64,000 nucleotides of DNA, from contig JAKLIP010000001.1 of the NCBI GenBank assembly GCA_022709545.1, forward strand, positions 1 to 64,000, in the 5' to 3' direction. Source of the stretch: Patescibacteria group bacterium. Lineage in GTDB: Bacteria; Patescibacteriota; Minisyncoccia; Moranbacterales; GWC2-37-73. Below the pieces are notes generated by a model, which saw only the letters and a list, made by a program, of their open reading frames with translations, was not told where the DNA came from and searched no databases. Of this stretch, positions 1 to 64,000 are shown one piece after another; the stretch's first letter is position 1; each line of letters begins with the position of its first letter. Made by a program: the position numbers and the translations under genes.

Positions 1-98
1 TGAAGGTCCAGGGACAGGAACTGAATGGCGAATCTTTTGTCAGAACCCTGAGAGTCTCCGCTAAAAGAGGCATCATCAAGGAGGATGTGAGGGTGTAG
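1..98 (+). CDS. C-terminal end of an unidentified protein (cut by window edge)
   Basis: An open frame enters from the left edge (first whole codon at 3) and stops at TAG 96-98, giving about 31 residues that end in REDVRV-like sequence (KEDVRV). A strong terminator follows at once, so this is the end of a transcription unit. The tail is basic and beta-rich in appearance. I do not recognise the family from so short a piece. Confidence 0.5.
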   Translation, partial: KVQGQELNGESFVRTLRVSAKRGIIKEDVRV

Positions 99-118
99 CT
101 TAATTAAAAGAAATTCAA

Positions 119-145
119 AAACACCCCAGGAGGGGTGTTTTTTTT
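119..145 (+). terminator. Rho-independent terminator
   Basis: The stem ACACCCC / GGGGTGT with a short AGGA-type loop is followed by a run of eight T. It closes the left-edge gene and lies just beyond the 3' end of miaB on the other strand. Confidence 0.85.
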
Positions 146-149
146 GGGG

Positions 150-1397
150 TTAAAAACTAGCCTCTAAATTCCATATATTAGCTTTGGTTATTTTTGCTTT
201 CACGATTTTTCCAACCAAATTTTTTATTTTAGATTTTATTTTAACGTTTTTCATTGTTCTTGTTTTACCAAAGTAAATATTATTAATTTGTTTTTCTATA
301 AGGATATCTATTTTTCTTCCGACATACTTTTTGTTATTTTCTGTAGCAGTTTTTTTCAATATCTCATTAAGAATTTTTTCACGTCTGACTTTTTCTTTTT
401 TCGAGACATTATCCTTTATTTTCCAGGCAACAGTTTCAGGGCGGGGAGAGAATTGTCCAAAAAATACCATGTCAAATTTAGCTTTCTGCGCAACTTCCGC
501 TGAATCCATAAATTGTTTTTTTGTTTCGCCAGGGAAGCCTACTATAATATCGGAAGATATGGAATATAAAGAATCAGGTTTATATTTTTTAAAAGCTAAA
601 CGTATTTTTTTGATAAGTCCAAGGTAGTGTTTTTGTGTGTATCTGCGGTTCATTCTTTCCAGAATTTTATCATTGCCGGATTGAATTGGTAGGTGCACCC
701 ATTCGCAGACTTTCTTGCATTTAGCAATCGTTTCAATAAGTTCATTGCTGAAATCTTTGGGGTGTGAAGAGACGAATGAAATCCAAAAATTTCCCGGAAT
801 GGTATTTATTTTTTTCAATAACTTTGAAAAATTTATACCATCATCTTTGTATGAGTTCACATTTTGTCCCAATAAGATAATATGCTTGTAGCCTTTTTTA
901 ATCAGCGCCTGTACTTCTTTTTCTATTTCTTTTGCTGGTCTGGATATTTCTCGTCCGCGGGCATAGGGAACAACGCAATAGGAACAGAATTTGTTGCAAC
1001 CGGTCATGATAGGAACATAGGCTTGAAATTTATTTGTATGTTTTGGTTTTATGCACAAATAATTCATTTGTTTCTTGGAAAAGTTTTTCGGAAAATCTTT
1101 AATTTCTGTAAATAAATCAACTACCTTTTTCATTCTTATCTGCACATCTTTTCTGTTGGCAAGACAACCAGTCAAGATTATTTTTGTATCTTTATGTTTT
1201 TTTCTCAAATCATGAATCATGCCATAAGCTCTGTTTTCAGCAGTTTGCCTAATTCCGCAAGTATTAAAAACAACCAGATCGGCCAATTCCGTCTTTTTAG
1301 CCAATATAAAGCCCTGTTTCTCCAAAAAGGAAGCAATCCGCTCGGAATCAGAAACATTCATGGCGCAGCCAAAAGTTTTGATGTGATATTTTGGCAT
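150..1397 (-). CDS. miaB: tRNA-2-methylthio-N6-dimethylallyladenosine synthase MiaB
   Basis: A radical-SAM methylthiotransferase that adds a methylthio group to i6A37 of tRNAs reading UNN codons. The 415 residues match the family length. The N-terminal UPF0004 domain has its three cluster cysteines at C11, C47 and C78. The radical-SAM CxxxCxxC motif is at C134, C138 and C141 within TGCNKFCSYC, followed by VVPYARGRE. The C-terminal stretch fits a TRAM domain. The motif set favours MiaB over the MtaB and RimO paralogues, though that subdivision rests on motif memory. It is a lone minus-strand gene between terminators. Confidence 0.93.
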   Translation of the reverse strand: MPKYHIKTFGCAMNVSDSERIASFLEKQGFILAKKTELADLVVFNTCGIRQTAENRAYGMIHDLRKKHKDTKIILTGCLANRKDVQIRMKKVVDLFTEIKDFPKNFSKKQMNYLCIKPKHTNKFQAYVPIMTGCNKFCSYCVVPYARGREISRPAKEIEKEVQALIKKGYKHIILLGQNVNSYKDDGINFSKLLKKINTIPGNFWISFVSSHPKDFSNELIETIAKCKKVCEWVHLPIQSGNDKILERMNRRYTQKHYLGLIKKIRLAFKKYKPDSLYSISSDIIVGFPGETKKQFMDSAEVAQKAKFDMVFFGQFSPRPETVAWKIKDNVSKKEKVRREKILNEILKKTATENNKKYVGRKIDILIEKQINNIYFGKTRTMKNVKIKSKIKNLVGKIVKAKITKANIWNLEASF

Positions 1398-1471
1398 ATT
1401 TTATCTATATCAAAGCATATCTTGACGGGAGATTGACAATTACGCTTTTTTATTTAATACTTTATTGATTG

Positions 1472-1500
1472 TTATTTAAAAAATAAGCAGTTGGTATAAT
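1472..1500 (+). promoter_or_regulatory. Extended -10 promoter for the small gene at 1555
   Basis: TATAAT at 1495-1500 is preceded by TG one base upstream (TGgTATAAT), an extended -10. A weak -35 (TTATTT) lies 17 bp upstream. It points into the 81-residue ORF. Confidence 0.55.
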
Positions 1501-1554
1501 GCTTTATATAATATACATGATATAAAAAATAAAAAAAAAGATAAAGGGGGTCTT

Positions 1555-1800
1555 ATGCTAAAGCAAAAAGTAATTCTCTCAGGGAGCAGCCTAAATGATC
1601 ACAACGTTATTCAAGAAATTGTAAGCAGGGCTACAGAAAAAAAACAAGGTGCCGAGGCTATTTTTGTAAAAGCCAAAGGCAGAAAAAAGAAGGTTTTCTT
1701 AATGGTGGATAATCGCCAGCTTCTGGTTAAAAAAGGGAGAAGCAGGCAGACTTTTATCTACGGTGCTGATGACAAAGTCGTATTTCCGGCAATACCGTAA
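1555..1800 (+). CDS. Small basic protein of unknown function
   Basis: An 81-residue protein with a convincing context: an AAAGGGGG Shine-Dalgarno-like stretch about 5 nt before the ATG, an extended -10 promoter upstream and a terminator downstream. It is rich in lysine and glutamine, with a central KAKGRKKKVFL segment and a predicted beta character. There is no signal peptide or membrane segment. I do not recognise the family. The compact basic shape would suit nucleic-acid binding, but that is only inference. Confidence 0.7.
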   Translation: MLKQKVILSGSSLNDHNVIQEIVSRATEKKQGAEAIFVKAKGRKKKVFLMVDNRQLLVKKGRSRQTFIYGADDKVVFPAIP

Positions 1801-1822
1801 CAAAAAAACTTGTGCAACAAAT

Positions 1823-1863
1823 GAGCGGACATACCCAAAAGGGATGCCCGCTCTAATTTTTTA
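1823..1863 (+). terminator. Terminator after the small gene
   Basis: The stem GAGCGGACAT / ATGCCCGCTC has one A-C mismatch and is followed by a T-rich run. It also lies just beyond the end of thrS on the minus strand. Confidence 0.75.
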
Positions 1864-1873
1864 TAATGTTTTT

Positions 1874-3610
1874 TTATTTCTTTTCTTCGATTTCTCTGGC
1901 AATTTTTTCAATAAATTTATCAATTGAAAGTATTTGTTGTTCCTTGATTCCGCGTAATCTCACGTTAACGCTTTTTTCTTTTATTTCACGCTCTCCGACA
2001 ACTAGAATATACGGAGATTTTTGTTTTTCAGCTTCAGAAATTCTTTTACCCAATGATTCTCCTTTATCATTTATTTCTACGCGTATAGTTTTTTCAATTA
2101 ATTTATTTTCAACTTCTTTGGCATAATCAGAAAATTTTTCAGAAACTGGAATAATTGTCACTTGCACGGGCGAGAGCCAGAGAGGCAAAGCTCCGGCAAA
2201 ATGTTCCAAAATAATTCCAATAAATCTTTCAAATGTTCCAAAAATAGCTGCATGAATCATAACAGGAGTTTTTTTGCTGCCGTCAGAATCCACATATTCC
2301 AAATTGAATCTTTGAGGTAATTGGAAATCAAGCTGTATGGTTGCTAATTGCCAACGGCGGCCAAGTGCATCTTTTATATCAATATCAATTTTTGGTCCAT
2401 AAAAAGCACCGTCCTTTTCCTTAATTTCAAAGTTCACACCTTCTTTCTTTAAGGCTGTCTCAAGATCTTTTTCTGCTTCATCCCAATCTTTTATTTCGCC
2501 CATAAAATCATCCGGACGGGTAGAAAGGAAGAATTCAGGATTTATTCCAAAAACTGCATAATATTCTTTCGTCATTTTAATAAGATTTATAATCTCTTCC
2601 TTTATTTGATTTTTCATCAGGAAAACATGTGAATCATCCTGGGTCAGATGGCGGACGCGGAGCAGGCCATTAAGCTCGCCTGATTTTTCATTGCGCAGTA
2701 TCCTGCCAATTTCGGTATAGCGAATAGGCAATTCTTTGTAGGATCTCTGCTGAGTCTGGTATATTTTTATGTTAAAAGGACAATCCATAGGTTTTAGGCA
2801 GTATGTTTCTTTATCCAGATCGAAAGAAAACATTGTATCTTTATAATGATCCCAATGGCCGGAAGTTTTCCATAAAGTATTTTTAGCTAAAATTGGAGTC
2901 TGAATTTCAGTATATTTATATTTTTTGCGGATACTTTTTCCGAATTTTTCCAGTTCATTCCAAATGATCATACCTTTTGGATGCCAGAAAGCACTACCAG
3001 GAGCTTCCGGGTGGAAAGAAAAGAGATCTAGTTCTCGTCCTAGCTTTTTATGATCGCGCTTAATTGCTTCTTCTTGTTGAATTTTATATTCTTCCAACTC
3101 TTTTTCTTTTTCAAAAACCACGCCGTAAATCCTCTGCAGCTGCTGATTTTTTTCATCGCCTTTCCAATAGGCTCCGGAAATTTTTGTCAGCGTAAAAGCT
3201 TTCAGGTTTATTTTTCCGGTCGATTCAATATGCGGTCCAGAACAAAGATCCACAAAATGGCCAGCTTTATATACAGAAACTTTTTTATTTCCTTCTTTTT
3301 CGAGGTCGTCAATAAGCTCAAGTTTATAAGTCTGCCCAAGTTTTTTAAAATCTTTTCTGCCTTCTTCAGTTGAAATTTCTGCGCGCTCAAACTTGTAATC
3401 ATTTTTGACTATTTCTTTCATTTTTTCTTCCAGGAGAGGCAAATCTTCAGGAATAAGAGTGCGGGGAAGTTCGAAGTCATAATAAAATCCGTTTTCAATG
3501 GCCGGACCAATCCCAAACTTGGCTTCTGGAAACATTTCTAAAACTGCACTGGCTAAAACATGAGAAGTTGAATGGCGGAGAACCTCTAAATTGTTTTGTT
3601 TAGTCTTCAT
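1874..3610 (-). CDS. thrS: Threonyl-tRNA synthetase lacking the TGS domain
   Basis: Charges tRNA-Thr. At 578 residues it is shorter than the usual ~640. It begins directly at the editing domain (HSTSH, H13 and H17) and lacks the N-terminal TGS domain. An in-frame TAA twelve codons before the ATG rules out a longer form at this locus. The editing-site signature LCSGPHI, the class II catalytic core with the zinc cysteine in KPMDCPFN, and the C-terminal anticodon-binding domain are all present. The TGS-less form is known in reduced genomes. The long intergenic region upstream is full of hairpins. Confidence 0.95.
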   Translation of the reverse strand: MKTKQNNLEVLRHSTSHVLASAVLEMFPEAKFGIGPAIENGFYYDFELPRTLIPEDLPLLEEKMKEIVKNDYKFERAEISTEEGRKDFKKLGQTYKLELIDDLEKEGNKKVSVYKAGHFVDLCSGPHIESTGKINLKAFTLTKISGAYWKGDEKNQQLQRIYGVVFEKEKELEEYKIQQEEAIKRDHKKLGRELDLFSFHPEAPGSAFWHPKGMIIWNELEKFGKSIRKKYKYTEIQTPILAKNTLWKTSGHWDHYKDTMFSFDLDKETYCLKPMDCPFNIKIYQTQQRSYKELPIRYTEIGRILRNEKSGELNGLLRVRHLTQDDSHVFLMKNQIKEEIINLIKMTKEYYAVFGINPEFFLSTRPDDFMGEIKDWDEAEKDLETALKKEGVNFEIKEKDGAFYGPKIDIDIKDALGRRWQLATIQLDFQLPQRFNLEYVDSDGSKKTPVMIHAAIFGTFERFIGIILEHFAGALPLWLSPVQVTIIPVSEKFSDYAKEVENKLIEKTIRVEINDKGESLGKRISEAEKQKSPYILVVGEREIKEKSVNVRLRGIKEQQILSIDKFIEKIAREIEEKK

Positions 3611-3659
3611 AAAATTTATATAATAATTTTTAAAAATAAATTGATATTAAATCACTTTG

Positions 3660-3855
3660 TTTTCATCACTCGCTCGGAAATGAAAAAATATTCATTTCAC
3701 TCGCTTCGTTTGAAAATAAATACCCAAAAAATAAATAATTTCGAGCCCCGGCATAAGCGGGGGGTTCCACTCGAATTCCCTTATTTTTTGGGCACTCTTT
3801 TTTCCAAATCGCTGGAAAATGGCGGAGACTCAGCGGTTGGTTAATCCGCTTCATT
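3660..3855. repeat. Hairpin-rich intergenic element between dnaE and thrS
   Basis: No gene is credible in 3611-3897. It contains four inverted repeats: GAAATGAA/TTCATTTC near 3675-3696, CCCAAAAAATAA (3723-3734) with TTATTTTTTGGG (3781-3792) around an inner CCCCG/CGGGG hairpin, TTTCCA/TGGAAA near 3805, and AGCGG/CCGCT near 3832-3850. On the minus strand the first hairpin is flanked by AAGCGAGTGA and GAGCGAGTGA, a motif that recurs in other intergenic elements in this window. Confidence 0.6.
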
Positions 3856-3897
3856 GTATCATTTAATTGTGCTTTTAGTATAAATAAGACTTTATTT

Positions 3898-6800
3898 TTA
3901 TGCAAGTTCAACTTTTCCTTCTTTTATTATATTTTTAACCTTTTCCAGTATTTCCTTATCATGTTCAATAGAAAAGGGAGTTTCCATCTTATTTGTTTGG
4001 TGGTGCAAAAATACTTTGCAATCACCGGATTTACAATCGCTTAAAATCTGTGTGAGACTTTGAATCATATCCGGCTTGGCATCATCAGGCAAAGTAATGA
4101 TTAGCCTTTGAGATTCGAGATTTGAGATTTGAGAATCATCTCTTTCTCTATCTCTTGTCTCATGCCTTGTTCTTGTTGCTTCTATGCGCATATTATTTTC
4201 CAATTCAGCCTGGTTTATCTCTCTGGCGTCGTCAACTATTAACTTGTATTGGTCATCTTTGTCTGAAAGTCTTCCGGTAGCAATAATAACTTTTTCTTCC
4301 TCCCAAAGACTGGTAATTCTTTCCAGCACTTTTGGGAAAACTAATAATTCGATAGTTCCTTTTGTGTCAGCAATAACTATAAAATACATTGTCTGTTGAT
4401 TTTTGGTGAGTATTTTATGGATTTTTAAAATTACGCCGCCGACAGAAATTTTTTGTCCAACCAGATCTTTTGATAGCTTATCCAAAGGCAAAGCCACTTT
4501 TTCAATGTATGATTGATATTCGCGTGCCGGATGGCCACTTACATATAAACCCAACAATTCTTTTTCCCAATTTAATTTCTGCCTTTCAATGGCGGGAGTT
4601 GCTTCAATCAATTGAACATTAGGAGCCTCTAAAACAGTTTCGCCAAAAAGGCTGACCTGATTGGAATTTTTTATTTTCTGAATATTTTTTGTAAAAGTCA
4701 GAATATTATCCATGCTTTCAACTATTTGGTTCCTTTCTCCCAATTCATCCAGGGCGCCAACTTTAGCCAGAGCCTCAATAGATTTTTTATTGAGATCTTT
4801 AGTTTGGACTCTTTCCAGAAAATCACCAAGAGACTTGAATTTTCCATTCTTTTTTCTTTCTTCAACTATTTCATGGGCCACAACATGGCCGACGTTCTTG
4901 ATAGCATTGAATCCAAAGCGTATGCGCTCAATTCCGTTTTCATCAACAATCACGGCAAAATCCTCAAAACTTTCATTTATATTCGGCTCCAAAACTTCTA
5001 TGCCCATTTCCCGGCATTCTTCAGCTTCAATAGCTATACGGTCAATATTGTCCTGGTCAGAAGTTAAAAGAGCAGCCATGAATTCAGCAGGGAAATGAGC
5101 TTTAAGATAAGCTGTCTGGTATCCAATCAAAGCATAACAGGCTGCATGAGAACGATTAAAACCATATCCAGCAAAGGGCTCAATAAAAGAAAAAACTCTT
5201 TCAGCAATTTCACTGCTGATACCATTATTGACGCAACCTTCAATAAATTTAATTCGCTGTTCCTTGATGAGCTCGAAAATTTTCTTGCCCATGGCTTTGC
5301 GTAGAACATCAGCTTCACCCATTGTAAATCCGGCCAGATCCCGGGCAATTTGCATAACCTGTTCCTGGTAGACTGCTACTCCGTAAGTATTCTGTAAAAT
5401 AGGTTCCAATTTTGGATGAATGTATTTTATTTTCCCACCATGTTTTCCTGAAATAAAATCCGGAATCCAATCCATAGGTCCTGGACGGTACAGAGCTACC
5501 ATGGCGATTATATCTTCAAAAACAGTTGGTTTTAATAATTTAAGATATCTTTTCATGCCACTGCTTTCCAATTGGAAAACCCCGGTAGTGCGGGCTTCCT
5601 GCAGAAGCTTGAAGGTTTCTTTATCATCCAGAGGCAACATATCCATATCAATGTTGAGATTTCTTGTTTTTCTGACAATGCGCAAAGTATTTTGTATGAT
5701 GGTCAGGTTTTTAAGTCCCAAAAAGTCCATTTTAAGAAGACCGATTTTTTCCACATAGCTGGATTTCGTTGAAGATGAATATTGGGTTACAGTGCCTTGG
5801 CGATCGCCGATTACATTTTGAATAGGAGAATATTCTGTTACAGGTTTTTTGGTGATGACAACTCCGCAGGCGTGCATCCCGGCATGCCTGACAACTCCCT
5901 CCAAACGCATAGCGTTATCAATAAGTTTTTTAGCATCAGCACCAGAATTATAATGAACTTTAAATTCCGGAACATCTTCCAGTGCTTTTTTTATGGAAGA
6001 AAACATCGGGATCATCTTGGCTGTCTTGTCGCAAAATTCATAGGGAAAACCAAGAGCTCTGCCCGTGTCACGGATAGCTGCGCGGGCGGCCATTGTTCCG
6101 AAGGTTATGATCTGTGAAACATGGTCATCTCCATATTTTTTTCTGACATAATCAAGGACTTCATCTCTTCTATCGTCAGCAAAATCCATGTCAACATCAG
6201 GCATAGAAATACGTTCCGGATTCAGAAATCTTTCAAAAAGCAAATTATATTCAATCGGGTCAATGTTTGTTATGCCCGTAATATATGAAACAAAACTTCC
6301 AGCAGCACTGCCTCTTCCTGGTCCGACAACAATTTTGTTTTCTTTAGCCCAGTTTACGAAATCCTGTACGATTAAAAAGTAAGAGGCATAACCAGTTTTT
6401 TCAATAACAGAAAGCTCATATTCCATCCTTCTTCTGTGTTTTTCTTGGATATTACCGTCGAAACGTTTTTTAAGTCCTTCTTCACAGAGATGTCTTAAAT
6501 AGGACATGGGCGTAAAACCCTTGGGAACATCAAAATGAGGGAGCTGGGTTTCTCCAAGCTTCAATTGAAAATTACACTGATCAGCAACTAATTGCGTATT
6601 GGAAATAACTTCTGGATTATCTGGAAAAGCGAATGCAATTTCTTCAGGACTGCGGAAAGATAAATTAAAGTCTGATAAATTAAGGCGGTCTTTTTCGTAA
6701 ACCTTGCGGTTAGTTTGAACACAAAGAAGAATATCTTGTGCATCTGCATCTGTTTTATTCACATAATGCACGTCACAGGTAGCAACAACCGGAATATTAA

Positions 6801-7392
6801 GCTCTTTGGATAATTTAAGAATTCCTTCATTAGCAATTTTTTGATTTTCATAATTTGGATGATCCTGTACTTCAAGGAAAAAACCATTTTCATCGAAGAT
6901 ATCCTTATATTCCAAAGCTAATTCCTTAGACTTTTCGTATTTTCCCATAACTATATGTGCTGGAATTTCTCCTTCAATACAGGCGGAAAGTCCAATTAGG
7001 CCCTTGGCATATTTTCTGAGCGTCTGTCGGTCGATCCTGGGTTTGTAATAAAATCCTTCCAAGTGGGCGATAGAAACAAGCTTCATTAAATTATGATAAC
7101 CCTCTTCATTTTTAGCCAATAATATCAGATGATACCTTTTCCGGTCTTCTGCCGTTGGATTTTTAGAATGTAAATCATTTGGGGTAACATACATTTCACA
7201 GCCGATGATTGGTTTGATGCCTTTTTCCTTAGCTTTAATAAAAAGCTCTACAGCACCATACATTACTCCGTGGTCAGTCAGGGCGATTGAATCCATGCCA
7301 AGTTCTTTGGCGCGATCAAGCAGGTCGTCTATTTTTCCAAGACCATCGAGCAAAGAGTAGTGAGAATGGACGTGAAGATGGGTAAATTTCAT
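3898..7392 (-). CDS. dnaE: DNA polymerase III alpha subunit
   Basis: The replicative polymerase, 1164 residues. The N-terminal PHP domain opens with HLHVHSHYSLLDG. The catalytic palm follows, with GRGSAAGS and the acidic PDVDMDF motif near residue 400. The C-terminal OB fold (GGVILKIHK ... GTIELLVFP) precedes a tail module. Length and order match DnaE1-type enzymes, not PolC, since no exonuclease insertion is seen. A stretch at about 1080-1100 rich in R, T, D and E looks like a lineage-specific linker. Confidence 0.97.
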   Translation of the reverse strand: MKFTHLHVHSHYSLLDGLGKIDDLLDRAKELGMDSIALTDHGVMYGAVELFIKAKEKGIKPIIGCEMYVTPNDLHSKNPTAEDRKRYHLILLAKNEEGYHNLMKLVSIAHLEGFYYKPRIDRQTLRKYAKGLIGLSACIEGEIPAHIVMGKYEKSKELALEYKDIFDENGFFLEVQDHPNYENQKIANEGILKLSKELNIPVVATCDVHYVNKTDADAQDILLCVQTNRKVYEKDRLNLSDFNLSFRSPEEIAFAFPDNPEVISNTQLVADQCNFQLKLGETQLPHFDVPKGFTPMSYLRHLCEEGLKKRFDGNIQEKHRRRMEYELSVIEKTGYASYFLIVQDFVNWAKENKIVVGPGRGSAAGSFVSYITGITNIDPIEYNLLFERFLNPERISMPDVDMDFADDRRDEVLDYVRKKYGDDHVSQIITFGTMAARAAIRDTGRALGFPYEFCDKTAKMIPMFSSIKKALEDVPEFKVHYNSGADAKKLIDNAMRLEGVVRHAGMHACGVVITKKPVTEYSPIQNVIGDRQGTVTQYSSSTKSSYVEKIGLLKMDFLGLKNLTIIQNTLRIVRKTRNLNIDMDMLPLDDKETFKLLQEARTTGVFQLESSGMKRYLKLLKPTVFEDIIAMVALYRPGPMDWIPDFISGKHGGKIKYIHPKLEPILQNTYGVAVYQEQVMQIARDLAGFTMGEADVLRKAMGKKIFELIKEQRIKFIEGCVNNGISSEIAERVFSFIEPFAGYGFNRSHAACYALIGYQTAYLKAHFPAEFMAALLTSDQDNIDRIAIEAEECREMGIEVLEPNINESFEDFAVIVDENGIERIRFGFNAIKNVGHVVAHEIVEERKKNGKFKSLGDFLERVQTKDLNKKSIEALAKVGALDELGERNQIVESMDNILTFTKNIQKIKNSNQVSLFGETVLEAPNVQLIEATPAIERQKLNWEKELLGLYVSGHPAREYQSYIEKVALPLDKLSKDLVGQKISVGGVILKIHKILTKNQQTMYFIVIADTKGTIELLVFPKVLERITSLWEEEKVIIATGRLSDKDDQYKLIVDDAREINQAELENNMRIEATRTRHETRDRERDDSQISNLESQRLIITLPDDAKPDMIQSLTQILSDCKSGDCKVFLHHQTNKMETPFSIEHDKEILEKVKNIIKEGKVELA

Positions 7393-7394
7393 AA

Positions 7395-7520
7395 CTAACT
7401 TGTTTAAGCGTTAACGTGTTAACGGGTTAAAGAGTCGGAGCCCGTTAACTCGCAAACTTGTTAACTGTTTAATAATAAAAAACAAAAGCCTCTACCAAAA
7501 TAGCAGGGCTTAAAATAAAA
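7395..7520. repeat. GTTAAC-rich inverted repeats upstream of dnaE
   Basis: The dnaE upstream region holds several GTTAAC copies. One hairpin is AACGGG ... CCCGTT (about 7413-7450), extended by TTAAC/GTTAA repeats on both sides. A weaker hairpin AAGCC ... GGCTT lies near 7489-7512. A similar GTTAC/GTAAC palindrome is found at 56903-56932. The function is unknown; it could be a transcript 5' structure or a protein site. Confidence 0.45.
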
Positions 7521-7658
7521 ACTAGTTGAAATTTGAAATTTGGGTTTTGACATTTTTTTGTTATCTTCATACCCCGGGAACTAGCCACTGGGTTTTGCAA
7601 GATATTTTATGTTTTCATAATAGCATAGTTTTTAAATGTGCAAAAGTTTTTTTTGTGT

Positions 7659-7664
7659 TATAAT
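7659..7664 (+). promoter_or_regulatory. Probable -10 box for the Kre9/KNH-like gene
   Basis: A consensus TATAAT lies 38 nt before the ATG. No clear -35 is present. The remainder of 7520-7650 shows no gene. Confidence 0.45.
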
Positions 7665-7701
7665 AACATTCAATAAGAGTCTTAAATATTAAAACAAAAA
7701 A

Positions 7702-8694
7702 ATGAAAACAAAAACAAAATTTATTTGCTACTGTTTAGGTTTAATAATGATGTTAATTTTAGGTTCTGATACTACCTTTGCTAGAGAAAAAGTGAGAATA
7801 ATTTCTCCAATTGGCGGAGAGCAGTGGTATTGGGATAATACATATAAAATCAAATGGCAGGCAGATGATTCGGTCAAATCCGTAATGGTATATGTTTATA
7901 ATGAGGAATCAAAAAAGGGTAGTGGCTATATAAATTATATAACTCCTAACGGAGAACCAATTTCGGCAAAAAGCGGTTCTTATTCTTGGACAATTCAAAA
8001 AAGTTTATTGCCTGCATATGATGGGGATCCTGTTCATCATGATTATTATATAAGAATCGATGGTTTAAGTAGTGATGGCAATGTTATTACTTCTACACAT
8101 AGCCCCAAGTCTTTTAGTATAAGGAATCCTGTTTATAAGACTCAAGACAGTACGTTTAAAGTTACTTATGAAGATGAAAATTTTGGCAAGGAAATTAAAA
8201 TAACTTCGCCCGTAGGTGGAGAAATTTGGAAATATGATGGTTCATATCATATCACCTGGGAATCTGGAGAAAAAATAAAAGCAGTTAATATTTATGTCTA
8301 TGACAGCAGGATTCAGGGCAGTGGCAATACTAACTACATAACGCCAAATGGCTACGCTATTCCTGTCGAAAACGGTTATGGTTTTTATACCTGGCCTATT
8401 AATTCCAAATCATTACCTATGCCGGCTGACGGTTTAAAACCTGATAATTATCAAATAAGAATAGATGGTTTCGACCAAAATGGAAACATTCTCAATTCTG
8501 TATTCAGTAATCATTTTGAAATATCAGAGCCAGTTGTTTATTCAAACGAGATTGCAGAGGAAAATGTTATTCAAGAAGCACAATCTCCAACATCATCAAA
8601 TAATCAATTAGATGTTCCACCATCTAAGGCGGGCAATTCTCTGGGAAATTGGTGGCATGGACTAGTTACTTTTATAAAGCATCTATTTTTATAA
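7702..8694 (+). CDS. Secreted protein with two Kre9/KNH-like beta domains
   Basis: A 330-residue exported protein. It has a signal peptide (residues 1-26, basic start then hydrophobic core, ending FA/RE) and two tandem copies of a roughly 120-residue domain. These begin VRIISPIGGEQWYWDNTYKIKW and IKITSPVGGEIWKYDGSYHITW in pattern, that is I-x-SP-x-GGE-x-W ... Y-x-I-x-W. This resembles the Ser-Thr-rich/Kre9-KNH cell-wall domain found in many bacterial surface proteins. A low-complexity linker leads to a short hydrophobic C-terminus (WWHGLVTFIKHLFL). It likely sits at the cell surface; the ligand is unknown. Confidence 0.75.
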   Translation: MKTKTKFICYCLGLIMMLILGSDTTFAREKVRIISPIGGEQWYWDNTYKIKWQADDSVKSVMVYVYNEESKKGSGYINYITPNGEPISAKSGSYSWTIQKSLLPAYDGDPVHHDYYIRIDGLSSDGNVITSTHSPKSFSIRNPVYKTQDSTFKVTYEDENFGKEIKITSPVGGEIWKYDGSYHITWESGEKIKAVNIYVYDSRIQGSGNTNYITPNGYAIPVENGYGFYTWPINSKSLPMPADGLKPDNYQIRIDGFDQNGNILNSVFSNHFEISEPVVYSNEIAEENVIQEAQSPTSSNNQLDVPPSKAGNSLGNWWHGLVTFIKHLFL

Positions 8695-8740
8695 TAGGCT
8701 TTTTCCTGTGGTTATAAAAAATCTTATAATAATAAAAAAT

Positions 8741-8768
8741 TCACCGCTCTGAAAAGGCGGTGATTTTT
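8741..8768 (+). terminator. Rho-independent terminator
   Basis: TCACCGC ... GCGGTGA followed by TTTTT, directly after the Kre9/KNH-like gene. Confidence 0.85.
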
Positions 8769-8837
8769 GTCTTATCTTTTTCTTTTCATGATATAATATA
8801 AATTACAAAAGAATAATGAATTTTTAAGAATCAAAAA

Positions 8838-9581
8838 ATGCATTCATTCATACCCCATAAAGATAATCCCCATATATTACGTAAGTTTTTTGGCGGTGCA
8901 GTCATAATATGTGCTTCTTTTGGCATAACATATTTTATCCAAACTTACTCACAAAAACTGCAAATAAAAGCGCAAGCTGAGCAAATAGATAATGAATTTA
9001 TTATTCAAGAAAGTGAAGTCGAACAGGCTAGCGGGACAAATCAAGCTGCAATAGCAGAAACATTGAAGGATGAAAAGAATAATGAGGCATTGAAAGCTGA
9101 TATTATTCCAGAGCCTGTTATCCCACCACCTCCAGCTGAAGGACGCAATAAAAATCCAAATACCAAATTGGGTGAGGCTATGATTTATACAAAGCCCCAG
9201 ATATTAACAGGGAAATATATTGATATAAGTTTAGGATATCAAAACATGGTTATCTTTGAAGATGGAAAGGCTTTAGACGCATTTTTAATTTCTTCCGGCA
9301 GAAAAGGATTTAATACCCCAATAGGAACATTCAAAATCGAAAATAAATATCCCAGAGCCTGGTCAAAAAAATACGCACTCTGGATGCCTTATTGGATGGC
9401 TTTTAAACCGGCAGGGGAAATGGGGATACATGAATTACCTGAATGGCCGGGAGGCCACAAAGAAGGGGCTAATCATCTAGGGACAGCTGTTTCTCATGGA
9501 TGTGTCCGTCTTGGTGTTGGCCCAGCCAAACAAGTCTATGATTGGGCAGAAATTGGAACGCCAGTCATTATTCATAAGTAA
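8838..9581 (+). CDS. Membrane-anchored L,D-transpeptidase (YkuD domain)
   Basis: Cross-links peptidoglycan stem peptides by 3-3 links, or attaches other groups to them, on the outer face of the membrane. The 247 residues comprise a membrane anchor at about 16-36, an E/A/P-rich linker to ~110, then a YkuD domain. The catalytic motif SHGCVRL is intact, with H220 and C222 and the conserved HELPEWPGGHKEGANHLG-type segment before it. The next gene (rnhB) begins 12 nt after the stop, so the two are probably co-transcribed. Confidence 0.93.
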   Translation: MHSFIPHKDNPHILRKFFGGAVIICASFGITYFIQTYSQKLQIKAQAEQIDNEFIIQESEVEQASGTNQAAIAETLKDEKNNEALKADIIPEPVIPPPPAEGRNKNPNTKLGEAMIYTKPQILTGKYIDISLGYQNMVIFEDGKALDAFLISSGRKGFNTPIGTFKIENKYPRAWSKKYALWMPYWMAFKPAGEMGIHELPEWPGGHKEGANHLGTAVSHGCVRLGVGPAKQVYDWAEIGTPVIIHK

Positions 9582-9593
9582 TTTGTTGTACAA

Positions 9594-10271
9594 ATGGAAA
9601 AATCTACATTTTTGTTAGAAAAGGAATTTATAGAAAAAGGACACAGTTTTGTAATTGGTGTGGATGAAGCTGGCCGGGGACCTCTTTGCGGGCCGGTTTT
9701 GGCTGCTGCAGTAACACTTAAAAAACAAGAATTAGGAATAAGAAATCAGGAAGATGGTATGTGGGATTTGGTAAGAGATTCTAAGAAGCTTTCTGAAAAA
9801 CAAAGGGAAAAGGTTTTTGATTTTATTTATGAAAATTTTCATGTTGGCATCGGACTTTGCGACCATAAAACAATTGATCGTATAAACATATTAGAGGCTA
9901 GTTTTTTAGCGATGAAAAAAGCAGTTGCTGACTTAGTCCGCAACAAGTCTAAGGTTGAAAGTCTAAAATCTGAAGCTGATGGAAAAATAGTTATTCTGGT
10001 TGATGGAAATAAAAAGATACCTAATTTTAGTATTGATCAAAAGGCCGTTATAGGTGGAGATAGTATCGTAAAATCAATTTCTGCAGCATCCATAATTGCA
10101 AAAGTTACCAGAGACAGGATGATGGTAGAAATGCATGAGAAATATCCACAATATGGTTTTGATAAGCATAAGGGCTATGGCACGAAGATGCACATGGAGG
10201 CACTTTCTAAATACGGACCATGTGAAATCCACCGCCAAAGTTTTGCGCCAGTAAAAAAAGTTTTAAAATAA
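9594..10271 (+). CDS. rnhB: Ribonuclease HII
   Basis: Removes RNA from RNA-DNA hybrids and single misincorporated ribonucleotides. The signature GVDEAGRGPLCGPV carries the catalytic D24 and E25. Later metal ligands appear in ILVDGNKKIP, and the HKGYGTKMHMEAL segment is typical of RNase HII. At 225 residues it is slightly long because of a K/Q/E-rich insertion after VTLKKQE. It follows the L,D-transpeptidase by 12 nt. Confidence 0.96.
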   Translation: MEKSTFLLEKEFIEKGHSFVIGVDEAGRGPLCGPVLAAAVTLKKQELGIRNQEDGMWDLVRDSKKLSEKQREKVFDFIYENFHVGIGLCDHKTIDRINILEASFLAMKKAVADLVRNKSKVESLKSEADGKIVILVDGNKKIPNFSIDQKAVIGGDSIVKSISAASIIAKVTRDRMMVEMHEKYPQYGFDKHKGYGTKMHMEALSKYGPCEIHRQSFAPVKKVLK

Positions 10272-10359
10272 AAATCTAATTCAAGAAAACCCCCTTTACA
10301 TTTCGGCTGAATAATGTTATCCTGGCTGAAGTCTAATAATATATTAAGATTTTATAAAA

Positions 10360-11037
10360 ATGAACAAAGTAATCACATTGAAAGCTAAAATACGTGAAAT
10401 TACAGGTAAAAAAGTGAAAAAATTACGTGAGGAAAGTTTAATTCCTGCTGTTTTATACGGCCATGAGACTAAGCCTCAAAATATTCTAGTAAATTATCTT
10501 GATTTTGGTAGGGTATATGAAAAAGCCGGAGAGAATGCTCTTGTAGAACTCGAAATAGGCGGTAAAAAAACAAATGTTCTCGTCCATGATACTCAAAAAG
10601 ATCCCATGAGCGGAAATTTTTCCCATGTGGATTTTTTCCAAGTAAACATGAAAGAAGAAGTTGAAACGGAAATTCCTTTGGAATTTATAGGCGAATCTCC
10701 CGCGGTTAAAGAGCTTGGAGGAATATTGGTTAAAAGCCTGGATGAAATTACGGTCAAATGTTTGCCGGCTGATTTACCTGAAAAATATGAAGTTGATATT
10801 TCAAAGCTGATTACCTTTGATGATGTTATTGCAGTTAAAGATCTGAAAGTTTCCGATAAAATTGAAATTTTAATTGATAATGAAACAATCATTGCTTCCG
10901 TACAGGAACCGAGAACACTGGAGGAATTGGAAAGCCTTGAGGCTAAGGTTGAAGAGGATGTTTCTAAAGTCGAAGGAGTTGTGAAAGAGACACCAAGCGA
11001 AGCTACAGCCGGAGAACCAGAAAATAAGGAGAAATAA
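10360..11037 (+). CDS. rplY: 50S ribosomal protein L25 (CTC/TL5 type)
   Basis: The 5S rRNA-binding protein of the central protuberance. The 225 residues consist of the N-terminal L25 domain (VRKLREE-like segment, SLIPAVLYG), the TL5/CTC C-terminal beta domain and an acidic tail rich in E, V and K. This two-domain form is the general stress protein CTC type. A promoter-like TATTAAG region and a terminator bound the gene, suggesting a single-gene unit. Confidence 0.95.
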   Translation: MNKVITLKAKIREITGKKVKKLREESLIPAVLYGHETKPQNILVNYLDFGRVYEKAGENALVELEIGGKKTNVLVHDTQKDPMSGNFSHVDFFQVNMKEEVETEIPLEFIGESPAVKELGGILVKSLDEITVKCLPADLPEKYEVDISKLITFDDVIAVKDLKVSDKIEILIDNETIIASVQEPRTLEELESLEAKVEEDVSKVEGVVKETPSEATAGEPENKEK

Positions 11038-11058
11038 AAAAATAATTTGATTTTTAAA

Positions 11059-11090
11059 TAGAACCCCTTTTTATGGGGTTCTATTTTTTT
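11059..11090 (+). terminator. Terminator of rplY
   Basis: TAGAACCCC ... GGGGTTCTA followed by seven T. The next promoter starts 3 nt after the T run. Confidence 0.9.
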
Positions 11091-11092
11091 AA

Positions 11093-11121
11093 TTGACAAA
11101 ATGTTCAAGGCAATGTATCAT
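11093..11121 (+). promoter_or_regulatory. Strong sigma-70-type promoter of the RRM gene
   Basis: A perfect -35 TTGACA (11093-11098), a 17-bp spacer and -10 TATCAT (11116-11121). The implied start near 11128 gives a leader of about 90 nt, long for this compact genome and reminiscent of cold-shock mRNA leaders. Confidence 0.85.
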
Positions 11122-11218
11122 GGGCTCAATTGTAAGTGTCTTACTGGTTTTCGCATTTTGTCGAAAATTAAGAGAAGAGGTCGCCTTACAAAATTAATTT
11201 TTTACAAAAAGCGAAAAT

Positions 11219-11515
11219 ATGGCAAAGAAGCTATATGTCGGCGGACTTCCTTATTCAACTTCGGAAGATCAGCTGAAAGACCTTTTTGCTCAAGCAGGAT
11301 CTGTTGAATCATCTATTATTATAATGGACAAGATGACAGGCCGTTCAAAAGGTTTCGGATTTGTTGAAATGTCTTCTGATGAAGAGGCATCAAAAGCAAT
11401 TGAAATGTTTGATAAAAAAGAGTACGAAGGACGCACACTGACTGTAAATGAAGCTCGCCCAATGGAAGCTCGTCCACCAAGACGTGATTTCAACGGAGGA
11501 GGAAACAGATACTAG
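11219..11515 (+). CDS. Glycine-tailed single-RRM RNA-binding protein
   Basis: A 98-residue protein with one RNA recognition motif: RNP2 at residues 5-10 (LYVGGL) and RNP1 at 44-51 (KGFGFVEM). A short R/G/N-rich tail ends FNGGGNRY. Such bacterial RRM proteins bind single-stranded RNA and often act as RNA chaperones in the cold. It has its own consensus promoter, a ~90-nt leader and a terminator, so it is likely a highly expressed monocistronic gene. Confidence 0.93.
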   Translation: MAKKLYVGGLPYSTSEDQLKDLFAQAGSVESSIIIMDKMTGRSKGFGFVEMSSDEEASKAIEMFDKKEYEGRTLTVNEARPMEARPPRRDFNGGGNRY

Positions 11516-11527
11516 TCTAATTGATAT

Positions 11528-11556
11528 AAAACCCCCGATTTAAGTCGGGGGTTTTT
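11528..11556 (+). terminator. Terminator of the RRM gene
   Basis: AAACCCCCGA / TCGGGGGTTT with a short TTTAAG loop and a T run. Confidence 0.92.
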
Positions 11557-11593
11557 GTTAGAAAAAATTATAGACATTTAGTTTAAAATATGC

Positions 11594-11599
11594 TATAAT
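11594..11599 (+). promoter_or_regulatory. Extended -10 promoter (TGcTATAAT)
   Basis: ATATGCTATAATTA contains an extended -10 box. The same TGCTATAATTA core recurs before two surface-protein genes (33954 and 47339). Confidence 0.6.
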
Positions 11600-11610
11600 T
11601 AAAGGGTAAT

Positions 11611-11640
11611 TAAAAAAGCAGGGTGCAAACCCCGCTTTTT
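11611..11640 (+). terminator. Terminator-like hairpin in a leader
   Basis: AAAAAGC-A-GGG ... CCC-C-GCTTTTT forms a stem with one mismatch ending in T5. It lies between the promoter at 11594 and the ATG at 11669, so it may attenuate the following gene. Confidence 0.5.
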
Positions 11641-11668
11641 GCTTTAATAATAAGAATAAGAATAAAAA

Positions 11669-13180
11669 ATGTTTACAAGACAAGTAGTCACCAACAAACA
11701 ACTCAAACCCGTAAACTACCGCAAGAGTAGCGTTATGACGGATATGCTTAAAAAGGGAGGAAAGGAGCTTTTGAAAACTGGGCGTGATCGTCAAGCTTTT
11801 TGGAATTCTTTTAGAAAAGAAGCAAAAGGAGGGCTTACCAATGAAGGCTTAAAAAAGGCTTTCGGCAGGCTAATGAAAAACAAAGAAGACAGGTTTTCTG
11901 ACAAGAAAATGAGAGACTTGTCTAAAATTTGGAACAAGGGTAAGTCTTATACTCTTTCAGGAAGTTCATCCTCACAAAACATCAATGAGAAACATTCTGA
12001 TTTAAAAAATAACGTAAAAAATGAAAGTGGAAATTTTAAATCTGCATCCAGGGCAGATGTCAGGAGTGAATCAAAAGAAAACAGATTAGCTAAAGATATC
12101 AGGAGCAATATTCCTGAAACAAAAACTCTAAATCTCAAAACTGTTAATTATGATATCAATAAAACTGAATCATCTAAGCTTTTTGCTGGAAGCGAAAGAG
12201 CTAATATGCAAGAAATGGAGAAAGATATCAGTTTGGCAAAATATTTTAATAAAAACCAGGAAAGCTACAATATTAATGATGTAAAAGACAGACTTAGGAA
12301 ACTACAGGAAAATACTCCCAAAGAAGAGAACAAGCCAGTTTCTTTTCAGGAAAAAAACAGTATGATGAATAGCATCAAGGAAATGGATCAACAAGAAAAA
12401 AACCAGGCTTCCTTAAGAACATATACTGCGAATCGCCAAGAAGATTCATATGCAAACATTGGTGATGTGAAAAACAGGCTCAAAGAACTCCAGGAAAATC
12501 ACGCCATGAACGAAAGCGTACCAGCCTCTTTTCAAGAAAAAAATAATATCCAAAATGATGCAAAAGAAATATCTCAGCAAGAAGAGGAGCAATCTGCTAT
12601 TGGCGTATATATTCCAGGACTTCACAAAAAAGATGAAAGAATGGATAAGATAAAGGAAAGACTTGCAGAAGTTCAGAAAAAAGCGGATGAAAAGGAAATT
12701 GTCAAAGAGGATGCAAGCAAAAAATATGAACAATATACTAAAGAAAGCAAAAATTTATCTGAACCTTCATTACAAAAAGAAACAATATCTGCAAATATTA
12801 AAAAAATATATAGTGATTATTCTTTTAAACTTCTCGCTAAAGACGTTATTGCTGAAAGCGGATTTGATTTATATAGTGTTGACGAAAAAGGTTGCCTTTT
12901 ATTCCAGGATCTGGCAGGTAAATCAGAAAGTGAAATTGATGACTATATATATAATTTAGTCGGAAATTATTCAAATGAAGGTCAGAATTTTGAAAAAGTA
13001 AAGGAAGAAAAAATAGCAGTGCTGTCTTTACTTAGTGAAGATTTAACAACCAGGACCAAAGATCGTAATTTAAGCGAAGATACGCAGGCAAAAATAAAAG
13101 ATTCTGTGGCTGAAATAGAAAGAATAATCGGAATAATAAAAAAATGCAATCCAAAACCTGCTGATATCAAGGAAGATTAA
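11669..13180 (+). CDS. Large coiled-coil/charged protein of unknown function
   Basis: A 503-residue, highly charged, probably cytoplasmic protein with no signal peptide. The basic N-terminus is followed by a disordered S/N/K-rich part. Two ~60-residue repeats lie near residues 198-320; each has a DVKxRLxxLQEN helix, then SFQEKN and a Q/E-rich stretch. A third, shorter copy (DKIKERLAEVQKK) follows, and a helical C-terminal domain starts near residue 370. I recognise no family. The leader has an extended -10 promoter and a terminator-like hairpin. It lies 6 nt before engB, so they may share a transcript. Confidence 0.8.
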   Translation: MFTRQVVTNKQLKPVNYRKSSVMTDMLKKGGKELLKTGRDRQAFWNSFRKEAKGGLTNEGLKKAFGRLMKNKEDRFSDKKMRDLSKIWNKGKSYTLSGSSSSQNINEKHSDLKNNVKNESGNFKSASRADVRSESKENRLAKDIRSNIPETKTLNLKTVNYDINKTESSKLFAGSERANMQEMEKDISLAKYFNKNQESYNINDVKDRLRKLQENTPKEENKPVSFQEKNSMMNSIKEMDQQEKNQASLRTYTANRQEDSYANIGDVKNRLKELQENHAMNESVPASFQEKNNIQNDAKEISQQEEEQSAIGVYIPGLHKKDERMDKIKERLAEVQKKADEKEIVKEDASKKYEQYTKESKNLSEPSLQKETISANIKKIYSDYSFKLLAKDVIAESGFDLYSVDEKGCLLFQDLAGKSESEIDDYIYNLVGNYSNEGQNFEKVKEEKIAVLSLLSEDLTTRTKDRNLSEDTQAKIKDSVAEIERIIGIIKKCNPKPADIKED

Positions 13181-13186
13181 TTTACG

Positions 13187-13771
13187 ATGAATATAGTTAT
13201 GTTTGAAATAAAATCTGCAAAATTTTTGAAAGGAGCTATTGGCGGGGAAGGACTGCCACAAGATGCATTGCCACAAGTTGCTTTTGTTGGCCGTTCTAAT
13301 GTTGGAAAATCAAGCGTAATCAATACTTTAGTTGGCATGAAAGATCTGGCGATTTCCAGTTCTACTCCTGGCAGGACACTGCAACTCAATTTTTTTCTTA
13401 TTAATGAAGACACATATTTTGTCGATTTGCCCGGCTATGGCTATTCCAAACAGTCCCTGAAGTTTGCCGAAAAAATGCGCAAGATGATTATGTGGTATCT
13501 GGAACAAAATGAAAAAAAACCCAAAAAAGTGATTTTAATAATTGATGGAAATGTTGGACCAACCAAATTTGACCTGGAAATGATGGAACTTTTACAGGAA
13601 AATAAATATAAAATAATTGTAGTTGCCAACAAAATGGACAAAGTAAAAAACAGTGAATTATCCAAAAAAAAGAAAGGCATTATTGAAAAATTACAAACTG
13701 AAAATATTATCTATTTTTCTGCAAAAACAAAAAAAGGAAAATTTGAACTTTTAGAAAAAATTTTTGATTGA
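13187..13771 (+). CDS. engB: Ribosome-biogenesis GTPase EngB/YsxC
   Basis: A TRAFAC-class GTPase needed for 50S assembly. The 194 residues show G1 GRSNVGKSS at 35-43, G3 DLPGYGYSK and G4 NKMDK, with the characteristic SSTPGRT switch I. I kept the ATG at 13187, with AAGGAAG about 12 nt upstream. A second ATG at 13199 (MFEIKSAKF) would match the usual family N-terminus equally well. Confidence 0.95.
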   Translation: MNIVMFEIKSAKFLKGAIGGEGLPQDALPQVAFVGRSNVGKSSVINTLVGMKDLAISSSTPGRTLQLNFFLINEDTYFVDLPGYGYSKQSLKFAEKMRKMIMWYLEQNEKKPKKVILIIDGNVGPTKFDLEMMELLQENKYKIIVVANKMDKVKNSELSKKKKGIIEKLQTENIIYFSAKTKKGKFELLEKIFD

Positions 13772-13796
13772 CCTCCGCTTAATTTAATGATATATT
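13768..13796 (+). promoter_or_regulatory. Promoter of typA
   Basis: -35 TTGACC (13768-13773), a 17-bp spacer and -10 TATATT (13791-13796). It overlaps the last codons of engB. Confidence 0.75.
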
Positions 13797-13854
13797 TCAA
13801 TGTAGCTTGGTTAAGGAGAAAGCCTGCGCACTATATAATAAAAGTGCGGGGTAA

Positions 13855-13877
13855 ACTGCCGAGGGGCAGTCTTTTTA
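13855..13877 (+). terminator. Terminator-like hairpin in the typA leader
   Basis: ACTGCC-gagg-GGCAGT followed by CTTTTTA ends about 10 nt before the typA ATG. A second hairpin, CGCAC/GTGCG (13827-13848), precedes it. Both lie downstream of the promoter, so they may form an attenuator or a translational control structure. Confidence 0.55.
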
Positions 13878-13886
13878 TTTATTATT

Positions 13887-15677
13887 ATGGAAATTAGGAA
13901 TATAGCCATCATTGCTCATGTTGACCACGGTAAGACAACGCTTACTGATGTTATTATGAGGCAAACAGGTATGGTGGAAGAAGGGGTGAGTATGGATTCC
14001 AATGCGCTGGAACAAGAACGTGGAATCACAATTTATTCCAAAAACACATCTGTTTTTTATCGTGGTTCAAAAATAAATATTGTGGATACTCCCGGGCATG
14101 CCGATTTTGGATCTGAAGTAGAACGGGTTTTACGCTCAATTGACAGCGTGCTTTTGGTTGTGGATGCGCAAGAAGGTCCGATGCCACAAACAAGATTTGT
14201 GCTCAAAAAATCTTTGGAGCTTGGCCTTAAGCCGATAGTGGTTATTAATAAAATAGACAAGCCGGCCGCCAATCCAGACTTGGTTCAGGAACAGGTATAT
14301 GAATTGTTTCTGGATTTAGGCGCCAATGATGAACAATTGGATTTCACAACAATATATGCAATCGGAAAACAAGGTATTGCCAAGGAACATCTGACTGATG
14401 AATCTAAAACAATAGAGCCGCTGCTGGATATGATTTTGCTTAAAGTTAGACCGGCTAAAGCTGATAAAGATGCAGAGCTCAGAATGCAGCCTTTTAATCT
14501 TGGATATGATAATTTTTTGGGACGATTAGCTATTGGACGCATCCATGAAGGAACTATAAAAACCGGTCAAATATACTTGCTTAAGAAAAATGACGGTACG
14601 ATTGAAAAATCACGCGTTACAAAACTTTATACTTTCAAAGGAACAAGCAGGGATGAGGTAGACGAGGCTTATGCTGGAGATATTGTCATGGTGGCTGGAT
14701 TTGGAAAAATAGATATTGGTGAAACAATTTGCGAAAATGAATCTCAGGAATCTTTGCCAAAGATTACTATTGATGAACCAACCATATCGCTCCGATTCAT
14801 GGTTAATGATTCTCCGTTTGCTGGGCGTGAAGGAAAATTTGTGACTAACAAACAAATTCTAGAAAGACTCAAAAAAGAATTGGAAGTTAATGTCGGACTT
14901 AAAATAGATTTTTCTTCCTCGGCAGAATATTATACGGTTTTTGGGCGGGGAGAACTGCATGTAGCCATACTTCTGGAAAATATGCGCAGGGAGGGATATG
15001 AAATCCAGGTTTCACAACCGCAGGTTATCATAAAGGATGTTGAGGGTGTCAAAAGCGAACCATTCGAAGAGGTGACAATTGATGTTCCGAGTGAAATATC
15101 AGGAACAGTCATAGAAAATATGGGAAAACGCAAGGGAATTATGAAAGATATGCAGATTCATGGATCACAAGCCAGACTTTTGTTTGAAGCTCCAACGCGC
15201 GGACTTCTGGGATATCGCGGGCAATTTATAGTTGATACGCGAGGTGAGGGAATTTTTTCTTCCCGTGTAATCGGATTCAAACCATATGTCGGGGAAATAA
15301 AGAGAAAGGAAGTTGGATCAATGGTTTCAATGATAAGCGGAAAAGCTTTAGGATTTTCGCTGGCAAATCTGCAGACTCGCGGAGTGCTTTATATAGGACC
15401 ATCAACGGAAGTTTATGAAGGTATGATAATTGGGAATGTCGCTAGAGGAGAAGATATGACAGTCAATCCTATAAAGGGCAAACAACTTACAAACATGCGC
15501 GCCTCCGGAACGGACGATGCAATCAATTTGACTCCGCCATGGGAAATTTCAATCGAGCGCGGACTGGAAATTATGAATGAAGATGAATATCTGGAAGTAA
15601 CTCCCAAAAGCGTGAGGCTTAGAAAACAATTTCTTTCTGAAATAGACAGGATTAGGGCAGTCAGAAAGAAACAGTAA
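13887..15677 (+). CDS. typA: Translational GTPase TypA/BipA
   Basis: An EF-G-like ribosome-binding GTPase linked to 50S assembly and cold or stress growth. The 596 residues match the family. G1 AHVDHGKTT is at 10-18, G3 DTPGHADFG, and G4 NKIDKPAA. The EF-G domain II/III/V-like regions are followed by the TypA-specific C-terminal domain ([20 protein letters not shown] and [11 protein letters not shown]-type segments). It has its own promoter with a structured leader and a terminator. Confidence 0.97.
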
Positions 15678-15694
15678 AAATATTTTAAACATTA

Positions 15695-15725
15695 AAAATC
15701 CCGGCGCTGTGCCGGGTTTTTTTGG
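15695..15725 (+). terminator. Terminator of typA
   Basis: CCCGGC-gctgt-GCCGGG with seven T. It lies between convergent genes. Confidence 0.9.
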
Positions 15726-15733
15726 TTAATTTT

Positions 15734-16465
15734 TCAGAAATATTTCTTTATTTTTTCAAAATCATCAATAACTTCAGGATGGCATGCAATTTCAGTAATG
15801 CCTTTAGGTAAGTTATTAATAAATCCTTCTATATCCTTTATCCAATCCAGGTTAGTGAATGATTCGGATGAAACATATCCGTTTTCTCGAAAATTTTTTC
15901 TATTAACTATTTTTAACCAATGTAAAATGCGTGCAGCGGGCTTGTTTTGCTCAGCTAAAGTACTCTCTCCAAAACGAATATAGGGAATAGAATATTTAGC
16001 CTGCAGTTTAAGTGCAATCTTAAAAAAGGGAGGATAAAAGTGTACATGTTCGTGAGAACTTATGCCGTCTGGATTTTTGCCGAACATTTTCCTGAATTTT
16101 TCTATCTGTTTGGTCCAATCAGCTTCTACTTCTTCATTTGATAATTTTCCGGTGATTCTTTTTGCCATAAACTCTATTACGCGAAAAACTACCCCGGTTC
16201 TTTTTCTGTGTTCCTCGTTAAATTTATGCAGAACATCTAGATGAATATCTAGCTTAACTCGGCTTCTGGCCAGCTCTTTTATTTCTTCTTCATAAATTTT
16301 TCCGTATGTCATTAAGCCAACTCTGTCTATTTTTCCAAGCATTATTAAATAGAGAGTATTGCTATTTGCATATCTGCTTATGCCAAAATCATCTGCACTT
16401 ATCATTACACGATGGCGGTGAGAATTTAGATGTGATTTTAAATATGCATCTTCTAGGGCAATCAT
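15734..16465 (-). CDS. YdjC/ChbG-family carbohydrate deacetylase
   Basis: Predicted metal-dependent amide deacetylase acting on N-acetylated sugars. The 243 residues carry the family metal-site pattern: SADDFG (D25, D26), an HLDVLH segment (H75) and SSHEHVH (H138-H142), ending in ITEIACHPE. ChbG acts on diacetylchitobiose in E. coli; here the true substrate is not visible. It is the only minus-strand gene between 7.4 and 23.5 kb. Confidence 0.85.
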   Translation of the reverse strand: MIALEDAYLKSHLNSHRHRVMISADDFGISRYANSNTLYLIMLGKIDRVGLMTYGKIYEEEIKELARSRVKLDIHLDVLHKFNEEHRKRTGVVFRVIEFMAKRITGKLSNEEVEADWTKQIEKFRKMFGKNPDGISSHEHVHFYPPFFKIALKLQAKYSIPYIRFGESTLAEQNKPAARILHWLKIVNRKNFRENGYVSSESFTNLDWIKDIEGFINNLPKGITEIACHPEVIDDFEKIKKYF

Positions 16466-16494
16466 TTTTGTATGATGTATTATTAATTAAATAC

Positions 16495-16522
16495 TTGATA
16501 AAATGCTTTTATATGATACAAT
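16495..16522 (+). promoter_or_regulatory. Promoter of the AI-2E-type permease gene
   Basis: TTGATA (16495-16500), a 16-bp spacer and TACAAT (16517-16522), 60 nt before the ATG. Confidence 0.6.
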
Positions 16523-16581
16523 GTTATAAGGTTAATGTGCAAGGTTAGGAACATAAAAGCATCTGTTTTTATAAAAAATAT

Positions 16582-17628
16582 ATGGAATCAAAAAATTTTA
16601 ACGTGTATTTTTTTCTTTTTACCTTAGTATGTATAAGTATTTTGGCGGTTTTTATTTTTAAGCCGTTTTTCATAGCAATAGCATTGGCGGCTATATTAGC
16701 CGTAGTTTTTCAAAAGCCTTTTAATTTTTTTCTGCGTATAACCGGGAATCGCCAAAGAATAAGCGCATTCATTATATCTTTCTTGGGGATAATTATTTTC
16801 GGAGCTTTATTTTTCGGAGTTATAAGCTTGGTGGTAAAAGAAGTCTCTGTTCTTTATCATAATTTATATAATCAAAACTATATAGATAGTTTGGTTCAGG
16901 GTGTAAATTCTAACCCAATCCTTAAATCATTGGGAGCTGATAATCTTATCAATAAGGAAACGATAGGAAAATCTATATCAGATTTGAGCCAGGGAGCTTT
17001 CTCTATTTTGCAAAAAACTTATGAAAGTATTGCGAACTTTATCCTTATGGGCATAGTTATGTTTTTTACCCTGTATTATTTCCTTATCGACGGTAAGGAA
17101 TTGGTGCGAAAGGCTATGTATATAAGTCCCTTGCGTGATACTCACGAGAAAATGCTTATTGATAAATTTATTTCCATGAGTAGCGCAACGCTCAAGGGAT
17201 CTTTGATAACTGGGATAGTTCAAGGCATAGCAGGAGGATTATTGTTTGCGGCAGTAGGAATACCGTCGGCTGTAATATGGGGCATTGTAATGATGTTTTT
17301 TTCTTTAATTCCGATGTTTGGTACCAGCTTAATCTGGCTTCCTGCCGGGATAATAATGCTTTTTCTTGGGAACATATGGCAGGGAGTCGTTATTTTAGTT
17401 GTCGGCGTGAGTGTTGTTTCAGTTATTGATAATTTGCTAAGGCCGAAATTGGTAGGAAAAGATTCTCAAATGAATCCGCTGTTAGTTTTTTTCGCCATGC
17501 TTGGAGGCATAAACATATTCGGATTTCTTGGTTTTATAATAGGTCCTATTATTGTTGCTCTCGCCCTTACTCTTTGGGATATTTATGCGGTTGAATTTAA
17601 GAGTCAGCTGAAAAAATATAATGCTTGA
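16582..17628 (+). CDS. AI-2E/PerM-family membrane protein
   Basis: A 348-residue polytopic membrane protein of the PerM/YdiK/TqsA family. Paired hydrophobic helices lie at the N-terminus. A soluble loop near 90-150 is followed by the conserved pattern KGSLITGIVQGIAGG and the helix pair ending in DNLLRPKLVGK. Family members are variously described as autoinducer exporters or cation antiporters; the substrate cannot be told here. The stop is TGA. lgt starts 30 nt later, so they probably form an operon. Confidence 0.9.
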   Translation: MESKNFNVYFFLFTLVCISILAVFIFKPFFIAIALAAILAVVFQKPFNFFLRITGNRQRISAFIISFLGIIIFGALFFGVISLVVKEVSVLYHNLYNQNYIDSLVQGVNSNPILKSLGADNLINKETIGKSISDLSQGAFSILQKTYESIANFILMGIVMFFTLYYFLIDGKELVRKAMYISPLRDTHEKMLIDKFISMSSATLKGSLITGIVQGIAGGLLFAAVGIPSAVIWGIVMMFFSLIPMFGTSLIWLPAGIIMLFLGNIWQGVVILVVGVSVVSVIDNLLRPKLVGKDSQMNPLLVFFAMLGGINIFGFLGFIIGPIIVALALTLWDIYAVEFKSQLKKYNA

Positions 17629-17658
17629 AATGACTAAAAATATTAAAAAGATTTAGAA

Positions 17659-18513
17659 ATGTTGTATTTTTACCAGCATATTCCACAATATATAGATCCG
17701 ATCATTTTTACGGTCGGTTCTTTTTCTATAAGATGGTACGCTTTGTCATATATCGCTGGCTTTCTTGCAACTTATTTAGTTTTAATCTACAGAAGCAGAA
17801 AAGGAGAATTTGTTCAAGAAAGTTCAAATTTAAAAACAGAAGAAATTACAATTTACAAATCCCAATTTTCAGGACTTATTTCTGATTTTTTGTTTGTGGC
17901 TTTTTTTTCTTCTATTATCGGAGGAAGGATTGGATATGTTTTGTTTTATAATTTTTCATATTATATTTCCAATCCGCTTGCGATTATTTCTCCTTTTGAA
18001 AATGGAAATTTTACCGGAATATATGGAATGAGTTATCACGGTGCCTTGCTTGGAATATTGCTGGGAAGTTATGTGTTTTTGCGCATCAAGAAAATAAATT
18101 TTTGGAAATGGGCTGATTTTGTTGCTCCTGCTGTTCCTGTGGGATATTTTTTTGGCAGGATTGGAAACTTTCTGAATGGAGAGCTTTATGGACGGGTTAC
18201 TGATTCTTCATTAGGCATGTATTTCACAAACAGCCCGTTGTTGTTGCGCTATCCATCTCAAATTCTGGAGGCCTTTTTCGAGGGGATTGTCCTTTTTGCA
18301 ATTCTCTGGAGTATAAGGAATAAGAATTTTTTTCCGGGAAAGATTTTTTCCATATATCTTTTGGGTTATGGTTTTTTCCGTATTTTTTCCGAAATATTCA
18401 GGGAACCCGATCCTCAAATTGGCCTTATTTTAGGGTATTTTACCTTAGGGCAACTTATGTCTCTTATTATGATAATTGCAGGAGCAGTTATATTTGTTTC
18501 CAGAAAACGTTAA
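17659..18513 (+). CDS. lgt: Prolipoprotein diacylglyceryl transferase
   Basis: Transfers diacylglycerol from phosphatidylglycerol to the lipobox cysteine of prolipoproteins in the membrane. The 284 residues hold about seven membrane segments and the Lgt signature GRIGNFLNGELYGR, with the upstream GGRIGYVLFYN and the essential HG in SYHGALLG. A basic insertion at about 48-75 separates the first helices. It implies that lipoproteins are made by this cell. Confidence 0.95.
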   Translation: MLYFYQHIPQYIDPIIFTVGSFSIRWYALSYIAGFLATYLVLIYRSRKGEFVQESSNLKTEEITIYKSQFSGLISDFLFVAFFSSIIGGRIGYVLFYNFSYYISNPLAIISPFENGNFTGIYGMSYHGALLGILLGSYVFLRIKKINFWKWADFVAPAVPVGYFFGRIGNFLNGELYGRVTDSSLGMYFTNSPLLLRYPSQILEAFFEGIVLFAILWSIRNKNFFPGKIFSIYLLGYGFFRIFSEIFREPDPQIGLILGYFTLGQLMSLIMIIAGAVIFVSRKR

Positions 18514-18517
18514 AATA

Positions 18518-18526
18518 TGTTATACT
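18518..18526 (+). promoter_or_regulatory. Extended -10 promoter of the first lysozyme-like gene
   Basis: TGtTATACT at 18518-18526 overlaps the region just after the lgt stop, with an AAGGGGG Shine-Dalgarno-like run at about 18539. Confidence 0.5.
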
Positions 18527-18571
18527 CAAATAAGAAAGTAAGGGGGTTAAACTGATTGAAATCCTTTTTTC

Positions 18572-19600
18572 ATGGGTATTGATTTCAGAAACAAAAAAAG
18601 CATAGACATAAAAAGCATAAAAAAACATTCTAAAATTGCTTTTTTAAGGCGGGAAGAAAATATTCCTGTACTTTTTTCGCGTGGGAGAAAGACGAGGCAA
18701 TTCTTTACTGAAGACTCAAAGCTGTACATAACTCCCAAAGAGCAGGCTTTAATCAGGCAGGGCATAAAGCTTGATAGGGATTTGAAAAAATGGGATAGTC
18801 TTAGTTCGCGTATCGTTCGTGAATTTTCATATTACAAACCAAAAAAAGCAAGCAGGCTCGTAGAACTGTTGGAAGAAAAGCGGGAAATTGTTAATAAGTC
18901 TATCTCCCAGACTCGTCAAAGCTTAGTAGGCTACTTTTCCTTAGTCAGGCTTTGGAATCTGTCAATAATAGGGTCTATTTTATTCGGAATGTTTATAATG
19001 ACTTTTGTTTATAAATATTTGGGTCAGGGAGTTTCCGCTGAGCAGATTCAAGAAAATGTAAATAATGAACAGCAAATTTCGCAATCAGCCAGGGTACTGG
19101 GAGACGAAGACAGTAAAGATGAAGCAGAAGAATTTACGCAAAGAGTTCTGGAACTTGAAAAAACCAATGGCCGCAAAGAGTTGGAAAAAGAAATCAGAAA
19201 AATGGTCGAGGGATATCCAATAGAAAAAATGGTTCCTTATATTGCCAAGAAAGACAGGGTGGTAGCAGCTTTTTTAGTGGGTATTGCCAGGAAAGAAAGT
19301 AGCTGGGGAGTGCATGTGCCTGTGCTAAACGGGCAAGATTGCTATAATTACTGGGGCTATCGTGGTATACGCAAACTTATGGGCACTGGAGGACATACAT
19401 GTTTCAATAGTCCCGAAGATGCAGTTGATACAGTTTCCAAAAGACTGGAAACATTGATTGATGAATATGGCAAAAATACTCCAGCAAAAATGGTTATCTG
19501 GAAATGCGGCTCTAACTGCGAAGCAACGGGCGGGCAAGCAGCAGCTGACAAGTGGATAAGTGATGTAACTATGTATTTCAACAAGCTCAATAAAGAATAA
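18572..19600 (+). CDS. Membrane-anchored lysozyme/glucosaminidase-like protein (paralogue 1)
   Basis: A 342-residue protein with a basic cytoplasmic N-terminal part (1-125), one membrane segment at about 128-150, then an extracytoplasmic domain. The C-terminal ~130 residues contain GIARKESSWG with a likely catalytic E242, then NGQDCYNYWGYRG and paired cysteines. This is the pattern of lysozyme-fold glucosaminidase/transglycosylase domains, and the protein may cut peptidoglycan. Its extracellular part is clearly homologous to the next gene (about 50% identity by eye), so the pair arose by tandem duplication. Confidence 0.75.
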   Translation: MGIDFRNKKSIDIKSIKKHSKIAFLRREENIPVLFSRGRKTRQFFTEDSKLYITPKEQALIRQGIKLDRDLKKWDSLSSRIVREFSYYKPKKASRLVELLEEKREIVNKSISQTRQSLVGYFSLVRLWNLSIIGSILFGMFIMTFVYKYLGQGVSAEQIQENVNNEQQISQSARVLGDEDSKDEAEEFTQRVLELEKTNGRKELEKEIRKMVEGYPIEKMVPYIAKKDRVVAAFLVGIARKESSWGVHVPVLNGQDCYNYWGYRGIRKLMGTGGHTCFNSPEDAVDTVSKRLETLIDEYGKNTPAKMVIWKCGSNCEATGGQAAADKWISDVTMYFNKLNKE

Positions 19601-19641
19601 GCTTTTCAGCTTTAAAATAGGTAAAGTTATATTATATAAAA

Positions 19642-19667
19642 AATCCTTATTCAAAGGTATTTTTTTA
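19642..19667 (+). terminator. Probable terminator
   Basis: AATCCTT / AAGGtATT with one bulged base and seven T follow the first lysozyme-like gene. Confidence 0.5.
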
Positions 19668-19740
19668 TACTTAAATTTTATAAATGGCTTTATTAAAGCA
19701 AAAAAGTTAAATAATCCATTGCCTAGTGTGTATAAGTCGT

Positions 19741-19769
19741 TTGACCCATTTATTAATTTTTGATAATAT
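19741..19769 (+). promoter_or_regulatory. Promoter of the second lysozyme-like gene
   Basis: TTGACC (19741-19746), a 17-bp spacer and TAATAT (19764-19769). The predicted start near 19776 places a perfect hairpin at the very 5' end of the RNA. Confidence 0.65.
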
Positions 19770-19778
19770 GAGACTCGT

Positions 19779-19796
19779 GTCTCCGGAAACGGAGAC
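19779..19796 (+). promoter_or_regulatory. 5'-terminal GNRA-loop hairpin in mRNA leader
   Basis: GTCTCCG-GAAA-CGGAGAC is a perfect 7-bp stem with a GAAA tetraloop. It lies 3-20 nt after the predicted transcription start, the position of known 5' mRNA-stabilising hairpins. Confidence 0.55.
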
Positions 19797-19818
19797 TATT
19801 AATTTGTAAAAATACCAT

Positions 19819-20544
19819 ATGAGTGACTCCTTGTTAGCAAGGGGGGGAAAATTGTTAGAAAACAGAAAATTAACAAAAAAAATTAAGTCTGTAACGAAAA
19901 AGAATAAAATTATTATTTTTTCTATAATATTTATTCTTTTTGGTCTGGTATTCCGGATAGGAAATGACCATTCCGGAGCATATGCCCATGCATATGCGAT
20001 AGATAATAATGTTTTTGAAAATAAAATAGAGTCTCCTATGTTTGGAGAAAAAACCGAACTATTCAAAGAAATCTTGAATAATAATAAATTATCCAAAAAA
20101 GAAAGAGAAAAAAGAAATTCTTCAGACCATATGGGCTTGCTGAATAAGATTTATGAAGTTGTTGATGGATATCCAATAAAAGAAATGGCTCCTTTTATTT
20201 CCAAACGGAATGAAAAAGTAGCAGCTTTTCTGGTTGGAATTGCCAAAAAAGAAAGCGGTTTTGGGGAACATTCGCCTTCAAGGAACGGACAAGATTGCTA
20301 TAATTACTGGGGCTATAAAGGATCAGCCGGAAACGGAAGCGTTGGAGGTTATGCCTGTTTTGAAAGCCCAGAAGAGGCAGTAGAAATTGTTGGCAATCGC
20401 ATTGAAGTTTTGGTCAATAGAAATCATAATACTCCCGAAAGCATGGTTAACACATGGAAATGCGGAACAAGTTGCAAAGGAGATCCGGGTGCTCCAAGCT
20501 GGATTTCAACCGTAGCCTTGTATTTTGATAAGATTGTAAGTTAA
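19819..20544 (+). CDS. Membrane-anchored lysozyme/glucosaminidase-like protein (paralogue 2)
   Basis: A 241-residue shorter paralogue of the preceding gene. It has a basic N-terminus, a membrane segment at about 30-47, then a lysozyme-like domain with GIAKKESGFG (likely catalytic E145), NGQDCYNYWGYKG and a WKCGTSCKG segment. The long cytoplasmic domain of paralogue 1 is absent. Separate promoter and terminator suggest independent control. The activity assignment is inferred from the Glu and fold-type motifs. Confidence 0.75.
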   Translation: MSDSLLARGGKLLENRKLTKKIKSVTKKNKIIIFSIIFILFGLVFRIGNDHSGAYAHAYAIDNNVFENKIESPMFGEKTELFKEILNNNKLSKKEREKRNSSDHMGLLNKIYEVVDGYPIKEMAPFISKRNEKVAAFLVGIAKKESGFGEHSPSRNGQDCYNYWGYKGSAGNGSVGGYACFESPEEAVEIVGNRIEVLVNRNHNTPESMVNTWKCGTSCKGDPGAPSWISTVALYFDKIVS

Positions 20545-20566
20545 TTTTTTTAAAAGACTTTTTCAA

Positions 20567-20592
20567 AAAAAGCGGACTTTAGTCCGCTTTTG
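20567..20592 (+). terminator. Rho-independent terminator
   Basis: AAAAGCGGACT / AGTCCGCTTTT, perfect stem. Confidence 0.88.
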
Positions 20593-20608
20593 TTATTTAT
20601 TTTGTTCG

Positions 20609-21562
20609 ATGTATAATGAAGCTATAATAATTTTTTGTATTATGCTTTGGATTTTAATTGTTACAGGCGCATATTTTTTCGGGGCTTTATCGAATGTTGG
20701 AGATAAATTTCTTTTAGGGTCCAAAAAAATATCTTCTGCGCCGGTATATTCTTTTTATATCGGTATTTTTGGATTGGGTGCATTTATTTTGGCTCCTTTC
20801 GGGTTAACTTTTCCAAACGGAGATATAATGACACTTTGCCTCATAAGCGGATTGCTTTTTACGGTGGGAATAACCTTTTTGTATTTTGCGATTGAACGGG
20901 CAGAGGCAAGCCGGGTAATGCCCGTATTCGGAGCAGTTATTCCTATTGTCTCTTTTATCCTGGCTTCAATCTATGGCGTAGAAAATCTGACTACACTGCA
21001 AATCCTCGGAGTAGCATTGCTTGTTTTCGGAGGACTTCTGATTTCTTTTGATCTGCCATTAAAATTGGGTAAAAGAAAATTTTTTTCAGGGTTCTACCAT
21101 GCCTGTGCAGCTGGATTTGTTATAGCAGTCGCATATTTAATATTTAAATACATTGCTGATAGCGGTGAACCTTTCATTACATGGTATATATGGACGCGGG
21201 TAGGAGGTCTGATTGGCGCAATCGGACTGTTGCTTGTCCCATCCTGGAAAAAAAATATTTTTAACAGTTTTTTGTCTGCTAAAAAAAATAAAAAAAATGC
21301 GGCGAAAACCGGAGGAATATTTATCGGCAATAAGCTTATCGGAGGAATAAGCACGCTGATGTTGAATTATGCGATTCAATTGGGAAGTGTGACACTGATT
21401 AATGCCTTAGTTTCTTTGCAGTATGTTTTTGTACTAGCTATTGTAACAATTCTTTCAAGAACGAGAGCAAATGTTTTCCAGGAAAAACTTTTATTCTGGG
21501 ACTGGGCGCAGAAAGTTGCAGCTATTGCTATTATCGCAGTCGGAATGTTTTTTGTTTATTAG
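20609..21562 (+). CDS. EamA/DMT-superfamily transporter
   Basis: A 317-residue membrane protein with about ten hydrophobic helices in two homologous halves, as in drug/metabolite exporters. The first half ends with the typical EASRVMPVFGAVIPIVSFILA pattern, and the second half has the equivalent SVTLINALVSLQYVFV. The substrate is unknown. It lies 14 nt before the glycosidase gene and probably shares a transcript with it. Confidence 0.85.
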   Translation: MYNEAIIIFCIMLWILIVTGAYFFGALSNVGDKFLLGSKKISSAPVYSFYIGIFGLGAFILAPFGLTFPNGDIMTLCLISGLLFTVGITFLYFAIERAEASRVMPVFGAVIPIVSFILASIYGVENLTTLQILGVALLVFGGLLISFDLPLKLGKRKFFSGFYHACAAGFVIAVAYLIFKYIADSGEPFITWYIWTRVGGLIGAIGLLLVPSWKKNIFNSFLSAKKNKKNAAKTGGIFIGNKLIGGISTLMLNYAIQLGSVTLINALVSLQYVFVLAIVTILSRTRANVFQEKLLFWDWAQKVAAIAIIAVGMFFVY

Positions 21563-21576
21563 TCTTTTAAATATTT

Positions 21577-22623
21577 ATGCAAAACAAAAACAAAAGTATG
21601 AAAATTTTTAAAAAGATTGCTAAATTTACGGGATATTTTTTAAGCCTTATCTTGGCGCTAGCTTTGTTGTTTTTCATTTATATAAATCTTCCAGTCAAAC
21701 CAGTTGATGACAATGCAAAAATCGGTGTAACATTTTCTGCGCGCTATGCCCAGGATATCGGGCTTGATTGGCGTCAGGCCTATCTGGCAATGTTGGATGA
21801 TTTGAAAATAAAGTACATCCGTATTCCTGTTTATTGGGATTTGGTGGAAAAAAATTCTGGTGAATATGATTTTTCTGATATTGACTGGCAGTTATCTGAG
21901 GCTCAAAAACGGGATGCAAAAATAATTTTAGTCATTGGACAAAAAGTTCCACGCTGGCCGGAATGTTTTATTCCCGAATGGGTCGGTTCTGATGATGCCA
22001 AGAGAAAAGAAAAACTCTTAACCTTTGAAGAAACTGTTGTAAATAGATATAAAAATAACCATCCGGAAATTGCCAGTTGGCAGATTGAAAATGAGCCCTT
22101 TTTGGATTTTGGAGTTTGTCCTTCTGCTGACCCCGATCTTCTTGATGCAGAAATTGCTAAAGTTAAAAGCCTTGATTCGTCCAGAACTGTTGTTATAACA
22201 GACAGTGGGGAACTCAGTTTGTGGATTGAAGCAGCCAAGAGGGCGGATATTTTTGGAACGACAATGTATCGGGAAGTATATACCAAAAAATATGGCCATT
22301 GGCGCTATCCGATAGGTCCGAATTTTTTCAAGGCAAAACAATTATTGATTAAAATATTCGCAGATCAAGATAATATTGTTGTCATTGAACTTCAGGGAGA
22401 ACCGTGGGTTGAAGGTTGGACGGTGCATGCGCCAATCGAAAGGCAACTAGAATCAATGAACGCGGAAATCTTGAGAGATAACATTGGGTTTGCTAAAAAA
22501 ACGGGCATCAATGAGATTTATATCTGGGGAGTCGAGTGGTGGTATTGGATGAAAGAAACACAAAATAATTCATCTCTTTGGGAAATGGCCAAATCAATTA
22601 TTAATCAGAATAATTTGAAATGA
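21577..22623 (+). CDS. Membrane-anchored clan GH-A glycoside hydrolase
   Basis: A 348-residue (beta/alpha)8-type glycosidase. An N-terminal anchor at about 17-38 is followed by strands with IRIPVYWDLVE and WQIENEPFLDFG, where E173 of the NEP motif is the likely acid/base. The likely nucleophile is a Glu in VVIELQGEPW (E271 or E275). This is the layout of cellulase/beta-galactosidase-like clan GH-A enzymes; the substrate cannot be read from sequence. An alternative start MKIF at residue 8 is possible. Confidence 0.8.
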   Translation: MQNKNKSMKIFKKIAKFTGYFLSLILALALLFFIYINLPVKPVDDNAKIGVTFSARYAQDIGLDWRQAYLAMLDDLKIKYIRIPVYWDLVEKNSGEYDFSDIDWQLSEAQKRDAKIILVIGQKVPRWPECFIPEWVGSDDAKRKEKLLTFEETVVNRYKNNHPEIASWQIENEPFLDFGVCPSADPDLLDAEIAKVKSLDSSRTVVITDSGELSLWIEAAKRADIFGTTMYREVYTKKYGHWRYPIGPNFFKAKQLLIKIFADQDNIVVIELQGEPWVEGWTVHAPIERQLESMNAEILRDNIGFAKKTGINEIYIWGVEWWYWMKETQNNSSLWEMAKSIINQNNLK

Positions 22624-22626
22624 AAT

Positions 22627-23325
22627 ATGCCTAAACAGAAAAAAATAGCCGTTTTTGATATCGATGGTACAATTTTCAGAAAAAATCTTCAGTTTGAGCT
22701 TATTAATGAACTTTCCTGGATGCATATATTTCCCAGGAAGGTCAGAAATCAAATTGTTGATCTTTATGTAAATTGGCTGGAACATAAGGGAACTTATGAA
22801 CAGTATCGCAAAGGTTTGGTTGATCTTTATGAAAAATATATTCCCGGATGCAGCCTGAAAGATATTGAACATGCCAGCAAACTGGTTGTTTCATTCCATC
22901 AGGACCGCACTTATATTTTTGCAGAAAAACTTATACGCAAGCTAAGGCAGGAAAATTATCACTTAATTGCAATTTCCGGATCACCGATTGAAGTTGTCAG
23001 GGAATTCAATGATAAACACTTAAAGTTCGATGAAGTTTTTGGTACTGTTTATAGATATGATAAAAATGATAAATGTACGGGTGTAGTCGAGTATGAGCCA
23101 GTAAACCATAAAGGACATTTAGTAAAGCAATACATATATGAACACGGGATGACACTGAAAGACTCTTATGGGATTGGTGACACAGAATCAGATGCCAGCT
23201 TGCTCGATCTTGTGGAAAATCCTATTGCTTTTAATCCCAATGAGAACCTGAGAGCAATTGCAGAAAATAAAGGCTGGAGGATAGTTGTAGAAAAGAAAGA
23301 TGTGATATATGATGTTAATAGTTAA
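22627..23325 (+). CDS. HAD-superfamily phosphatase, subfamily IB
   Basis: A 232-residue soluble hydrolase. Motif I DIDGTIF has the nucleophile D11 and acid D13. Motif II is AISGSP and motif IV GIGDTESDASLL. Helical cap residues lie between motifs I and II. This is the phosphoserine-phosphatase-like IB subgroup; the substrate is unknown. The gene begins 3 nt after the glycosidase stop. Confidence 0.88.
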   Translation: MPKQKKIAVFDIDGTIFRKNLQFELINELSWMHIFPRKVRNQIVDLYVNWLEHKGTYEQYRKGLVDLYEKYIPGCSLKDIEHASKLVVSFHQDRTYIFAEKLIRKLRQENYHLIAISGSPIEVVREFNDKHLKFDEVFGTVYRYDKNDKCTGVVEYEPVNHKGHLVKQYIYEHGMTLKDSYGIGDTESDASLLDLVENPIAFNPNENLRAIAENKGWRIVVEKKDVIYDVNS

Positions 23326-23345
23326 CAATAAGAATAAAAATTCAT

Positions 23346-23459
23346 ATGACCGTTAATGAAATTCTTGAAATAATATTATTAAAAACACTTTGGATCTGGC
23401 TTCCATTCAGGGCCTTTGGCCGGATGGTCAAAGAAATATGGGAGAAATACAACAAATAA
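23346..23459 (+). CDS. Possible small hydrophobic protein (37 residues)
   Basis: The ATG at 23346 opens a 37-codon frame starting MTVNEILEIILLKTLW and ending KYNK, then TAA. It lies 20 nt after the HAD gene and just before a shared terminator. The hydrophobic first half with W-rich amphipathic character suggests a membrane-associated peptide. There is no strong Shine-Dalgarno, so this is tentative. Confidence 0.4.
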   Translation: MTVNEILEIILLKTLWIWLPFRAFGRMVKEIWEKYNK

Positions 23460-23467
23460 TCGAAAAA

Positions 23468-23495
23468 TAAAAATCCGCCTCTGGCGGATTTTTAT
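23468..23495. terminator. Bidirectional terminator
   Basis: AAAATCCGCC-TCT-GGCGGATTTTT is flanked by A and T runs, so it can end both the plus-strand HAD unit and the minus-strand infC-rpmI-rplT unit. Confidence 0.88.
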
Positions 23496-23518
23496 TTATT
23501 TCATTTATAAGAAGTTCT

Positions 23519-23863
23519 TTATTTTATTTTCTCCACGAACTTTGCGAAAACTTGGGGATTTTCAACTGCCATCTGAGAAAGCACCTTGCGATCGATTTCA
23601 ATTTTCTTGGATTTCAGGACAGCAATGAATTTGCTGTAAGAGAATTCAAATTGCCGTACAGCATTGTTAAGTCTGAGAATCCACAGGGATCTGTTGGTGC
23701 GTTTTTTAGCGCGACGATCTCTGTGCGCATATTTTCCGGCTTTGAGCAAAGCTTCCTTGGCAGCAACATAATTTTTGCTTCGGCGCCAACGGAAACCTTT
23801 AGCCATTTTTAATACATTTTTTCTCCTTTTTGATGCAGCAACGCCGCGTTTTACTCTTGCCAT
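23519..23863 (-). CDS. rplT: 50S ribosomal protein L20
   Basis: A 114-residue, very basic protein that binds 23S rRNA early in 50S assembly. It opens MARVKRGVAASKRRKNVLK, with the long helical rRNA-binding extension and the typical globular C-terminal half. It is the last gene of the conserved infC-rpmI-rplT order. Confidence 0.97.
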   Translation of the reverse strand: MARVKRGVAASKRRKNVLKMAKGFRWRRSKNYVAAKEALLKAGKYAHRDRRAKKRTNRSLWILRLNNAVRQFEFSYSKFIAVLKSKKIEIDRKVLSQMAVENPQVFAKFVEKIK

Positions 23864-23939
23864 TTTATTTGTGGGGTTGCGGTTAGCTATAAAAACGAGC
23901 TTCCCGTACCGATTATCTGTTATTAAATTCTTATATTAT

Positions 23940-24146
23940 TTACTTTCCAATTGCATACGGCAATGCAGCCACGACATTCTTTTCGTCTGTTCTGAACATG
24001 CGCTTGTCTTTTTTCTTGGCTCTGCCCTCTGCTCCTGTTTCTTTTGAATTATAATGATTTTGTCCTGTTGATCTGCGAAGAACTTTTTTATTTTTAGTGA
24101 TCTTCACTTTTTTGACAACAGATTTCTTGGTTTTTATCTTAGGCAT
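23940..24146 (-). CDS. rpmI: 50S ribosomal protein L35
   Basis: A 68-residue basic protein, MPKIKTKKSVVKKVKITK pattern, with HYNSKETG in the middle. It sits between infC and rplT as in most bacteria and is likely co-translated with them. Confidence 0.95.
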   Translation of the reverse strand: MPKIKTKKSVVKKVKITKNKKVLRRSTGQNHYNSKETGAEGRAKKKDKRMFRTDEKNVVAALPYAIGK

Positions 24147-24176
24147 TTCTTTGCTTTATAAAAATTAAAAATGTTT

Positions 24177-24731
24177 TTATTGCTCTGTCGCTGGTGCGAT
24201 TATAACATTGAATCCTCCGGGAAACCTTTTAATCGGATCCTCTATCTTGTAGGGAACAGTTATGGATGATATGAAATTCTGCAAATTTTGTCTGGCTAAA
24301 TCCTGGTGAGCTTTTTCTCTTCCGCGCAGCACTATTTCAATCTTCACCTTGTCTCCATGGTTTAAAAATTTTTCAGACTGTGTTCTTTTGAAATCAAGGT
24401 CATGGATATCTGTCCTGACTCCGAGGCGCACTCCTTTGGTTTCAACCTTCTTCTGCTTCGCCTTTGCAAGTCTCATTTGTTTGGATTGCTGATAGATATG
24501 TTTTCCGTAATCCATAATGCGACACACTGGCGGTACAGCTTTAGGTGAAACTTCGACCAAATCCAAAAAACTTTCTTTAGCGAGAGCGAGAGCTTCAAAA
24601 GTATTCATTTCGCCCAGTTGTTTACCGTCTTCGCTAATAACAAACACGCGCGGAACACGGATACCCTCATTCGTGCGCAATTGTATGGGTCCGGTCTGTT
24701 GTTTTGGTTTGAACCTGAATCTTTTTCTAAT
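24177..24731 (-). CDS. infC: Translation initiation factor IF-3, probable AUU start
   Basis: Binds the 30S subunit and proofreads start-codon choice. The domains are the N-terminal NEGIRVPRVFVISEDGKQLGEM, a linker helix, and the C-terminal KVKIEIVLRGREKAHQDLA. The first standard start in frame is TTG at 24680 (RTNEGIR), but coding-like sequence continues upstream (IRKRFRFKPKQQTGPIQ) with no ATG, GTG or TTG between. ATT at 24729-24731 is a good candidate, matching the rare AUU start used by infC in E. coli for autoregulation. The start is inferred; the identity is firm. Confidence 0.93.
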   Translation of the reverse strand: MRKRFRFKPKQQTGPIQLRTNEGIRVPRVFVISEDGKQLGEMNTFEALALAKESFLDLVEVSPKAVPPVCRIMDYGKHIYQQSKQMRLAKAKQKKVETKGVRLGVRTDIHDLDFKRTQSEKFLNHGDKVKIEIVLRGREKAHQDLARQNLQNFISSITVPYKIEDPIKRFPGGFNVIIAPATEQ

Positions 24732-24808
24732 CTTTTTACTGGTTCGCCTTGATTCGCTTTTTTTGTTAAGCGAAAAGGCAAAACTTTAATTTAATATTAC
24801 AGAAAATG

Positions 24809-25209
24809 TGGAGTTGATGGGAATTGCACCCATGTCCAAAATTGACAATCCAAAATATTCTACAAGCTTGTTTTATTTCCTCCGCCTAAGGCGGATTCAA
24901 CTGTATGCAGTAAGAAATAAACAAAACCTGCATAAGCCGTTTTCAGAAATTTTTCGTCCTATGCGTCTGAAAAACCGCACAGAACTATTCTCAAATTTGA
25001 CACCGAGGTCTGCTTATGAGAAATCAGCAGTTCGATGGCTTTAACTTAAGCTAAAGCAGGTGAAAAACTTGCAAATGCTTGCGCAAATGTAGCCTTCGCC
25101 TTTGATATGAAGTTTGCACTTATATCTTCCACGGCAGTTTAATGATATGACCATGGGTGATCAGCTTGCATATTTTGAAAAGTACAACCTGTCGAAACTA
25201 AACAACCCC
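24809..25209 (-). ncRNA. ssrA: Transfer-messenger RNA
   Basis: About 401 nt on the minus strand, next to smpB. The 5' GGGGUUG pairs with 3' CAACUCC (one G-U) to form the tRNA-like acceptor stem. The conserved TTCGACAGGT follows the 5' end, and the T-arm GGTGCAATTCCC is at the 3' end. CCA is not encoded. The tag frame starts at GCA 25115-25117 and stops at TAA 25046-25048: ANFISKAKAT...FAQAFASFSPALA, 23 residues, longer than the common 10. It ends in ALA, a degradation signal. The downstream part has hairpins that fit pseudoknots. Confidence 0.93.
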
Positions 25210-25238
25210 GCACTATTTGCTCCGCAAGAAGTGCGGGG
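25206..25238 (-). promoter_or_regulatory. Leader hairpin overlapping the tmRNA 5' end
   Basis: On the minus strand CCCCGCAC pairs with GTGCGGGG, with an inner TTGC-GGA-GCAA hairpin. The 3' arm contains the GGGG that later forms the tmRNA acceptor stem. The precursor could therefore fold into either structure, as a processing signal or as a terminator-like element after smpB. Confidence 0.5.
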
Positions 25239-25275
25239 CAGGCTCCTCTTCTGCGAACACACAATGCGCGAATGT

Positions 25276-25722
25276 TTAATTGTTTTTTATAAACCTTTCC
25301 ATTCTGCGTTTGGACTCTCTTTTGGCGATGTTTTCTCGTTTGTCAAACTTCTTTTTTCCTTGCGCTAAAGCAAATTCTAATTTGATAAGTCGCTTCTTAG
25401 TATACACACGAAGAGGGACCAATGTCAAGCCTTTTGTCTGCAATTTTCCGATAAGAGAGGATATTTCAGATTTACGGACCAAAAGCTTGCGTGATCTTGT
25501 CGGATTATATGTTTCGGCAGTCTTGGCAAAAGGATAGGGAGATATATTGGCGTTGGTTAGATATAGTTCACCATCGTGCATAGTCACGAAACTCCCTTTT
25601 AAACTGATGTGTCCGTTTTTGACAGATTTTACTTCTGCTCCAGTCAGCATCAAACCGGCCTCAAATTTTTTCTGAAGTTCATAGTCAAAGCCCGCTCGTT
25701 TGTTGAATGCTATGTCTGCCAT
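25276..25722 (-). CDS. smpB: tmRNA-binding protein SmpB
   Basis: A 148-residue OB-fold protein that delivers tmRNA to stalled ribosomes. Conserved segments are AFNKRAGFDYEL, GLMLTGAEVKSVKNG and the basic C-terminal tail KKKFDKRENIAKRESKRR. It lies 66 nt upstream of ssrA on the same strand, so the two partners of trans-translation are probably co-transcribed. Confidence 0.97.
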   Translation of the reverse strand: MADIAFNKRAGFDYELQKKFEAGLMLTGAEVKSVKNGHISLKGSFVTMHDGELYLTNANISPYPFAKTAETYNPTRSRKLLVRKSEISSLIGKLQTKGLTLVPLRVYTKKRLIKLEFALAQGKKKFDKRENIAKRESKRRMERFIKNN

Positions 25723-25784
25723 ATTACTTAACTATAGTTTATCAATATATGGCGCAGTAAAGCAAATAAAAAAGGAATTTTTAA

Positions 25785-27113
25785 TTGACTAAACAAAATA
25801 AAAAAGATAAAGTGAAACATGTACAAATAACCATGAAAAATGCAAAAAAAGCTAAAAATAAAATAGAATTATTGGCGCCGGCGGGGAGTCTGGAAAAATT
25901 CAAATACGCCATTAAATATGGAGCTGATGCTGTATATGCGGGCATTCCGGATATTTCCATGCGGGTCAGAATTAATAATTTTACCGAAAAAGATCTTCTG
26001 GAGGCAGCCAAATTCGCCCATTCCCAAGGGAAGAAGATATTTGTGACTGTGAATATATATGCTCACGACTGCCATCTTCCAAAAATTGAAAAACATCTGA
26101 AATTTCTGAAAAAAGTTGCTCCTGATGCCGTGATCATTTCTGATCCGGGAGTCATAAATTTAGCCAAGAAATATTTGCCAAAAACTGATATCCATTTGAG
26201 CACGCAAGCCAACACCACGAATTGGCAGGCGGCAAAATTCTGGCATGAAGCGGGAGTAAAAAGAATAATTTTAGCCCGCGAAGTGACGCTTAAAGATATA
26301 AAAAAAATTCATCATAAAGTGCCTAAACTGGAGCTTGAATATTTTGTGCACGGCGCCATGTGCATGAGCTATTCAGGCAGGTGCATTTTGAGCAAATGGA
26401 TGTCAGGGCAAAGCGCGAATGAAGGTGGTTGCACTCAGCCATGCCGTTGGGCGTATAAAAAAATAAAAAACAGAAAATCAGAAATGAAAAGTATGGAAAT
26501 TGCAGAAGTGCAGAGCGGGAGAGAAATAGCATTAGAGGAAGATTCTCATGGCACCTATTTTTTCAACAGCAAAGATCTGAATTTGATTGCACACCTCAAG
26601 GAACTTCGCAGTGCCGGAGTGTCAGCGTTCAAAATAGAAGGGCGCAACAAGAGCGCATATTATGTCGCCAGTGTCACGCGCGCTTATCGCCAGATGATTA
26701 ATGCAATTGAATCGAAAAAATCTGCTGGTGAAATCAAGAAAATTCAGCGTTGGGCAGAAAAAGAATTAGAAAAAACTGCTAATAGAGGTTACACTAAAGG
26801 ATTTTTATTCGGAAACGAGCCAGAGCATGAGTTTGAAGGAAGTCATTCCAACAATGAATTCCAATTTGTCGGGGAAGTTGTTGCGAGTCAGGGGAAAGAA
26901 TTGACGGTAAAAATCCATAATGCCATCCGCAAGGACGATAAGATTGAAATTATCATGCCGGAAAAAAATATTCCCATAAAAATATTGGGGGTTTATAATG
27001 AAAAAAGAGAAGAAGTTGTTTCAGCTCACGGAGGACACAGCAATCTTTATATTATTAAAATCGATAAAGAGGAGATCGAACCGCTGTCCTTGCTGAGGAA
27101 AATTATAAAATAA
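25785..27113 (+). CDS. Peptidase U32-family protein (TrhP/RlhA-like RNA hydroxylation factor)
   Basis: A 442-residue member of the U32 (collagenase-like) family. Despite the name, characterised relatives YegQ/TrhP and RlhA act in hydroxylation of tRNA U34 or 23S rRNA. It opens ELLAPAGSLEKFKYAIKYGADAVYAG in pattern. The conserved cysteine cluster is in HGAMCMSYSGRC ... GGCTQPCRW, likely an iron-sulfur site. I kept the TTG start at 25785 because AAAGGAA lies 7-8 nt upstream; ATG at 25833 is an alternative. Which RNA is modified is not decidable here. Confidence 0.88.
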   Translation: MTKQNKKDKVKHVQITMKNAKKAKNKIELLAPAGSLEKFKYAIKYGADAVYAGIPDISMRVRINNFTEKDLLEAAKFAHSQGKKIFVTVNIYAHDCHLPKIEKHLKFLKKVAPDAVIISDPGVINLAKKYLPKTDIHLSTQANTTNWQAAKFWHEAGVKRIILAREVTLKDIKKIHHKVPKLELEYFVHGAMCMSYSGRCILSKWMSGQSANEGGCTQPCRWAYKKIKNRKSEMKSMEIAEVQSGREIALEEDSHGTYFFNSKDLNLIAHLKELRSAGVSAFKIEGRNKSAYYVASVTRAYRQMINAIESKKSAGEIKKIQRWAEKELEKTANRGYTKGFLFGNEPEHEFEGSHSNNEFQFVGEVVASQGKELTVKIHNAIRKDDKIEIIMPEKNIPIKILGVYNEKREEVVSAHGGHSNLYIIKIDKEEIEPLSLLRKIIK

Positions 27114-27135
27114 ATAATTAAATAATAATAAAATA

Positions 27136-28089
27136 ATGAACATCCAAGAAATTTACAAATTGGCAATTAAGATGGGAATTGAAAATGATTTTCGTTCCGA
27201 AAAGCAAATAAAAAAACAACTGAAAAGACAGAAGGAAAATTATGAAAAACTTCCTAAAGATAAAAAGGAAATTTTTGATATGGAAAAATTAACCAATCCG
27301 TATTCTGATTCCAGAATACATTTCGATAATGGAAAGAAAAATATAAAAAAAATAATGGCTGGCATCGATATTGATACAGCGGAAATAATGTTGGCTGAAG
27401 AATTGGACATTGAAAATATTATTGCTCATCATCCAATAGGACTGGGATTAGCCGGACTGGATGACGTTATGCATTATCAGGCTGATATTCTGGAACAATA
27501 TGGCGTACCGATAAATGTGGCTGAAAGTCTGATGAAAAAAAGAATCAGCGAAGTAAGCCGCGGTATAAACCCAGAAAATCATTATAAAGAAATTAATGCG
27601 GCAAAATTATTAAACATCAACCTTATAAATGTTCATACTCCAGCTGACAATTTAGTAGCAAAATTTGTTGAAAATAAGATAAAGAAAGACAAACCGGAAT
27701 ATGTGGGAGGTATTATAAAATCACTTTTAGAAATACCGGAATACAAAGAAGCGGCCAAGAAAGGTTTTGGCCCGGTAATATTTTCCGGTTCAGAAGAAAA
27801 CAGAACCGGGAAGATAGCGCTTACAGAAATCACTGGAGGAACCTCTGGAAGCAAGGACATTTATGAAAAGTTGTCTCAAGTCGGGGTAGGAACTGTTATC
27901 GGCATGCATATGAGTGAAGAATATCGCAAGGAAGCGGAAAAATATCACATCAATGTTGTGATAGCAGGGCACATCTCATCAGATTCTTTGGGAATGAATT
28001 TATTTTTGGATGAACTTGAAAAAAGGGGAATAGAAATCGTACCATGTAGCGGTCTTATAAGAGTAAACAGAAATAAAAAGAAAAAATAA
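27136..28089 (+). CDS. NIF3/DUF34-family metal-binding protein
   Basis: A 317-residue protein of the NIF3 (YbgI) family. It has an HHP metal-binding motif (IIAHHPIG) near residue 98 and a second site in VVIAGHISSDSLGMN near the C-terminus. The family is nearly universal with poorly defined function, GTP cyclohydrolase-like activity having been proposed for some members. A long charged N-terminal region precedes the core. It lies 22 nt after the U32 gene and 7 nt before the M16 peptidase gene. Confidence 0.85.
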   Translation: MNIQEIYKLAIKMGIENDFRSEKQIKKQLKRQKENYEKLPKDKKEIFDMEKLTNPYSDSRIHFDNGKKNIKKIMAGIDIDTAEIMLAEELDIENIIAHHPIGLGLAGLDDVMHYQADILEQYGVPINVAESLMKKRISEVSRGINPENHYKEINAAKLLNINLINVHTPADNLVAKFVENKIKKDKPEYVGGIIKSLLEIPEYKEAAKKGFGPVIFSGSEENRTGKIALTEITGGTSGSKDIYEKLSQVGVGTVIGMHMSEEYRKEAEKYHINVVIAGHISSDSLGMNLFLDELEKRGIEIVPCSGLIRVNRNKKKK

Positions 28090-28096
28090 AAATTAT

Positions 28097-29365
28097 ATGA
28101 ATTACAAAAAAACAACATTAAAAAACGGACTCCGAATTATGACTGTGCCGATGAAAGGCACGCAGACTGCAACTGTGGTGGTCATGGTTGACGTCGGATC
28201 GCGTCTGGAAAAAGAAAATCAGGCCGGCCTTTCGCATTTCGTTGAGCACATGTTTTTCAAAGGCACAAAAAAACGACCGACGACCCAAATAATCTCAGAA
28301 GAGCTGGATTCTTTCGGCGGGGAATTCAATGCTTCTACTTCCAAAGACAAGACATTATATTATGCCAAAGTTGATTCAAACCATATCTGCCAGGCTTTTG
28401 ATATTATTTCAGACATGTTTCTGAATTCAAAAATAGAGCAGGCAGAAATCAACAGGGAACGCGGTACGATAACTCAGGAAATTAACATGTATCTTGATCT
28501 GCCGGGCAAAACTGTCGGCGATGAATTTGAAAAACTTCTGTACAAGAACAGTTCGCTGGGCAGGGAAATAATCGGTTACAAAAAAACTGTTTCCAGATTC
28601 AAAAGAAAAGATTTCATCAAATACATCCGGGAAAATTACAACGCCAGCAACACCGTGATCTGCGTGGCTGGAAAATTCGATGAGAAAAAAATTATTGCAG
28701 ATGCGAAAAAATATTTTGGAAAATTTTCCAAAGGAAAAACGACAAAAATCAGCAAAGTTTCTGAAAAACAAAACAAGCCCGAAGTCAGGATAAAGTTCAA
28801 AAAAACCGACCAGACTCATTTTGTAATCGGAAACCGGGCTTATCATAGAGATCACAAAGATCGCTATGCTCTGGCACTTCTGGCAACAATCTTGGGCGGA
28901 AACATGAGTAGCCGTCTTTTCATCGAAGTTCGCGAACGCCGGGGGCTGGCATATTCTGTCCATTCCGGCGTGGATGCATATCAAGATTGCGGCTACATTG
29001 CCACGCAGGCGGGCGTCGAGCATGACAAGCTGGAACAGGCTATAAATGTAATATTGAAAGAATACAAAAAAATTGCGACTGAAAAAGTCAGCCAGAGGGA
29101 ACTCAAAAAAGCCAAGGATTTTCTAAAGGGCAGAGGAGTGATGGGTTTTGAAGCCTCTGACGAAGTTGCGATGTTCTATGTCAGCCAGGAAACAGACAGG
29201 GAAAAAGTTCTCAATCTCAAAGATGTTTTTGCCAAGATAAATGCGGTCACAGCTGAAGACATTCTGAGAGTGGCCAAGGATGTTTTCCAGAATAAAAAAT
29301 TGAACTGTGCCATTGTCGGTCCGCACAAAAACAGCAAAAAAATCCAGAAAATACTCAACCTATAA
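28097..29365 (+). CDS. M16-family zinc metallopeptidase
   Basis: A 422-residue processing-peptidase-like enzyme. The inverted zinc motif HFVEH (H47, E50, H51) is complete, and the distal Glu lies in the RERGTITQEINMY segment. The second M16 domain contains the RRGLAYSVHSG signature. It is the usual length for a two-domain bacterial M16B protease with an intact active site, probably cytoplasmic. Confidence 0.94.
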   Translation: MNYKKTTLKNGLRIMTVPMKGTQTATVVVMVDVGSRLEKENQAGLSHFVEHMFFKGTKKRPTTQIISEELDSFGGEFNASTSKDKTLYYAKVDSNHICQAFDIISDMFLNSKIEQAEINRERGTITQEINMYLDLPGKTVGDEFEKLLYKNSSLGREIIGYKKTVSRFKRKDFIKYIRENYNASNTVICVAGKFDEKKIIADAKKYFGKFSKGKTTKISKVSEKQNKPEVRIKFKKTDQTHFVIGNRAYHRDHKDRYALALLATILGGNMSSRLFIEVRERRGLAYSVHSGVDAYQDCGYIATQAGVEHDKLEQAINVILKEYKKIATEKVSQRELKKAKDFLKGRGVMGFEASDEVAMFYVSQETDREKVLNLKDVFAKINAVTAEDILRVAKDVFQNKKLNCAIVGPHKNSKKIQKILNL

Positions 29366-29377
29366 TTTTAAAATAAT

Positions 29378-30313
29378 ATGTCCGGGAAATTGGAAAAAAA
29401 TATTCTGGCAACTATTGCATATTATGATTGTTTGGATTATCCCCTGACTCCTTTTGAAATTTGGAAAAATCTTATCAGGACAGACAACTATAACGTAAGC
29501 GAAAATTCAGACGAGACGACTTTGGCTGAAGTGATCAAACAGCTTGAAAGCGAAAATCTCAGGAAATATGTGGAGAGTAAAAACGGATTTTATTTCCTGA
29601 AAGGCAGAAACTATCTGGTGAAAAAGCGGATTGAAAATAATAAGATTTCTGTCGGAAAAATAAAAAAGCTTCTGAGGATTGCAAAATGGATGAGGCTTAT
29701 TCCATTTATAAAAATGATCGGGATGACCGGAGCCTTGTCCATGAAAAATGCCAATGCCAAAAGCGACCTGGATGTCTTCGTGGTTTTCAAAAAAGGAAAA
29801 ATATGGACAGGCCGGACATTGGCGACGATTTTTTTGCAGGCCATCGGAAAAAGGCGGCACGGAAAAAAAATCGCTGACCGCGTTTGCCTGAATTTTTTTG
29901 TGACCGATGAATCACTGGAAATCACCACCAAAGATCTTTTTTCAGCCAGCGAATATATGTTTCTTTTTCCGCTTTACGGTTGGGAAACGTATCAAAGGTT
30001 CCAGATAAAAAATAAGTGGATAAAAAGCATGAAGCCCTCCTATTCGCTTTGTGAAGTTCCGCCCCTCAAAACCCTCGGAGATCCCAGTTTCCTGAAAGCC
30101 ATAAGGACTGCTGGAGAATTCATCCTGTCTCCGGCTTGGATTGAAAGATGGCTGGCAAAAATAGAGAAGAAACGCATCATGCAGAATCCGAAAACTCATC
30201 AGCCAGGAAGTATGGTTTATGCCGATGACAATGCCCTGATTTTCCTGCCCGAACCCCATGGCCCCAAAGTTTTCGAACAATTCAAGCAAAAGATCAGCCA
30301 GCTGGGCAGTTAG
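29378..30313 (+). CDS. Nucleotidyltransferase-fold protein with N-terminal winged-helix-like domain
   Basis: A 311-residue protein. Residues 1-90 look like a winged helix (TIAYYDCLDYPLTPFEIWKNL). Residues ~115-140 carry a nucleotidyltransferase signature, GALSMKNANAKSDLDVFVV, with D130 and D132 as the metal-binding pair and a relaxed form of the usual GS motif. Substrate unknown. It closes the 25.8-30.3 kb plus-strand cluster, 12 nt after the M16 gene. Confidence 0.7.
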   Translation: MSGKLEKNILATIAYYDCLDYPLTPFEIWKNLIRTDNYNVSENSDETTLAEVIKQLESENLRKYVESKNGFYFLKGRNYLVKKRIENNKISVGKIKKLLRIAKWMRLIPFIKMIGMTGALSMKNANAKSDLDVFVVFKKGKIWTGRTLATIFLQAIGKRRHGKKIADRVCLNFFVTDESLEITTKDLFSASEYMFLFPLYGWETYQRFQIKNKWIKSMKPSYSLCEVPPLKTLGDPSFLKAIRTAGEFILSPAWIERWLAKIEKKRIMQNPKTHQPGSMVYADDNALIFLPEPHGPKVFEQFKQKISQLGS

Positions 30314-30353
30314 GTAATAAAGCCTTAAATAAGCCAAAAAGTTCCATTTATTC

Positions 30354-30382
30354 TTGACTTATGGGCAGAGACTTGCTAAATT
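30354..30382 (+). promoter_or_regulatory. Promoter of secG
   Basis: TTGACT (30354-30359), a 17-bp spacer and TAAATT (30377-30382), with TG just upstream of the -10. It lies 30 nt before the ATG. Confidence 0.65.
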
Positions 30383-30411
30383 ATAAGAAGTTTTAAATAA
30401 CCAAAAAACAC

Positions 30412-30633
30412 ATGAAATTTATAACCATTGCTCAGATCGTTGTTTCTATTCTGCTTTCAATTTCTATTTTGCTCCAGAACAGGGGCAGCGGACTCAGCAC
30501 TGCATTTGGAGGAGATTTTGGAGGATATTATACCAAGCGGGGAATGGAAAAGTTTCTTTTCTATGCATCTTCATCTCTGGGAGTTATATTCATAATCCTG
30601 GCTTTGGCCATAATCTGGATAAGCAACAATTAA
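30412..30633 (+). CDS. secG: Preprotein translocase subunit SecG
   Basis: A 73-residue two-helix membrane protein of the SecYEG channel. The first helix is followed by LLQNRGSGLSTAFGGD, the SecG cytoplasmic loop signature, then a second helix at about 48-70. Translocation capacity fits the many secreted proteins in this window. Confidence 0.94.
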   Translation: MKFITIAQIVVSILLSISILLQNRGSGLSTAFGGDFGGYYTKRGMEKFLFYASSSLGVIFIILALAIIWISNN

Positions 30634-30800
30634 TTGGAATCCCTTATTTTTCAAAAGACTTATTCGTAAGTCTTATTTATATAAATTAACTTTTCTAACA
30701 CATCCATATTAGTATCAATCTTAAGGAAAAAATAAAATATTTAAGACCGGAAAATCTGTGGGCAATCAGCAAGAAGCTTGACTTTAAAGAAAAAATTATT

Positions 30801-32417
30801 GTGACATTGCTGCTGATAGCCATTGCAGTGTCGCTCATTTTCTGGATCGGTGCTTTTTATAAAAACTTAACAAAAGAAATTCCCAAATCCGGAGGAGAAT
30901 ATAATGAAGGCATCGTCGGCCAGCCATTATATGTAAACCCTGCCATATCGCAGACCAGCGAAGCAGACAGCACTTTAGCCCAGCTCATTTTTTCCGGACT
31001 TTTCAAATATGACAATGACAGCAAAATCGCCAAGGACTTGGCCGAAGACTATTCTATTTCGGATGACAAAAAGGAATATAAAATTAATCTGAAAAAAAAT
31101 GTGACCTGGCATGACGGGGAGCCGCTCAATGCCCAGGATGTTTTTTTCACCTTCAATATACTGCAAGATCCCGCATACAAAAGTCCGTTGCGCCAGAGCT
31201 TGCAAGGAGTGGAAGCCAGAGTGGATGATGACTACACCATTGTCTTCATATTGAAAAACCAATACAGCGGATTTTTGGAAAATCTCACCTTCGGAATTTT
31301 GCCGAAACATATCTGGCAGGACATAGCTCCGGAGAAATTTTCTTTGGCTGAATACAATTTGCATCCGATAGGTTCCGGGCCTTATATGTTTTCCGATATG
31401 CAGAAAGATGCTGATGGAACCATTCTGACTTTCAAGCTTGTGGCCTTCAAAAATTTTTACGACGGAGCTCCTTATATCTCAAGAATAAATTTCAATTTTT
31501 ATCCGGATGATTCTGCATTGATGGATGGGTACAACAAAAAAGAAGTGATGAGCATGGCCAGCATTCCTCCGCAGAACATCAAAGACATCAAAAACAGCAA
31601 AAGCACCAAAATCAATCGGCTGGCAATTCCCAGATATTTTGCAGTTTTTTTCAACCAGACAAAAAGCGTGGTGCTGGCGGATGACAATGTGCGCAAGGCT
31701 CTGAATCTGGGAGTGGACAGGGAACAGATCATCAAAGAAATTCTTTTCGGAGAAGGAGTAGCTCTCAACTCTCCTTTTCTTCCGCAGATGGAAGGCTATG
31801 ACGATGATGATATAAAAACAGACACAGACAAGGCCCAGAAAATTCTGGATGATAATGGATGGTCTTTGGACAAGGATGAAAATGTCCGCAAGAAAAACGG
31901 AACGAAACTGGAATTCGAACTGGTCACAACCGACTGGCCGGAATTTGTTCAGACAGCCGACATGCTCAAGGTGCAATGGGAAAAACTGGGAGCCAGAGTC
32001 AATGTGAAAGTCATGTCAGTTTCAGACTTGCAGCAGAACTATATCCGCAGCAGGGAATATGACAGTCTTCTTTTCGGACAGGGAATAAGTTTCAACCCCG
32101 ATTTATATTCATTCTGGCACTCAAGCTTTAAAAATGATCCCGGGCTGAATTTGTCCAGCCTTGACGACAAGGATGCAGACGGACTTTTGGAAAGCATCAG
32201 GCAGGAATTCGACGAATCAAAACGCAAGGAATCTTATGAAAAATTGCAGGAGATATTTTCCAAAGAAGTTCCCGCCACATTCCTCTATGCCCGCTATTAT
32301 ATCTATCCTACCAACACGAAGCTGAAAGGCATGGAAGTCAAAAACATCAACAACTCCCAGCAAAGATTCACGGACGTGAGCAAATGGTATGTCAAAACCA
32401 AAAGAGTCCTGAAATAA
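30801..32417 (+). CDS. ABC-transporter peptide-binding protein (SBP family 5)
   Basis: A 538-residue solute-binding protein for oligopeptides or similar ligands. An N-terminal membrane anchor is followed by the family pattern VTWHDGEPLNAQDVFFTF, GSGPYMFSDM and NVRKALNLGVDREQII. There is no lipobox, so it is held by a signal anchor. The listed start is GTG at 30801, but it falls at the very edge of the hydrophobic helix with no positive charges. In-frame coding-like sequence (LKEKIKYLRPENLW...KLDFKEKII) extends back to about 30720 without ATG, GTG or TTG. No permease or ATPase genes are adjacent. Confidence 0.88.
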   Translation: MTLLLIAIAVSLIFWIGAFYKNLTKEIPKSGGEYNEGIVGQPLYVNPAISQTSEADSTLAQLIFSGLFKYDNDSKIAKDLAEDYSISDDKKEYKINLKKNVTWHDGEPLNAQDVFFTFNILQDPAYKSPLRQSLQGVEARVDDDYTIVFILKNQYSGFLENLTFGILPKHIWQDIAPEKFSLAEYNLHPIGSGPYMFSDMQKDADGTILTFKLVAFKNFYDGAPYISRINFNFYPDDSALMDGYNKKEVMSMASIPPQNIKDIKNSKSTKINRLAIPRYFAVFFNQTKSVVLADDNVRKALNLGVDREQIIKEILFGEGVALNSPFLPQMEGYDDDDIKTDTDKAQKILDDNGWSLDKDENVRKKNGTKLEFELVTTDWPEFVQTADMLKVQWEKLGARVNVKVMSVSDLQQNYIRSREYDSLLFGQGISFNPDLYSFWHSSFKNDPGLNLSSLDDKDADGLLESIRQEFDESKRKESYEKLQEIFSKEVPATFLYARYYIYPTNTKLKGMEVKNINNSQQRFTDVSKWYVKTKRVLK

Positions 32418-32441
32418 TTTAAACAATAAAAAAATAAAAAT

Positions 32442-33050
32442 ATGGATATTGATTTTAAAAATGTTCCCAAACACTATGCTGCGCGGACGCATGAAAAAAT
32501 GCAGGATGTCCTGATGGATCCGGCCGGCAAAGGCCCAGCCGTCCACTACTATATGATCCGCGGGGGAAGCGACCAGAGAAACATAACCGTTTGGGAGCCG
32601 GGAACAATTTCTGGAGAATACATCAAGACATACGGTCATTATCACGTGGGAAATTTGAGCGAAACTTATTGGATTATTTTCGGCGAGGGCGTGGCTCTGG
32701 TGCAAAAATTGAAAAAAGATTCGAATGGTCAGATGATTGCCGACGAAGTTGAGGAGTTCAAAGCAATCCCGGTGAAGGCCGGCGATAAAGTGTTCATGTC
32801 TCCGGAAGAAGGCCATTTGGTAGTCAACACAGGAAAGACATATTTTGTGACGGCTGACGACAGCCCGGTTGATTTTGAAGACAGGGATCCTGCCAGTTTT
32901 CCCGGACATGCCGATTATGAATTGGTGAAAAAAGCCAGAGGCTTTGCTTACTATGTGATTGAGCATGGAGGAAAGCCGGTTCTCAAAAAAAATCCTTTTT
33001 ACAAAAAGATAGAGAAAGAAGATTTGGGCGGACTGCCGATAATTGGATAA
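32442..33050 (+). CDS. pgi: Cupin-type (archaeal) glucose-6-phosphate isomerase
   Basis: Interconverts glucose-6-P and fructose-6-P. The 202-residue single cupin domain carries the metal site H66, H68, E74 and H125 (GHYH ... E ... GH), the pattern of archaeal and some bacterial cupin PGIs, unrelated to the large classical PGI. It supplies fructose-6-P, the precursor for the GDP-mannose genes manC and pmm in this window. Confidence 0.9.
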   Translation: MDIDFKNVPKHYAARTHEKMQDVLMDPAGKGPAVHYYMIRGGSDQRNITVWEPGTISGEYIKTYGHYHVGNLSETYWIIFGEGVALVQKLKKDSNGQMIADEVEEFKAIPVKAGDKVFMSPEEGHLVVNTGKTYFVTADDSPVDFEDRDPASFPGHADYELVKKARGFAYYVIEHGGKPVLKKNPFYKKIEKEDLGGLPIIG

Positions 33051-33069
33051 TGTTTCTGATTTTAAATTT

Positions 33070-33099
33070 AAAAAGCTATCCGCTCTGGATGGCTTTTTT
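33070..33099 (+). terminator. Terminator of pgi
   Basis: AAGCTATCC-gctct-GGATGGCTT with one T-G pair, followed by a T run. Confidence 0.85.
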
Positions 33100-33110
33100 G
33101 TTTTTCTTGT

Positions 33111-33138
33111 TTGGAGCAAACGGAAAATGTGATATAAT
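33111..33138 (+). promoter_or_regulatory. Promoter of first surface-protein gene
   Basis: TTGGAG (33111-33116), a 16-bp spacer and a perfect TATAAT (33133-33138). Confidence 0.6.
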
Positions 33139-33189
33139 ATAAAGCGCAACTGGGATAATTTTAAAATCCGAATATTTTGTCTTTAAAAA

Positions 33190-33894
33190 ATGCCAGATAA
33201 AAAAATAATTTTTCTTTTATTGTTCCTGTCTCTCTTCCTTTTTCAAATTCAGAAGGCGGAAGCTTTGGGCATGAGCAGTGATAATTATAAAATAAACGCG
33301 GATGTCATCGGTGCCGGCGGGGGATTGGGAATTTCCGACAGCTACAAATTATTCGACACGGCCGGCGAACCGATCGTCAGCATCGGAAGCAGTGACAACT
33401 ACAAAGCCAAACTCGGTTTCGAATATATGCTGGATGAACCGCCTACCATATCAATTCTGGCCGATTCCAACACAGTGGATCTGGGCAATGTCACTCCCGG
33501 CACTCCGGTGCAGGGGCAATCGACGCTTTCTGTCACCACGAATTCATATGGAGGATATGATCTTCTGGCCAGTGAGAATCATGCACTGCTTCACACTGAC
33601 GCTGTCACAACCATTCCTGATTATTCAGGTACGATTGCTTCACCGATTGCGTGGAGCGGAACCGGATTCGGATTTACCATAACATCGGGAACCAATGTGG
33701 AATCAAAATGGGGATCAAGTCCGAACTTTGCCTATGCTGGTTTTCCTTTGGCCGACACAGTCATCCATGAAAAAACAGGATACAAAACTGCGGCAGATGA
33801 CACAGTCATAGGATATAATTTGAATGTAGCTTCAACACAAAAATCTGGAGATTATACCAACACCGTCACCTATACTGCTACCACCAGATTGTAA
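33190..33894 (+). CDS. Secreted beta protein with a WxL-like (Y-D-L) domain
   Basis: A 234-residue exported protein. A signal peptide (1-26) is followed by an SSDNYKI ... SSDNYKAKLGFEYM repeat region (27-80). From about 85 there is a beta domain with VDLGNVTPGTP, LSVTTNSYGGYDLLA and a C-terminal YTNTVTYTATTRL strand. The domain is homologous to that of the next gene. The order V-D-L-G ... V-T-T ... G-Y-D-L resembles Firmicutes WxL wall-binding domains with Tyr in place of Trp. The resemblance is inferred by eye. Confidence 0.7.
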   Translation: MPDKKIIFLLLFLSLFLFQIQKAEALGMSSDNYKINADVIGAGGGLGISDSYKLFDTAGEPIVSIGSSDNYKAKLGFEYMLDEPPTISILADSNTVDLGNVTPGTPVQGQSTLSVTTNSYGGYDLLASENHALLHTDAVTTIPDYSGTIASPIAWSGTGFGFTITSGTNVESKWGSSPNFAYAGFPLADTVIHEKTGYKTAADDTVIGYNLNVASTQKSGDYTNTVTYTATTRL

Positions 33895-33930
33895 AAAAAG
33901 TAATTTTTGACAAAATTATCCACAGAAGTC

Positions 33931-33959
33931 TTGCAGAGTTGTCTATAATATGCTATAAT
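33931..33959 (+). promoter_or_regulatory. Extended -10 promoter of second surface-protein gene
   Basis: TTGCAG (33931-33936), a 17-bp spacer and TATAAT (33954-33959) in the context TGCTATAATTAGGTT. The same 15 bp recur at the promoter of the 1374-residue surface protein (47336-47350). The implied leader is about 228 nt. Confidence 0.75.
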
Positions 33960-34055
33960 TAGGTTAAAGAAGAATATTGACAGTATTAGACAATCTAAGA
34001 GATTTTATTTTTTTGGCTTGTATCCGCATTTTTACAGAGCGGAACAGGAAAAAGA

Positions 34056-34163
34056 ATGGGAAATTTTAGATTGCAACCATTCTTGACAACAAAATGTTTG
34101 AAAGTTCTTAAGGGGTCGATATTAGAACTCAAAATATTGTCTTGCCAAGAAAGTTTTAACTAA
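34056..34163 (+). CDS. Possible leader ORF (35 residues)
   Basis: The ATG at 34056 is preceded by AGGAA five bases upstream and opens a 35-codon frame (MGNFRLQPFLTTK...CQESFN) ending at TAA 34161. It lies in the long leader, 30 nt before the surface-protein ATG. It may be a leader peptide or a small protein. The Shine-Dalgarno is better than that of many genes here, but no homologue is recognised. Confidence 0.4.
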   Translation: MGNFRLQPFLTTKCLKVLKGSILELKILSCQESFN

Positions 34164-34193
34164 TAATTTAATAAAAAAATAAAAACAAAAAAT

Positions 34194-34778
34194 ATGAAGA
34201 AATTTCTATTTTTAACAATCGCAGCATTTGCTTTTGTGATTGTTGTTGCACCAGCTAGCGCTGCTGTAAGCGACACTTGCGAAGTTGATTTGACTGCATA
34301 TGTTGGTGAAAACATAGATCTAGCCTGCAGCGTTACTTCTGTAGACTTAGGAACAGTAGTTCCTGGTACTCCAGTAGTAGGAAGTAGTTCTTGTACAGTT
34401 ACAACCAATGCTGACCTTGGTTATGATCTTTTAGTAAGACAGGATACTCCTTTGACAGACAATGAGTCTAACACTATTGCTGCCTATGCAGGCACAATTG
34501 GTACTCCTACAGCATGGACTGGAACAGGACTAGGTTTTAGTGTTTATGCTTCAACAGCAACCAAGGATGCTAAGTGGGGTTCAGCCAGCACGTGTACTAC
34601 CGGTGCTGCTAATAATTATGCCGGTTTTCCCGGAACTTCTGCTATCATTATGGATCATGACTCATATTCAGCTACTGCAACTACGACTGACATCTGCTAC
34701 AAACTTGATGTTCCATCAACTCAGGAGTCTGGTGCTTATGCTGGCCAGGTAACATACACAGCTACAACAAAGCCGTAA
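34194..34778 (+). CDS. Secreted beta protein with a WxL-like (Y-D-L) domain, paralogue
   Basis: A 194-residue exported protein. The signal peptide (1-24) ends PASAA. The rest is one domain with VDLGTVVPGTPVVG, SCTVTTNADLGYDLLV, TAWTGTGLGFSVYAST and a terminal VTYTATTKP strand. It matches the preceding paralogue along the whole domain but lacks the SSDNYK region and has several cysteines. With its own promoter, long leader and terminator it may be abundant, for instance a coat-forming subunit. Function is inferred only. Confidence 0.7.
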   Translation: MKKFLFLTIAAFAFVIVVAPASAAVSDTCEVDLTAYVGENIDLACSVTSVDLGTVVPGTPVVGSSSCTVTTNADLGYDLLVRQDTPLTDNESNTIAAYAGTIGTPTAWTGTGLGFSVYASTATKDAKWGSASTCTTGAANNYAGFPGTSAIIMDHDSYSATATTTDICYKLDVPSTQESGAYAGQVTYTATTKP

Positions 34779-34800
34779 TTTATAGAGAGACACTAATCGA

Positions 34801-34831
34801 ACAAGCCGGAATTATTCCGGCTTGTTTTTTT
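34801..34831 (+). terminator. Terminator of the WxL-like gene
   Basis: ACAAGCCGGAAT / ATTCCGGCTTGT with a T run. Confidence 0.92.
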
Positions 34832-34945
34832 ATTCGAAATTTTATCGGATGAGGCTGGGCTATGATGACAAAAAATTTTTTTAATGTTAAAATAAATTCG
34901 ACTGTGAAAAAATAATCAATAAAAAATTTAACATAAAAAACAAAC

Positions 34946-35920
34946 ATGAAAAAAATATCCAATTTCAAAATGCTGAAATATCTGTTCATCATCATCGCCA
35001 GTTTCTTTTTTTGTTTTTCTGCCGAGGCCTATGAAAATGCTAAAAGCATCCAAGTTTCACCGACCCGCTTTGACTATAAGCTCGGGCCGGGCGCCGAAAC
35101 TGAAGGAACGCTCAAGCTCAAAAATTTTGCAAAGGATGAATATAAAGTCAAAGTGTATGTGGAAGATTTTTATGTGGAAGACTACACTTCAGACGCGAAA
35201 TTTTTTGTGCCGGACAACGCCCATCCGAAGCTGGCTTATGATATTATCAAATGGATAAAATTTGACGAAGAGAATTTCCAAATGGCTCCCGATGAAGCCA
35301 AAGAAATCCATTTTAAAATCGATGTGCCGGAAGGACTTCCGACTGGAGGGTACTTCGGTGTAATTTTTGTGGAACATGAAGAACCAGGATCTGAAGAGAA
35401 TGCAGTCGTGGTGAAAAGCAGAGTTGGAGCTTTACTTTCTTTTGCAGTGCAGGGCAAAGAACCAATAAGACAAGATGCGGAGCTCAAAGATTTCAGGGCT
35501 ACCCAGAAAATATTTTGGGACAATCCAGCCGGACTGATTGCGGATGTCTATAGTTCCGGCAACATGCATTTCAAAATGTCTGGACAAATCGACATATACA
35601 ACTTGGGAATTTTTAAAAAAGATCCGATAGTCTTAAAAGACCAATTCCAATATCCGAAAACGATCAGGAGATATGAAGAGAAATGGAAATTTGCGCCGTG
35701 GTGGGGATATGGATATTACACTGCCAAGATCAATCTGGTTTCGGAAGACGGAAAAATTATTCTCTCCAAAGATGCTAATTTCTGGGTGATTCCCTGGAAG
35801 ACGACGGTCATCATTTTGGGAACGCTTTTTCTCTTGTGGCTCATCAGAAAAATATTCAAACATAATTTTGAAGTCAAAAGGAAGAAAAAGGGGAATAAAA
35901 GGCCAATAAGACACGTCTAA
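34946..35920 (+). CDS. DUF916-like membrane-anchored surface protein
   Basis: A 324-residue exported protein. After a signal peptide (1-28), Ig-like beta domains begin SIQVSPTRFDYKLGPGAETEGTL and include VPEGLPTGGYFGVIFVE. A single membrane helix at about 286-304 and a basic cytoplasmic tail (KRKKKGNKR) follow. Layout and the GY-FGV-F segment resemble the DUF916 (WxL-interacting) proteins of Gram-positive bacteria, which bind peptidoglycan and partner WxL proteins. It lies directly after two WxL-like genes, supporting a joint role. Homology is by eye. Confidence 0.65.
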   Translation: MKKISNFKMLKYLFIIIASFFFCFSAEAYENAKSIQVSPTRFDYKLGPGAETEGTLKLKNFAKDEYKVKVYVEDFYVEDYTSDAKFFVPDNAHPKLAYDIIKWIKFDEENFQMAPDEAKEIHFKIDVPEGLPTGGYFGVIFVEHEEPGSEENAVVVKSRVGALLSFAVQGKEPIRQDAELKDFRATQKIFWDNPAGLIADVYSSGNMHFKMSGQIDIYNLGIFKKDPIVLKDQFQYPKTIRRYEEKWKFAPWWGYGYYTAKINLVSEDGKIILSKDANFWVIPWKTTVIILGTLFLLWLIRKIFKHNFEVKRKKKGNKRPIRHV

Positions 35921-35939
35921 AGTTGCAAAATTTATCCAA

Positions 35940-35969
35940 AAACAGGCAGTAAAAATGCCTGTTTTTTTG
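35940..35969 (+). terminator. Terminator of the DUF916-like gene
   Basis: AACAGGCA-gtaaaaa-TGCCTGTT with seven T. Confidence 0.88.
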
Positions 35970-35996
35970 AACCTGTGGATAACTCCCTGCCAGGGC

Positions 35997-36025
35997 TTGG
36001 GGATTTGTATCTTTTGTGTTAAAAT
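35997..36025 (+). promoter_or_regulatory. Promoter of the 3370-residue protein
   Basis: TTGGGG (35997-36002), a 17-bp spacer and TAAAAT (36020-36025) with TG one base upstream. The ~150-nt leader contains GGGGGGAGGTTTT about 30 nt before the ATG. A similar GGGGAGTTTT run precedes the other giant gene. Confidence 0.55.
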
Positions 36026-36184
36026 TCGGATAGATAAATATATTGATTTTTGGCACTGCAAAAGCAAAATAATTCAATTAGGAGGGTGTATATATTTATC
36101 AAGCAAGCGGGATCTTAAAAAGATGTTAGTTTGAGTTATTTAGTATTGGGGGGAGGTTTTATATAAATAAACCCAGAGTAAGTA

Positions 36185-39100
36185 ATGAGAAAAATAAAAA
36201 TAAAATTTAATTTCAGGAAAAGCGCAATGTTTTTAATGGCGGCGCTTTTTATTTTTTTCATTTCTTTCCAAGGGAGCACTGAAGCGGCCATTACCAAGCA
36301 GATAAATTATCAGGGAAAACTGACAGACAGTCTGGATGCATTGGTTCCGGATGGGAACTACGATATGATTCTCAATTTCTATGACGCGCCGACCGGAGGC
36401 AACATTGTCTGGACAGCCAGAGGAACAATCGGAACTCCGACAGCCAGATCAGTGGAAGTTACGCGCGGACTTTTTTCCATCATGCTCGGCGATGTGGCGG
36501 CTGGTGACAATCCGATCGAACTTGATTTCAATAGTAGTTATTATCTTGGTGTGACAGTCGGAACGGATGACGAAATGATTCCAAGAAAAATGATCGGCGC
36601 ATCCGGCTATGCTTTTAATTCTGATTTATTAGATGGACTTCATGCTGACACCAGCGGAAATGACGCGCATGTTGTGGCGACAGATTCATCGGGCAACTTG
36701 ACAGTTTCCGGCAACACCTATTTTGGCGGTACGGAAAATTATATCGATTCTTCCGGCGATGGAACTCTCAACAGTTTGACTTTTGATGGAGAAAATCCTT
36801 TGCTGGTTGATTCATCTGGAATTTCCAATAGCGCGAACAGTATTGCGCTGGATGTTTATGGAAATGTATTTGTAGACAATGTAGAAAATCCGACAGATTA
36901 TGAAAGTGAAAGCTCCGGACCTACTGGGACAATTGACGCGCAAGTAAGTGCGGGCACAGATGATAGTTTGGGGTATTATGGTGAAGGTGTCTGGGAATTT
37001 GGTACCGATGTGGGAATAGCAGGAGCCGGAACACTGGAAGCGATGGCTTCAGTCGATAGAATAGGTTCTGGTTTGCGTTTTGCAGGAGTTAATATTCCAG
37101 AAGGAGCTTCTGTAACAAATGCCTATCTAAGTTTCTATGCAATTAATCCTTGGGGCTTGCCTCAGATCGGAGGCAGTGGCACAAAATCCAAAATAACCGG
37201 AGAATTAAGCACTTCAGCAAGCACCTTTTCTGATTTGGCAGATTATCAGGCTAGACGAGGAACAATAGTAGGCGGAGCCAACAATAATAATATTACGACA
37301 ACTCAAGTCAACTGGGATGATGCGACTTGGACAGTAAGTGGTTGGAATAATTCTCCAGATATTTCCAGCGTGATTCAGGAAATTGTCGATTTGGGAGCAG
37401 TGACCAATCTGGGCATCTTTTTCGATGACCATGATAATCTGTCAACTTCCGGAAATTATGTATATGCAGCCAATGCTTATGAAGCAGGCGCTTCCACAGC
37501 TCCTAAGTTGCACATTGAATACGGAGGTTACGATACCAATCTGGTTGCTTATGCGGAATCAACTATCAAAACTCAAGGAGAATATTCTTTGAGAGGCGAG
37601 GCTACTATTACAGACAGTTTGAACAAAACTCTGACCAAAACTTTGACCACGCCTCTTAACCTCTCAGATATTAATACTGTCTATTTCGATCTAAGATCCA
37701 ATCGCACCGGATCAAATATTAAAATAGGCCTTCATGACAGTGGAGGCACAACCACTGAAATCACTCCCAACCTGACTTCAGCCGATGTTTTCCAAACTAT
37801 CACTTGGGATATTTCAGGAGTAGCCAATGCCAATAAGGATACAATTGATCAAATCATCATAACCATAGTCAATGCCGATTCAGCCAATACTTTCTATCTG
37901 GACAATATTTATTTTCCAGACACTGCAAACCAAAACATGATTTTCTCGGTTGATAGCTTGGAAAGAATGAGAATTTCTGCTTCTGGCAATGTCGGCATCG
38001 GAACCACTACTCCAAGTTCTTTGTTGGATGTGGCTGGTACTTTGGGAGTCAGCGGTGTAGCAACTTTCTCCGGAACCCCAACTGGCAGTGGAATCGGTCA
38101 AGGTTCGGTATATATAAATCCAACCGCATCAGGAGAGGGCGCTTCGGTTTTTCAAGGATGGGAAGCAGAAACAGATTGGAATTCGGAAGATTTTGGCAGC
38201 AATGTTGTTCTTCTTCCAAAATTATCCGATTTAGATAATGATGGTGACTATGATTTATTACTAGGTACAGAAAATGCTGGTGTCTATGTTTATGAAAATA
38301 CCGGCACAGCCTCTGAACCAATTTGGACACGGCATGCTGGTTGGGATATACCAGATACATTCTATAGCTATGCTTATCCAACTATTGCTGATCTGGATAA
38401 TGACGGCGATTTTGATTTATTGGTCGGAACCGGGAACGGCATAGCTTATGGAGTTGAAAATACCGGCACGTCTTCCTCTCCGGCCTGGACGCTTAATTCA
38501 GGTTGGGATACTCCGGACATGGATGTTGTTGGTGAGGGCGGAAGCACAAACACTCCATCTCTGGGAGACTTAGATGGCGATGGAGATTATGACTTAATGA
38601 TAGGCTATATAAATGTTAGCGATATTTATTATATAGCTGGTTTTGAAAATACCGGCACAGTTTCTTCGCCAAGTTGGGCATACCACTCAGCTTGGAATAT
38701 TTTAATGCCTGGTTCTCCCGGCTATGCACTTTATCCAACTTTGACTGATTTTGATGATGATGGAGATCAGGATTTATTTATAGGCAATTGGATAAATTCA
38801 CCTTATAGTCTCTATGCTTATGAAAATACCGGCTCGGCTTCTGAACCGGTTTGGACGCTTAATTCCGACTGGAGCATCCTAAATATTACCAGTGCAGTTA
38901 ATGTCGGAGCCTTTGCCGATTTGGATGATGACGGAGATAAAGACTTGATGATGAATGATTATGTGAATGGAATGATACTTGGTTATAAGCAGATCAAAGC
39001 TCCTATTCCAACTACTTTATTTGGCGTAGCTTTGGACGGTTCACAATTGTTAAGGATTAGCAGTGATGGAATTACCGAAATAACAAACGATTTGATTATT

Positions 39101-42100
39101 GGTGGTGGCGCTGAGGTAACAAACAACTTGATTGTCAGTGGCAATGTTGGAATTGGAACGACTGATCCAACTGCGCGCTTGCATTTGGGCGCGGGTACTT
39201 CGACAGTAGGTACAGCTCCGCTTAAATTTACTTCGGGGACATTATTAACTGATCCTGAAGCAGGAGCCATGGAATTTTTGGGTGATGATTATTATCTTTC
39301 AATATCATCCGGATATGACTCGCAATATCCTCCGGAATTTTCTGATACCTATGTCAAAGCTACCTCGACTGGCTGGAGTGGTACTTATGATCTGGATCCT
39401 TGGCTTGCAACTGATCCAAGCAGATCTCTTATTGGGAATGGTTATGGAAATTCCTGGGAAAGCGCAAATCCGGGAATTACAAACCAAAGATTTCATATTG
39501 ATTTGGGATCGGCTCAGGTTATCGATCGCGTGTATTATGAAAATGGTCACGACAATGGAGGTCAGACTGACTACGGAGCAAGGCACTTTACTTTTTGGGG
39601 ATCGAATGATGCGGATGCATTCAATGATTTAATTTGGATTTCTGATGAGGAGATGGTTACTGAAGGTTGGACACAACTGACAACTTCTGTAGATGAATTT
39701 GATCAGCATGTTGCAGAAAATCGTCCTGATCCAAAATATTTTACTGTAGACAATAATAATGCTTACCGCTATTATGCTTTTAAATTTGCAGACAACTGGG
39801 GGTCCTACTATAGCATGAAGGTTCGTCGTATTGAATTGCAAACTGCTGGGGAAACTGCTGGCAGCAGAAAAGGCATTGTCCTGAACGACGGAATCAATCT
39901 GACTTCTGGCCGAATTCCATTTGCGACAACCAACGGCAGACTGACTGATAACGCCAATTTCGTGTTTGATGGAACCAATGTCGGAATTGGCACTTCCACT
40001 CCGAGTTATATGCTGGATGTTGGTGGGGATATTAATTTGACTGGTGATTTATATAAAAATGGTGTATTGGTAGACAACACCAGTCAATGGTTAAACTCTG
40101 ATGTTTTAGATGGCATCTATTACAATTCTGGAGGGGTTGGAATCGGAACAGATCTTCCGGCTGGTTTGCTTGATGTTAAATATGGCGGTTATGGTAATGA
40201 TTCCTATGTCAAACTATTGTTGCACGCTGATGGAGATGGCAATGCTTTTGCCGATGATTCTTCATCTGAAAACACAATTACAGCTTATGGAAACGTAACT
40301 CAATCAAATACCGAATCAAAATTCGGTGGCAAGAGTGCTTATTTTGACGGTAATGGAGATTATCTTAGTTTTCCTAATTCTTCCGATTTCGCTTTTGGAA
40401 CCGGTGATTTCACTATGGATTTTTGGATTAACGCTCCTTCGCAAGGGAATATGTTTATTTTAGGTGGACGTTCTGCTGTTGGAACAATGCATATAACAAC
40501 AGGCACGTCGGGGGAACTGGTAGGAGTGTTGAGATATGTGGGAACTTCTGAAATATTATCTTCCGTTTTAATTGCTGATAATTCTTGGCATCATTGTGCT
40601 ATCGTCAGACATGAGGGAACTGTAACATTGTATGTTGATGGGGAAAATGTTGGTTCCGGAACAGATACTTCTAATTATACAAACACTTCCGGAACATGGT
40701 GGATGGGCATTAATGATTATGGAAATCCATCCTATCAAGATTTTCTAAACGGCTATCTGGATGAATTCAGGATTTCCAAAGGTATTGCCCGTTGGACTTC
40801 TAATTTTATTTTGCCAGTGAGAGAATATTATCAAGGCGAAACAGGTTTAATAGTTACCAGCGGTGGACGTGTTGGAATTGGCACCGATAATCCTCTTGGA
40901 GCTCTTCACGCTGTATCACAGGTTTATGATCCTGAAGGTGAACATATAATGGGAGAAGCAACATTTGACTACACCGGTTCTGAACAAACTTGGGTTGTGC
41001 CGGAAGGTGTTACATCAGTTATTATTGATGCCAAAGGCGCTAGTGGTGGAGAGGGAGCTATTGGCTCTAATGTTGGTGGCGATGGTAGCGGTTCTTTAGG
41101 CAAGGGAGCTAGAGTGCAATCTACAATTTCAGTTACACCAGGCGAAACATTGCATCTCTATGTTGGTGGTGTTGGAGGAGATTATGCGGCGATAGATTGT
41201 AACAACACCTATGGTGGATATAACGGCGGTGGTGCAAGTTCTGGTTGGGGATGTGCTGAAACTGCCGGTGGCGGAGGTGGTGCTTCTGATGTTAGACAAG
41301 ATGGAACCAGTCTTAGTGACAGAGTAATTGTTGCCGGTGGTGGTGGAGGTGCTGGAGGCAGTAGTACTGGATACTGTGGTAGTGGTGTCGGAGGTAACGG
41401 TGGAGATGCCGCGCAAAATGGTGCCGATGGTACGGCATCTGGAGGTGGTGCAGCTGGTGGTGTTGGTGGTACGCAAAGCGCTGGTTATGCTTTAGGTATT
41501 GGCGGTGCAGGCAGTAGTAATGGAAGTTGCGGTGGCAGTGGGGGTGGTGGAGGCGGTGGATATTATGGCGGATATGGTGGTAGTGGCGGGAATTCAACTG
41601 GAGGCGGTGGCGGAGGAGCTGGATCAAGCTGGACAAGTGGCAGTAATGCAGCTTATATCTCGGGTTATCAGGAAGGTAATGGTCAGATAACCATTAGTTA
41701 TGACACGTATGTAAGCGATACTGATTTAGTTTTTAATAATGGAAGTCTTGGTATCGGTACAACTACACCGGGTTATACTCTGGATGTTGCTGGAGATATT
41801 AATTTAACGGGAAATTTATACCAAAACGGAAGCTTATTTACGGAAAGTCAATGGGTAACTTCCGACAGTGATATTTATTACAATACTGGTAATGTCGGTA
41901 TCGGCACAGATAATCCTGATGCTACATTTTCTGTCTATAGAAATTCAAGCAGAGATACTTGCACTGGCGGAACAGCTACTACTGACGGTGCTTATATAAT
42001 TAGAACATTTACTACTAGTGATACTCTTGAGTGTTCTACGCCAATAGATGCTGAATTTTTGGTTATTGGCGGCGGAGGCGGCGGAGGCGGCGGCAGAGGC

Positions 42101-45100
42101 GGCGGCGGAGGAGGCGGCGGTTTTAGAACAGGAACAGATACTCTAAATAATGGTGAGCATCCTGTAGTTGTTGGTCTTGGTGGTGCGGGTGGTGCGGTTT
42201 ATGAAACAGGCGAAAATGGGGGAACTTCTACTTTTGCATCGATATCTGCGACTGGTGGCGGAGGTGGAGGATACTTAGGTATTGATGTTGCTGGTACCCC
42301 TGGTTCTGATGGTGGTTCAGGCGGAGGAGGTGGCGGTTCTACTACTAGCCCAGGATCTGGTGGAGATTCTGATTATCTTACACCCAAACAAGGATATGAT
42401 GGAGGTGCTGGTTATGGTGAGGGAGAAAGTTATTCTGGCGGCGGTGGCGGAGGTGCAAGCGAAGTTGGAGGCACAGCTGCCCATGGTGGTCCTGGTGGTG
42501 ACGGCTTGGCATCTACTATATCTGGTTCTTCTGTTACTTATGCTGGCGGAGGAGGAGGCGGAACTTATATTGGCACTTTTACTGGTTACGGAGGATCTGG
42601 CGGTGGTGCAGACGGTGGTAATTATCACTTAATTGCTGGTAATGATGGAACTGATGGATTAGGCGGAGGCGGAGGTGGTGGCGGTAATGGAGCTGTTGGA
42701 GGAGATGGCGGTTCTGGCGTTGTGATCGTCAAATATTTACCAATACCTACTCCTTTAGCAACACTCATGGGCGGGAATGTCGGTATCGGCACAACAGATC
42801 CATCTTCCATGCTGGAAGTTGCAGGACTGGGTACTTTTTCCGGAGCTCCCACAGGAACAGGAATTGGTCAGGGTTCTCTATACATTAATCCGGCCTCAGC
42901 AGGCGCGACTGTTTTAAATAGTTGGTCCGCTGAAGCAAGTTGGAATTTGCCGACTGTCGGAAATGGATTTGCTAGACCAGCTTTTGCCGATTTGGATAAT
43001 GATGGCGATCTGGATGCATTAGTCGGAGCACAAACTAACGGGATAGCTCTTGGCTACGAAAACACCGGAACATCATCTTCGCCTGTTTGGACTGCTAAAC
43101 CAAGTTGGAATACTCCAAGCGTTGGCCTTTATGCTTCGCCGGAATTTGCAGATTTAGATAATGATGGCGACTACGATTTAATGATTGGTTCAGTAAATCC
43201 AGGCGATCTGACTAAAGGTTATGTTTATGGCTATGAAAATACAGGTACAGCATCATCGCCAGTTTGGACAGCTCATTCCGGTTGGGATAGGCTCGGAATT
43301 GGCAGCGTGCCTTTTGCTGTCCCGTCTCTTGTTGATTTGAATAATGATGGAAGAATTGATTTAGTAATAACCTTGGGGGACGGAGGACATCCTCCAGTTA
43401 ATGGTGATGTACTTGAATATGAAAATACCGGCACCGTGTCTTCACCAGTCTGGACTCTCAGCTCAGAATGGGAAGCTCCATATGGTTCTCTAGCTTTTGC
43501 TGATTTAGATAGTGATGGAGACCAGGATGCAGTATCAGGCACACTTAATGACATAATTACAGCTTATGAAAATGTAGGAGACGAATTTTCGCCGACTTGG
43601 GTAGCGAGATCAGAATGGAACGCGCCACAAGTTGCTGATGACTATTCTTTGCCAGCCTTTGCTGATTTAGATGGTGATGGGGATCAAGATTTATTAATTG
43701 GCGCAGCAGAAGATGGCATAACTTATGCTTTTGAAAATATAAGCAGTAACTCTCAAAATACTTTATTAGGTGTGGGTATAAACGGATCACAAATGTTCAA
43801 AGTTAACGCCAGTGGTACGGTGTCAGCTTCAAATTTCCACGCTACTTCAGCCGTTTCTAATTCTATTTTTGACGGAGGTTTATTGCTGACTGGCATGACT
43901 GGCAATATTATTTCCAGTGAAGATGTTAGGACTAGCATTCAAGAATTGGATGCCCGTTTGTATAATCAGCAAAATGAAACCAAAGAAATGACAGGATTCC
44001 CAAACAGGACCGACACAGCTATTTCTTTCAATGACACCAATCGCAACTTTACGATTACCGGAACAGACTTCAATATATATAGTGCTGGAGAACAATATAC
44101 TAAAGATACAGAAAGCGTCCAAATCGACAGTGCTGCCGGACTCTATTTCATTTATTATGATAAAGATAATCTAAATTTGAGTTACAGTTCATCCCCTTGG
44201 AACATAACTGACGGAACAGTGCAAATTGCTACAGTTTATTGGAACGGTACCAATGGAATAATCGGGGATGAAAGACATGGGCTGACTATGGACGGAATGA
44301 CTCATGAATATTTGCATAATACCGTGGGGACCAGATACAGTTCTGGATTGACTGGGACATTTGGCAATTCCTCCTTCTCTGTTGGTGCTGGGGATGTTTA
44401 TGATGAAGATATTAAAATTTCTATTCCAACTTCAACAAATACAAGAGTGCTCTATCATAGCGGAGCCGGTGCTTTCACCTTCACTTCTTCGCAGTCCAAA
44501 TATTTCCATGAAGTGAGTGATGTCATCCAATATGATACAGGAACCGGCATAGCGGATGTTACTGATGGACGTTATGTAGCTTATTGGATTTTTGCTACTA
44601 ATGATCCTTCAACGCCCGTCTATTCTTTGATGGGTCAAAGCAATGACACCAACATAACCAATGCCAGAAATAATAATAAATATGAAAGTCTGGTGCTTTC
44701 CAATCTGCCATTCAAAGAGATGAAACTCCTTTACCGCGTAATCTTGAGAAGAAATGGAACCAGCGAAACATATGTTGAAACTCAGGATATGAGAAGCGTT
44801 TCCAATTTGCCAGCCGGCACCTATGTGGCTACTGCCCATAATAATTTAACTGGCTTGACCTTGGGCGATGACCATACTCAGTATGCTCTCTTGGCCGGAA
44901 GGACTGGCGGGCAAACATTATATGGCGGAACTGCTGCTGATGAATATCTGACCATTCGTGGAAATTCGGCTACAAGTGGCAATACACTAACTTCAGCTAA
45001 TCTGGTTTTTGGCGTAGGCGACTCTGGTGCTACTCAGGCTATGACAATTTTAAACTCAGGCAATGTCGGCATCGGTACTTCTGCACCGTCCCAGATGCTG

Positions 45101-46297
45101 ACTATCGGTAACGGAACCAACCAAGGCAATGTCTACATTGCTAACGGATATCTCTGCGTGGATGATAATGGAACTTGCGCCATCGGTTCTCCAACTGCCG
45201 GTTCAGTCTATGCCGTCAATGCCTACACTACTGGCGCTGACTATGCGGAATATTTCTACACTGAAGATACAGATCTTAAGAATGGCGAAGCTGTCTGCGT
45301 AGATACTGAAAATGACAATGCAATCAAGCGATGTGAAAATGACGGAGACAATAATATCATGGGTATTGTTTCTTCTAATCCATCTATCGTCGGCAACAGA
45401 ACAGAAGAACAAAACAGCGATCCCGACCATTACAAGATTATCGGTATGATGGGTCAGGTAGCCGGCTTAGTCTCAACTGAAAACGGAGAAATCAAAGTTG
45501 GCGACAACCTGACTGCTTCAGCTATCCCAGGCTACATGCGCAAAGCTAATGCCGGTGAATCCACAGTCGGTTTAGCTATGGAAGATTTCAAGGGTGTCAA
45601 AGGCACTGTCCAAGTTCTGATCTCTAGAAGGAACCAAAGCCTCACGGTAGAAAAAGTTGAAGAAACAGTTCTCCAAAATATCAAGAATATGGATGTTGAA
45701 GATCAAGTCAACAAGATTGTGGCTGAAGCCAAAACCAATCTGGATATGCAGATAGAAAATACCAACCAGACTCTCCAGGAAATCCAAGACAGTCTCATCC
45801 AGACCAACTCTGAAGTAGCCAGTGTCCAGGCTCTGCAGATCAAACTGCAAAAACAGATGGATGACATCATGGAACTTACAAACACAGCTTCTGAATTCAT
45901 CTCGACTCTCAGCATCTCCGACATCCTTTACAAAGATGCCTTCGGCAATCTGGATCTGGGGAAGGGGAAGCTGACAATCGGAGACATTGAAGCAACAGGA
46001 GATGTGAAGGCTCAGAACATTGAAGCTGCTGATAACTTGAAAGGAAACAATCTGGATCTTAGCAGTGATGTTTCCGGAGAGGGAAAGATTGAAGCTAACA
46101 AACTTGAATCGGATTTGATTTTGACTACTGAAGTCTCAAAGGAATCCAAGATTTATATCACGCCTAAAGGTTCAACCGGAGGCAAAGTCATTTATTACGA
46201 TGAAGATGATATAGTGGAAGGCGAAAGCTTCAAAGTCAAGATTGATAAACCGGCACTTGATGAAGACATAGAATTCAATTGGCTTATTATAAAATAA
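36185..46297 (+). CDS. Giant modular secreted adhesin-like protein (3370 residues)
   Basis: Signal peptide 1-35. Modules in order: N-terminal module shared with the 1374-residue protein (36-190, QINYQGKLTD ... GASGYAFNSD); DNRLRE-like beta domain (~255-450); carbohydrate-binding-like domain (~450-580); FG-GAP-type repeats with DLDNDGDYDLL calcium loops (~655-940); F5/8 type C-like domain (~1035-1220); LamG-like domain (~1335-1555); two very glycine-rich domains (~1590-1840 and 1920-2190); second FG-GAP set (~2240-2525); phage-tail-like region; C-terminal module shared at DNA level (2961-3264) with a coiled-coil part; and a final beta domain ending FNWLIIK. GNVGIGT tail-fibre motifs link the modules. 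There is no LPXTG signal. Likely a cell-surface adhesin; ligands unknown. Confidence 0.85.
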   Translation: MRKIKIKFNFRKSAMFLMAALFIFFISFQGSTEAAITKQINYQGKLTDSLDALVPDGNYDMILNFYDAPTGGNIVWTARGTIGTPTARSVEVTRGLFSIMLGDVAAGDNPIELDFNSSYYLGVTVGTDDEMIPRKMIGASGYAFNSDLLDGLHADTSGNDAHVVATDSSGNLTVSGNTYFGGTENYIDSSGDGTLNSLTFDGENPLLVDSSGISNSANSIALDVYGNVFVDNVENPTDYESESSGPTGTIDAQVSAGTDDSLGYYGEGVWEFGTDVGIAGAGTLEAMASVDRIGSGLRFAGVNIPEGASVTNAYLSFYAINPWGLPQIGGSGTKSKITGELSTSASTFSDLADYQARRGTIVGGANNNNITTTQVNWDDATWTVSGWNNSPDISSVIQEIVDLGAVTNLGIFFDDHDNLSTSGNYVYAANAYEAGASTAPKLHIEYGGYDTNLVAYAESTIKTQGEYSLRGEATITDSLNKTLTKTLTTPLNLSDINTVYFDLRSNRTGSNIKIGLHDSGGTTTEITPNLTSADVFQTITWDISGVANANKDTIDQIIITIVNADSANTFYLDNIYFPDTANQNMIFSVDSLERMRISASGNVGIGTTTPSSLLDVAGTLGVSGVATFSGTPTGSGIGQGSVYINPTASGEGASVFQGWEAETDWNSEDFGSNVVLLPKLSDLDNDGDYDLLLGTENAGVYVYENTGTASEPIWTRHAGWDIPDTFYSYAYPTIADLDNDGDFDLLVGTGNGIAYGVENTGTSSSPAWTLNSGWDTPDMDVVGEGGSTNTPSLGDLDGDGDYDLMIGYINVSDIYYIAGFENTGTVSSPSWAYHSAWNILMPGSPGYALYPTLTDFDDDGDQDLFIGNWINSPYSLYAYENTGSASEPVWTLNSDWSILNITSAVNVGAFADLDDDGDKDLMMNDYVNGMILGYKQIKAPIPTTLFGVALDGSQLLRISSDGITEITNDLIIGGGAEVTNNLIVSGNVGIGTTDPTARLHLGAGTSTVGTAPLKFTSGTLLTDPEAGAMEFLGDDYYLSISSGYDSQYPPEFSDTYVKATSTGWSGTYDLDPWLATDPSRSLIGNGYGNSWESANPGITNQRFHIDLGSAQVIDRVYYENGHDNGGQTDYGARHFTFWGSNDADAFNDLIWISDEEMVTEGWTQLTTSVDEFDQHVAENRPDPKYFTVDNNNAYRYYAFKFADNWGSYYSMKVRRIELQTAGETAGSRKGIVLNDGINLTSGRIPFATTNGRLTDNANFVFDGTNVGIGTSTPSYMLDVGGDINLTGDLYKNGVLVDNTSQWLNSDVLDGIYYNSGGVGIGTDLPAGLLDVKYGGYGNDSYVKLLLHADGDGNAFADDSSSENTITAYGNVTQSNTESKFGGKSAYFDGNGDYLSFPNSSDFAFGTGDFTMDFWINAPSQGNMFILGGRSAVGTMHITTGTSGELVGVLRYVGTSEILSSVLIADNSWHHCAIVRHEGTVTLYVDGENVGSGTDTSNYTNTSGTWWMGINDYGNPSYQDFLNGYLDEFRISKGIARWTSNFILPVREYYQGETGLIVTSGGRVGIGTDNPLGALHAVSQVYDPEGEHIMGEATFDYTGSEQTWVVPEGVTSVIIDAKGASGGEGAIGSNVGGDGSGSLGKGARVQSTISVTPGETLHLYVGGVGGDYAAIDCNNTYGGYNGGGASSGWGCAETAGGGGGASDVRQDGTSLSDRVIVAGGGGGAGGSSTGYCGSGVGGNGGDAAQNGADGTASGGGAAGGVGGTQSAGYALGIGGAGSSNGSCGGSGGGGGGGYYGGYGGSGGNSTGGGGGGAGSSWTSGSNAAYISGYQEGNGQITISYDTYVSDTDLVFNNGSLGIGTTTPGYTLDVAGDINLTGNLYQNGSLFTESQWVTSDSDIYYNTGNVGIGTDNPDATFSVYRNSSRDTCTGGTATTDGAYIIRTFTTSDTLECSTPIDAEFLVIGGGGGGGGGRGGGGGGGGFRTGTDTLNNGEHPVVVGLGGAGGAVYETGENGGTSTFASISATGGGGGGYLGIDVAGTPGSDGGSGGGGGGSTTSPGSGGDSDYLTPKQGYDGGAGYGEGESYSGGGGGGASEVGGTAAHGGPGGDGLASTISGSSVTYAGGGGGGTYIGTFTGYGGSGGGADGGNYHLIAGNDGTDGLGGGGGGGGNGAVGGDGGSGVVIVKYLPIPTPLATLMGGNVGIGTTDPSSMLEVAGLGTFSGAPTGTGIGQGSLYINPASAGATVLNSWSAEASWNLPTVGNGFARPAFADLDNDGDLDALVGAQTNGIALGYENTGTSSSPVWTAKPSWNTPSVGLYASPEFADLDNDGDYDLMIGSVNPGDLTKGYVYGYENTGTASSPVWTAHSGWDRLGIGSVPFAVPSLVDLNNDGRIDLVITLGDGGHPPVNGDVLEYENTGTVSSPVWTLSSEWEAPYGSLAFADLDSDGDQDAVSGTLNDIITAYENVGDEFSPTWVARSEWNAPQVADDYSLPAFADLDGDGDQDLLIGAAEDGITYAFENISSNSQNTLLGVGINGSQMFKVNASGTVSASNFHATSAVSNSIFDGGLLLTGMTGNIISSEDVRTSIQELDARLYNQQNETKEMTGFPNRTDTAISFNDTNRNFTITGTDFNIYSAGEQYTKDTESVQIDSAAGLYFIYYDKDNLNLSYSSSPWNITDGTVQIATVYWNGTNGIIGDERHGLTMDGMTHEYLHNTVGTRYSSGLTGTFGNSSFSVGAGDVYDEDIKISIPTSTNTRVLYHSGAGAFTFTSSQSKYFHEVSDVIQYDTGTGIADVTDGRYVAYWIFATNDPSTPVYSLMGQSNDTNITNARNNNKYESLVLSNLPFKEMKLLYRVILRRNGTSETYVETQDMRSVSNLPAGTYVATAHNNLTGLTLGDDHTQYALLAGRTGGQTLYGGTAADEYLTIRGNSATSGNTLTSANLVFGVGDSGATQAMTILNSGNVGIGTSAPSQMLTIGNGTNQGNVYIANGYLCVDDNGTCAIGSPTAGSVYAVNAYTTGADYAEYFYTEDTDLKNGEAVCVDTENDNAIKRCENDGDNNIMGIVSSNPSIVGNRTEEQNSDPDHYKIIGMMGQVAGLVSTENGEIKVGDNLTASAIPGYMRKANAGESTVGLAMEDFKGVKGTVQVLISRRNQSLTVEKVEETVLQNIKNMDVEDQVNKIVAEAKTNLDMQIENTNQTLQEIQDSLIQTNSEVASVQALQIKLQKQMDDIMELTNTASEFISTLSISDILYKDAFGNLDLGKGKLTIGDIEATGDVKAQNIEAADNLKGNNLDLSSDVSGEGKIEANKLESDLILTTEVSKESKIYITPKGSTGGKVIYYDEDDIVEGESFKVKIDKPALDEDIEFNWLIIK
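41240..42760 (+). repeat. Glycine-codon repeats (GGN tracts)
   Basis: Inside the giant gene, 41240-41640 and 42060-42720 are made largely of GGT/GGC/GGA codons, including a GGCGGAGGC-type tract at 42068-42120. They encode two Gly-rich domains of an exported type (GGGGGASDVRQ, VIGGGGGGGG). The tracts depart strongly from local base composition and are G-rich on the coding strand. Confidence 0.75.
45065..45974 (+). repeat. 910-bp near-identical repeat, copy 1
   Basis: Matches 50354-51263 at a fixed offset of 5289 bp with only about seven or eight mismatches seen, nearly all in the first third and all but one synonymous. It encodes the shared C-terminal module (IGTSAPSQMLTIGNG ... DLGKGKL). Sequence diverges at once on both sides. 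Confidence 0.93.
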
Positions 46298-46305
46298 AAA
46301 AAATT

Positions 46306-47235
46306 ATGCTGAACAAAAAGATAATTTTTATTATAATGCTGACACTCTTTTTCTTTCAGGGAGAGATTGCTTTGGCTGAAGTAGTTGGCTTATCTGCCGG
46401 CCAGTCTATTTTTTCTTTCTCTATGGAGCCGGGCAAGCAGGAAAAATTTTCAGTAAACATACAGAACATTTCCGACTATGCAGAAAAAGTAAATATCAAT
46501 TCCAATGATTTTATTTTCGGTGAAAATAGTAAAATCGCAAATCTTGTCCAGGAAAATGAGGCGAGCGGAATGAATGGGTGGATAAGCATGGAAGAACAAA
46601 GTAACATGGAGCTTGGTCCGAAAGAAAAGAAAGAATTGAAATTTGTAATTTCAGTTCCGGAAAACGCTTCCATTGGAAGCCATTACGCACTTGTTCTGAT
46701 CAATGCCATTCCGAAGACAGAGGAAGAAATTTTGAAGAGCACCTCTGTCAATGGCCGGATTGGAATTTATGTCTTGATAAATGTTTCCGGAGAAACTTCA
46801 GGCCGTGGAATTTTGAAAAATTTCGAAGTACCTTTTCTGATCGGGAAAAACACAACCATGAAAATGGAATTTGAAAATCAAGGGAACATACATTACATTC
46901 CTCATGGGGAAGTCCAGATAAAAAATTTGTTTACAAAAAATTCCCAAAAAATGGAAGTTGAAAAGCATTTTGTTTTTCCGGGAAAAAAATATTTATTCGA
47001 ACTTAATTTAAATAACGCATCCCTTTTCGGCATATATCAGGCGCAGGCGATTTTTGTGGACGGCGACAAGTCAGTGCATGTTTTGGAACGCATGTTCATG
47101 GGACAACTTTTACTTGCAATAATTGTTATTTTAGTTGTAGCTATAATTTTAGCTGTCATCTTTAGGAAGAAAATAGAAAAATTTTTGAAGCCCTGGGTGC
47201 GTAAATATAGGAAAAAGTTTTTCTCTAAAAAATAG
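46306..47235 (+). CDS. Second DUF916-like membrane-anchored surface protein
   Basis: A 309-residue exported protein. Signal peptide 1-25, a beta domain (FSMEPGKQEKFSVNIQNIS ... VPENASIGSHYALVLI), a second beta domain, one membrane helix at about 268-288 and a strongly basic tail (RKKIEKFLK...KKFFSKK). The design matches the protein at 34946: DUF916-like ectodomain, anchor, basic tail. I chose ATG 46306; an upstream TTG would overlap the giant gene. It starts 8 nt after the giant gene and is probably co-transcribed, so it may anchor that protein. Confidence 0.7.
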   Translation: MLNKKIIFIIMLTLFFFQGEIALAEVVGLSAGQSIFSFSMEPGKQEKFSVNIQNISDYAEKVNINSNDFIFGENSKIANLVQENEASGMNGWISMEEQSNMELGPKEKKELKFVISVPENASIGSHYALVLINAIPKTEEEILKSTSVNGRIGIYVLINVSGETSGRGILKNFEVPFLIGKNTTMKMEFENQGNIHYIPHGEVQIKNLFTKNSQKMEVEKHFVFPGKKYLFELNLNNASLFGIYQAQAIFVDGDKSVHVLERMFMGQLLLAIIVILVVAIILAVIFRKKIEKFLKPWVRKYRKKFFSKK

Positions 47236-47315
47236 TTTTAAATAGAATATTTTTAATAAAAAAAAGGTAATGGAGCGCCTGTTTTTTATTTTGGGTGATT
47301 TTTAGACAAAAGGTC

Positions 47316-47344
47316 TTTACTAAAGCTTTTTTTTATGCTATAAT
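47316..47344 (+). promoter_or_regulatory. Extended -10 promoter of the 1374-residue protein
   Basis: TTTACT (47316-47321), a 17-bp spacer and TATAAT (47339-47344) in TGCTATAATTAGGTT, identical over 15 bp to the promoter at 33951. The rest of 47236-47515 holds no gene; the leader is about 165 nt. Confidence 0.7.
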
Positions 47345-47515
47345 TAGGTTGGGTGTGTGACCACCTTTTATTATTTGAGGCTTTATAAAGGGAAAGTTCA
47401 GAAGATTATGCTTTAAAAATAGGTTTTAATCTTTCGTGCTTATTAATAACTTCATTAAATAAGAAATAAAACTAGGGGAGTTTTGTGCAGAAAAATTACT
47501 CAGTGGAGCAGAGTA

Positions 47516-50500
47516 ATGAAAAAAATAAAAATAAAAAAACAATTAAAATTTCGAAGAAGCTCGATAATCATAATATCGATAGCTTTTTTGTTTTCTATTT
47601 TTTTACAAAGCAATGCCCAGGCTGCTATTACTAAACAAATAAATTATCAAGGTAAGCTAACAGACGATACTGATAATGTAGTTCCAGATGGAAGTTACGA
47701 TATGATACTCAGCATTTATGATGCCGCTTCCGGAGGCAATCTTCTTTGGACGGCTCGCGGCACTACAGGCTCGCCCTCATCCAGATCGGTCTCGGTAGTT
47801 AAAGGATTATTTTCCATCATGCTTGGCGATACTTCAGCTGGCGACAATGCAATCAATCTTGATTTCAACAGCACCTATTATCTGGGCGTGACAGTCGGAA
47901 CAGACAATGAAATGACGCCGAGAAAAATGATCGGCGCATCCGGCTATGCTTTCAATTCTGATTTGCTGGATGGACTTGATAGCGCAACTAGCGGAACTGA
48001 TGCACATATTATGGCAACAGATTCATCTGGCAATCTTACAATTTCCGGAAATACATATTTCAATGGAACAACATATTATATAGATTCAACCGGAACGGGT
48101 AATTTGAATATTTTAAATTTGACCGGTGATGCTGATGTTAAAGGTGGCGACATAACAAATACTTTAGGAGCTTTAACTGTAACTCCACTAGCTGGTAGTA
48201 ATTTTAATGTGGATCTTTCTACGACCGGTGATTTTGCTGTGAATACTAATCAATTTTATGTAGATACTTCGAGCGGTAATGTTGGGATAGGAACAGCAGC
48301 TCCAACTGCCTATCTCAACATTACCGCTGGAACAGCTACGGCTGGAACAGCGCCTCTTAAATTTACAGCCGGCACTAACCTTACTGCACCTGAAGCCGGA
48401 GCGGTTGAATGGGATGGAACAAATCTGTATATAACTCAAACTTCCGGACCAACCAGAAAAACTATTGCTTTTGACGATTCAGCTATGACCGGAACTTTTG
48501 ACGGAATAAATTTAGCTACTGGAACACAAGGTGGTGTGCCATATTTTTCAAGCACAACGCAACTGACTTCTTCAACTGCCGGCACTACTGGCCAAGCTCT
48601 TATATCCGGAGGAACTGGATCACCGACTTGGTATGCTCCGACAGCCGGATCTGTTATTTTCGCCGGAACTGATGGTGTGTTGGATCAAGATAATCCCAAT
48701 TTATTCTGGGATAACGCTAATAACAGATTGGGGATAGGGACAGCGACGCCGACTGGAGTGCTTACTACTTCCGGGGAAGCGCATTTATTTCAAGGTGGAT
48801 ATACTGATCCTGTTGGTGGTACCCTGGCTGCTGTAAAAATGTCAGCAAATTCTAGCTTAGTTACTCCGACAACTTCTTTTGCTGCCGGAGTTAATGGAGC
48901 AGCCGGAGCAGACTTGAATACTTATGCAGCTTACTTGAATAATGCCAGTACTGTCAGTGGTACGGGAATAAATTACGGCATCTATGCTATTGGTAATAAT
49001 AACTATTTTAGCGGTAATGTTGGGATAGGAACAGCAGCTCCAACTGCCTATCTCAACATTACCGCTGGAACAGCTACGGCTGGAACAGCGCCTCTTAAAT
49101 TTACAGCCGGAACTAATCTTACTGCACCTGAAGCCGGAGCAGTGGAATGGGATGGAACAAATTTATACATAACTCAAACTTCCGGACCAACCAGAAAAAC
49201 TATTGCTTTTGACGATTCAGCTATGACTGGAACTTTTGACGGAATAAATTTAGCTACTGGAACACAAGGTGGTGTTTCATATTTTTCAAGCACAACGCAA
49301 CTGACTTCTTCAACTGCCGGCACTACTGGCCAAGCTCTTATATCCGGAGGAACTGGATCACCGACTTGGTATGCTCCGACAGCTGGATCAATTCTCTTTG
49401 CTGGAACAAGTGGCATTCTTTCTCAAAAAAATTCTAATTTATTTTGGGATGACACTAATAATAGATTGGGGATAGGAACGGCAAGCCCCGGCGGAACTCT
49501 TTCTATTGTTTCGGCTAATACGACCGGCACAACCACTTCCAGTGCTCTCAATCTTTCTGCTAATTCACTGACCACAGGCACGGGCCTTTATGCGGCTTCC
49601 TCAACATTAACTTCAGGCAAACTTGTAGACTTGCAAGTTTCAGGCACAGCAGCAGCAGCTTCCCAAACAGCGCTTAACATTTTAACTGCTGGAGCGAATG
49701 CCACCAGTGGTATCACTACTTATGGCGGATATATTTCCAACACTCATACTAATGCTACTTCTGGAACCAATGTAGCTCTCTATCTCAATGCTTCCGGAGC
49801 CACAACCGCCAACTACGGTCTTATTGTTAATGCAGGAAGAGTCGGTATTACAAACACTGCACCGGGAGCGCTCTTGGATATAGGTACAGCAGGAAGTACT
49901 TTAGGAACTTTGAGGCTAGAAGGAAATACTTCAGGTTATGTTCAAATTAATACAGCGGCTGCAGCCGGAAGTTGGACTTGGACACTTCCAGTAAATGATG
50001 GAACAAATGGTAGGCAATTAACAACAGATGGAAATGGAGTTACCAGTTGGTCAGCTGCCAATTCTTTACGAGAAATGAAAAATATTGAAGGATTGTTTGA
50101 TGATCCAAATGTTGCTTTGGATCAAATAATTAATACTCCCGTATACCGTTTTCATTATAAACCTGGAGAGGGAACATTGGATTCGAACACGGAGTATGTA
50201 GGTGTTATGGCTGATGAAGCTCCATGGGCTATGCATTATGAAGGAACCATAATCAATCCGGTAAATACTTTAGGCTACATGGTTTTAGGCGTGCAGGCTT
50301 TAAATCAAAAAATATCTCCGTTAACCGAAACTATAAATATTAACTCCGGCTCCGTCGGCATCGGTACTTCTTCACCATCCCAGATGCTGACTATCGGTAA
50401 CGGAACCAACCAAGGCAATGTCTACATTGCTAACGGATATCTCTGCGTGGATGATAATGGAACTTGCGCCATCGGTTCTCCAACCGCCGGTTCAGTCTAT

Positions 50501-51640
50501 GCCGTCAATGCCTACACTACTGGCGCTGACTATGCGGAATATTTCTACACTGAAGATACAGATCTCAAGAATGGCGAAGCTGTCTGCGTAGATACTGAAA
50601 ACGACAATGCAATCAAACGATGTGAAAATGACGGAGACAATAATATCATGGGTATTGTTTCTTCCAATCCATCTATCGTCGGCAACAGAACAGAAGAACA
50701 AAACAGCGATCCCGACCATTACAAGATTATCGGTATGATGGGTCAGGTAGCCGGCTTAGTCTCAACTGAAAACGGAGAAATCAAAGTTGGCGACAACCTG
50801 ACTGCTTCAGCTATCCCAGGCTACATGCGCAAAGCTAATGCCGGTGAATCCACAGTCGGTTTAGCTATGGAAGATTTCAAGGGTGTCAAAGGCACTGTCC
50901 AAGTTCTGATCTCTAGAAGGAACCAAAGCCTCACGGTAGAAAAAGTTGAAGAAACAGTTCTCCAAAATATCAAGAATATGGATGTTGAAGATCAAGTCAA
51001 CAAGATTGTGGCTGAAGCCAAAACCAATCTGGATATGCAGATAGAAAATACCAACCAGACTCTCCAGGAAATCCAAGACAGTCTCATCCAGACCAACTCT
51101 GAAGTAGCCAGTGTCCAGGCTCTGCAGATCAAACTGCAAAAACAGATGGATGACATCATGGAACTTACAAACACAGCTTCTGAATTCATCTCGACTCTCA
51201 GCATCTCCGACATCCTTTACAAAGATGCCTTCGGCAATCTGGATCTGGGGAAGGGGAAGCTGAAAGCAGTCGAAGTTTCTGCTGGAGTTTTTGCTGTTAA
51301 TATAATAGATGAAGATGCGCCAACTATAGGGGAAGCAACAATTTGTCCTGAAATGACAGAGGCTGGCAAAGACGGTAAATGTGACAAAGAACAAGTTGAC
51401 AAAAATGAGGATGACGTAGATGATGATACTGATAATCCGATAAGTAATGGCAAGAAGGTTGAAATCAAAACGACTGCTGTAGGCGAAGGTTCTAAGATTT
51501 TTGTTACTGCTAAAGACGTGACTAATGCCACTCTGGCAGTAACTGACATAGACAAAGGAAAAGGATTCACTGTTGAAATTAAAGAATCGACTGAAGAGGC
51601 TATCAAGTTTGATTGGTGGGTGGTTGAGAAAAAAGAATAA
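47516..51640 (+). CDS. Modular secreted tail-fibre-like adhesin with S74 chaperone-like domain (1374 residues)
   Basis: Signal peptide 1-36 (MKKIKIKKQ start; ATG 47516 with GGAG 8 nt upstream preferred over an upstream GTG). The N-terminal module is shared with the 3370-residue protein (to ~195). A 126-residue unit is repeated at 253-378 and 499-624. A peptidase S74-like region at ~850-935 has a Ser850/Lys855 pair and YVGVMADEAPWAMH. The shared C-terminal module (947-1249, with a coiled coil) precedes an acidic linker (KNEDDVDDDTDN) and a final beta domain ending FDWWVVEKKE. S74 domains are self-cleaving trimer chaperones of phage tail fibres; self-cleavage here is inferred. Confidence 0.83.
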   Translation: MKKIKIKKQLKFRRSSIIIISIAFLFSIFLQSNAQAAITKQINYQGKLTDDTDNVVPDGSYDMILSIYDAASGGNLLWTARGTTGSPSSRSVSVVKGLFSIMLGDTSAGDNAINLDFNSTYYLGVTVGTDNEMTPRKMIGASGYAFNSDLLDGLDSATSGTDAHIMATDSSGNLTISGNTYFNGTTYYIDSTGTGNLNILNLTGDADVKGGDITNTLGALTVTPLAGSNFNVDLSTTGDFAVNTNQFYVDTSSGNVGIGTAAPTAYLNITAGTATAGTAPLKFTAGTNLTAPEAGAVEWDGTNLYITQTSGPTRKTIAFDDSAMTGTFDGINLATGTQGGVPYFSSTTQLTSSTAGTTGQALISGGTGSPTWYAPTAGSVIFAGTDGVLDQDNPNLFWDNANNRLGIGTATPTGVLTTSGEAHLFQGGYTDPVGGTLAAVKMSANSSLVTPTTSFAAGVNGAAGADLNTYAAYLNNASTVSGTGINYGIYAIGNNNYFSGNVGIGTAAPTAYLNITAGTATAGTAPLKFTAGTNLTAPEAGAVEWDGTNLYITQTSGPTRKTIAFDDSAMTGTFDGINLATGTQGGVSYFSSTTQLTSSTAGTTGQALISGGTGSPTWYAPTAGSILFAGTSGILSQKNSNLFWDDTNNRLGIGTASPGGTLSIVSANTTGTTTSSALNLSANSLTTGTGLYAASSTLTSGKLVDLQVSGTAAAASQTALNILTAGANATSGITTYGGYISNTHTNATSGTNVALYLNASGATTANYGLIVNAGRVGITNTAPGALLDIGTAGSTLGTLRLEGNTSGYVQINTAAAAGSWTWTLPVNDGTNGRQLTTDGNGVTSWSAANSLREMKNIEGLFDDPNVALDQIINTPVYRFHYKPGEGTLDSNTEYVGVMADEAPWAMHYEGTIINPVNTLGYMVLGVQALNQKISPLTETININSGSVGIGTSSPSQMLTIGNGTNQGNVYIANGYLCVDDNGTCAIGSPTAGSVYAVNAYTTGADYAEYFYTEDTDLKNGEAVCVDTENDNAIKRCENDGDNNIMGIVSSNPSIVGNRTEEQNSDPDHYKIIGMMGQVAGLVSTENGEIKVGDNLTASAIPGYMRKANAGESTVGLAMEDFKGVKGTVQVLISRRNQSLTVEKVEETVLQNIKNMDVEDQVNKIVAEAKTNLDMQIENTNQTLQEIQDSLIQTNSEVASVQALQIKLQKQMDDIMELTNTASEFISTLSISDILYKDAFGNLDLGKGKLKAVEVSAGVFAVNIIDEDAPTIGEATICPEMTEAGKDGKCDKEQVDKNEDDVDDDTDNPISNGKKVEIKTTAVGEGSKIFVTAKDVTNATLAVTDIDKGKGFTVEIKESTEEAIKFDWWVVEKKE
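48272..48650 (+). repeat. Internal 379-bp repeat, copy 1
   Basis: Nearly identical to 49010-49388 (offset 738 bp). It encodes GNVGIGTAAPTAYLNITAG ... YAPTAGS. Only a few base differences are seen, including V-P to V-S. Confidence 0.9.
49010..49388 (+). repeat. Internal 379-bp repeat, copy 2
   Basis: Second copy of the repeat at 48272. The two are separated by ~360 bp of unrelated beta-rich sequence. Confidence 0.9.
50354..51263 (+). repeat. 910-bp near-identical repeat, copy 2
   Basis: Partner of 45065-45974. The last ~550 bp appear identical between copies, with the few differences concentrated towards the 5' end. Confidence 0.93.
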
Positions 51641-51659
51641 TTTAAATTTTTTATATCTT

Positions 51660-53042
51660 ATGTATAGCATTATTTTATGTGGCGGATCTGGAACCCGTTT
51701 GTGGCCGCTTTCGCGCAAAAACTTTCCCAAGCAATTCCTAAAGCTTTACAGCGATAAGTCGCTTCTGCAAGAGACTTTTTTGAGAATGAAAGAAATTGTG
51801 CCTCAGGAAAATATATATTTTGTAACCAATGAAGAAAACTATTTCAATGTTTTCAATCAGGTCAAAGAAATTTACGCCGGATTCAAAGAACGCCAGGTTT
51901 TGAAAGAACCAGAAAGCCGGAACACGATGCCAGCCATTGCTTTAGCGGTTAAATACCTTAAGGATGAAATAAAAATAGACGAAAATGTGCCGATAATAAT
52001 GGTTCCATCTGACCATTATATTGGTAAAAGAGAAGCTTATATAGAAACCGCTAAAAACGCTTTAGGAAAAATAGGGGACAATTTAGGAACTATCGGAATC
52101 AAGCCGACCATGGCGCACACAGGTTTGGGTTATATTAAAAAGGGCGAAAATCTAGGGGACTATTATAAAGTAGATGGTTTCAAAGAAAAGCCAGACGTAA
52201 AAACAGCCAAGGAATTTTTTGAATCAGGAGGATATTTATGGAATGCTGGAATGTATCTTTTCAGCGCCAAAGCTATAAGTGAAGAAATGAAAAAAAATGC
52301 ACCAGAAAGCTATGCTTTATTTGAAAAGGATTATCAATTCTTTATCCAGAATTTCAGCAACTTGCCGGCAGTGGCTATTGATGTGGCTATTTCAGAAAAA
52401 TCGGACAGGATGGTGGTTTTTGATGGTGATTTTGACTGGAGCGATATTGGAAGTTTTGATGTTCTAGCAGAGATATTGAACAGAAAAAAAGATGATAATC
52501 CGAAACATGTTTCCATTGATTCAAAAAACGTTTTTGCTTATTCAGCCAATAATGGGCTCATTGTGACTTCAGGAATTGAAGATGTTATTGTGATTGAAAA
52601 TAATGACAGCATTTTGGTGCAGAAAATGAGAGAAAGCAATGATGGAGTGAAAAAAGTGGTGGAATATCTCAAAGAAAAAAATTATCCCGAATTGAGTGAT
52701 AACATTGTCGGTTATCGTCCATGGGGTAAATATGAAGTGCTTATTGACGGAGACAATCATAAAGTAAAAAAAATTACAGTCTATCCAGGAAAATCATTGA
52801 GTTTGCAAATGCACAAAAAAAGGGCAGAACATTGGGTTGTTGTTAAAGGTGTTGCTGATGTTATTAAAGAAGAAGATATCTTTACCTTGCAAGAAAATGA
52901 AAGTACTTATATTCCAGTTGAAACCAGGCATCGTCTTTCTAATTCAGGCAAAGAAAATTTAGAAATTATAGAAGTTCAGACGGGAAGTTATCTGGAAGAA
53001 GACGATATTGTCAGGTTTGACGATGATTACGGAAGGAAATAG
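51660..53042 (+). CDS. manC: Mannose-1-phosphate guanylyltransferase / mannose-6-phosphate isomerase
   Basis: Makes GDP-mannose from mannose-1-P and GTP. I chose ATG 51660 (460 residues) because an upstream in-frame extension would overlap the preceding gene. The N-terminal transferase domain has GGSGTRLWPLSR at 8-19, then FPKQF, VPSDHY and WNAGMYLF. The C-terminal cupin has PWGKYEVL, LQMHKKRAEHW and YIPVETRHRLSN, the type II isomerase domain. With pmm at 57-58 kb and pgi at 32.4 kb, it completes a route from fructose-6-P to GDP-mannose. Confidence 0.95.
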   Translation: MYSIILCGGSGTRLWPLSRKNFPKQFLKLYSDKSLLQETFLRMKEIVPQENIYFVTNEENYFNVFNQVKEIYAGFKERQVLKEPESRNTMPAIALAVKYLKDEIKIDENVPIIMVPSDHYIGKREAYIETAKNALGKIGDNLGTIGIKPTMAHTGLGYIKKGENLGDYYKVDGFKEKPDVKTAKEFFESGGYLWNAGMYLFSAKAISEEMKKNAPESYALFEKDYQFFIQNFSNLPAVAIDVAISEKSDRMVVFDGDFDWSDIGSFDVLAEILNRKKDDNPKHVSIDSKNVFAYSANNGLIVTSGIEDVIVIENNDSILVQKMRESNDGVKKVVEYLKEKNYPELSDNIVGYRPWGKYEVLIDGDNHKVKKITVYPGKSLSLQMHKKRAEHWVVVKGVADVIKEEDIFTLQENESTYIPVETRHRLSNSGKENLEIIEVQTGSYLEEDDIVRFDDDYGRK

Positions 53043-53112
53043 TGGCACTGGACAAGATAGTTAAAATAGTATATACTTAACATATTAGATAAGTCACTTC
53101 TTAATTTTTGTT

Positions 53113-53213
53113 TACCCCCACACCAAATTCAGAGATTTTGTGGGCTATATTTTTTAGGCTATTATGGCCTTAATAAGCCAAAATATTCAACTTTTTAGGT
53201 TTTGGTGTGGGGG
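53113..53213. repeat. Inverted-repeat element (ACCCCCACACCAAA type) upstream of tRNA-Leu
   Basis: CCCCCACACCAAA (53115-53127) and TTTGGTGTGGGGG (53201-53213) are perfect inverted repeats around ~73 bp with no ORF and an inner GGCT-ATTA/TAAT-AGCC hairpin. The same ends, with shared flanks TTTACCCCC and GGGGGCG, enclose the tRNA-Arg at 61011-61137. It resembles a miniature inverted-repeat element. The rest of 53043-53296 shows nothing else. Confidence 0.75.
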
Positions 53214-53296
53214 CGAGTAAGCCGCTTTTTTCGTGCAAGACAAGCCATCTCTATAAAGGGGATCTTATTATCTTTTACTTTAGAAAATTATTAAAA

Positions 53297-53378
53297 GGGG
53301 ATATGGTGAAATTGGTATACACGCATGCTTCAGGTGCATGTGGCGCAAGTCGTGAGAGTTCGAGTCTCTCTATCCCCA
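53297..53378 (+). tRNA. tRNA-Leu (anticodon CAG)
   Basis: An 82-nt class II tRNA. Acceptor GGGGATA/TATCCCC, anticodon stem CATGC/GCATG with loop TTCAGGT, a long variable arm TGGCGCAAGTCGT and T-arm GAGAG-TTCGAGT-CTCTC. CCA is not encoded. Confidence 0.93.
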
Positions 53379-53475
53379 CATTTTAACGCAATATAAAACT
53401 TTTAATATAAGTAGGTTATTATCTTTTAATTTCATAAACAAAAAAAACTTACTTTGTTAGTGGTTAATAAAAAAT

Positions 53476-55356
53476 ATGTTTAAAAAACAAAGCAGTCCGA
53501 TGACTGCAAGCGCGCAAACTCTGCCCAACAACAAGCAGGTAAATGCGCAACACAAAAAACCTTCCCACAATGCTATGCATAGCATTGCAGGCAGGCCGAT
53601 GAAAAAATTTAAAAAAAATATGCCTCCGAACATGGGCATGAGAAACAATCAGATGAGGTTTCACAAGTTTCCGATGAATCCCAAGAGTAATCATTTGGTT
53701 ATCACTCCTTTGGGTGGCAATGAAGAAGTCGGAAGGAATATGACAGTGTTTGAATATGATGGAGATATCATAATTTTAGACATGGGCATACAATTTCCAG
53801 AGGAAGACATGCCAGGCATAGACTACATTGTTCCTAACATTAATTACCTAAAAGGCAAAGAAAAAAATGTAAGAGGGGTACTGCTCAGCCATGGCCACCT
53901 TGACCATATTGGTGCAGCGCCAATCCTGCTTAAAGAACTTGGTTATCCTCCGATTGTCGGACGTGATTTGACACTAGCTTTAGTCAAGAAAAAAATGGAG
54001 GACTTTGATAAGAATTCAGCCCAGAATCTGAAAGTTATGAGAATCAATTCTGTTTCAGACAAAATTAAATTAGGAAAATTTCAAATTGAATTCTTTGAGG
54101 TGGAACACTCAGTCATGGATGCAGTTGGAGTAATAATCAGAACGCCAGACGGAACTGTCATACATCCGGGAGACTGGACTATGGATAAAAATCCAAAAAA
54201 TCATAAAATAATAACTTATGATCATTTGTCTAAATTACCTTCACCTCGGATACTAATGCTGGAAAGTTTGGGAGCTACTGACACCAAAAGTGAAGACAAA
54301 CCGGAATCAGAGATGTACAAAAACCTAGAAAAACTTGTAGGTTCAGCCAATGGTTTGGTTGTTATCGGAACTTTTTCTTCACAGATTGAACGTATTGGGA
54401 AAATAATAGAATATGCTGAAAGTATAGGGAAAAAAGTGGCCCTGGACGGGTATAGCATGAGGATGAATATTGAAATTGCCAAAGAACTCGGCTATATAAA
54501 AGCTCACAAGAAAACCTTAATTTCAGTCAACGAAATACATAAATATCCAAGAAATAAAGTTGTGGTTATTTGTACCGGGGCACAAGGAGAAGGCAATGCA
54601 GTTCTCTCACGCATTGTCAATGACGAGCATCGTTTCGTCAGAATCCAAAAAGATGATACGATAATATTTTCTTCTTCAATTGTTCCTGGAAATGAACGTA
54701 CAGTACAAAGACTCAAAGATGATTTATACCGCAAATGTGACAATGTGATTCATAGCGATATCCTTGATGTACATACTAGCGGACACAGCAATGCTTATGA
54801 TATTCAAAATATTTTACACCAGATCAAGCCCGATTTTTTCCTACCCGTTTATGGCAATCATTATATGCTCAAAGAAGCCGCCAAGTTAGCAGAGAGAATT
54901 GGAATAAAAAAAGAAAAAATATTTGTTCTGGATAATGGAAATCAAATAGAGTTTAGCAACGGTAACGCTAAAATTCTTTCAAAAAAAATTGATACCAGCT
55001 ATGTTATGGTTGATGGTCTGGGAGTCGGAGATGTCGGGGAAGTGGTGCTCAGAGATCGCCAATTATTGGCGAAAGATGGAATGTTTACAATCGTTGTGAT
55101 CATTGATTCCAAAACAAAAAAAATAATCGGTACACCGCAAATCACATCAAGAGGATTTATTTTCGTCAAAGAAAATTTTGATCTAGTAAATGCTACGAAA
55201 AGGGTGGTGGAAAAAGTGGTCAAAGAAAAAACTTCAGAAGGCCTGCCGGTTAACTGGGATTATGTCAAAAATAATATCCGCGAATCGGTCGGATCTTTCT
55301 TGTTTACAAAAACCGAAAGGCGACCTATGGTGTTGCCGGTAGTTATAGAGGTCTAA
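53476..55356 (+). CDS. rnj: Ribonuclease J
   Basis: A metallo-beta-lactamase/beta-CASP exo/endoribonuclease for mRNA decay and rRNA maturation. The 626 residues include a ~70-residue basic, low-complexity N-terminal extension rich in K, N, M and Q, not part of the catalytic fold. The core begins LVITPLGGNEEVGRNM, with the zinc motif HGHLDH at 139-144, then VEHSVMDA and the TSGHSNA beta-CASP motif. A perfect 20-bp palindrome lies in the extension-coding region. Confidence 0.95.
   Translation: MFKKQSSPMTASAQTLPNNKQVNAQHKKPSHNAMHSIAGRPMKKFKKNMPPNMGMRNNQMRFHKFPMNPKSNHLVITPLGGNEEVGRNMTVFEYDGDIIILDMGIQFPEEDMPGIDYIVPNINYLKGKEKNVRGVLLSHGHLDHIGAAPILLKELGYPPIVGRDLTLALVKKKMEDFDKNSAQNLKVMRINSVSDKIKLGKFQIEFFEVEHSVMDAVGVIIRTPDGTVIHPGDWTMDKNPKNHKIITYDHLSKLPSPRILMLESLGATDTKSEDKPESEMYKNLEKLVGSANGLVVIGTFSSQIERIGKIIEYAESIGKKVALDGYSMRMNIEIAKELGYIKAHKKTLISVNEIHKYPRNKVVVICTGAQGEGNAVLSRIVNDEHRFVRIQKDDTIIFSSSIVPGNERTVQRLKDDLYRKCDNVIHSDILDVHTSGHSNAYDIQNILHQIKPDFFLPVYGNHYMLKEAAKLAERIGIKKEKIFVLDNGNQIEFSNGNAKILSKKIDTSYVMVDGLGVGDVGEVVLRDRQLLAKDGMFTIVVIIDSKTKKIIGTPQITSRGFIFVKENFDLVNATKRVVEKVVKEKTSEGLPVNWDYVKNNIRESVGSFLFTKTERRPMVLPVVIEV
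53568..53587. repeat. 20-bp perfect palindrome in the 5' part of the RNase J gene
   Basis: CAATGCTATGCATAGCATTG reads the same on both strands and falls in codons for the non-conserved N-terminal extension. Confidence 0.85.
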
Positions 55357-55367
55357 GCGAAACAAAG

Positions 55368-55396
55368 AAAACTGCTCAGTGATGGGCAGTTTTTTA
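55368..55396 (+). terminator. Terminator of the RNase J gene
   Basis: AAACTGCTC / GGGCAGTTT with a T run. Confidence 0.85.
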
Positions 55397-55870
55397 ATTA
55401 TACAATTTCGCCCACTTTTCTTTCAAAAGAAAAGTGGACAGAAAAGAAACTTGCACACGGATTAATTTCTGTGGCAAATTCTAAGCTCGCTCACTAAAAT
55501 TCCTGCTTCACTCCGCTGCGTTTAAGGAATTTATTAACGTTCACTTGCTTGAATTTGCTTACGAAATTTATAGTGTGCGAGAGGATGCAAAAATTCAAAA
55601 AACACTTTGCCTAAGTACTTCATATGGCGCACCTATAAAATGCTAAATAATGCATTCATAATTCCGCCCTGCGGAAGACCCTGGTATAAATTCAGATTTG
55701 CGAGCGTCTAAAAAATTTCTGTCTGACCTCGACTTGTCGGGGGAGTTATATTTTTTAGTGAGCAAATCCTAAATTTGTCAGTGGCTGCAGTCGGGCGGAG
55801 AGTTCTTTTTGTTACTTTTTCTTGCGGAAAGAAAAAGTCAGGCCAATTTTGTTTGCAAAAAAGGGCTATT
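55397..55870. repeat. Hairpin-rich noncoding element before trpS
   Basis: About 470 bp with no credible gene. Two related hairpins mark its ends: CCACTTTTCTT/AAGAAAAGTGG (55412-55437) and ACTTTTTCTT/AAGAAAAAGT (55814-55838), both followed by a CAG-type flank. Between them, on the minus strand, are copies of the motifs AAGCAAGTGAA, GAAGCAGGAATT and GTGAGCGAGC (about 55480-55565). These resemble the motifs at 3666-3716 and in the tRNA-Ser cluster. Confidence 0.6.
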
Positions 55871-55908
55871 TTAGTTATTATTACTTTATAAACTTTATAA
55901 ATTTAAAT

Positions 55909-56892
55909 ATGAACAAGCGTATTTTCTCGGGAATACAACCGTCGGGCAATTTGCATGTCGGCAATTATTTAGGCGCTATCAAAAATTGGGTCAAGCTTCA
56001 GGATGAGTTTGAGTCCATTTTTTGCGTGGTAGATATGCATGCCATTACTGTTCCGCAAAACCCTGAAGAGCTCAGAAAAAGGACTATTGAAATTGCTAAA
56101 GTTTATTTAGCTTCAGGAATTGACCCGAAAAAATCCAGCATTTTTATTCAATCTCATATTCAGGAACACGCAGAGCTGGCTTGGATTTTAAACACAATAG
56201 CTAAAATGCCAGAACTGGACAAGATGACACAATTTAAAGATAAAACACAAAATAACAGTCGAGAAAGTATCGGAGTTGGGTTATATGATTATCCGATTCT
56301 GATGGCGGCAGATATTCTGCTTTATGATGCGGAAAAAGTTCCAGTGGGTGAAGACCAGGTTCAGCACGTGGAACTTACCCGGACACTTGGAAAAAGATTT
56401 AATAATAAATTTGGCGAAACATTTGTGATTCCCGAGCCGCATATAACCAAAGAGGGGATGAGAATAATGGGTTTGGATGATCCAGGCAAGAAAATGTCAA
56501 AGTCGGCAGCTTCTGAATATAACTGGATCGGAATTACTGATGACGCAGAAGCAATCAGAAAAAAAATAAAAAAAGCTGTGACTGATTCTGGCAGTGAGAT
56601 AAAATATCAAGACGATAAACCGGCACTCAAGAATCTTATCAACATTTACTCTGGATTTTCTGGCAAAACTCCGAAAGAGATTGAAAAAATGTATGTCGGC
56701 AAGGGTTATGGAGATTTTAAAAATGATTTAGCGGAAGTTATTATTGCAGGACTCAAACCGATTCAGGAAAAAATGAAATCACTTTCTAATGAAGAAGTTT
56801 TGAAGATTCTAGAAGATGGCGCCAGCAAAGTTCGATTGATTGCCGAGAATAAAATGGAAGAAGTGAAAAAGAAGATAGGCTTCATATTATAG
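55909..56892 (+). CDS. trpS: Tryptophanyl-tRNA synthetase
   Basis: Class I synthetase, 327 residues from ATG 55909, the normal length. A longer frame from 55822 only adds sequence from the noncoding element. The HIGH-type motif is PSGNLHVGN at 11-19 and the KMSKS motif is present (GKKMSKSAAS). Trp-pocket residues in MPELDKMTQFKDK are typical. Confidence 0.95.
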   Translation: MNKRIFSGIQPSGNLHVGNYLGAIKNWVKLQDEFESIFCVVDMHAITVPQNPEELRKRTIEIAKVYLASGIDPKKSSIFIQSHIQEHAELAWILNTIAKMPELDKMTQFKDKTQNNSRESIGVGLYDYPILMAADILLYDAEKVPVGEDQVQHVELTRTLGKRFNNKFGETFVIPEPHITKEGMRIMGLDDPGKKMSKSAASEYNWIGITDDAEAIRKKIKKAVTDSGSEIKYQDDKPALKNLINIYSGFSGKTPKEIEKMYVGKGYGDFKNDLAEVIIAGLKPIQEKMKSLSNEEVLKILEDGASKVRLIAENKMEEVKKKIGFIL

Positions 56893-56937
56893 TAGATATT
56901 TTGTTACGTAACATGTTAAGTAACACTTGAGCATAAA

Positions 56938-56966
56938 AAAATCGCCCCAGAAGGGCGATTTTTTGA
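56938..56966. terminator. Bidirectional terminator between trpS and pmm
   Basis: AAATCGCCC-cagaa-GGGCGATTT lies between A and T runs and serves both convergent genes. A GTTACGTAAC palindrome lies just before it (56903-56912). Confidence 0.85.
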
Positions 56967-56967
56967 A

Positions 56968-58332
56968 CTATCCTCTTATTATTTTAAGCAACTCATCTCT
57001 TTTTTCTTCCATCAACTCTTTTGATTTTGCTTCAACATTAAGTCTGATAACTGGTTCCGTATTCGAACCGCGGAGATTAAATCTCCAATTATCAAATTCA
57101 ATCGAAACTCCATCAATCTCGTCTACGCTCTTGGCTTGCGGTGCATATTTTTCTTTAGCTTCTGATATCTTTGCTTTTACGTCCGAAACTTCGCTATTTA
57201 TTTCTCCACTGACAAAATATTTATTCCAGAACATTTCCTGCATGATTTCGGAGAGCGTTTTTTCTTGTTCGGAAAGAAACTCCAACATCATCACGAAGGG
57301 AATAAGGCCATTATCACAATAAAAGTAATCCCTGAAATAATAATGCGCGCTCATTTCTCCTCCAAAAACTACATTGTCATTTCTCATCCTTTCCTTGATA
57401 AAAGCATGCCCGGATTTGTTTATTATGTCTTTGCCACCATTTTCTTTAGCAATGTCAGCAATGGCCCAAATTAAACGAGGATCGTGTAAGATAGTTGCTC
57501 CCGGATTTCTTTGGAGGAAAATTTTTCCTAAAAGAGCGGTAATGAAATAGCCTTCAATAAATTCTCCTTTTTCTGTAAAAAAGAAACAGCGGTCAGCATC
57601 TGCGTCCCAGGCTACTCCGAAATCAGCTCCACTTTCCATCACTAATTTAGAAATTTCTTCGCGATTTTCCGGAATAAGAGGATCAGGACGTCCCTTTGGA
57701 AAATTTCCGTCTGATTCCCAGTTTAGTTTTATAACTTCTATGTTGCTATTTTCTAATAATTGATCCAAAGCTCTGCCGCCAACTCCAAAATTTGGGTTAG
57801 CAACAATTTTAAACTTTTTGAATTTTGAAAAATCGGCAAAAGATCTAATTTTATTTATATAATCATCCATTATATTTTTCTTTTCTATCAACTTAAGATT
57901 TTCTTCTGATAATTCCAAATTTTCAATTCGTTGGTCATCTTTCAAGGCTATGTCCCTGATTTCAAACAGGCCAGTGTCTGATGAAATCGGCTTTGATTTT
58001 TCACGGACAAACTTAGCGCCATTATATTCCTTAGGATTGTGAGAAGCAGTGATGGAAAATCCTCCGGCATAACCATAATTGGCTACGGAGAAATAAAGCA
58101 TATCAGTGGATATCTCGCCGACATCTATGACTTTTATACCCTGATCCGTAACTGCTTTTATGGCTGCATTTTTGAGCGATGGGGAAGAAAGTCTGACATC
58201 GCATCCAATGACTACCTCACTCGGTTTTACGAATTCACAATAAGCTTTAGCGATCTTGTAAACATCTTGCTCGTTTATTTCTTCTGGATAAATTCCGCGG
58301 ATGTCATAGGCTTTAAAGATTTTTTCATTCAT
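56968..58332 (-). CDS. Phosphomannomutase/phosphoglucomutase
   Basis: Interconverts hexose-6-P and hexose-1-P. The 454-residue alpha-D-phosphohexomutase has the phosphoserine loop TASHNP (S97), the magnesium loop DADADR (D243, D245, D247), the sugar-binding GGEMSAHYYF and the phosphate-binding RGSNTEPVIRL. The GEMSAH loop suits PMM/PGM-type dual specificity. It provides mannose-1-P for manC. Confidence 0.95.
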   Translation of the reverse strand: MNEKIFKAYDIRGIYPEEINEQDVYKIAKAYCEFVKPSEVVIGCDVRLSSPSLKNAAIKAVTDQGIKVIDVGEISTDMLYFSVANYGYAGGFSITASHNPKEYNGAKFVREKSKPISSDTGLFEIRDIALKDDQRIENLELSEENLKLIEKKNIMDDYINKIRSFADFSKFKKFKIVANPNFGVGGRALDQLLENSNIEVIKLNWESDGNFPKGRPDPLIPENREEISKLVMESGADFGVAWDADADRCFFFTEKGEFIEGYFITALLGKIFLQRNPGATILHDPRLIWAIADIAKENGGKDIINKSGHAFIKERMRNDNVVFGGEMSAHYYFRDYFYCDNGLIPFVMMLEFLSEQEKTLSEIMQEMFWNKYFVSGEINSEVSDVKAKISEAKEKYAPQAKSVDEIDGVSIEFDNWRFNLRGSNTEPVIRLNVEAKSKELMEEKRDELLKIIRG

Positions 58333-58380
58333 AATTTTTTTAATATTTTTAACTATTAAAGTTTATCAAAAACATGTTTT

Positions 58381-60465
58381 TTACTCAAGGTGCACATTTT
58401 GATTGAATTTTTCCAGTTCCTTTTCAAGCAGGGGATATTTCTTGAGATCTGGACTTTCTTTAAGGATTTTTTCAGCGTAGCTTTGGGAAATTTCTATGAG
58501 TTTCACATTGGTCACATTCTGCATAGCAATGTCAGGAATGCCCGATTGGCGGGTGCCGAAAAATTCTCCCGGACCTCTGATTTCAAAATCTTTTTCGGCA
58601 ATGTCAAAACCGCTGCTGTATTTTTCCAAAGCCTTCAGTCTGTCTTTAGCCAGAGAAGAACTACTACTAGTAAATAGAAAACAATAGGACTGCATATTGC
58701 TACGTCCAACGCGTCCGCGAAATTGATGAAGCTGTGCCAATCCAAAACGATCCGCATCTTCAATAATCATAATGGTTGCGTTGGGTATATCAATGCCAAC
58801 TTCTACAACTGAAGTGGAAACTAAAATGTCATATTTTTTATCTTCGAAATCACGCATGATTTTTTCTTTCTCGTTGGATTTCAATCTTCCATGTAAAAGC
58901 GCTAAATTAAGATCAGGAAAAATATTTTTTGAAAGTCGCTCATGTTCTTCGGTAGCGGCTTTGAGTTCTGTCATTTTACTCGATTCTTCTACAAGAGGAA
59001 AAATAATAAATGCCTGCTGTCCATTTTTAACTTCCTGCCGTACAAAATCGTATGTATTTTCGCGGTCACGGCCGTTGATTATTTTGGTTATGATTTTCTT
59101 GCGGTTTTTAGGCATTTCATCCAGTACGGAAAGATGAAGATTGCCAAAAAAAGCCAAAGCCAGCGTTCGGGGGATTGGAGTCGCAGACATTGATAGCAAA
59201 TGAGGTGTTTTATCTGGAAGTCCATCATTTATTTCAGAAATCTTTTGTTGGAGATATGCGCGCTGATCAACTCCAAAGCGGTGCTGTTCATCAACAATAA
59301 CCAAAACAAGATTTTTAAATTTTACATCTTTTTGTATAAGGGCATGAGTACCAATGACAAAGTCAATTTTTCCATTTTTAATTTCATTTAGTAATTCTAT
59401 ACGTTTTATCTTGTCGTTCTTTACTATTTGATAAGAATTTGTCAGCAAGGCAATAGAAATATTTTGTTTTGAAAATAGTTTAGAAATGGAGTCAAAATGC
59501 TGCCGCGCCAGAACCTCCGTGGGAGCCATTAAAGAAACTTGATAGCCGGCATTTACAGCATTTAAAATTGCCATAGCAGCTACAACAGTTTTCCCGCTGC
59601 CAACGTCGCCATTAAGCAGCCGGTTCATCGGTAGTGTTTTTTCAATGTCTTTTAGAATCTGGAAAGCTGATTTTCTCTGGGCGTTTGTAAGAGAGAAGGG
59701 AAGTGATTCAACAAATTTTTTTATCAGTTTTTCATCAAAAGAAATGGAAATAGCCTGCTTTTTATTCCATAAATTTTTTACATTTTGTGAAGCTAACTGT
59801 GCCAAGAACATTTGATCAAAAGCTATCCGCTTTTGAGCTAAAACGCTCTGCTTTAGTGTTTTCGGGAAATGCGCATAGTAAATGGCTTCTTTCAGATTTG
59901 GCAGGTGCAAATCTTTCAAAATATTTTCAGGAACCGGATCTTTGATTTCATCCGCGTATTTTATTAAGGATTGCATCTGCCAGCGTATCCATTTAGAAGT
60001 CAATCCTTCTGTTTCCGGGTAAATCGGAACAAGCCGGCCGGTGTTAGTCGGAACGCGCGAAGAAAGTTCCCAAGCTGGATTGGAAAAAAATAATCCCTTA
60101 GCGTCCTCAAAAACTTTTCCGCTAAGACGTGCACCTTTGCCTTCAGTTAGGGAATCACTGACATATGGTTGATTGAACCAGACAGCACGGACTATGCCGG
60201 TTTCATCTTTTATAAAACATTCCGTGATGAGCATTTTTTTCTTCCAGGTTCTGATCAGTTTGCTTTTCACAACTTCGCCCATAACAGTTGCAGTTGTTCC
60301 GGTAGAAAGATTGCCAATAGGAACCCTTTCTGAATAATCTTCATAGCGGAAAGGGAAGTGCATCAAAAAGTCCTCAACAGTCTCAATGTTAAGTTTTTTT
60401 AAAACAGCGGTGTATTTTGGCCCTATCCTTGGCACTAAGATAAGTTTCGTCTGCAAACTAGGCAT
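58381..60465 (-). CDS. recG: ATP-dependent DNA helicase RecG
   Basis: Remodels stalled forks and Holliday junctions. The 694 residues are normal length. The N-terminal wedge/OB domain has FPFRYEDYSE. Walker A is LLNGDVGSGKTVVA and motif II VDEQHRFGVDQR. Further motifs are SMSATPIPRTLA, VVEVGIDIPNATIMIIEDADRFGLAQLHQFRGRVGR and a C-terminal domain with RGPGEFFGTRQSG. No other gene overlaps it. Confidence 0.97.
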   Translation of the reverse strand: MPSLQTKLILVPRIGPKYTAVLKKLNIETVEDFLMHFPFRYEDYSERVPIGNLSTGTTATVMGEVVKSKLIRTWKKKMLITECFIKDETGIVRAVWFNQPYVSDSLTEGKGARLSGKVFEDAKGLFFSNPAWELSSRVPTNTGRLVPIYPETEGLTSKWIRWQMQSLIKYADEIKDPVPENILKDLHLPNLKEAIYYAHFPKTLKQSVLAQKRIAFDQMFLAQLASQNVKNLWNKKQAISISFDEKLIKKFVESLPFSLTNAQRKSAFQILKDIEKTLPMNRLLNGDVGSGKTVVAAMAILNAVNAGYQVSLMAPTEVLARQHFDSISKLFSKQNISIALLTNSYQIVKNDKIKRIELLNEIKNGKIDFVIGTHALIQKDVKFKNLVLVIVDEQHRFGVDQRAYLQQKISEINDGLPDKTPHLLSMSATPIPRTLALAFFGNLHLSVLDEMPKNRKKIITKIINGRDRENTYDFVRQEVKNGQQAFIIFPLVEESSKMTELKAATEEHERLSKNIFPDLNLALLHGRLKSNEKEKIMRDFEDKKYDILVSTSVVEVGIDIPNATIMIIEDADRFGLAQLHQFRGRVGRSNMQSYCFLFTSSSSSLAKDRLKALEKYSSGFDIAEKDFEIRGPGEFFGTRQSGIPDIAMQNVTNVKLIEISQSYAEKILKESPDLKKYPLLEKELEKFNQNVHLE

Positions 60466-60495
60466 AAATGTATTATAGCCTATTTTTTAATATAG

Positions 60496-60533
60496 AAAAA
60501 AGAGATTTGAATAGTTCTTCAAATCTCTTTTTA
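60496..60533 (-). terminator. Terminator of the DksA/TraR-like gene
   Basis: AAAAAGAGATTTGAA / TTCAAATCTCTTTTT, a 15-bp stem flanked by A and T runs, between the zinc-finger gene and recG. Confidence 0.85.
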
Positions 60534-60557
60534 AAATTCTTTCCATTTATCTTTTTC

Positions 60558-60893
60558 TTAATTCCTTAATTCCATTTTTCTTTTTTTTCGATTGCAGAAA
60601 TCACACACATCAGTCAAAATATGATCCTGCAGATATTTGATGGGAATGGGTTTTCTGCATTCCTTGCATTTCCCATCAAAATCAGGTTTTTCGACTTCCT
60701 TTATCCTCGCCTTTGTTTCCGCGATGCTTTGCAATAAAACTTTTTTTTGGGCGACCAATTTTTGCGTTGGCCTTGCTTCAATAAGCTCCATAGTCTCAAA
60801 AAGATTTCTTTCCAAGAAATCTTTTCTTGATTTCAGTCCCTCGATAAGAGCTCGTTTGTTAATTCTCATTCTTTCTCTGTCAGTCTTGTTCAT
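60558..60893 (-). CDS. DksA/TraR-family zinc-finger protein
   Basis: A 111-residue protein with an N-terminal coiled coil (about 5-68) and a C4 zinc finger, C76-C79 and C97-C100 (CKECRKPIP ... VCDFCNRKK). This is the layout of DksA/TraR regulators that enter the RNA-polymerase secondary channel. The coil-tip acidic motif of DksA is not evident, so a regulatory role is likely but not proven. An AAGGGGGTT run precedes the ATG. Confidence 0.82.
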   Translation of the reverse strand: MNKTDRERMRINKRALIEGLKSRKDFLERNLFETMELIEARPTQKLVAQKKVLLQSIAETKARIKEVEKPDFDGKCKECRKPIPIKYLQDHILTDVCDFCNRKKRKMELRN

Positions 60894-60953
60894 TTTTAAC
60901 CCCCTTATTTTTCAATGTTCTTTTGTTAATGCTGTATTTTACCAATATAAAAC

Positions 60954-60984
60954 AAAAAGTCAAGCATAAAAATGCTGACTTTTT
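60954..60984 (-). terminator. Terminator of the tRNA-Arg transcript
   Basis: On the minus strand AAAAAGTCA-GCAT / ATGC-TTGACTTTTT follows the outer tRNA-Arg 3' end by about 9 nt. Confidence 0.75.
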
Positions 60985-61010
60985 ATAATTGTGCGCTTGG
61001 CAGGAATTTT

Positions 61011-61137
61011 ACCCCCACACCAAAAATTAAAGAATAACTTGTGTCCTTGGCTGGAATCGAACCAGCGGCCTTCTGGACCGCAACCAGACGCTCTATCCAC
61101 TGAGCTACAAGGACATATTTTGTTTTGGTGTGGGGGC
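61011..61137. repeat. Inverted-repeat element enclosing tRNA-Arg
   Basis: CCCCCACACCAAAA (61012-61025) and TTTTGGTGTGGGGG (61123-61136) are perfect 14-bp inverted repeats. The intact tRNA-Arg lies between them. The same repeat pair is at 53113-53213 around noncoding DNA. Confidence 0.85.
61042..61114 (-). tRNA. tRNA-Arg (anticodon GCG), intact
   Basis: 73 nt. Acceptor GTCCTTG/CAAGGAC, D-arm GCTC/GAGC, anticodon loop TTGCGGT, variable AGGCC, T-arm GCTGG-TTCGATT-CCAGC, discriminator A, no encoded CCA. A 47-bp stretch (61065-61111) is identical to 61144-61190 of the outer copy. Confidence 0.92.
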
Positions 61138-61270
61138 GTGCCTGCGGCCTTCTGGACCGCAACCAGACGCTCTATCCACTGAGCTACAAGCGCTTAATAA
61201 TCAATAACAGATAACTTACAACATAAAACAAAAAATAGCAATTACTAAAAATGCCACAGATTTGTAGTTA

Positions 61271-61879
61271 TTATAAATGCAGAACTCTTTCAATTGTATT
61301 TATTAGACTCGGATTCTGTTTTATTTCAGGAATATTTTGCATAAGCAAATCACGCAATTTTACCGGGTCTTCATCTTCAATTGGAATATGTACAAAAGGC
61401 AAGACAGATGCCTTTGTATGCAAGCTGATAACTCTTGTGTGGTTAGGTTCGTAAAAAATCCAGAAAGAAAAGATATTTTCATATGAATAAAATTGTCTGT
61501 CGGCTAGCACGCCTTTTGATGTTATGCAAAAATTTACTATACGCGGATCCTTTTGCGCATATATATAGCCTACAATTCCGATTAGAATAAAAGTGATTGC
61601 CATAATTGGAGCATTTGTAAAAATAGCATAAATAACCATTATGAAAATAAACAAGCCAGCAGCAATATACCAGTTTCTTGACTTCTCGTATAATTCAAAC
61701 TCTGGAGCTTTCCAGGAATAAAAAATTTCGCCTATGTTTTGGATCAGATTGTCTTCAACAAAATTATTTTGTTCTTCCTGTTCATTTTTTATTTCATACT
61801 CAAAACTATCCTCTACAATAAAATCGTGTACTTCCGTATCTTGTGTTTTATTTATTTTTTTTCTTAGGTCAAAAGGCAT
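61271..61879 (-). CDS. Two-helix membrane protein of unknown function
   Basis: A 202-residue protein. An acidic N-terminal region (1-60) precedes YSWKAPEFELYEKSRNWY, two adjacent membrane helices at about 72-90 and 92-110, and a C-terminal soluble domain with a PH-like beta pattern (ITSKGVLADRQFYSYENIFSFWI). The EF-YEKS-W-Y-TM pattern is frequent in candidate-phyla genomes without known function. It is divergent from the tRNA-Ser promoter. Confidence 0.75.
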   Translation of the reverse strand: MPFDLRKKINKTQDTEVHDFIVEDSFEYEIKNEQEEQNNFVEDNLIQNIGEIFYSWKAPEFELYEKSRNWYIAAGLFIFIMVIYAIFTNAPIMAITFILIGIVGYIYAQKDPRIVNFCITSKGVLADRQFYSYENIFSFWIFYEPNHTRVISLHTKASVLPFVHIPIEDEDPVKLRDLLMQNIPEIKQNPSLINTIERVLHL

Positions 61880-61897
61880 ATGATAACTTTACCACAT

Positions 61898-61926
61898 TTG
61901 TCAGAGTTTACAAACATGCCTATAAT
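61898..61926 (+). promoter_or_regulatory. Promoter of the tRNA-Ser cluster
   Basis: TTGTCA (61898-61903), a 17-bp spacer and a perfect TATAAT (61921-61926). Transcription would begin about 30 nt before the first tRNA-Ser fragment. Confidence 0.75.
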
Positions 61927-61964
61927 TAGTATTATATACAAAGCCTAAAAAGGTGTTTTATTTT

Positions 61965-62028
61965 GGAAGCGTGTCTGAGTGGGCTTGATGCAAGCAAGCG
62001 AGAATTAAGCGGGTTTCAAAAGAAACCC
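61965..62028 (+). pseudogene. tRNA-Ser 5' fragment fused to structured element, copy 1
   Basis: The first 18 nt (GGAAGCGTGTCTGAGTGG) match the tRNA-Ser at 62078 with one change and stop at the D-loop GG. A 9-nt stem GCTTGATGC/GAATTAAGC with loop AAGCAAGCGA follows at once, then a 7-bp hairpin GGGTTTC-AAAA-GAAACCC. There is no T-arm or acceptor 3' strand. Confidence 0.75.
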
Positions 62029-62077
62029 AGGAACCCGAAGGCCTTTCAGTTTTTTATATTTTTGAAAAAAATAATTT

Positions 62078-62164
62078 GGAAGCGTGTCCGAGTGGTTTAA
62101 GGAAACAGTCTTGAAAACTGTCGTGCCCGAAAGGGTACCAGAGGTTCGAATCCTCTCGCTTCCG
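62078..62164 (+). tRNA. tRNA-Ser (anticodon TGA)
   Basis: 87-nt class II tRNA. Acceptor GGAAGCG/CGCTTCC, anticodon loop CTTGAAA, long variable arm GTGCCCGAAAGGGTAC, T-arm GAGG-TTCGAAT-CCTC, discriminator G, CCA not encoded. Confidence 0.95.
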
Positions 62165-62179
62165 CACAATTTAATAAAT

Positions 62180-62286
62180 GGAGAGGTGGCTGAGCGGGTC
62201 AGATGCGAGTAAGCGAGCATTTGACGGGTTGCAAAAAGCAACCCCGGCAGACGTGAAGCACAATTTTTTGATCGAGGATACTGCCG
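62180..62286 (+). pseudogene. tRNA-Ser 5' fragment fused to structured element, copy 2
   Basis: GGAGAGGTGGCTGAGCGG (18 nt) is identical to the start of tRNA-Ser(GCT). It is followed by stem GTCAGATGC/GCATTTGAC with loop GAGTAAGCGA (62198-62225), hairpin GGGTTGC-AAAAA-GCAACCC (62226-62244) and outer pair CGGCAG/CTGCCG (62245-62286). The layout is base-for-base parallel to copy 1. Confidence 0.75.
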
Positions 62287-62302
62287 AGAAAATTTAATAA
62301 AT

Positions 62303-62389
62303 GGAGAGGTGGCTGAGCGGCTGAAAGCAGCACACTGCTAATGTGTTAAGGGAGAAATCCCTTCCAGGGTTCGAATCCCTGCCTCTCCG
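62303..62389 (+). tRNA. tRNA-Ser (anticodon GCT)
   Basis: 87-nt class II tRNA. Acceptor GGAGAGG/CCTCTCC, anticodon stem CACA/TGTG with loop CTGCTAA, variable arm GGGAGAAATCCC, T-arm CAGGG-TTCGAAT-CCCTG, discriminator G. The 29 bp before and into it (AATTTAATAAAT plus the first 17 nt) repeat those at copy 2. Confidence 0.95.
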
Positions 62390-62391
62390 CC

Positions 62392-62431
62392 AATATTAAA
62401 ATGATGTCCCGCAGGACATCATTTTAATATT
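62392..62431. repeat. Perfect 18-bp hairpin after tRNA-Ser(GCT)
   Basis: AATATTAAAATGATGTCC and GGACATCATTTTAATATT flank a CGCA loop. It starts 3 nt after the tRNA. There is no T run, so it is not a standard terminator. Confidence 0.85.
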
Positions 62432-62446
62432 TGTTTGAAATGTGGT

Positions 62447-62547
62447 GGGATTCGAAGGGCGCGAGTAGAAAGCGAGCAAGTGCGAGCTTTCTGTGTGTAG
62501 CGCCCAGGCTCCGAGTCGGAGCGAGGAGGAATCCCTGCCTCTCCGCA
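62447..62547 (+). pseudogene. tRNA-Ser 3' fragment with embedded hairpins
   Basis: GAATCCCTGCCTCTCCGC (62529-62546) equals the 3' end of tRNA-Ser(GCT). Upstream GGGATTC (62447-62453) pairs with its GAATCCC. Between them are GGGCGC/GCGCCC (62457-62505) enclosing AGAAAGC/GCTTTCT with loop GAGCAAGTGCGA, and GCTCC/GGAGC (62508-62522). The GGGATTCGAA piece is an inverted copy of the tRNA T-arm. Confidence 0.7.
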
Positions 62548-62553
62548 TAAATT

Positions 62554-62579
62554 AAAAAGAGCCCAAAAGGTTCTTTTTT
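62554..62579 (+). terminator. Terminator of the tRNA-Ser cluster
   Basis: AAAAAGAGCC-caaaa-GGTTCTTTTT with a T run. Confidence 0.8.
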
Positions 62580-62584
62580 GATAT

Positions 62585-62624
62585 AAAAAAACCGGGGATT
62601 CGACAATTTTTGTCGATTCCCCGG
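62585..62624 (-). terminator. Terminator of the 135-residue gene
   Basis: On the minus strand CCGGGGA-ATCGACA / TGTCGA-ATCCCCGG is followed by seven T. Confidence 0.88.
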
Positions 62625-62637
62625 CGAACCTGATTTT

Positions 62638-63045
62638 TTATACAGTGCCTTTTTTGAGGACACCAACTTTTTCTAAGACTTCCGCGCAGAACATTATAAC
62701 ATTAATGTTCTGCTTTCTTGATTTGTATTCTTTGGGCAGTCCAAGTCTTTCTGCTGCCCAGTCTTGCAAGATATCAAGTTTGAATTCATCTTTTTCAAAC
62801 TTGAACTCGAAGATTGTATTTCCATTACTTTCCACTAAACTTTTGTTTGGAGATTTTTTTCTTAATTGCTTTTTCAGAGCAGGGTGCAGGTGAAACCATA
62901 TATCCCATGCTTCCCCAACAAATTGGCTGCAATTTTTCAGCCTTTCTGGTCTTGGATTTTCATTACGCTTCTTCTTTCCAGATGCTCTTTCCTTTCTTAT
63001 AACCTCAGTTACTTCTTTACCATTAAAACAGAACTTCCTTTCCAT
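62638..63045 (-). CDS. Conserved-looking protein of unknown function
   Basis: A 135-residue basic, soluble protein. AGGGGGTATTATTC precedes the ATG, an adequate Shine-Dalgarno at 8-9 nt, and a strong terminator follows. A basic N-terminal part (RKERASGKKKRNENPRPERLK) leads to a helical C-terminal part (QDWAAERLGLPKEYKSRKQNINVIMFCAEVLEK in pattern). No known motif is seen. The monocistronic context supports a real gene. Confidence 0.7.
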   Translation of the reverse strand: MERKFCFNGKEVTEVIRKERASGKKKRNENPRPERLKNCSQFVGEAWDIWFHLHPALKKQLRKKSPNKSLVESNGNTIFEFKFEKDEFKLDILQDWAAERLGLPKEYKSRKQNINVIMFCAEVLEKVGVLKKGTV

Positions 63046-63219
63046 GAATAATACCCCCTATTGTTTTTTAATGATCCATCTTTAACTTCAATTAATAGCA
63101 TACTTTCATTTATTTGTCAATCATTTCTTTTAAAAAAGTTATTTGCTAATTTTATAATATTTGATACCATAAAAAATATATTTGTTTTTTAAGTTTTTCG
63201 CAACAATTTTTGAAGCGGG

Positions 63220-63369
63220 GGAGAAGGGTGGTTGCACATAGGGCGTAGTTGCGCCCTGCCGGGTAATGTGCATAAAATGCTTGGGATTAGGAGTGCCATA
63301 ATCTCTTCAATCAAGATTTTTCGTAAAATCTTGATTTTCTCTTCCTAGACCCAAGCGCCACCTGCCTCC
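63220..63369. ncRNA. Candidate structured RNA or element (three-way junction)
   Basis: Outer stem GGAGAAGGGTGG (63220-63231) with CCACCTGCCTCC (63358-63369), 10 of 12 pairs. Arm 1: TGCACAT + GGGCG with CGCCC + ATGTGCA (63233-63272). Arm 2: GCTTGGG/CCCAAGC (63279-63356), inner TAGGA/TCCTA and a perfect 12-bp AATCAAGATTTT hairpin with TCGT loop. No ORF, strand unknown. I do not recognise a known RNA family. The remainder of 63046-63220 shows nothing. Confidence 0.45.
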
Positions 63370-63394
63370 AAGAATATTTTATGAAATCCTGATA

Positions 63395-63422
63395 TTGACT
63401 TATTAGTTTAATTTGTTAATAT
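63395..63422 (+). promoter_or_regulatory. Promoter of a putative noncoding transcript
   Basis: TTGACT (63395-63400), a 16-bp spacer and TAATAT (63417-63422). Confidence 0.6.
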
Positions 63423-63428
63423 TAGTAC

Positions 63429-63739
63429 ATACACGGTTGGTGATGATCGGTTTGCGCTTTTTCAAGCTCGCGCATTTAGGTGTTAACATTATTTTAAACG
63501 TTTAACGTTCTTTGACAAAGTTTTTCAATTGGTTCATTGAACCAAAAGTGGAATCCCTTTCCAGCCAAAAAAAGAGGGGTAACTTATATAAGTACCCATA
63601 TCTCGTGAAGAGAAACGGCAACAAGGGCGAAGAGGCCTTGTATAAGGCTGGCCGCGTAAGGCTGCAATTTTGTCAGACCCGCAAGCTCAGGATCATATTA
63701 GTGAATCTACACTAATCTGTGCTTGCGGGTTTTTATTTT
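63429..63739 (+). ncRNA. Candidate ~300-nt noncoding RNA
   Basis: A promoter (63395-63422) and a strong terminator (63677-63739) bound about 300 nt with several local hairpins, for example TTGGTTC-ATT-GAACCAA (about 63527-63543). Only a 67-codon TTG-start frame with atypical composition and no Shine-Dalgarno is open. A structured RNA is more likely than a protein. I could not match it to RNase P, SRP or 6S RNA by motif. Confidence 0.45.
63677..63739 (+). terminator. Compound terminator
   Basis: ACCCGCAAGC (63677-63686) pairs with GCTTGCGGGT (63721-63730). An inner ATTAGTG/CACTAAT hairpin is enclosed, and TTTTATTTT follows. Confidence 0.85.
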
Positions 63740-64000
63740 GAAGATTTTTTATATTCAAATTCAAACTCATGACTATCGCTTGGTGGTCTTCTTCTCTGGG
63801 TCTCTGTCTTTTTTTCTTCATTTTCTTTAGGAAATTCTATGGGTTTTGCTTTCAAGTCGTAGTTTGGATGATCTCCTTCTCCGCCTCTGAAAATTACTTC
63901 ATTAATGTTATCTTCCAATCTTCCAGCCTCAATAGCATCTGCTTCAAATATTTCCTTTTTTATTTCATCAATATCGGGAATAAGCTCAGCCTTTTTTTCA
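63733..64000 (-). CDS. C-terminal part of an unidentified acidic/charged protein (cut by window edge)
   Basis: The minus-strand frame stays open to the right edge, giving at least 88 residues. It runs KKAELIPDIDEIKKEIFEAD, then EAGRLEDNINEVIFRGG, and ends in a charged low-complexity tail (ENEEKKTETQRRRPPSDS ... EYKKSSK). An internal TTG at 63918 is not the real start. Family not recognised. Confidence 0.6.
   Translation of the reverse strand, partial: EKKAELIPDIDEIKKEIFEADAIEAGRLEDNINEVIFRGGEGDHPNYDLKAKPIEFPKENEEKKTETQRRRPPSDSHEFEFEYKKSSK

Follow-up and report, generated by a model that had tools for sequence, protein, structure and literature searches.

A tRNA-Arg(GCG) gene of a Patescibacteria group bacterium is split in its T loop by an insert that holds a complete tRNA-Arg(GCG) between inverted arms, and we consider it probable (roughly 0.7) that this locus represents a copy of a mobile palindromic element whose promoterless tRNA cargo replaces the cognate gene broken by the insertion. 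The locus occupies positions 61193-60992 on the minus strand of the window, i.e., the whole 64,000-nucleotide stretch of DNA that was analyzed. The 5' part of the outer gene (61141-61193) runs from the acceptor strand GCGCTTG to the T-stem strand GCAGG and is followed by a left junction, CACG (61137-61140), where the T-loop TTCG would be expected. There follow, on the same strand, the 14-nt left palindromic arm CCCCCACACCAAAA (61123-61136), 8 further nucleotides, the complete inner tRNA (61041-61114; called by ARAGORN and scoring 72 bits against the Rfam tRNA model), another 15 nt, and the right arm TTTTGGTGTGGGGG (61012-61025), complementary to the left one. The right junction, TAAA plus ATT (TAAAATT, 61005-61011), leaves a residual 7-nt T loop, and the outer gene closes with the T-stem strand CCTGC, the acceptor strand CAAGCGC and discriminator A (60992-61004).

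Measured between the outer T-stem strands, the insert spans 136 nt, close to the 140 nt or so given by the first-pass annotation. The outer tRNA pairs perfectly across it, in both acceptor (7/7) and T stem (5/5). Inner and outer genes have a 43-nt body in common and differ in acceptor (GTCCTTG vs GCGCTTG) and T stem (GCTGG vs GCAGG); the outer 5' part by itself also scores as a tRNA in Rfam (34.5 bits, with a cut-off of 29 bits). As RNA, the nested locus folds stably (z = -4.96), and none of 200 shuffled versions was as stable. The architecture drawn in the first-pass annotation, with an outer gene that stops after GCAGG and resumes at ATT-CCTGC, stems that pair across the insert and differ from those of the inner copy, and a complete tRNA bounded by a 14-bp inverted repeat, was correct in every detail checked.

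The inner copy appears to carry the decoding function in this genome (G000; 1.02 Mb in 17 contigs, completeness 98%). Rfam returned 48 tRNA matches, the outer fragment among them, and apart from the inner gene none of the typed matches was a tRNA-Arg with a GCG or ACG anticodon. The inner tRNA is therefore the only reader of CGU/CGC found at that completeness. Likewise, in four relatives with related arrangements (G117, G120, G020 and G508), DNA searches with the inner tRNA gave no further match of Arg(GCG) type over the full length. A promoter scan upstream of the outer tRNA revealed no convincing promoter.

To compare orthologous sites, the region was taken from about 100 relatives in the order, with homologues of the 202-aa ORF upstream of the tRNA (61271-61879, minus strand) as the marker. 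Intact genes of the GCGCTTG or GCGCTTA type, the uninterrupted outer form that the first-pass annotation proposed to look for, are common in the order, so its reading is not refuted by a lack of genomes with the outer tRNA intact. Within one genus (g59), G119 has an intact, uninterrupted GCGCTTA-type tRNA-Arg(GCG) at the orthologous locus, G117 has the same gene split in the T loop by an arm-tRNA-arm insert, and in G120 the outer 5' half is gone while inner tRNA, right arm and outer 3' end remain. Read from sequence, these three genomes line up as empty site, insertion and decay. In G020, from another family, the nested structure is like that of G000, but the arm sequence differs (CCCCGTCACTTAT/ATAAGTGACGGGG) and so, clearly, does the outer tRNA-Arg. 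Its 104-nt insert is only 1 base apart from that of G508 while the outer genes of the two are widely different, so the insert acts like a single mobile unit, passing from one lineage or locus to another. G117, G120 and G508 have one and the same 73-nt inner tRNA, and because G117 and G508 share this tRNA but not their arms, cargo and arms can evidently be exchanged and do not always travel together.

Other relatives show further rearrangements around the same gene. Partial tRNA copies adjoin it in some of them. In many others (L035, L036, L038, L041, L042, L044, L051, L107, L114 and L130) a structured stretch of ~170 nt (GTGAGTGAACGATTTCACTCAC...) comes after the tRNA-Arg(GCG). At its far end the 3' end of this tRNA is directly repeated, in a form that matches the acceptor stem of its own genome, and the stretch looks like a separate small integrated element.

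The arms are not confined to tRNA genes. Among 124 genomes of the order, 35 contain the repeat TTTGGTGTGGGG; the reversed control pattern is nearly absent. Facing pairs 42-130 bp apart are seen in many genomes, with at least seven in G020 and about five in G106; by this pattern G119 has none. The arms are 13-17 bp long, and most arm-paired copies enclose no tRNA. One such copy, of 97 bp, lies in the window itself (53115-53213, with the pair at 53116-53212), 84 bp upstream of a tRNA-Leu(CAG), and has tRNA-type ends (TTTA...CGAG). Many other copies without tRNA lie in frame within conserved genes, namely those for RF1, TatD, UvrA, ValRS, PriA, YbeY, YchF, a glycosyltransferase and an epimerase, with an element length that is a multiple of three wherever the ORF is open on both sides. 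In their commonest frame, the arms encode PHTK and FGVGV, the sole recurring peptides, and the insides of these 42-130-bp copies are mutually unrelated. The RF1 and TatD copies show as extra residues in alignments with solved homologues. Flanking four-mers match in a few copies (TTTA/TTTA or TAAA/TAAA) and differ between the two sides in most. The idea that the PriA copies are introns with in-frame stops was dropped after a frame check showed open in-frame translation. Between the orthologous in-frame PriA copies of G106 and G107 (L265 and L267), differences amount to 0/24 positions in the arms, 10/54 in the insides and 28/240 in the flanks, a weak hint of arms constrained in place that is too slight to support a claim.

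Pattern searches place the tRNA-bearing form in a larger family. When GTDB genomes were scanned with a pattern derived from three cases of nested tRNA-Arg, 51 matches came back, nine of which either had 13 or more paired positions in the arms or enclosed a tRNA. These nine hold tRNA-Gly, tRNA-Pro and several Arg isoacceptors, and the named carriers among them are Patescibacteria (Moraniibacteriota, Wolfebacteria and BMS3Abin15). A looser pattern, with arms CCCCNCACC/GGTGNGGGG around GTTCRA and the outer gene left unconstrained, gave 23 matches among 124 order genomes, spread over 15 of them, and 10 among 380 phylum genomes, spread over 8; its reversed control matched none in either set. Scans of viral collections yielded chance matches only, none with a tRNA inside. 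With these dropped, there are 38 distinct Patescibacteria loci, each with a complete tRNA between arms. The nested architecture is not a product of chance, as it recurs in many genomes and reversed control patterns give 0 matches. The carried tRNAs comprise Arg (GCG, TCT, CCT, TCG and CCG), Gly (CCC), Pro (TGG, GGG and CGG), Ala (CGC), Val (GAC, TAC and CAC), Glu (TTC and CTC), Leu (TAG and CAG), Thr (CGT) and Ile (TAT). The inserts measure about 100-140 bp, with the tRNA as their sole content and no integrase gene inside. All genomes are MAG sequence. Four of the viral loci (L195, L201, L202 and L203) carry, near phage genes, a hairpin GGGG-TGAAA(A/T)T-CCCC whose heptamer resembles a T loop; it may be a small RNA motif that has nothing to do with the inserts.

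Insertion sites and cargo follow common rules. By manual assignment from the flanks, the insert lies in the T loop in about 14 loci, the anticodon loop in 11 and the D loop in 7, and the remaining flanks are decayed or truncated; almost no tRNA-bearing copies were found outside tRNA genes. For 25 loci, a flank matches a tRNA from another source at ≥35 bits. The amino acid is the same as that of the inner tRNA in 23 of them, and inner and outer genes lie on the same strand in every one. When flanks were joined in silico and typed with ARAGORN, the outer isoacceptor was identical to the inner one in 10 of 13 typed loci; the other three (L147, L178 and L282) have Arg-like bodies with altered anticodon arms. 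The loop loses its center: TTCR in T loops, the anticodon and a neighboring nucleotide in anticodon loops, and GG in D loops. Unrelated cases have similar junctions, with CACG...TGAA for T loops and TTCA...CAAG or CGAG for anticodon loops. The outer tRNA genes of L276, L076, L277, L281 and L312 contain additional, unrelated palindromes, one example being CCTGCCTGCCGGTAGGCAGG in a D loop; in these genomes, palindromic repeats of other kinds thus also invade tRNA loops. On the minus strand of L171, a facing pair CCCGCACCAAAT...ATTTGGTGCGGG without a tRNA lies about 100-190 nt upstream of a nested tRNA-Pro, just upstream of the outer tRNA.

Two loci carry the arrangement one step further. In L274 (G025; 1412-1710) and L269 (G117; minus strand, around 500-720), a tRNA-Ala(CGC) sits in the anticodon loop of a second Ala tRNA, which itself sits in the anticodon loop of a third. 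The Ala tRNAs are divergent in each layer, so the three layers of L274 are not copies of one another; in its two outer layers every stem and the G3:U70 pair are intact. The nested Ala RNA folds as drawn (z = -6.77). Judged from these sequences, serial arrival of foreign cognate tRNAs, and not tandem duplication, explains the triple nests.

The steps by which such loci might arise can be outlined. An element of about 100-140 bp, consisting of arms TTYA-CCCCNCACC...GGTGNGGGG and a promoterless tRNA gene, would insert itself into the resident tRNA-Arg(GCG), in its T loop and with the cargo on the strand of that gene. The resident gene would be destroyed, the carried tRNA would come under its promoter and supply Arg(GCG), and the outer halves would persist as a relic that later decays. 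Ordinary 5' and 3' processing enzymes would free the inner tRNA from the precursor, and repeated insertion into T, anticodon and D loops of cognate genes, including that of the newest copy, would yield a triple nest. We infer that the element moves by transposition, that the inner tRNA is transcribed from the outer promoter, and that ordinary RNase P and 3' enzymes process this tRNA. The first-pass annotation had offered, as one of two readings, an insertion element that carries a tRNA and takes the place of the gene it breaks; this one gains support from the dispersal of the arms, the intact site in G119, the inner tRNA as sole Arg(GCG) gene in G000 and the missing outer 5' half in G120. Against it count the flanking four-mers that mostly differ between the two sides, the mutually unrelated insides of tRNA-free copies, which a usual MITE family would not show, the different arms around one inner tRNA in G117 and G508, and the perfect stems that several outer genes retain.

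Since the resident single-copy tRNA is destroyed, the copies that survive would be those with cognate cargo on the transcribed strand. Survival alone would thus account for the agreement in identity and strand but not for the preference for loop centers or the scarcity of tRNA-bearing copies in neutral DNA; it is likely that the element in addition targets hairpin loops or cognate sequences. We propose more tentatively, at rather less than even odds, a dedicated mobile system in which a tRNA-carrying element, guided to its target by its cargo or the transcript thereof, selects cognate hairpin loops and then breaks and replaces the gene, becoming essential to the host.

The other reading in the first-pass annotation, an intron-like insert, would have the arms and inner tRNA excised and the outer halves rejoined, or else a two-piece outer tRNA, with both tRNAs functional. 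Several features fit it: the inserts sit in hairpin loops; the outer stems are fully paired in G000, G117, G020, L179, L278 and the layers of L274; and the nested RNAs are predicted to fold stably, the arms holding the outer halves together. The perfect stems kept in L274, L276 and L278 could reflect youth or constraint. With TTCR turned into CACG/TGAA in T loops and the anticodon itself lost in anticodon-loop cases, removal of the insert would not restore a complete tRNA, because the outer copies lack conserved loop nucleotides. Moreover, G120 has dispensed with the outer 5' half and its sole Arg(GCG)-type match is the inner gene, the outer genes of L146, L168, L285 and L317 are broken, visual inspection revealed no bulge-helix-bulge motif, and a group I intron would be longer than these intervals. 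An intron-like insert is accordingly disfavored and we rate it as improbable. An RNA-level role of the outer halves, as a two-piece tRNA or a processing scaffold, may hold in individual genomes; as a general rule, it is contradicted by the sequences of G120 and of the four broken loci.

T loops and anticodon loops are classical attachment sites for integrases. The inserts might accordingly be remnants of genomic islands, brought by a tyrosine recombinase acting at these loops together with a spare tRNA and now reduced to a miniature, and the direct repeats of the tRNA 3' end at related loci would suit such an origin. Yet no attachment-site direct repeat brackets the nested inserts, whose junctions are CACG/TGAA; no larger, gene-bearing version was met and the small size is similar in many genera; and protein genes, too, contain these arms in frame. 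We give this origin an equally low chance.

It is very unlikely that the arms are recombinase sites at which an enclosed native segment flips. The occurrence of the same arms around unrelated insides does recall multi-locus inverton systems, but G117 differs from G119 by added arms and tRNA and not by orientation, the RF1 and TatD copies add residues relative to solved homologues, and inner and outer tRNAs share a strand wherever they could be matched. A simple tandem duplication, or conversion of one tRNA copy by another, combined with an inverted repeat that arose by chance, would fit the near-identical inner and outer bodies of G000 and G117 and the partial copies beside the gene in other relatives, but is scarcely credible given paired arms that recur in 38 loci and outside tRNA genes, control patterns without matches, and the mutually divergent Ala layers of L274.

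The preferred reading, a mobile palindromic element with tRNA cargo, has partial counterparts among known systems. Rickettsia palindromic elements (RPEs; Ogata 2000, cited in PMC10969869) are likewise short, palindromic, dispersed and in frame in essential protein genes. Each of their families has a common sequence and a conserved peptide, whereas only the arms are shared here, with no conserved full-length element or peptide. Like MITEs, the present copies have terminal inverted repeats, a length of 40-140 bp and no ORF of their own; their flanks resemble target duplications in a few copies and differ between the two sides in most. Unlike in MITEs, their insides are non-homologous between copies, a complete tRNA is carried inside a cognate tRNA gene, and no parent transposon came to light among unpaired arms in loci of 1-3 kb. 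A review covering MITEs and RPEs nowhere mentions tRNA (PMC10969869). Integrative elements at tRNA sites also insert in tRNA genes and restore function with their own sequence, but what they restore is the tRNA 3' end, whereas here a whole tRNA lies inside the broken one, within about 100-140 bp that carry no integrase gene and no attachment-site repeats.

Intron-containing, split and permuted tRNA genes of archaea are similarly disrupted with pairing halves, and a mobile-element origin has been proposed for a tRNA-Thr of Caldiarchaeum (PMC3978253, PMC3293823); the present genes differ in being bacterial, in enclosing an intact cognate tRNA and in having an outer gene that is dispensable in G120. 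tRNA-Sec in selB is also a tRNA gene nested in another bacterial gene, though its host is a protein gene and not a cognate tRNA (PMC8124441). RPEs, MITEs, tRNA-site integrative elements and disrupted archaeal tRNAs each share features with the present loci and fail at least one tested defining feature. On the best reading of the sequences, the element resembles RPEs or MITEs and fits neither. The open-access papers searched, a set that lacks many subscription papers, contained no description of cognate tRNA genes nested in the loops of bacterial tRNAs.

These findings point to a route for the in-place replacement of essential single-copy tRNA genes, apparently by mobile DNA and repeatedly across Patescibacteria. 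Loss of an element that supplies the very function it destroys would kill the host, which would explain its persistence. The loci bear on the turnover of tRNA genes, the gain of foreign acceptor stems and the origin of disrupted tRNA genes, as well as on how tiny genomes tolerate insertions in core genes, and tRNA annotation of Patescibacteria will meet such half-genes and nested copies.
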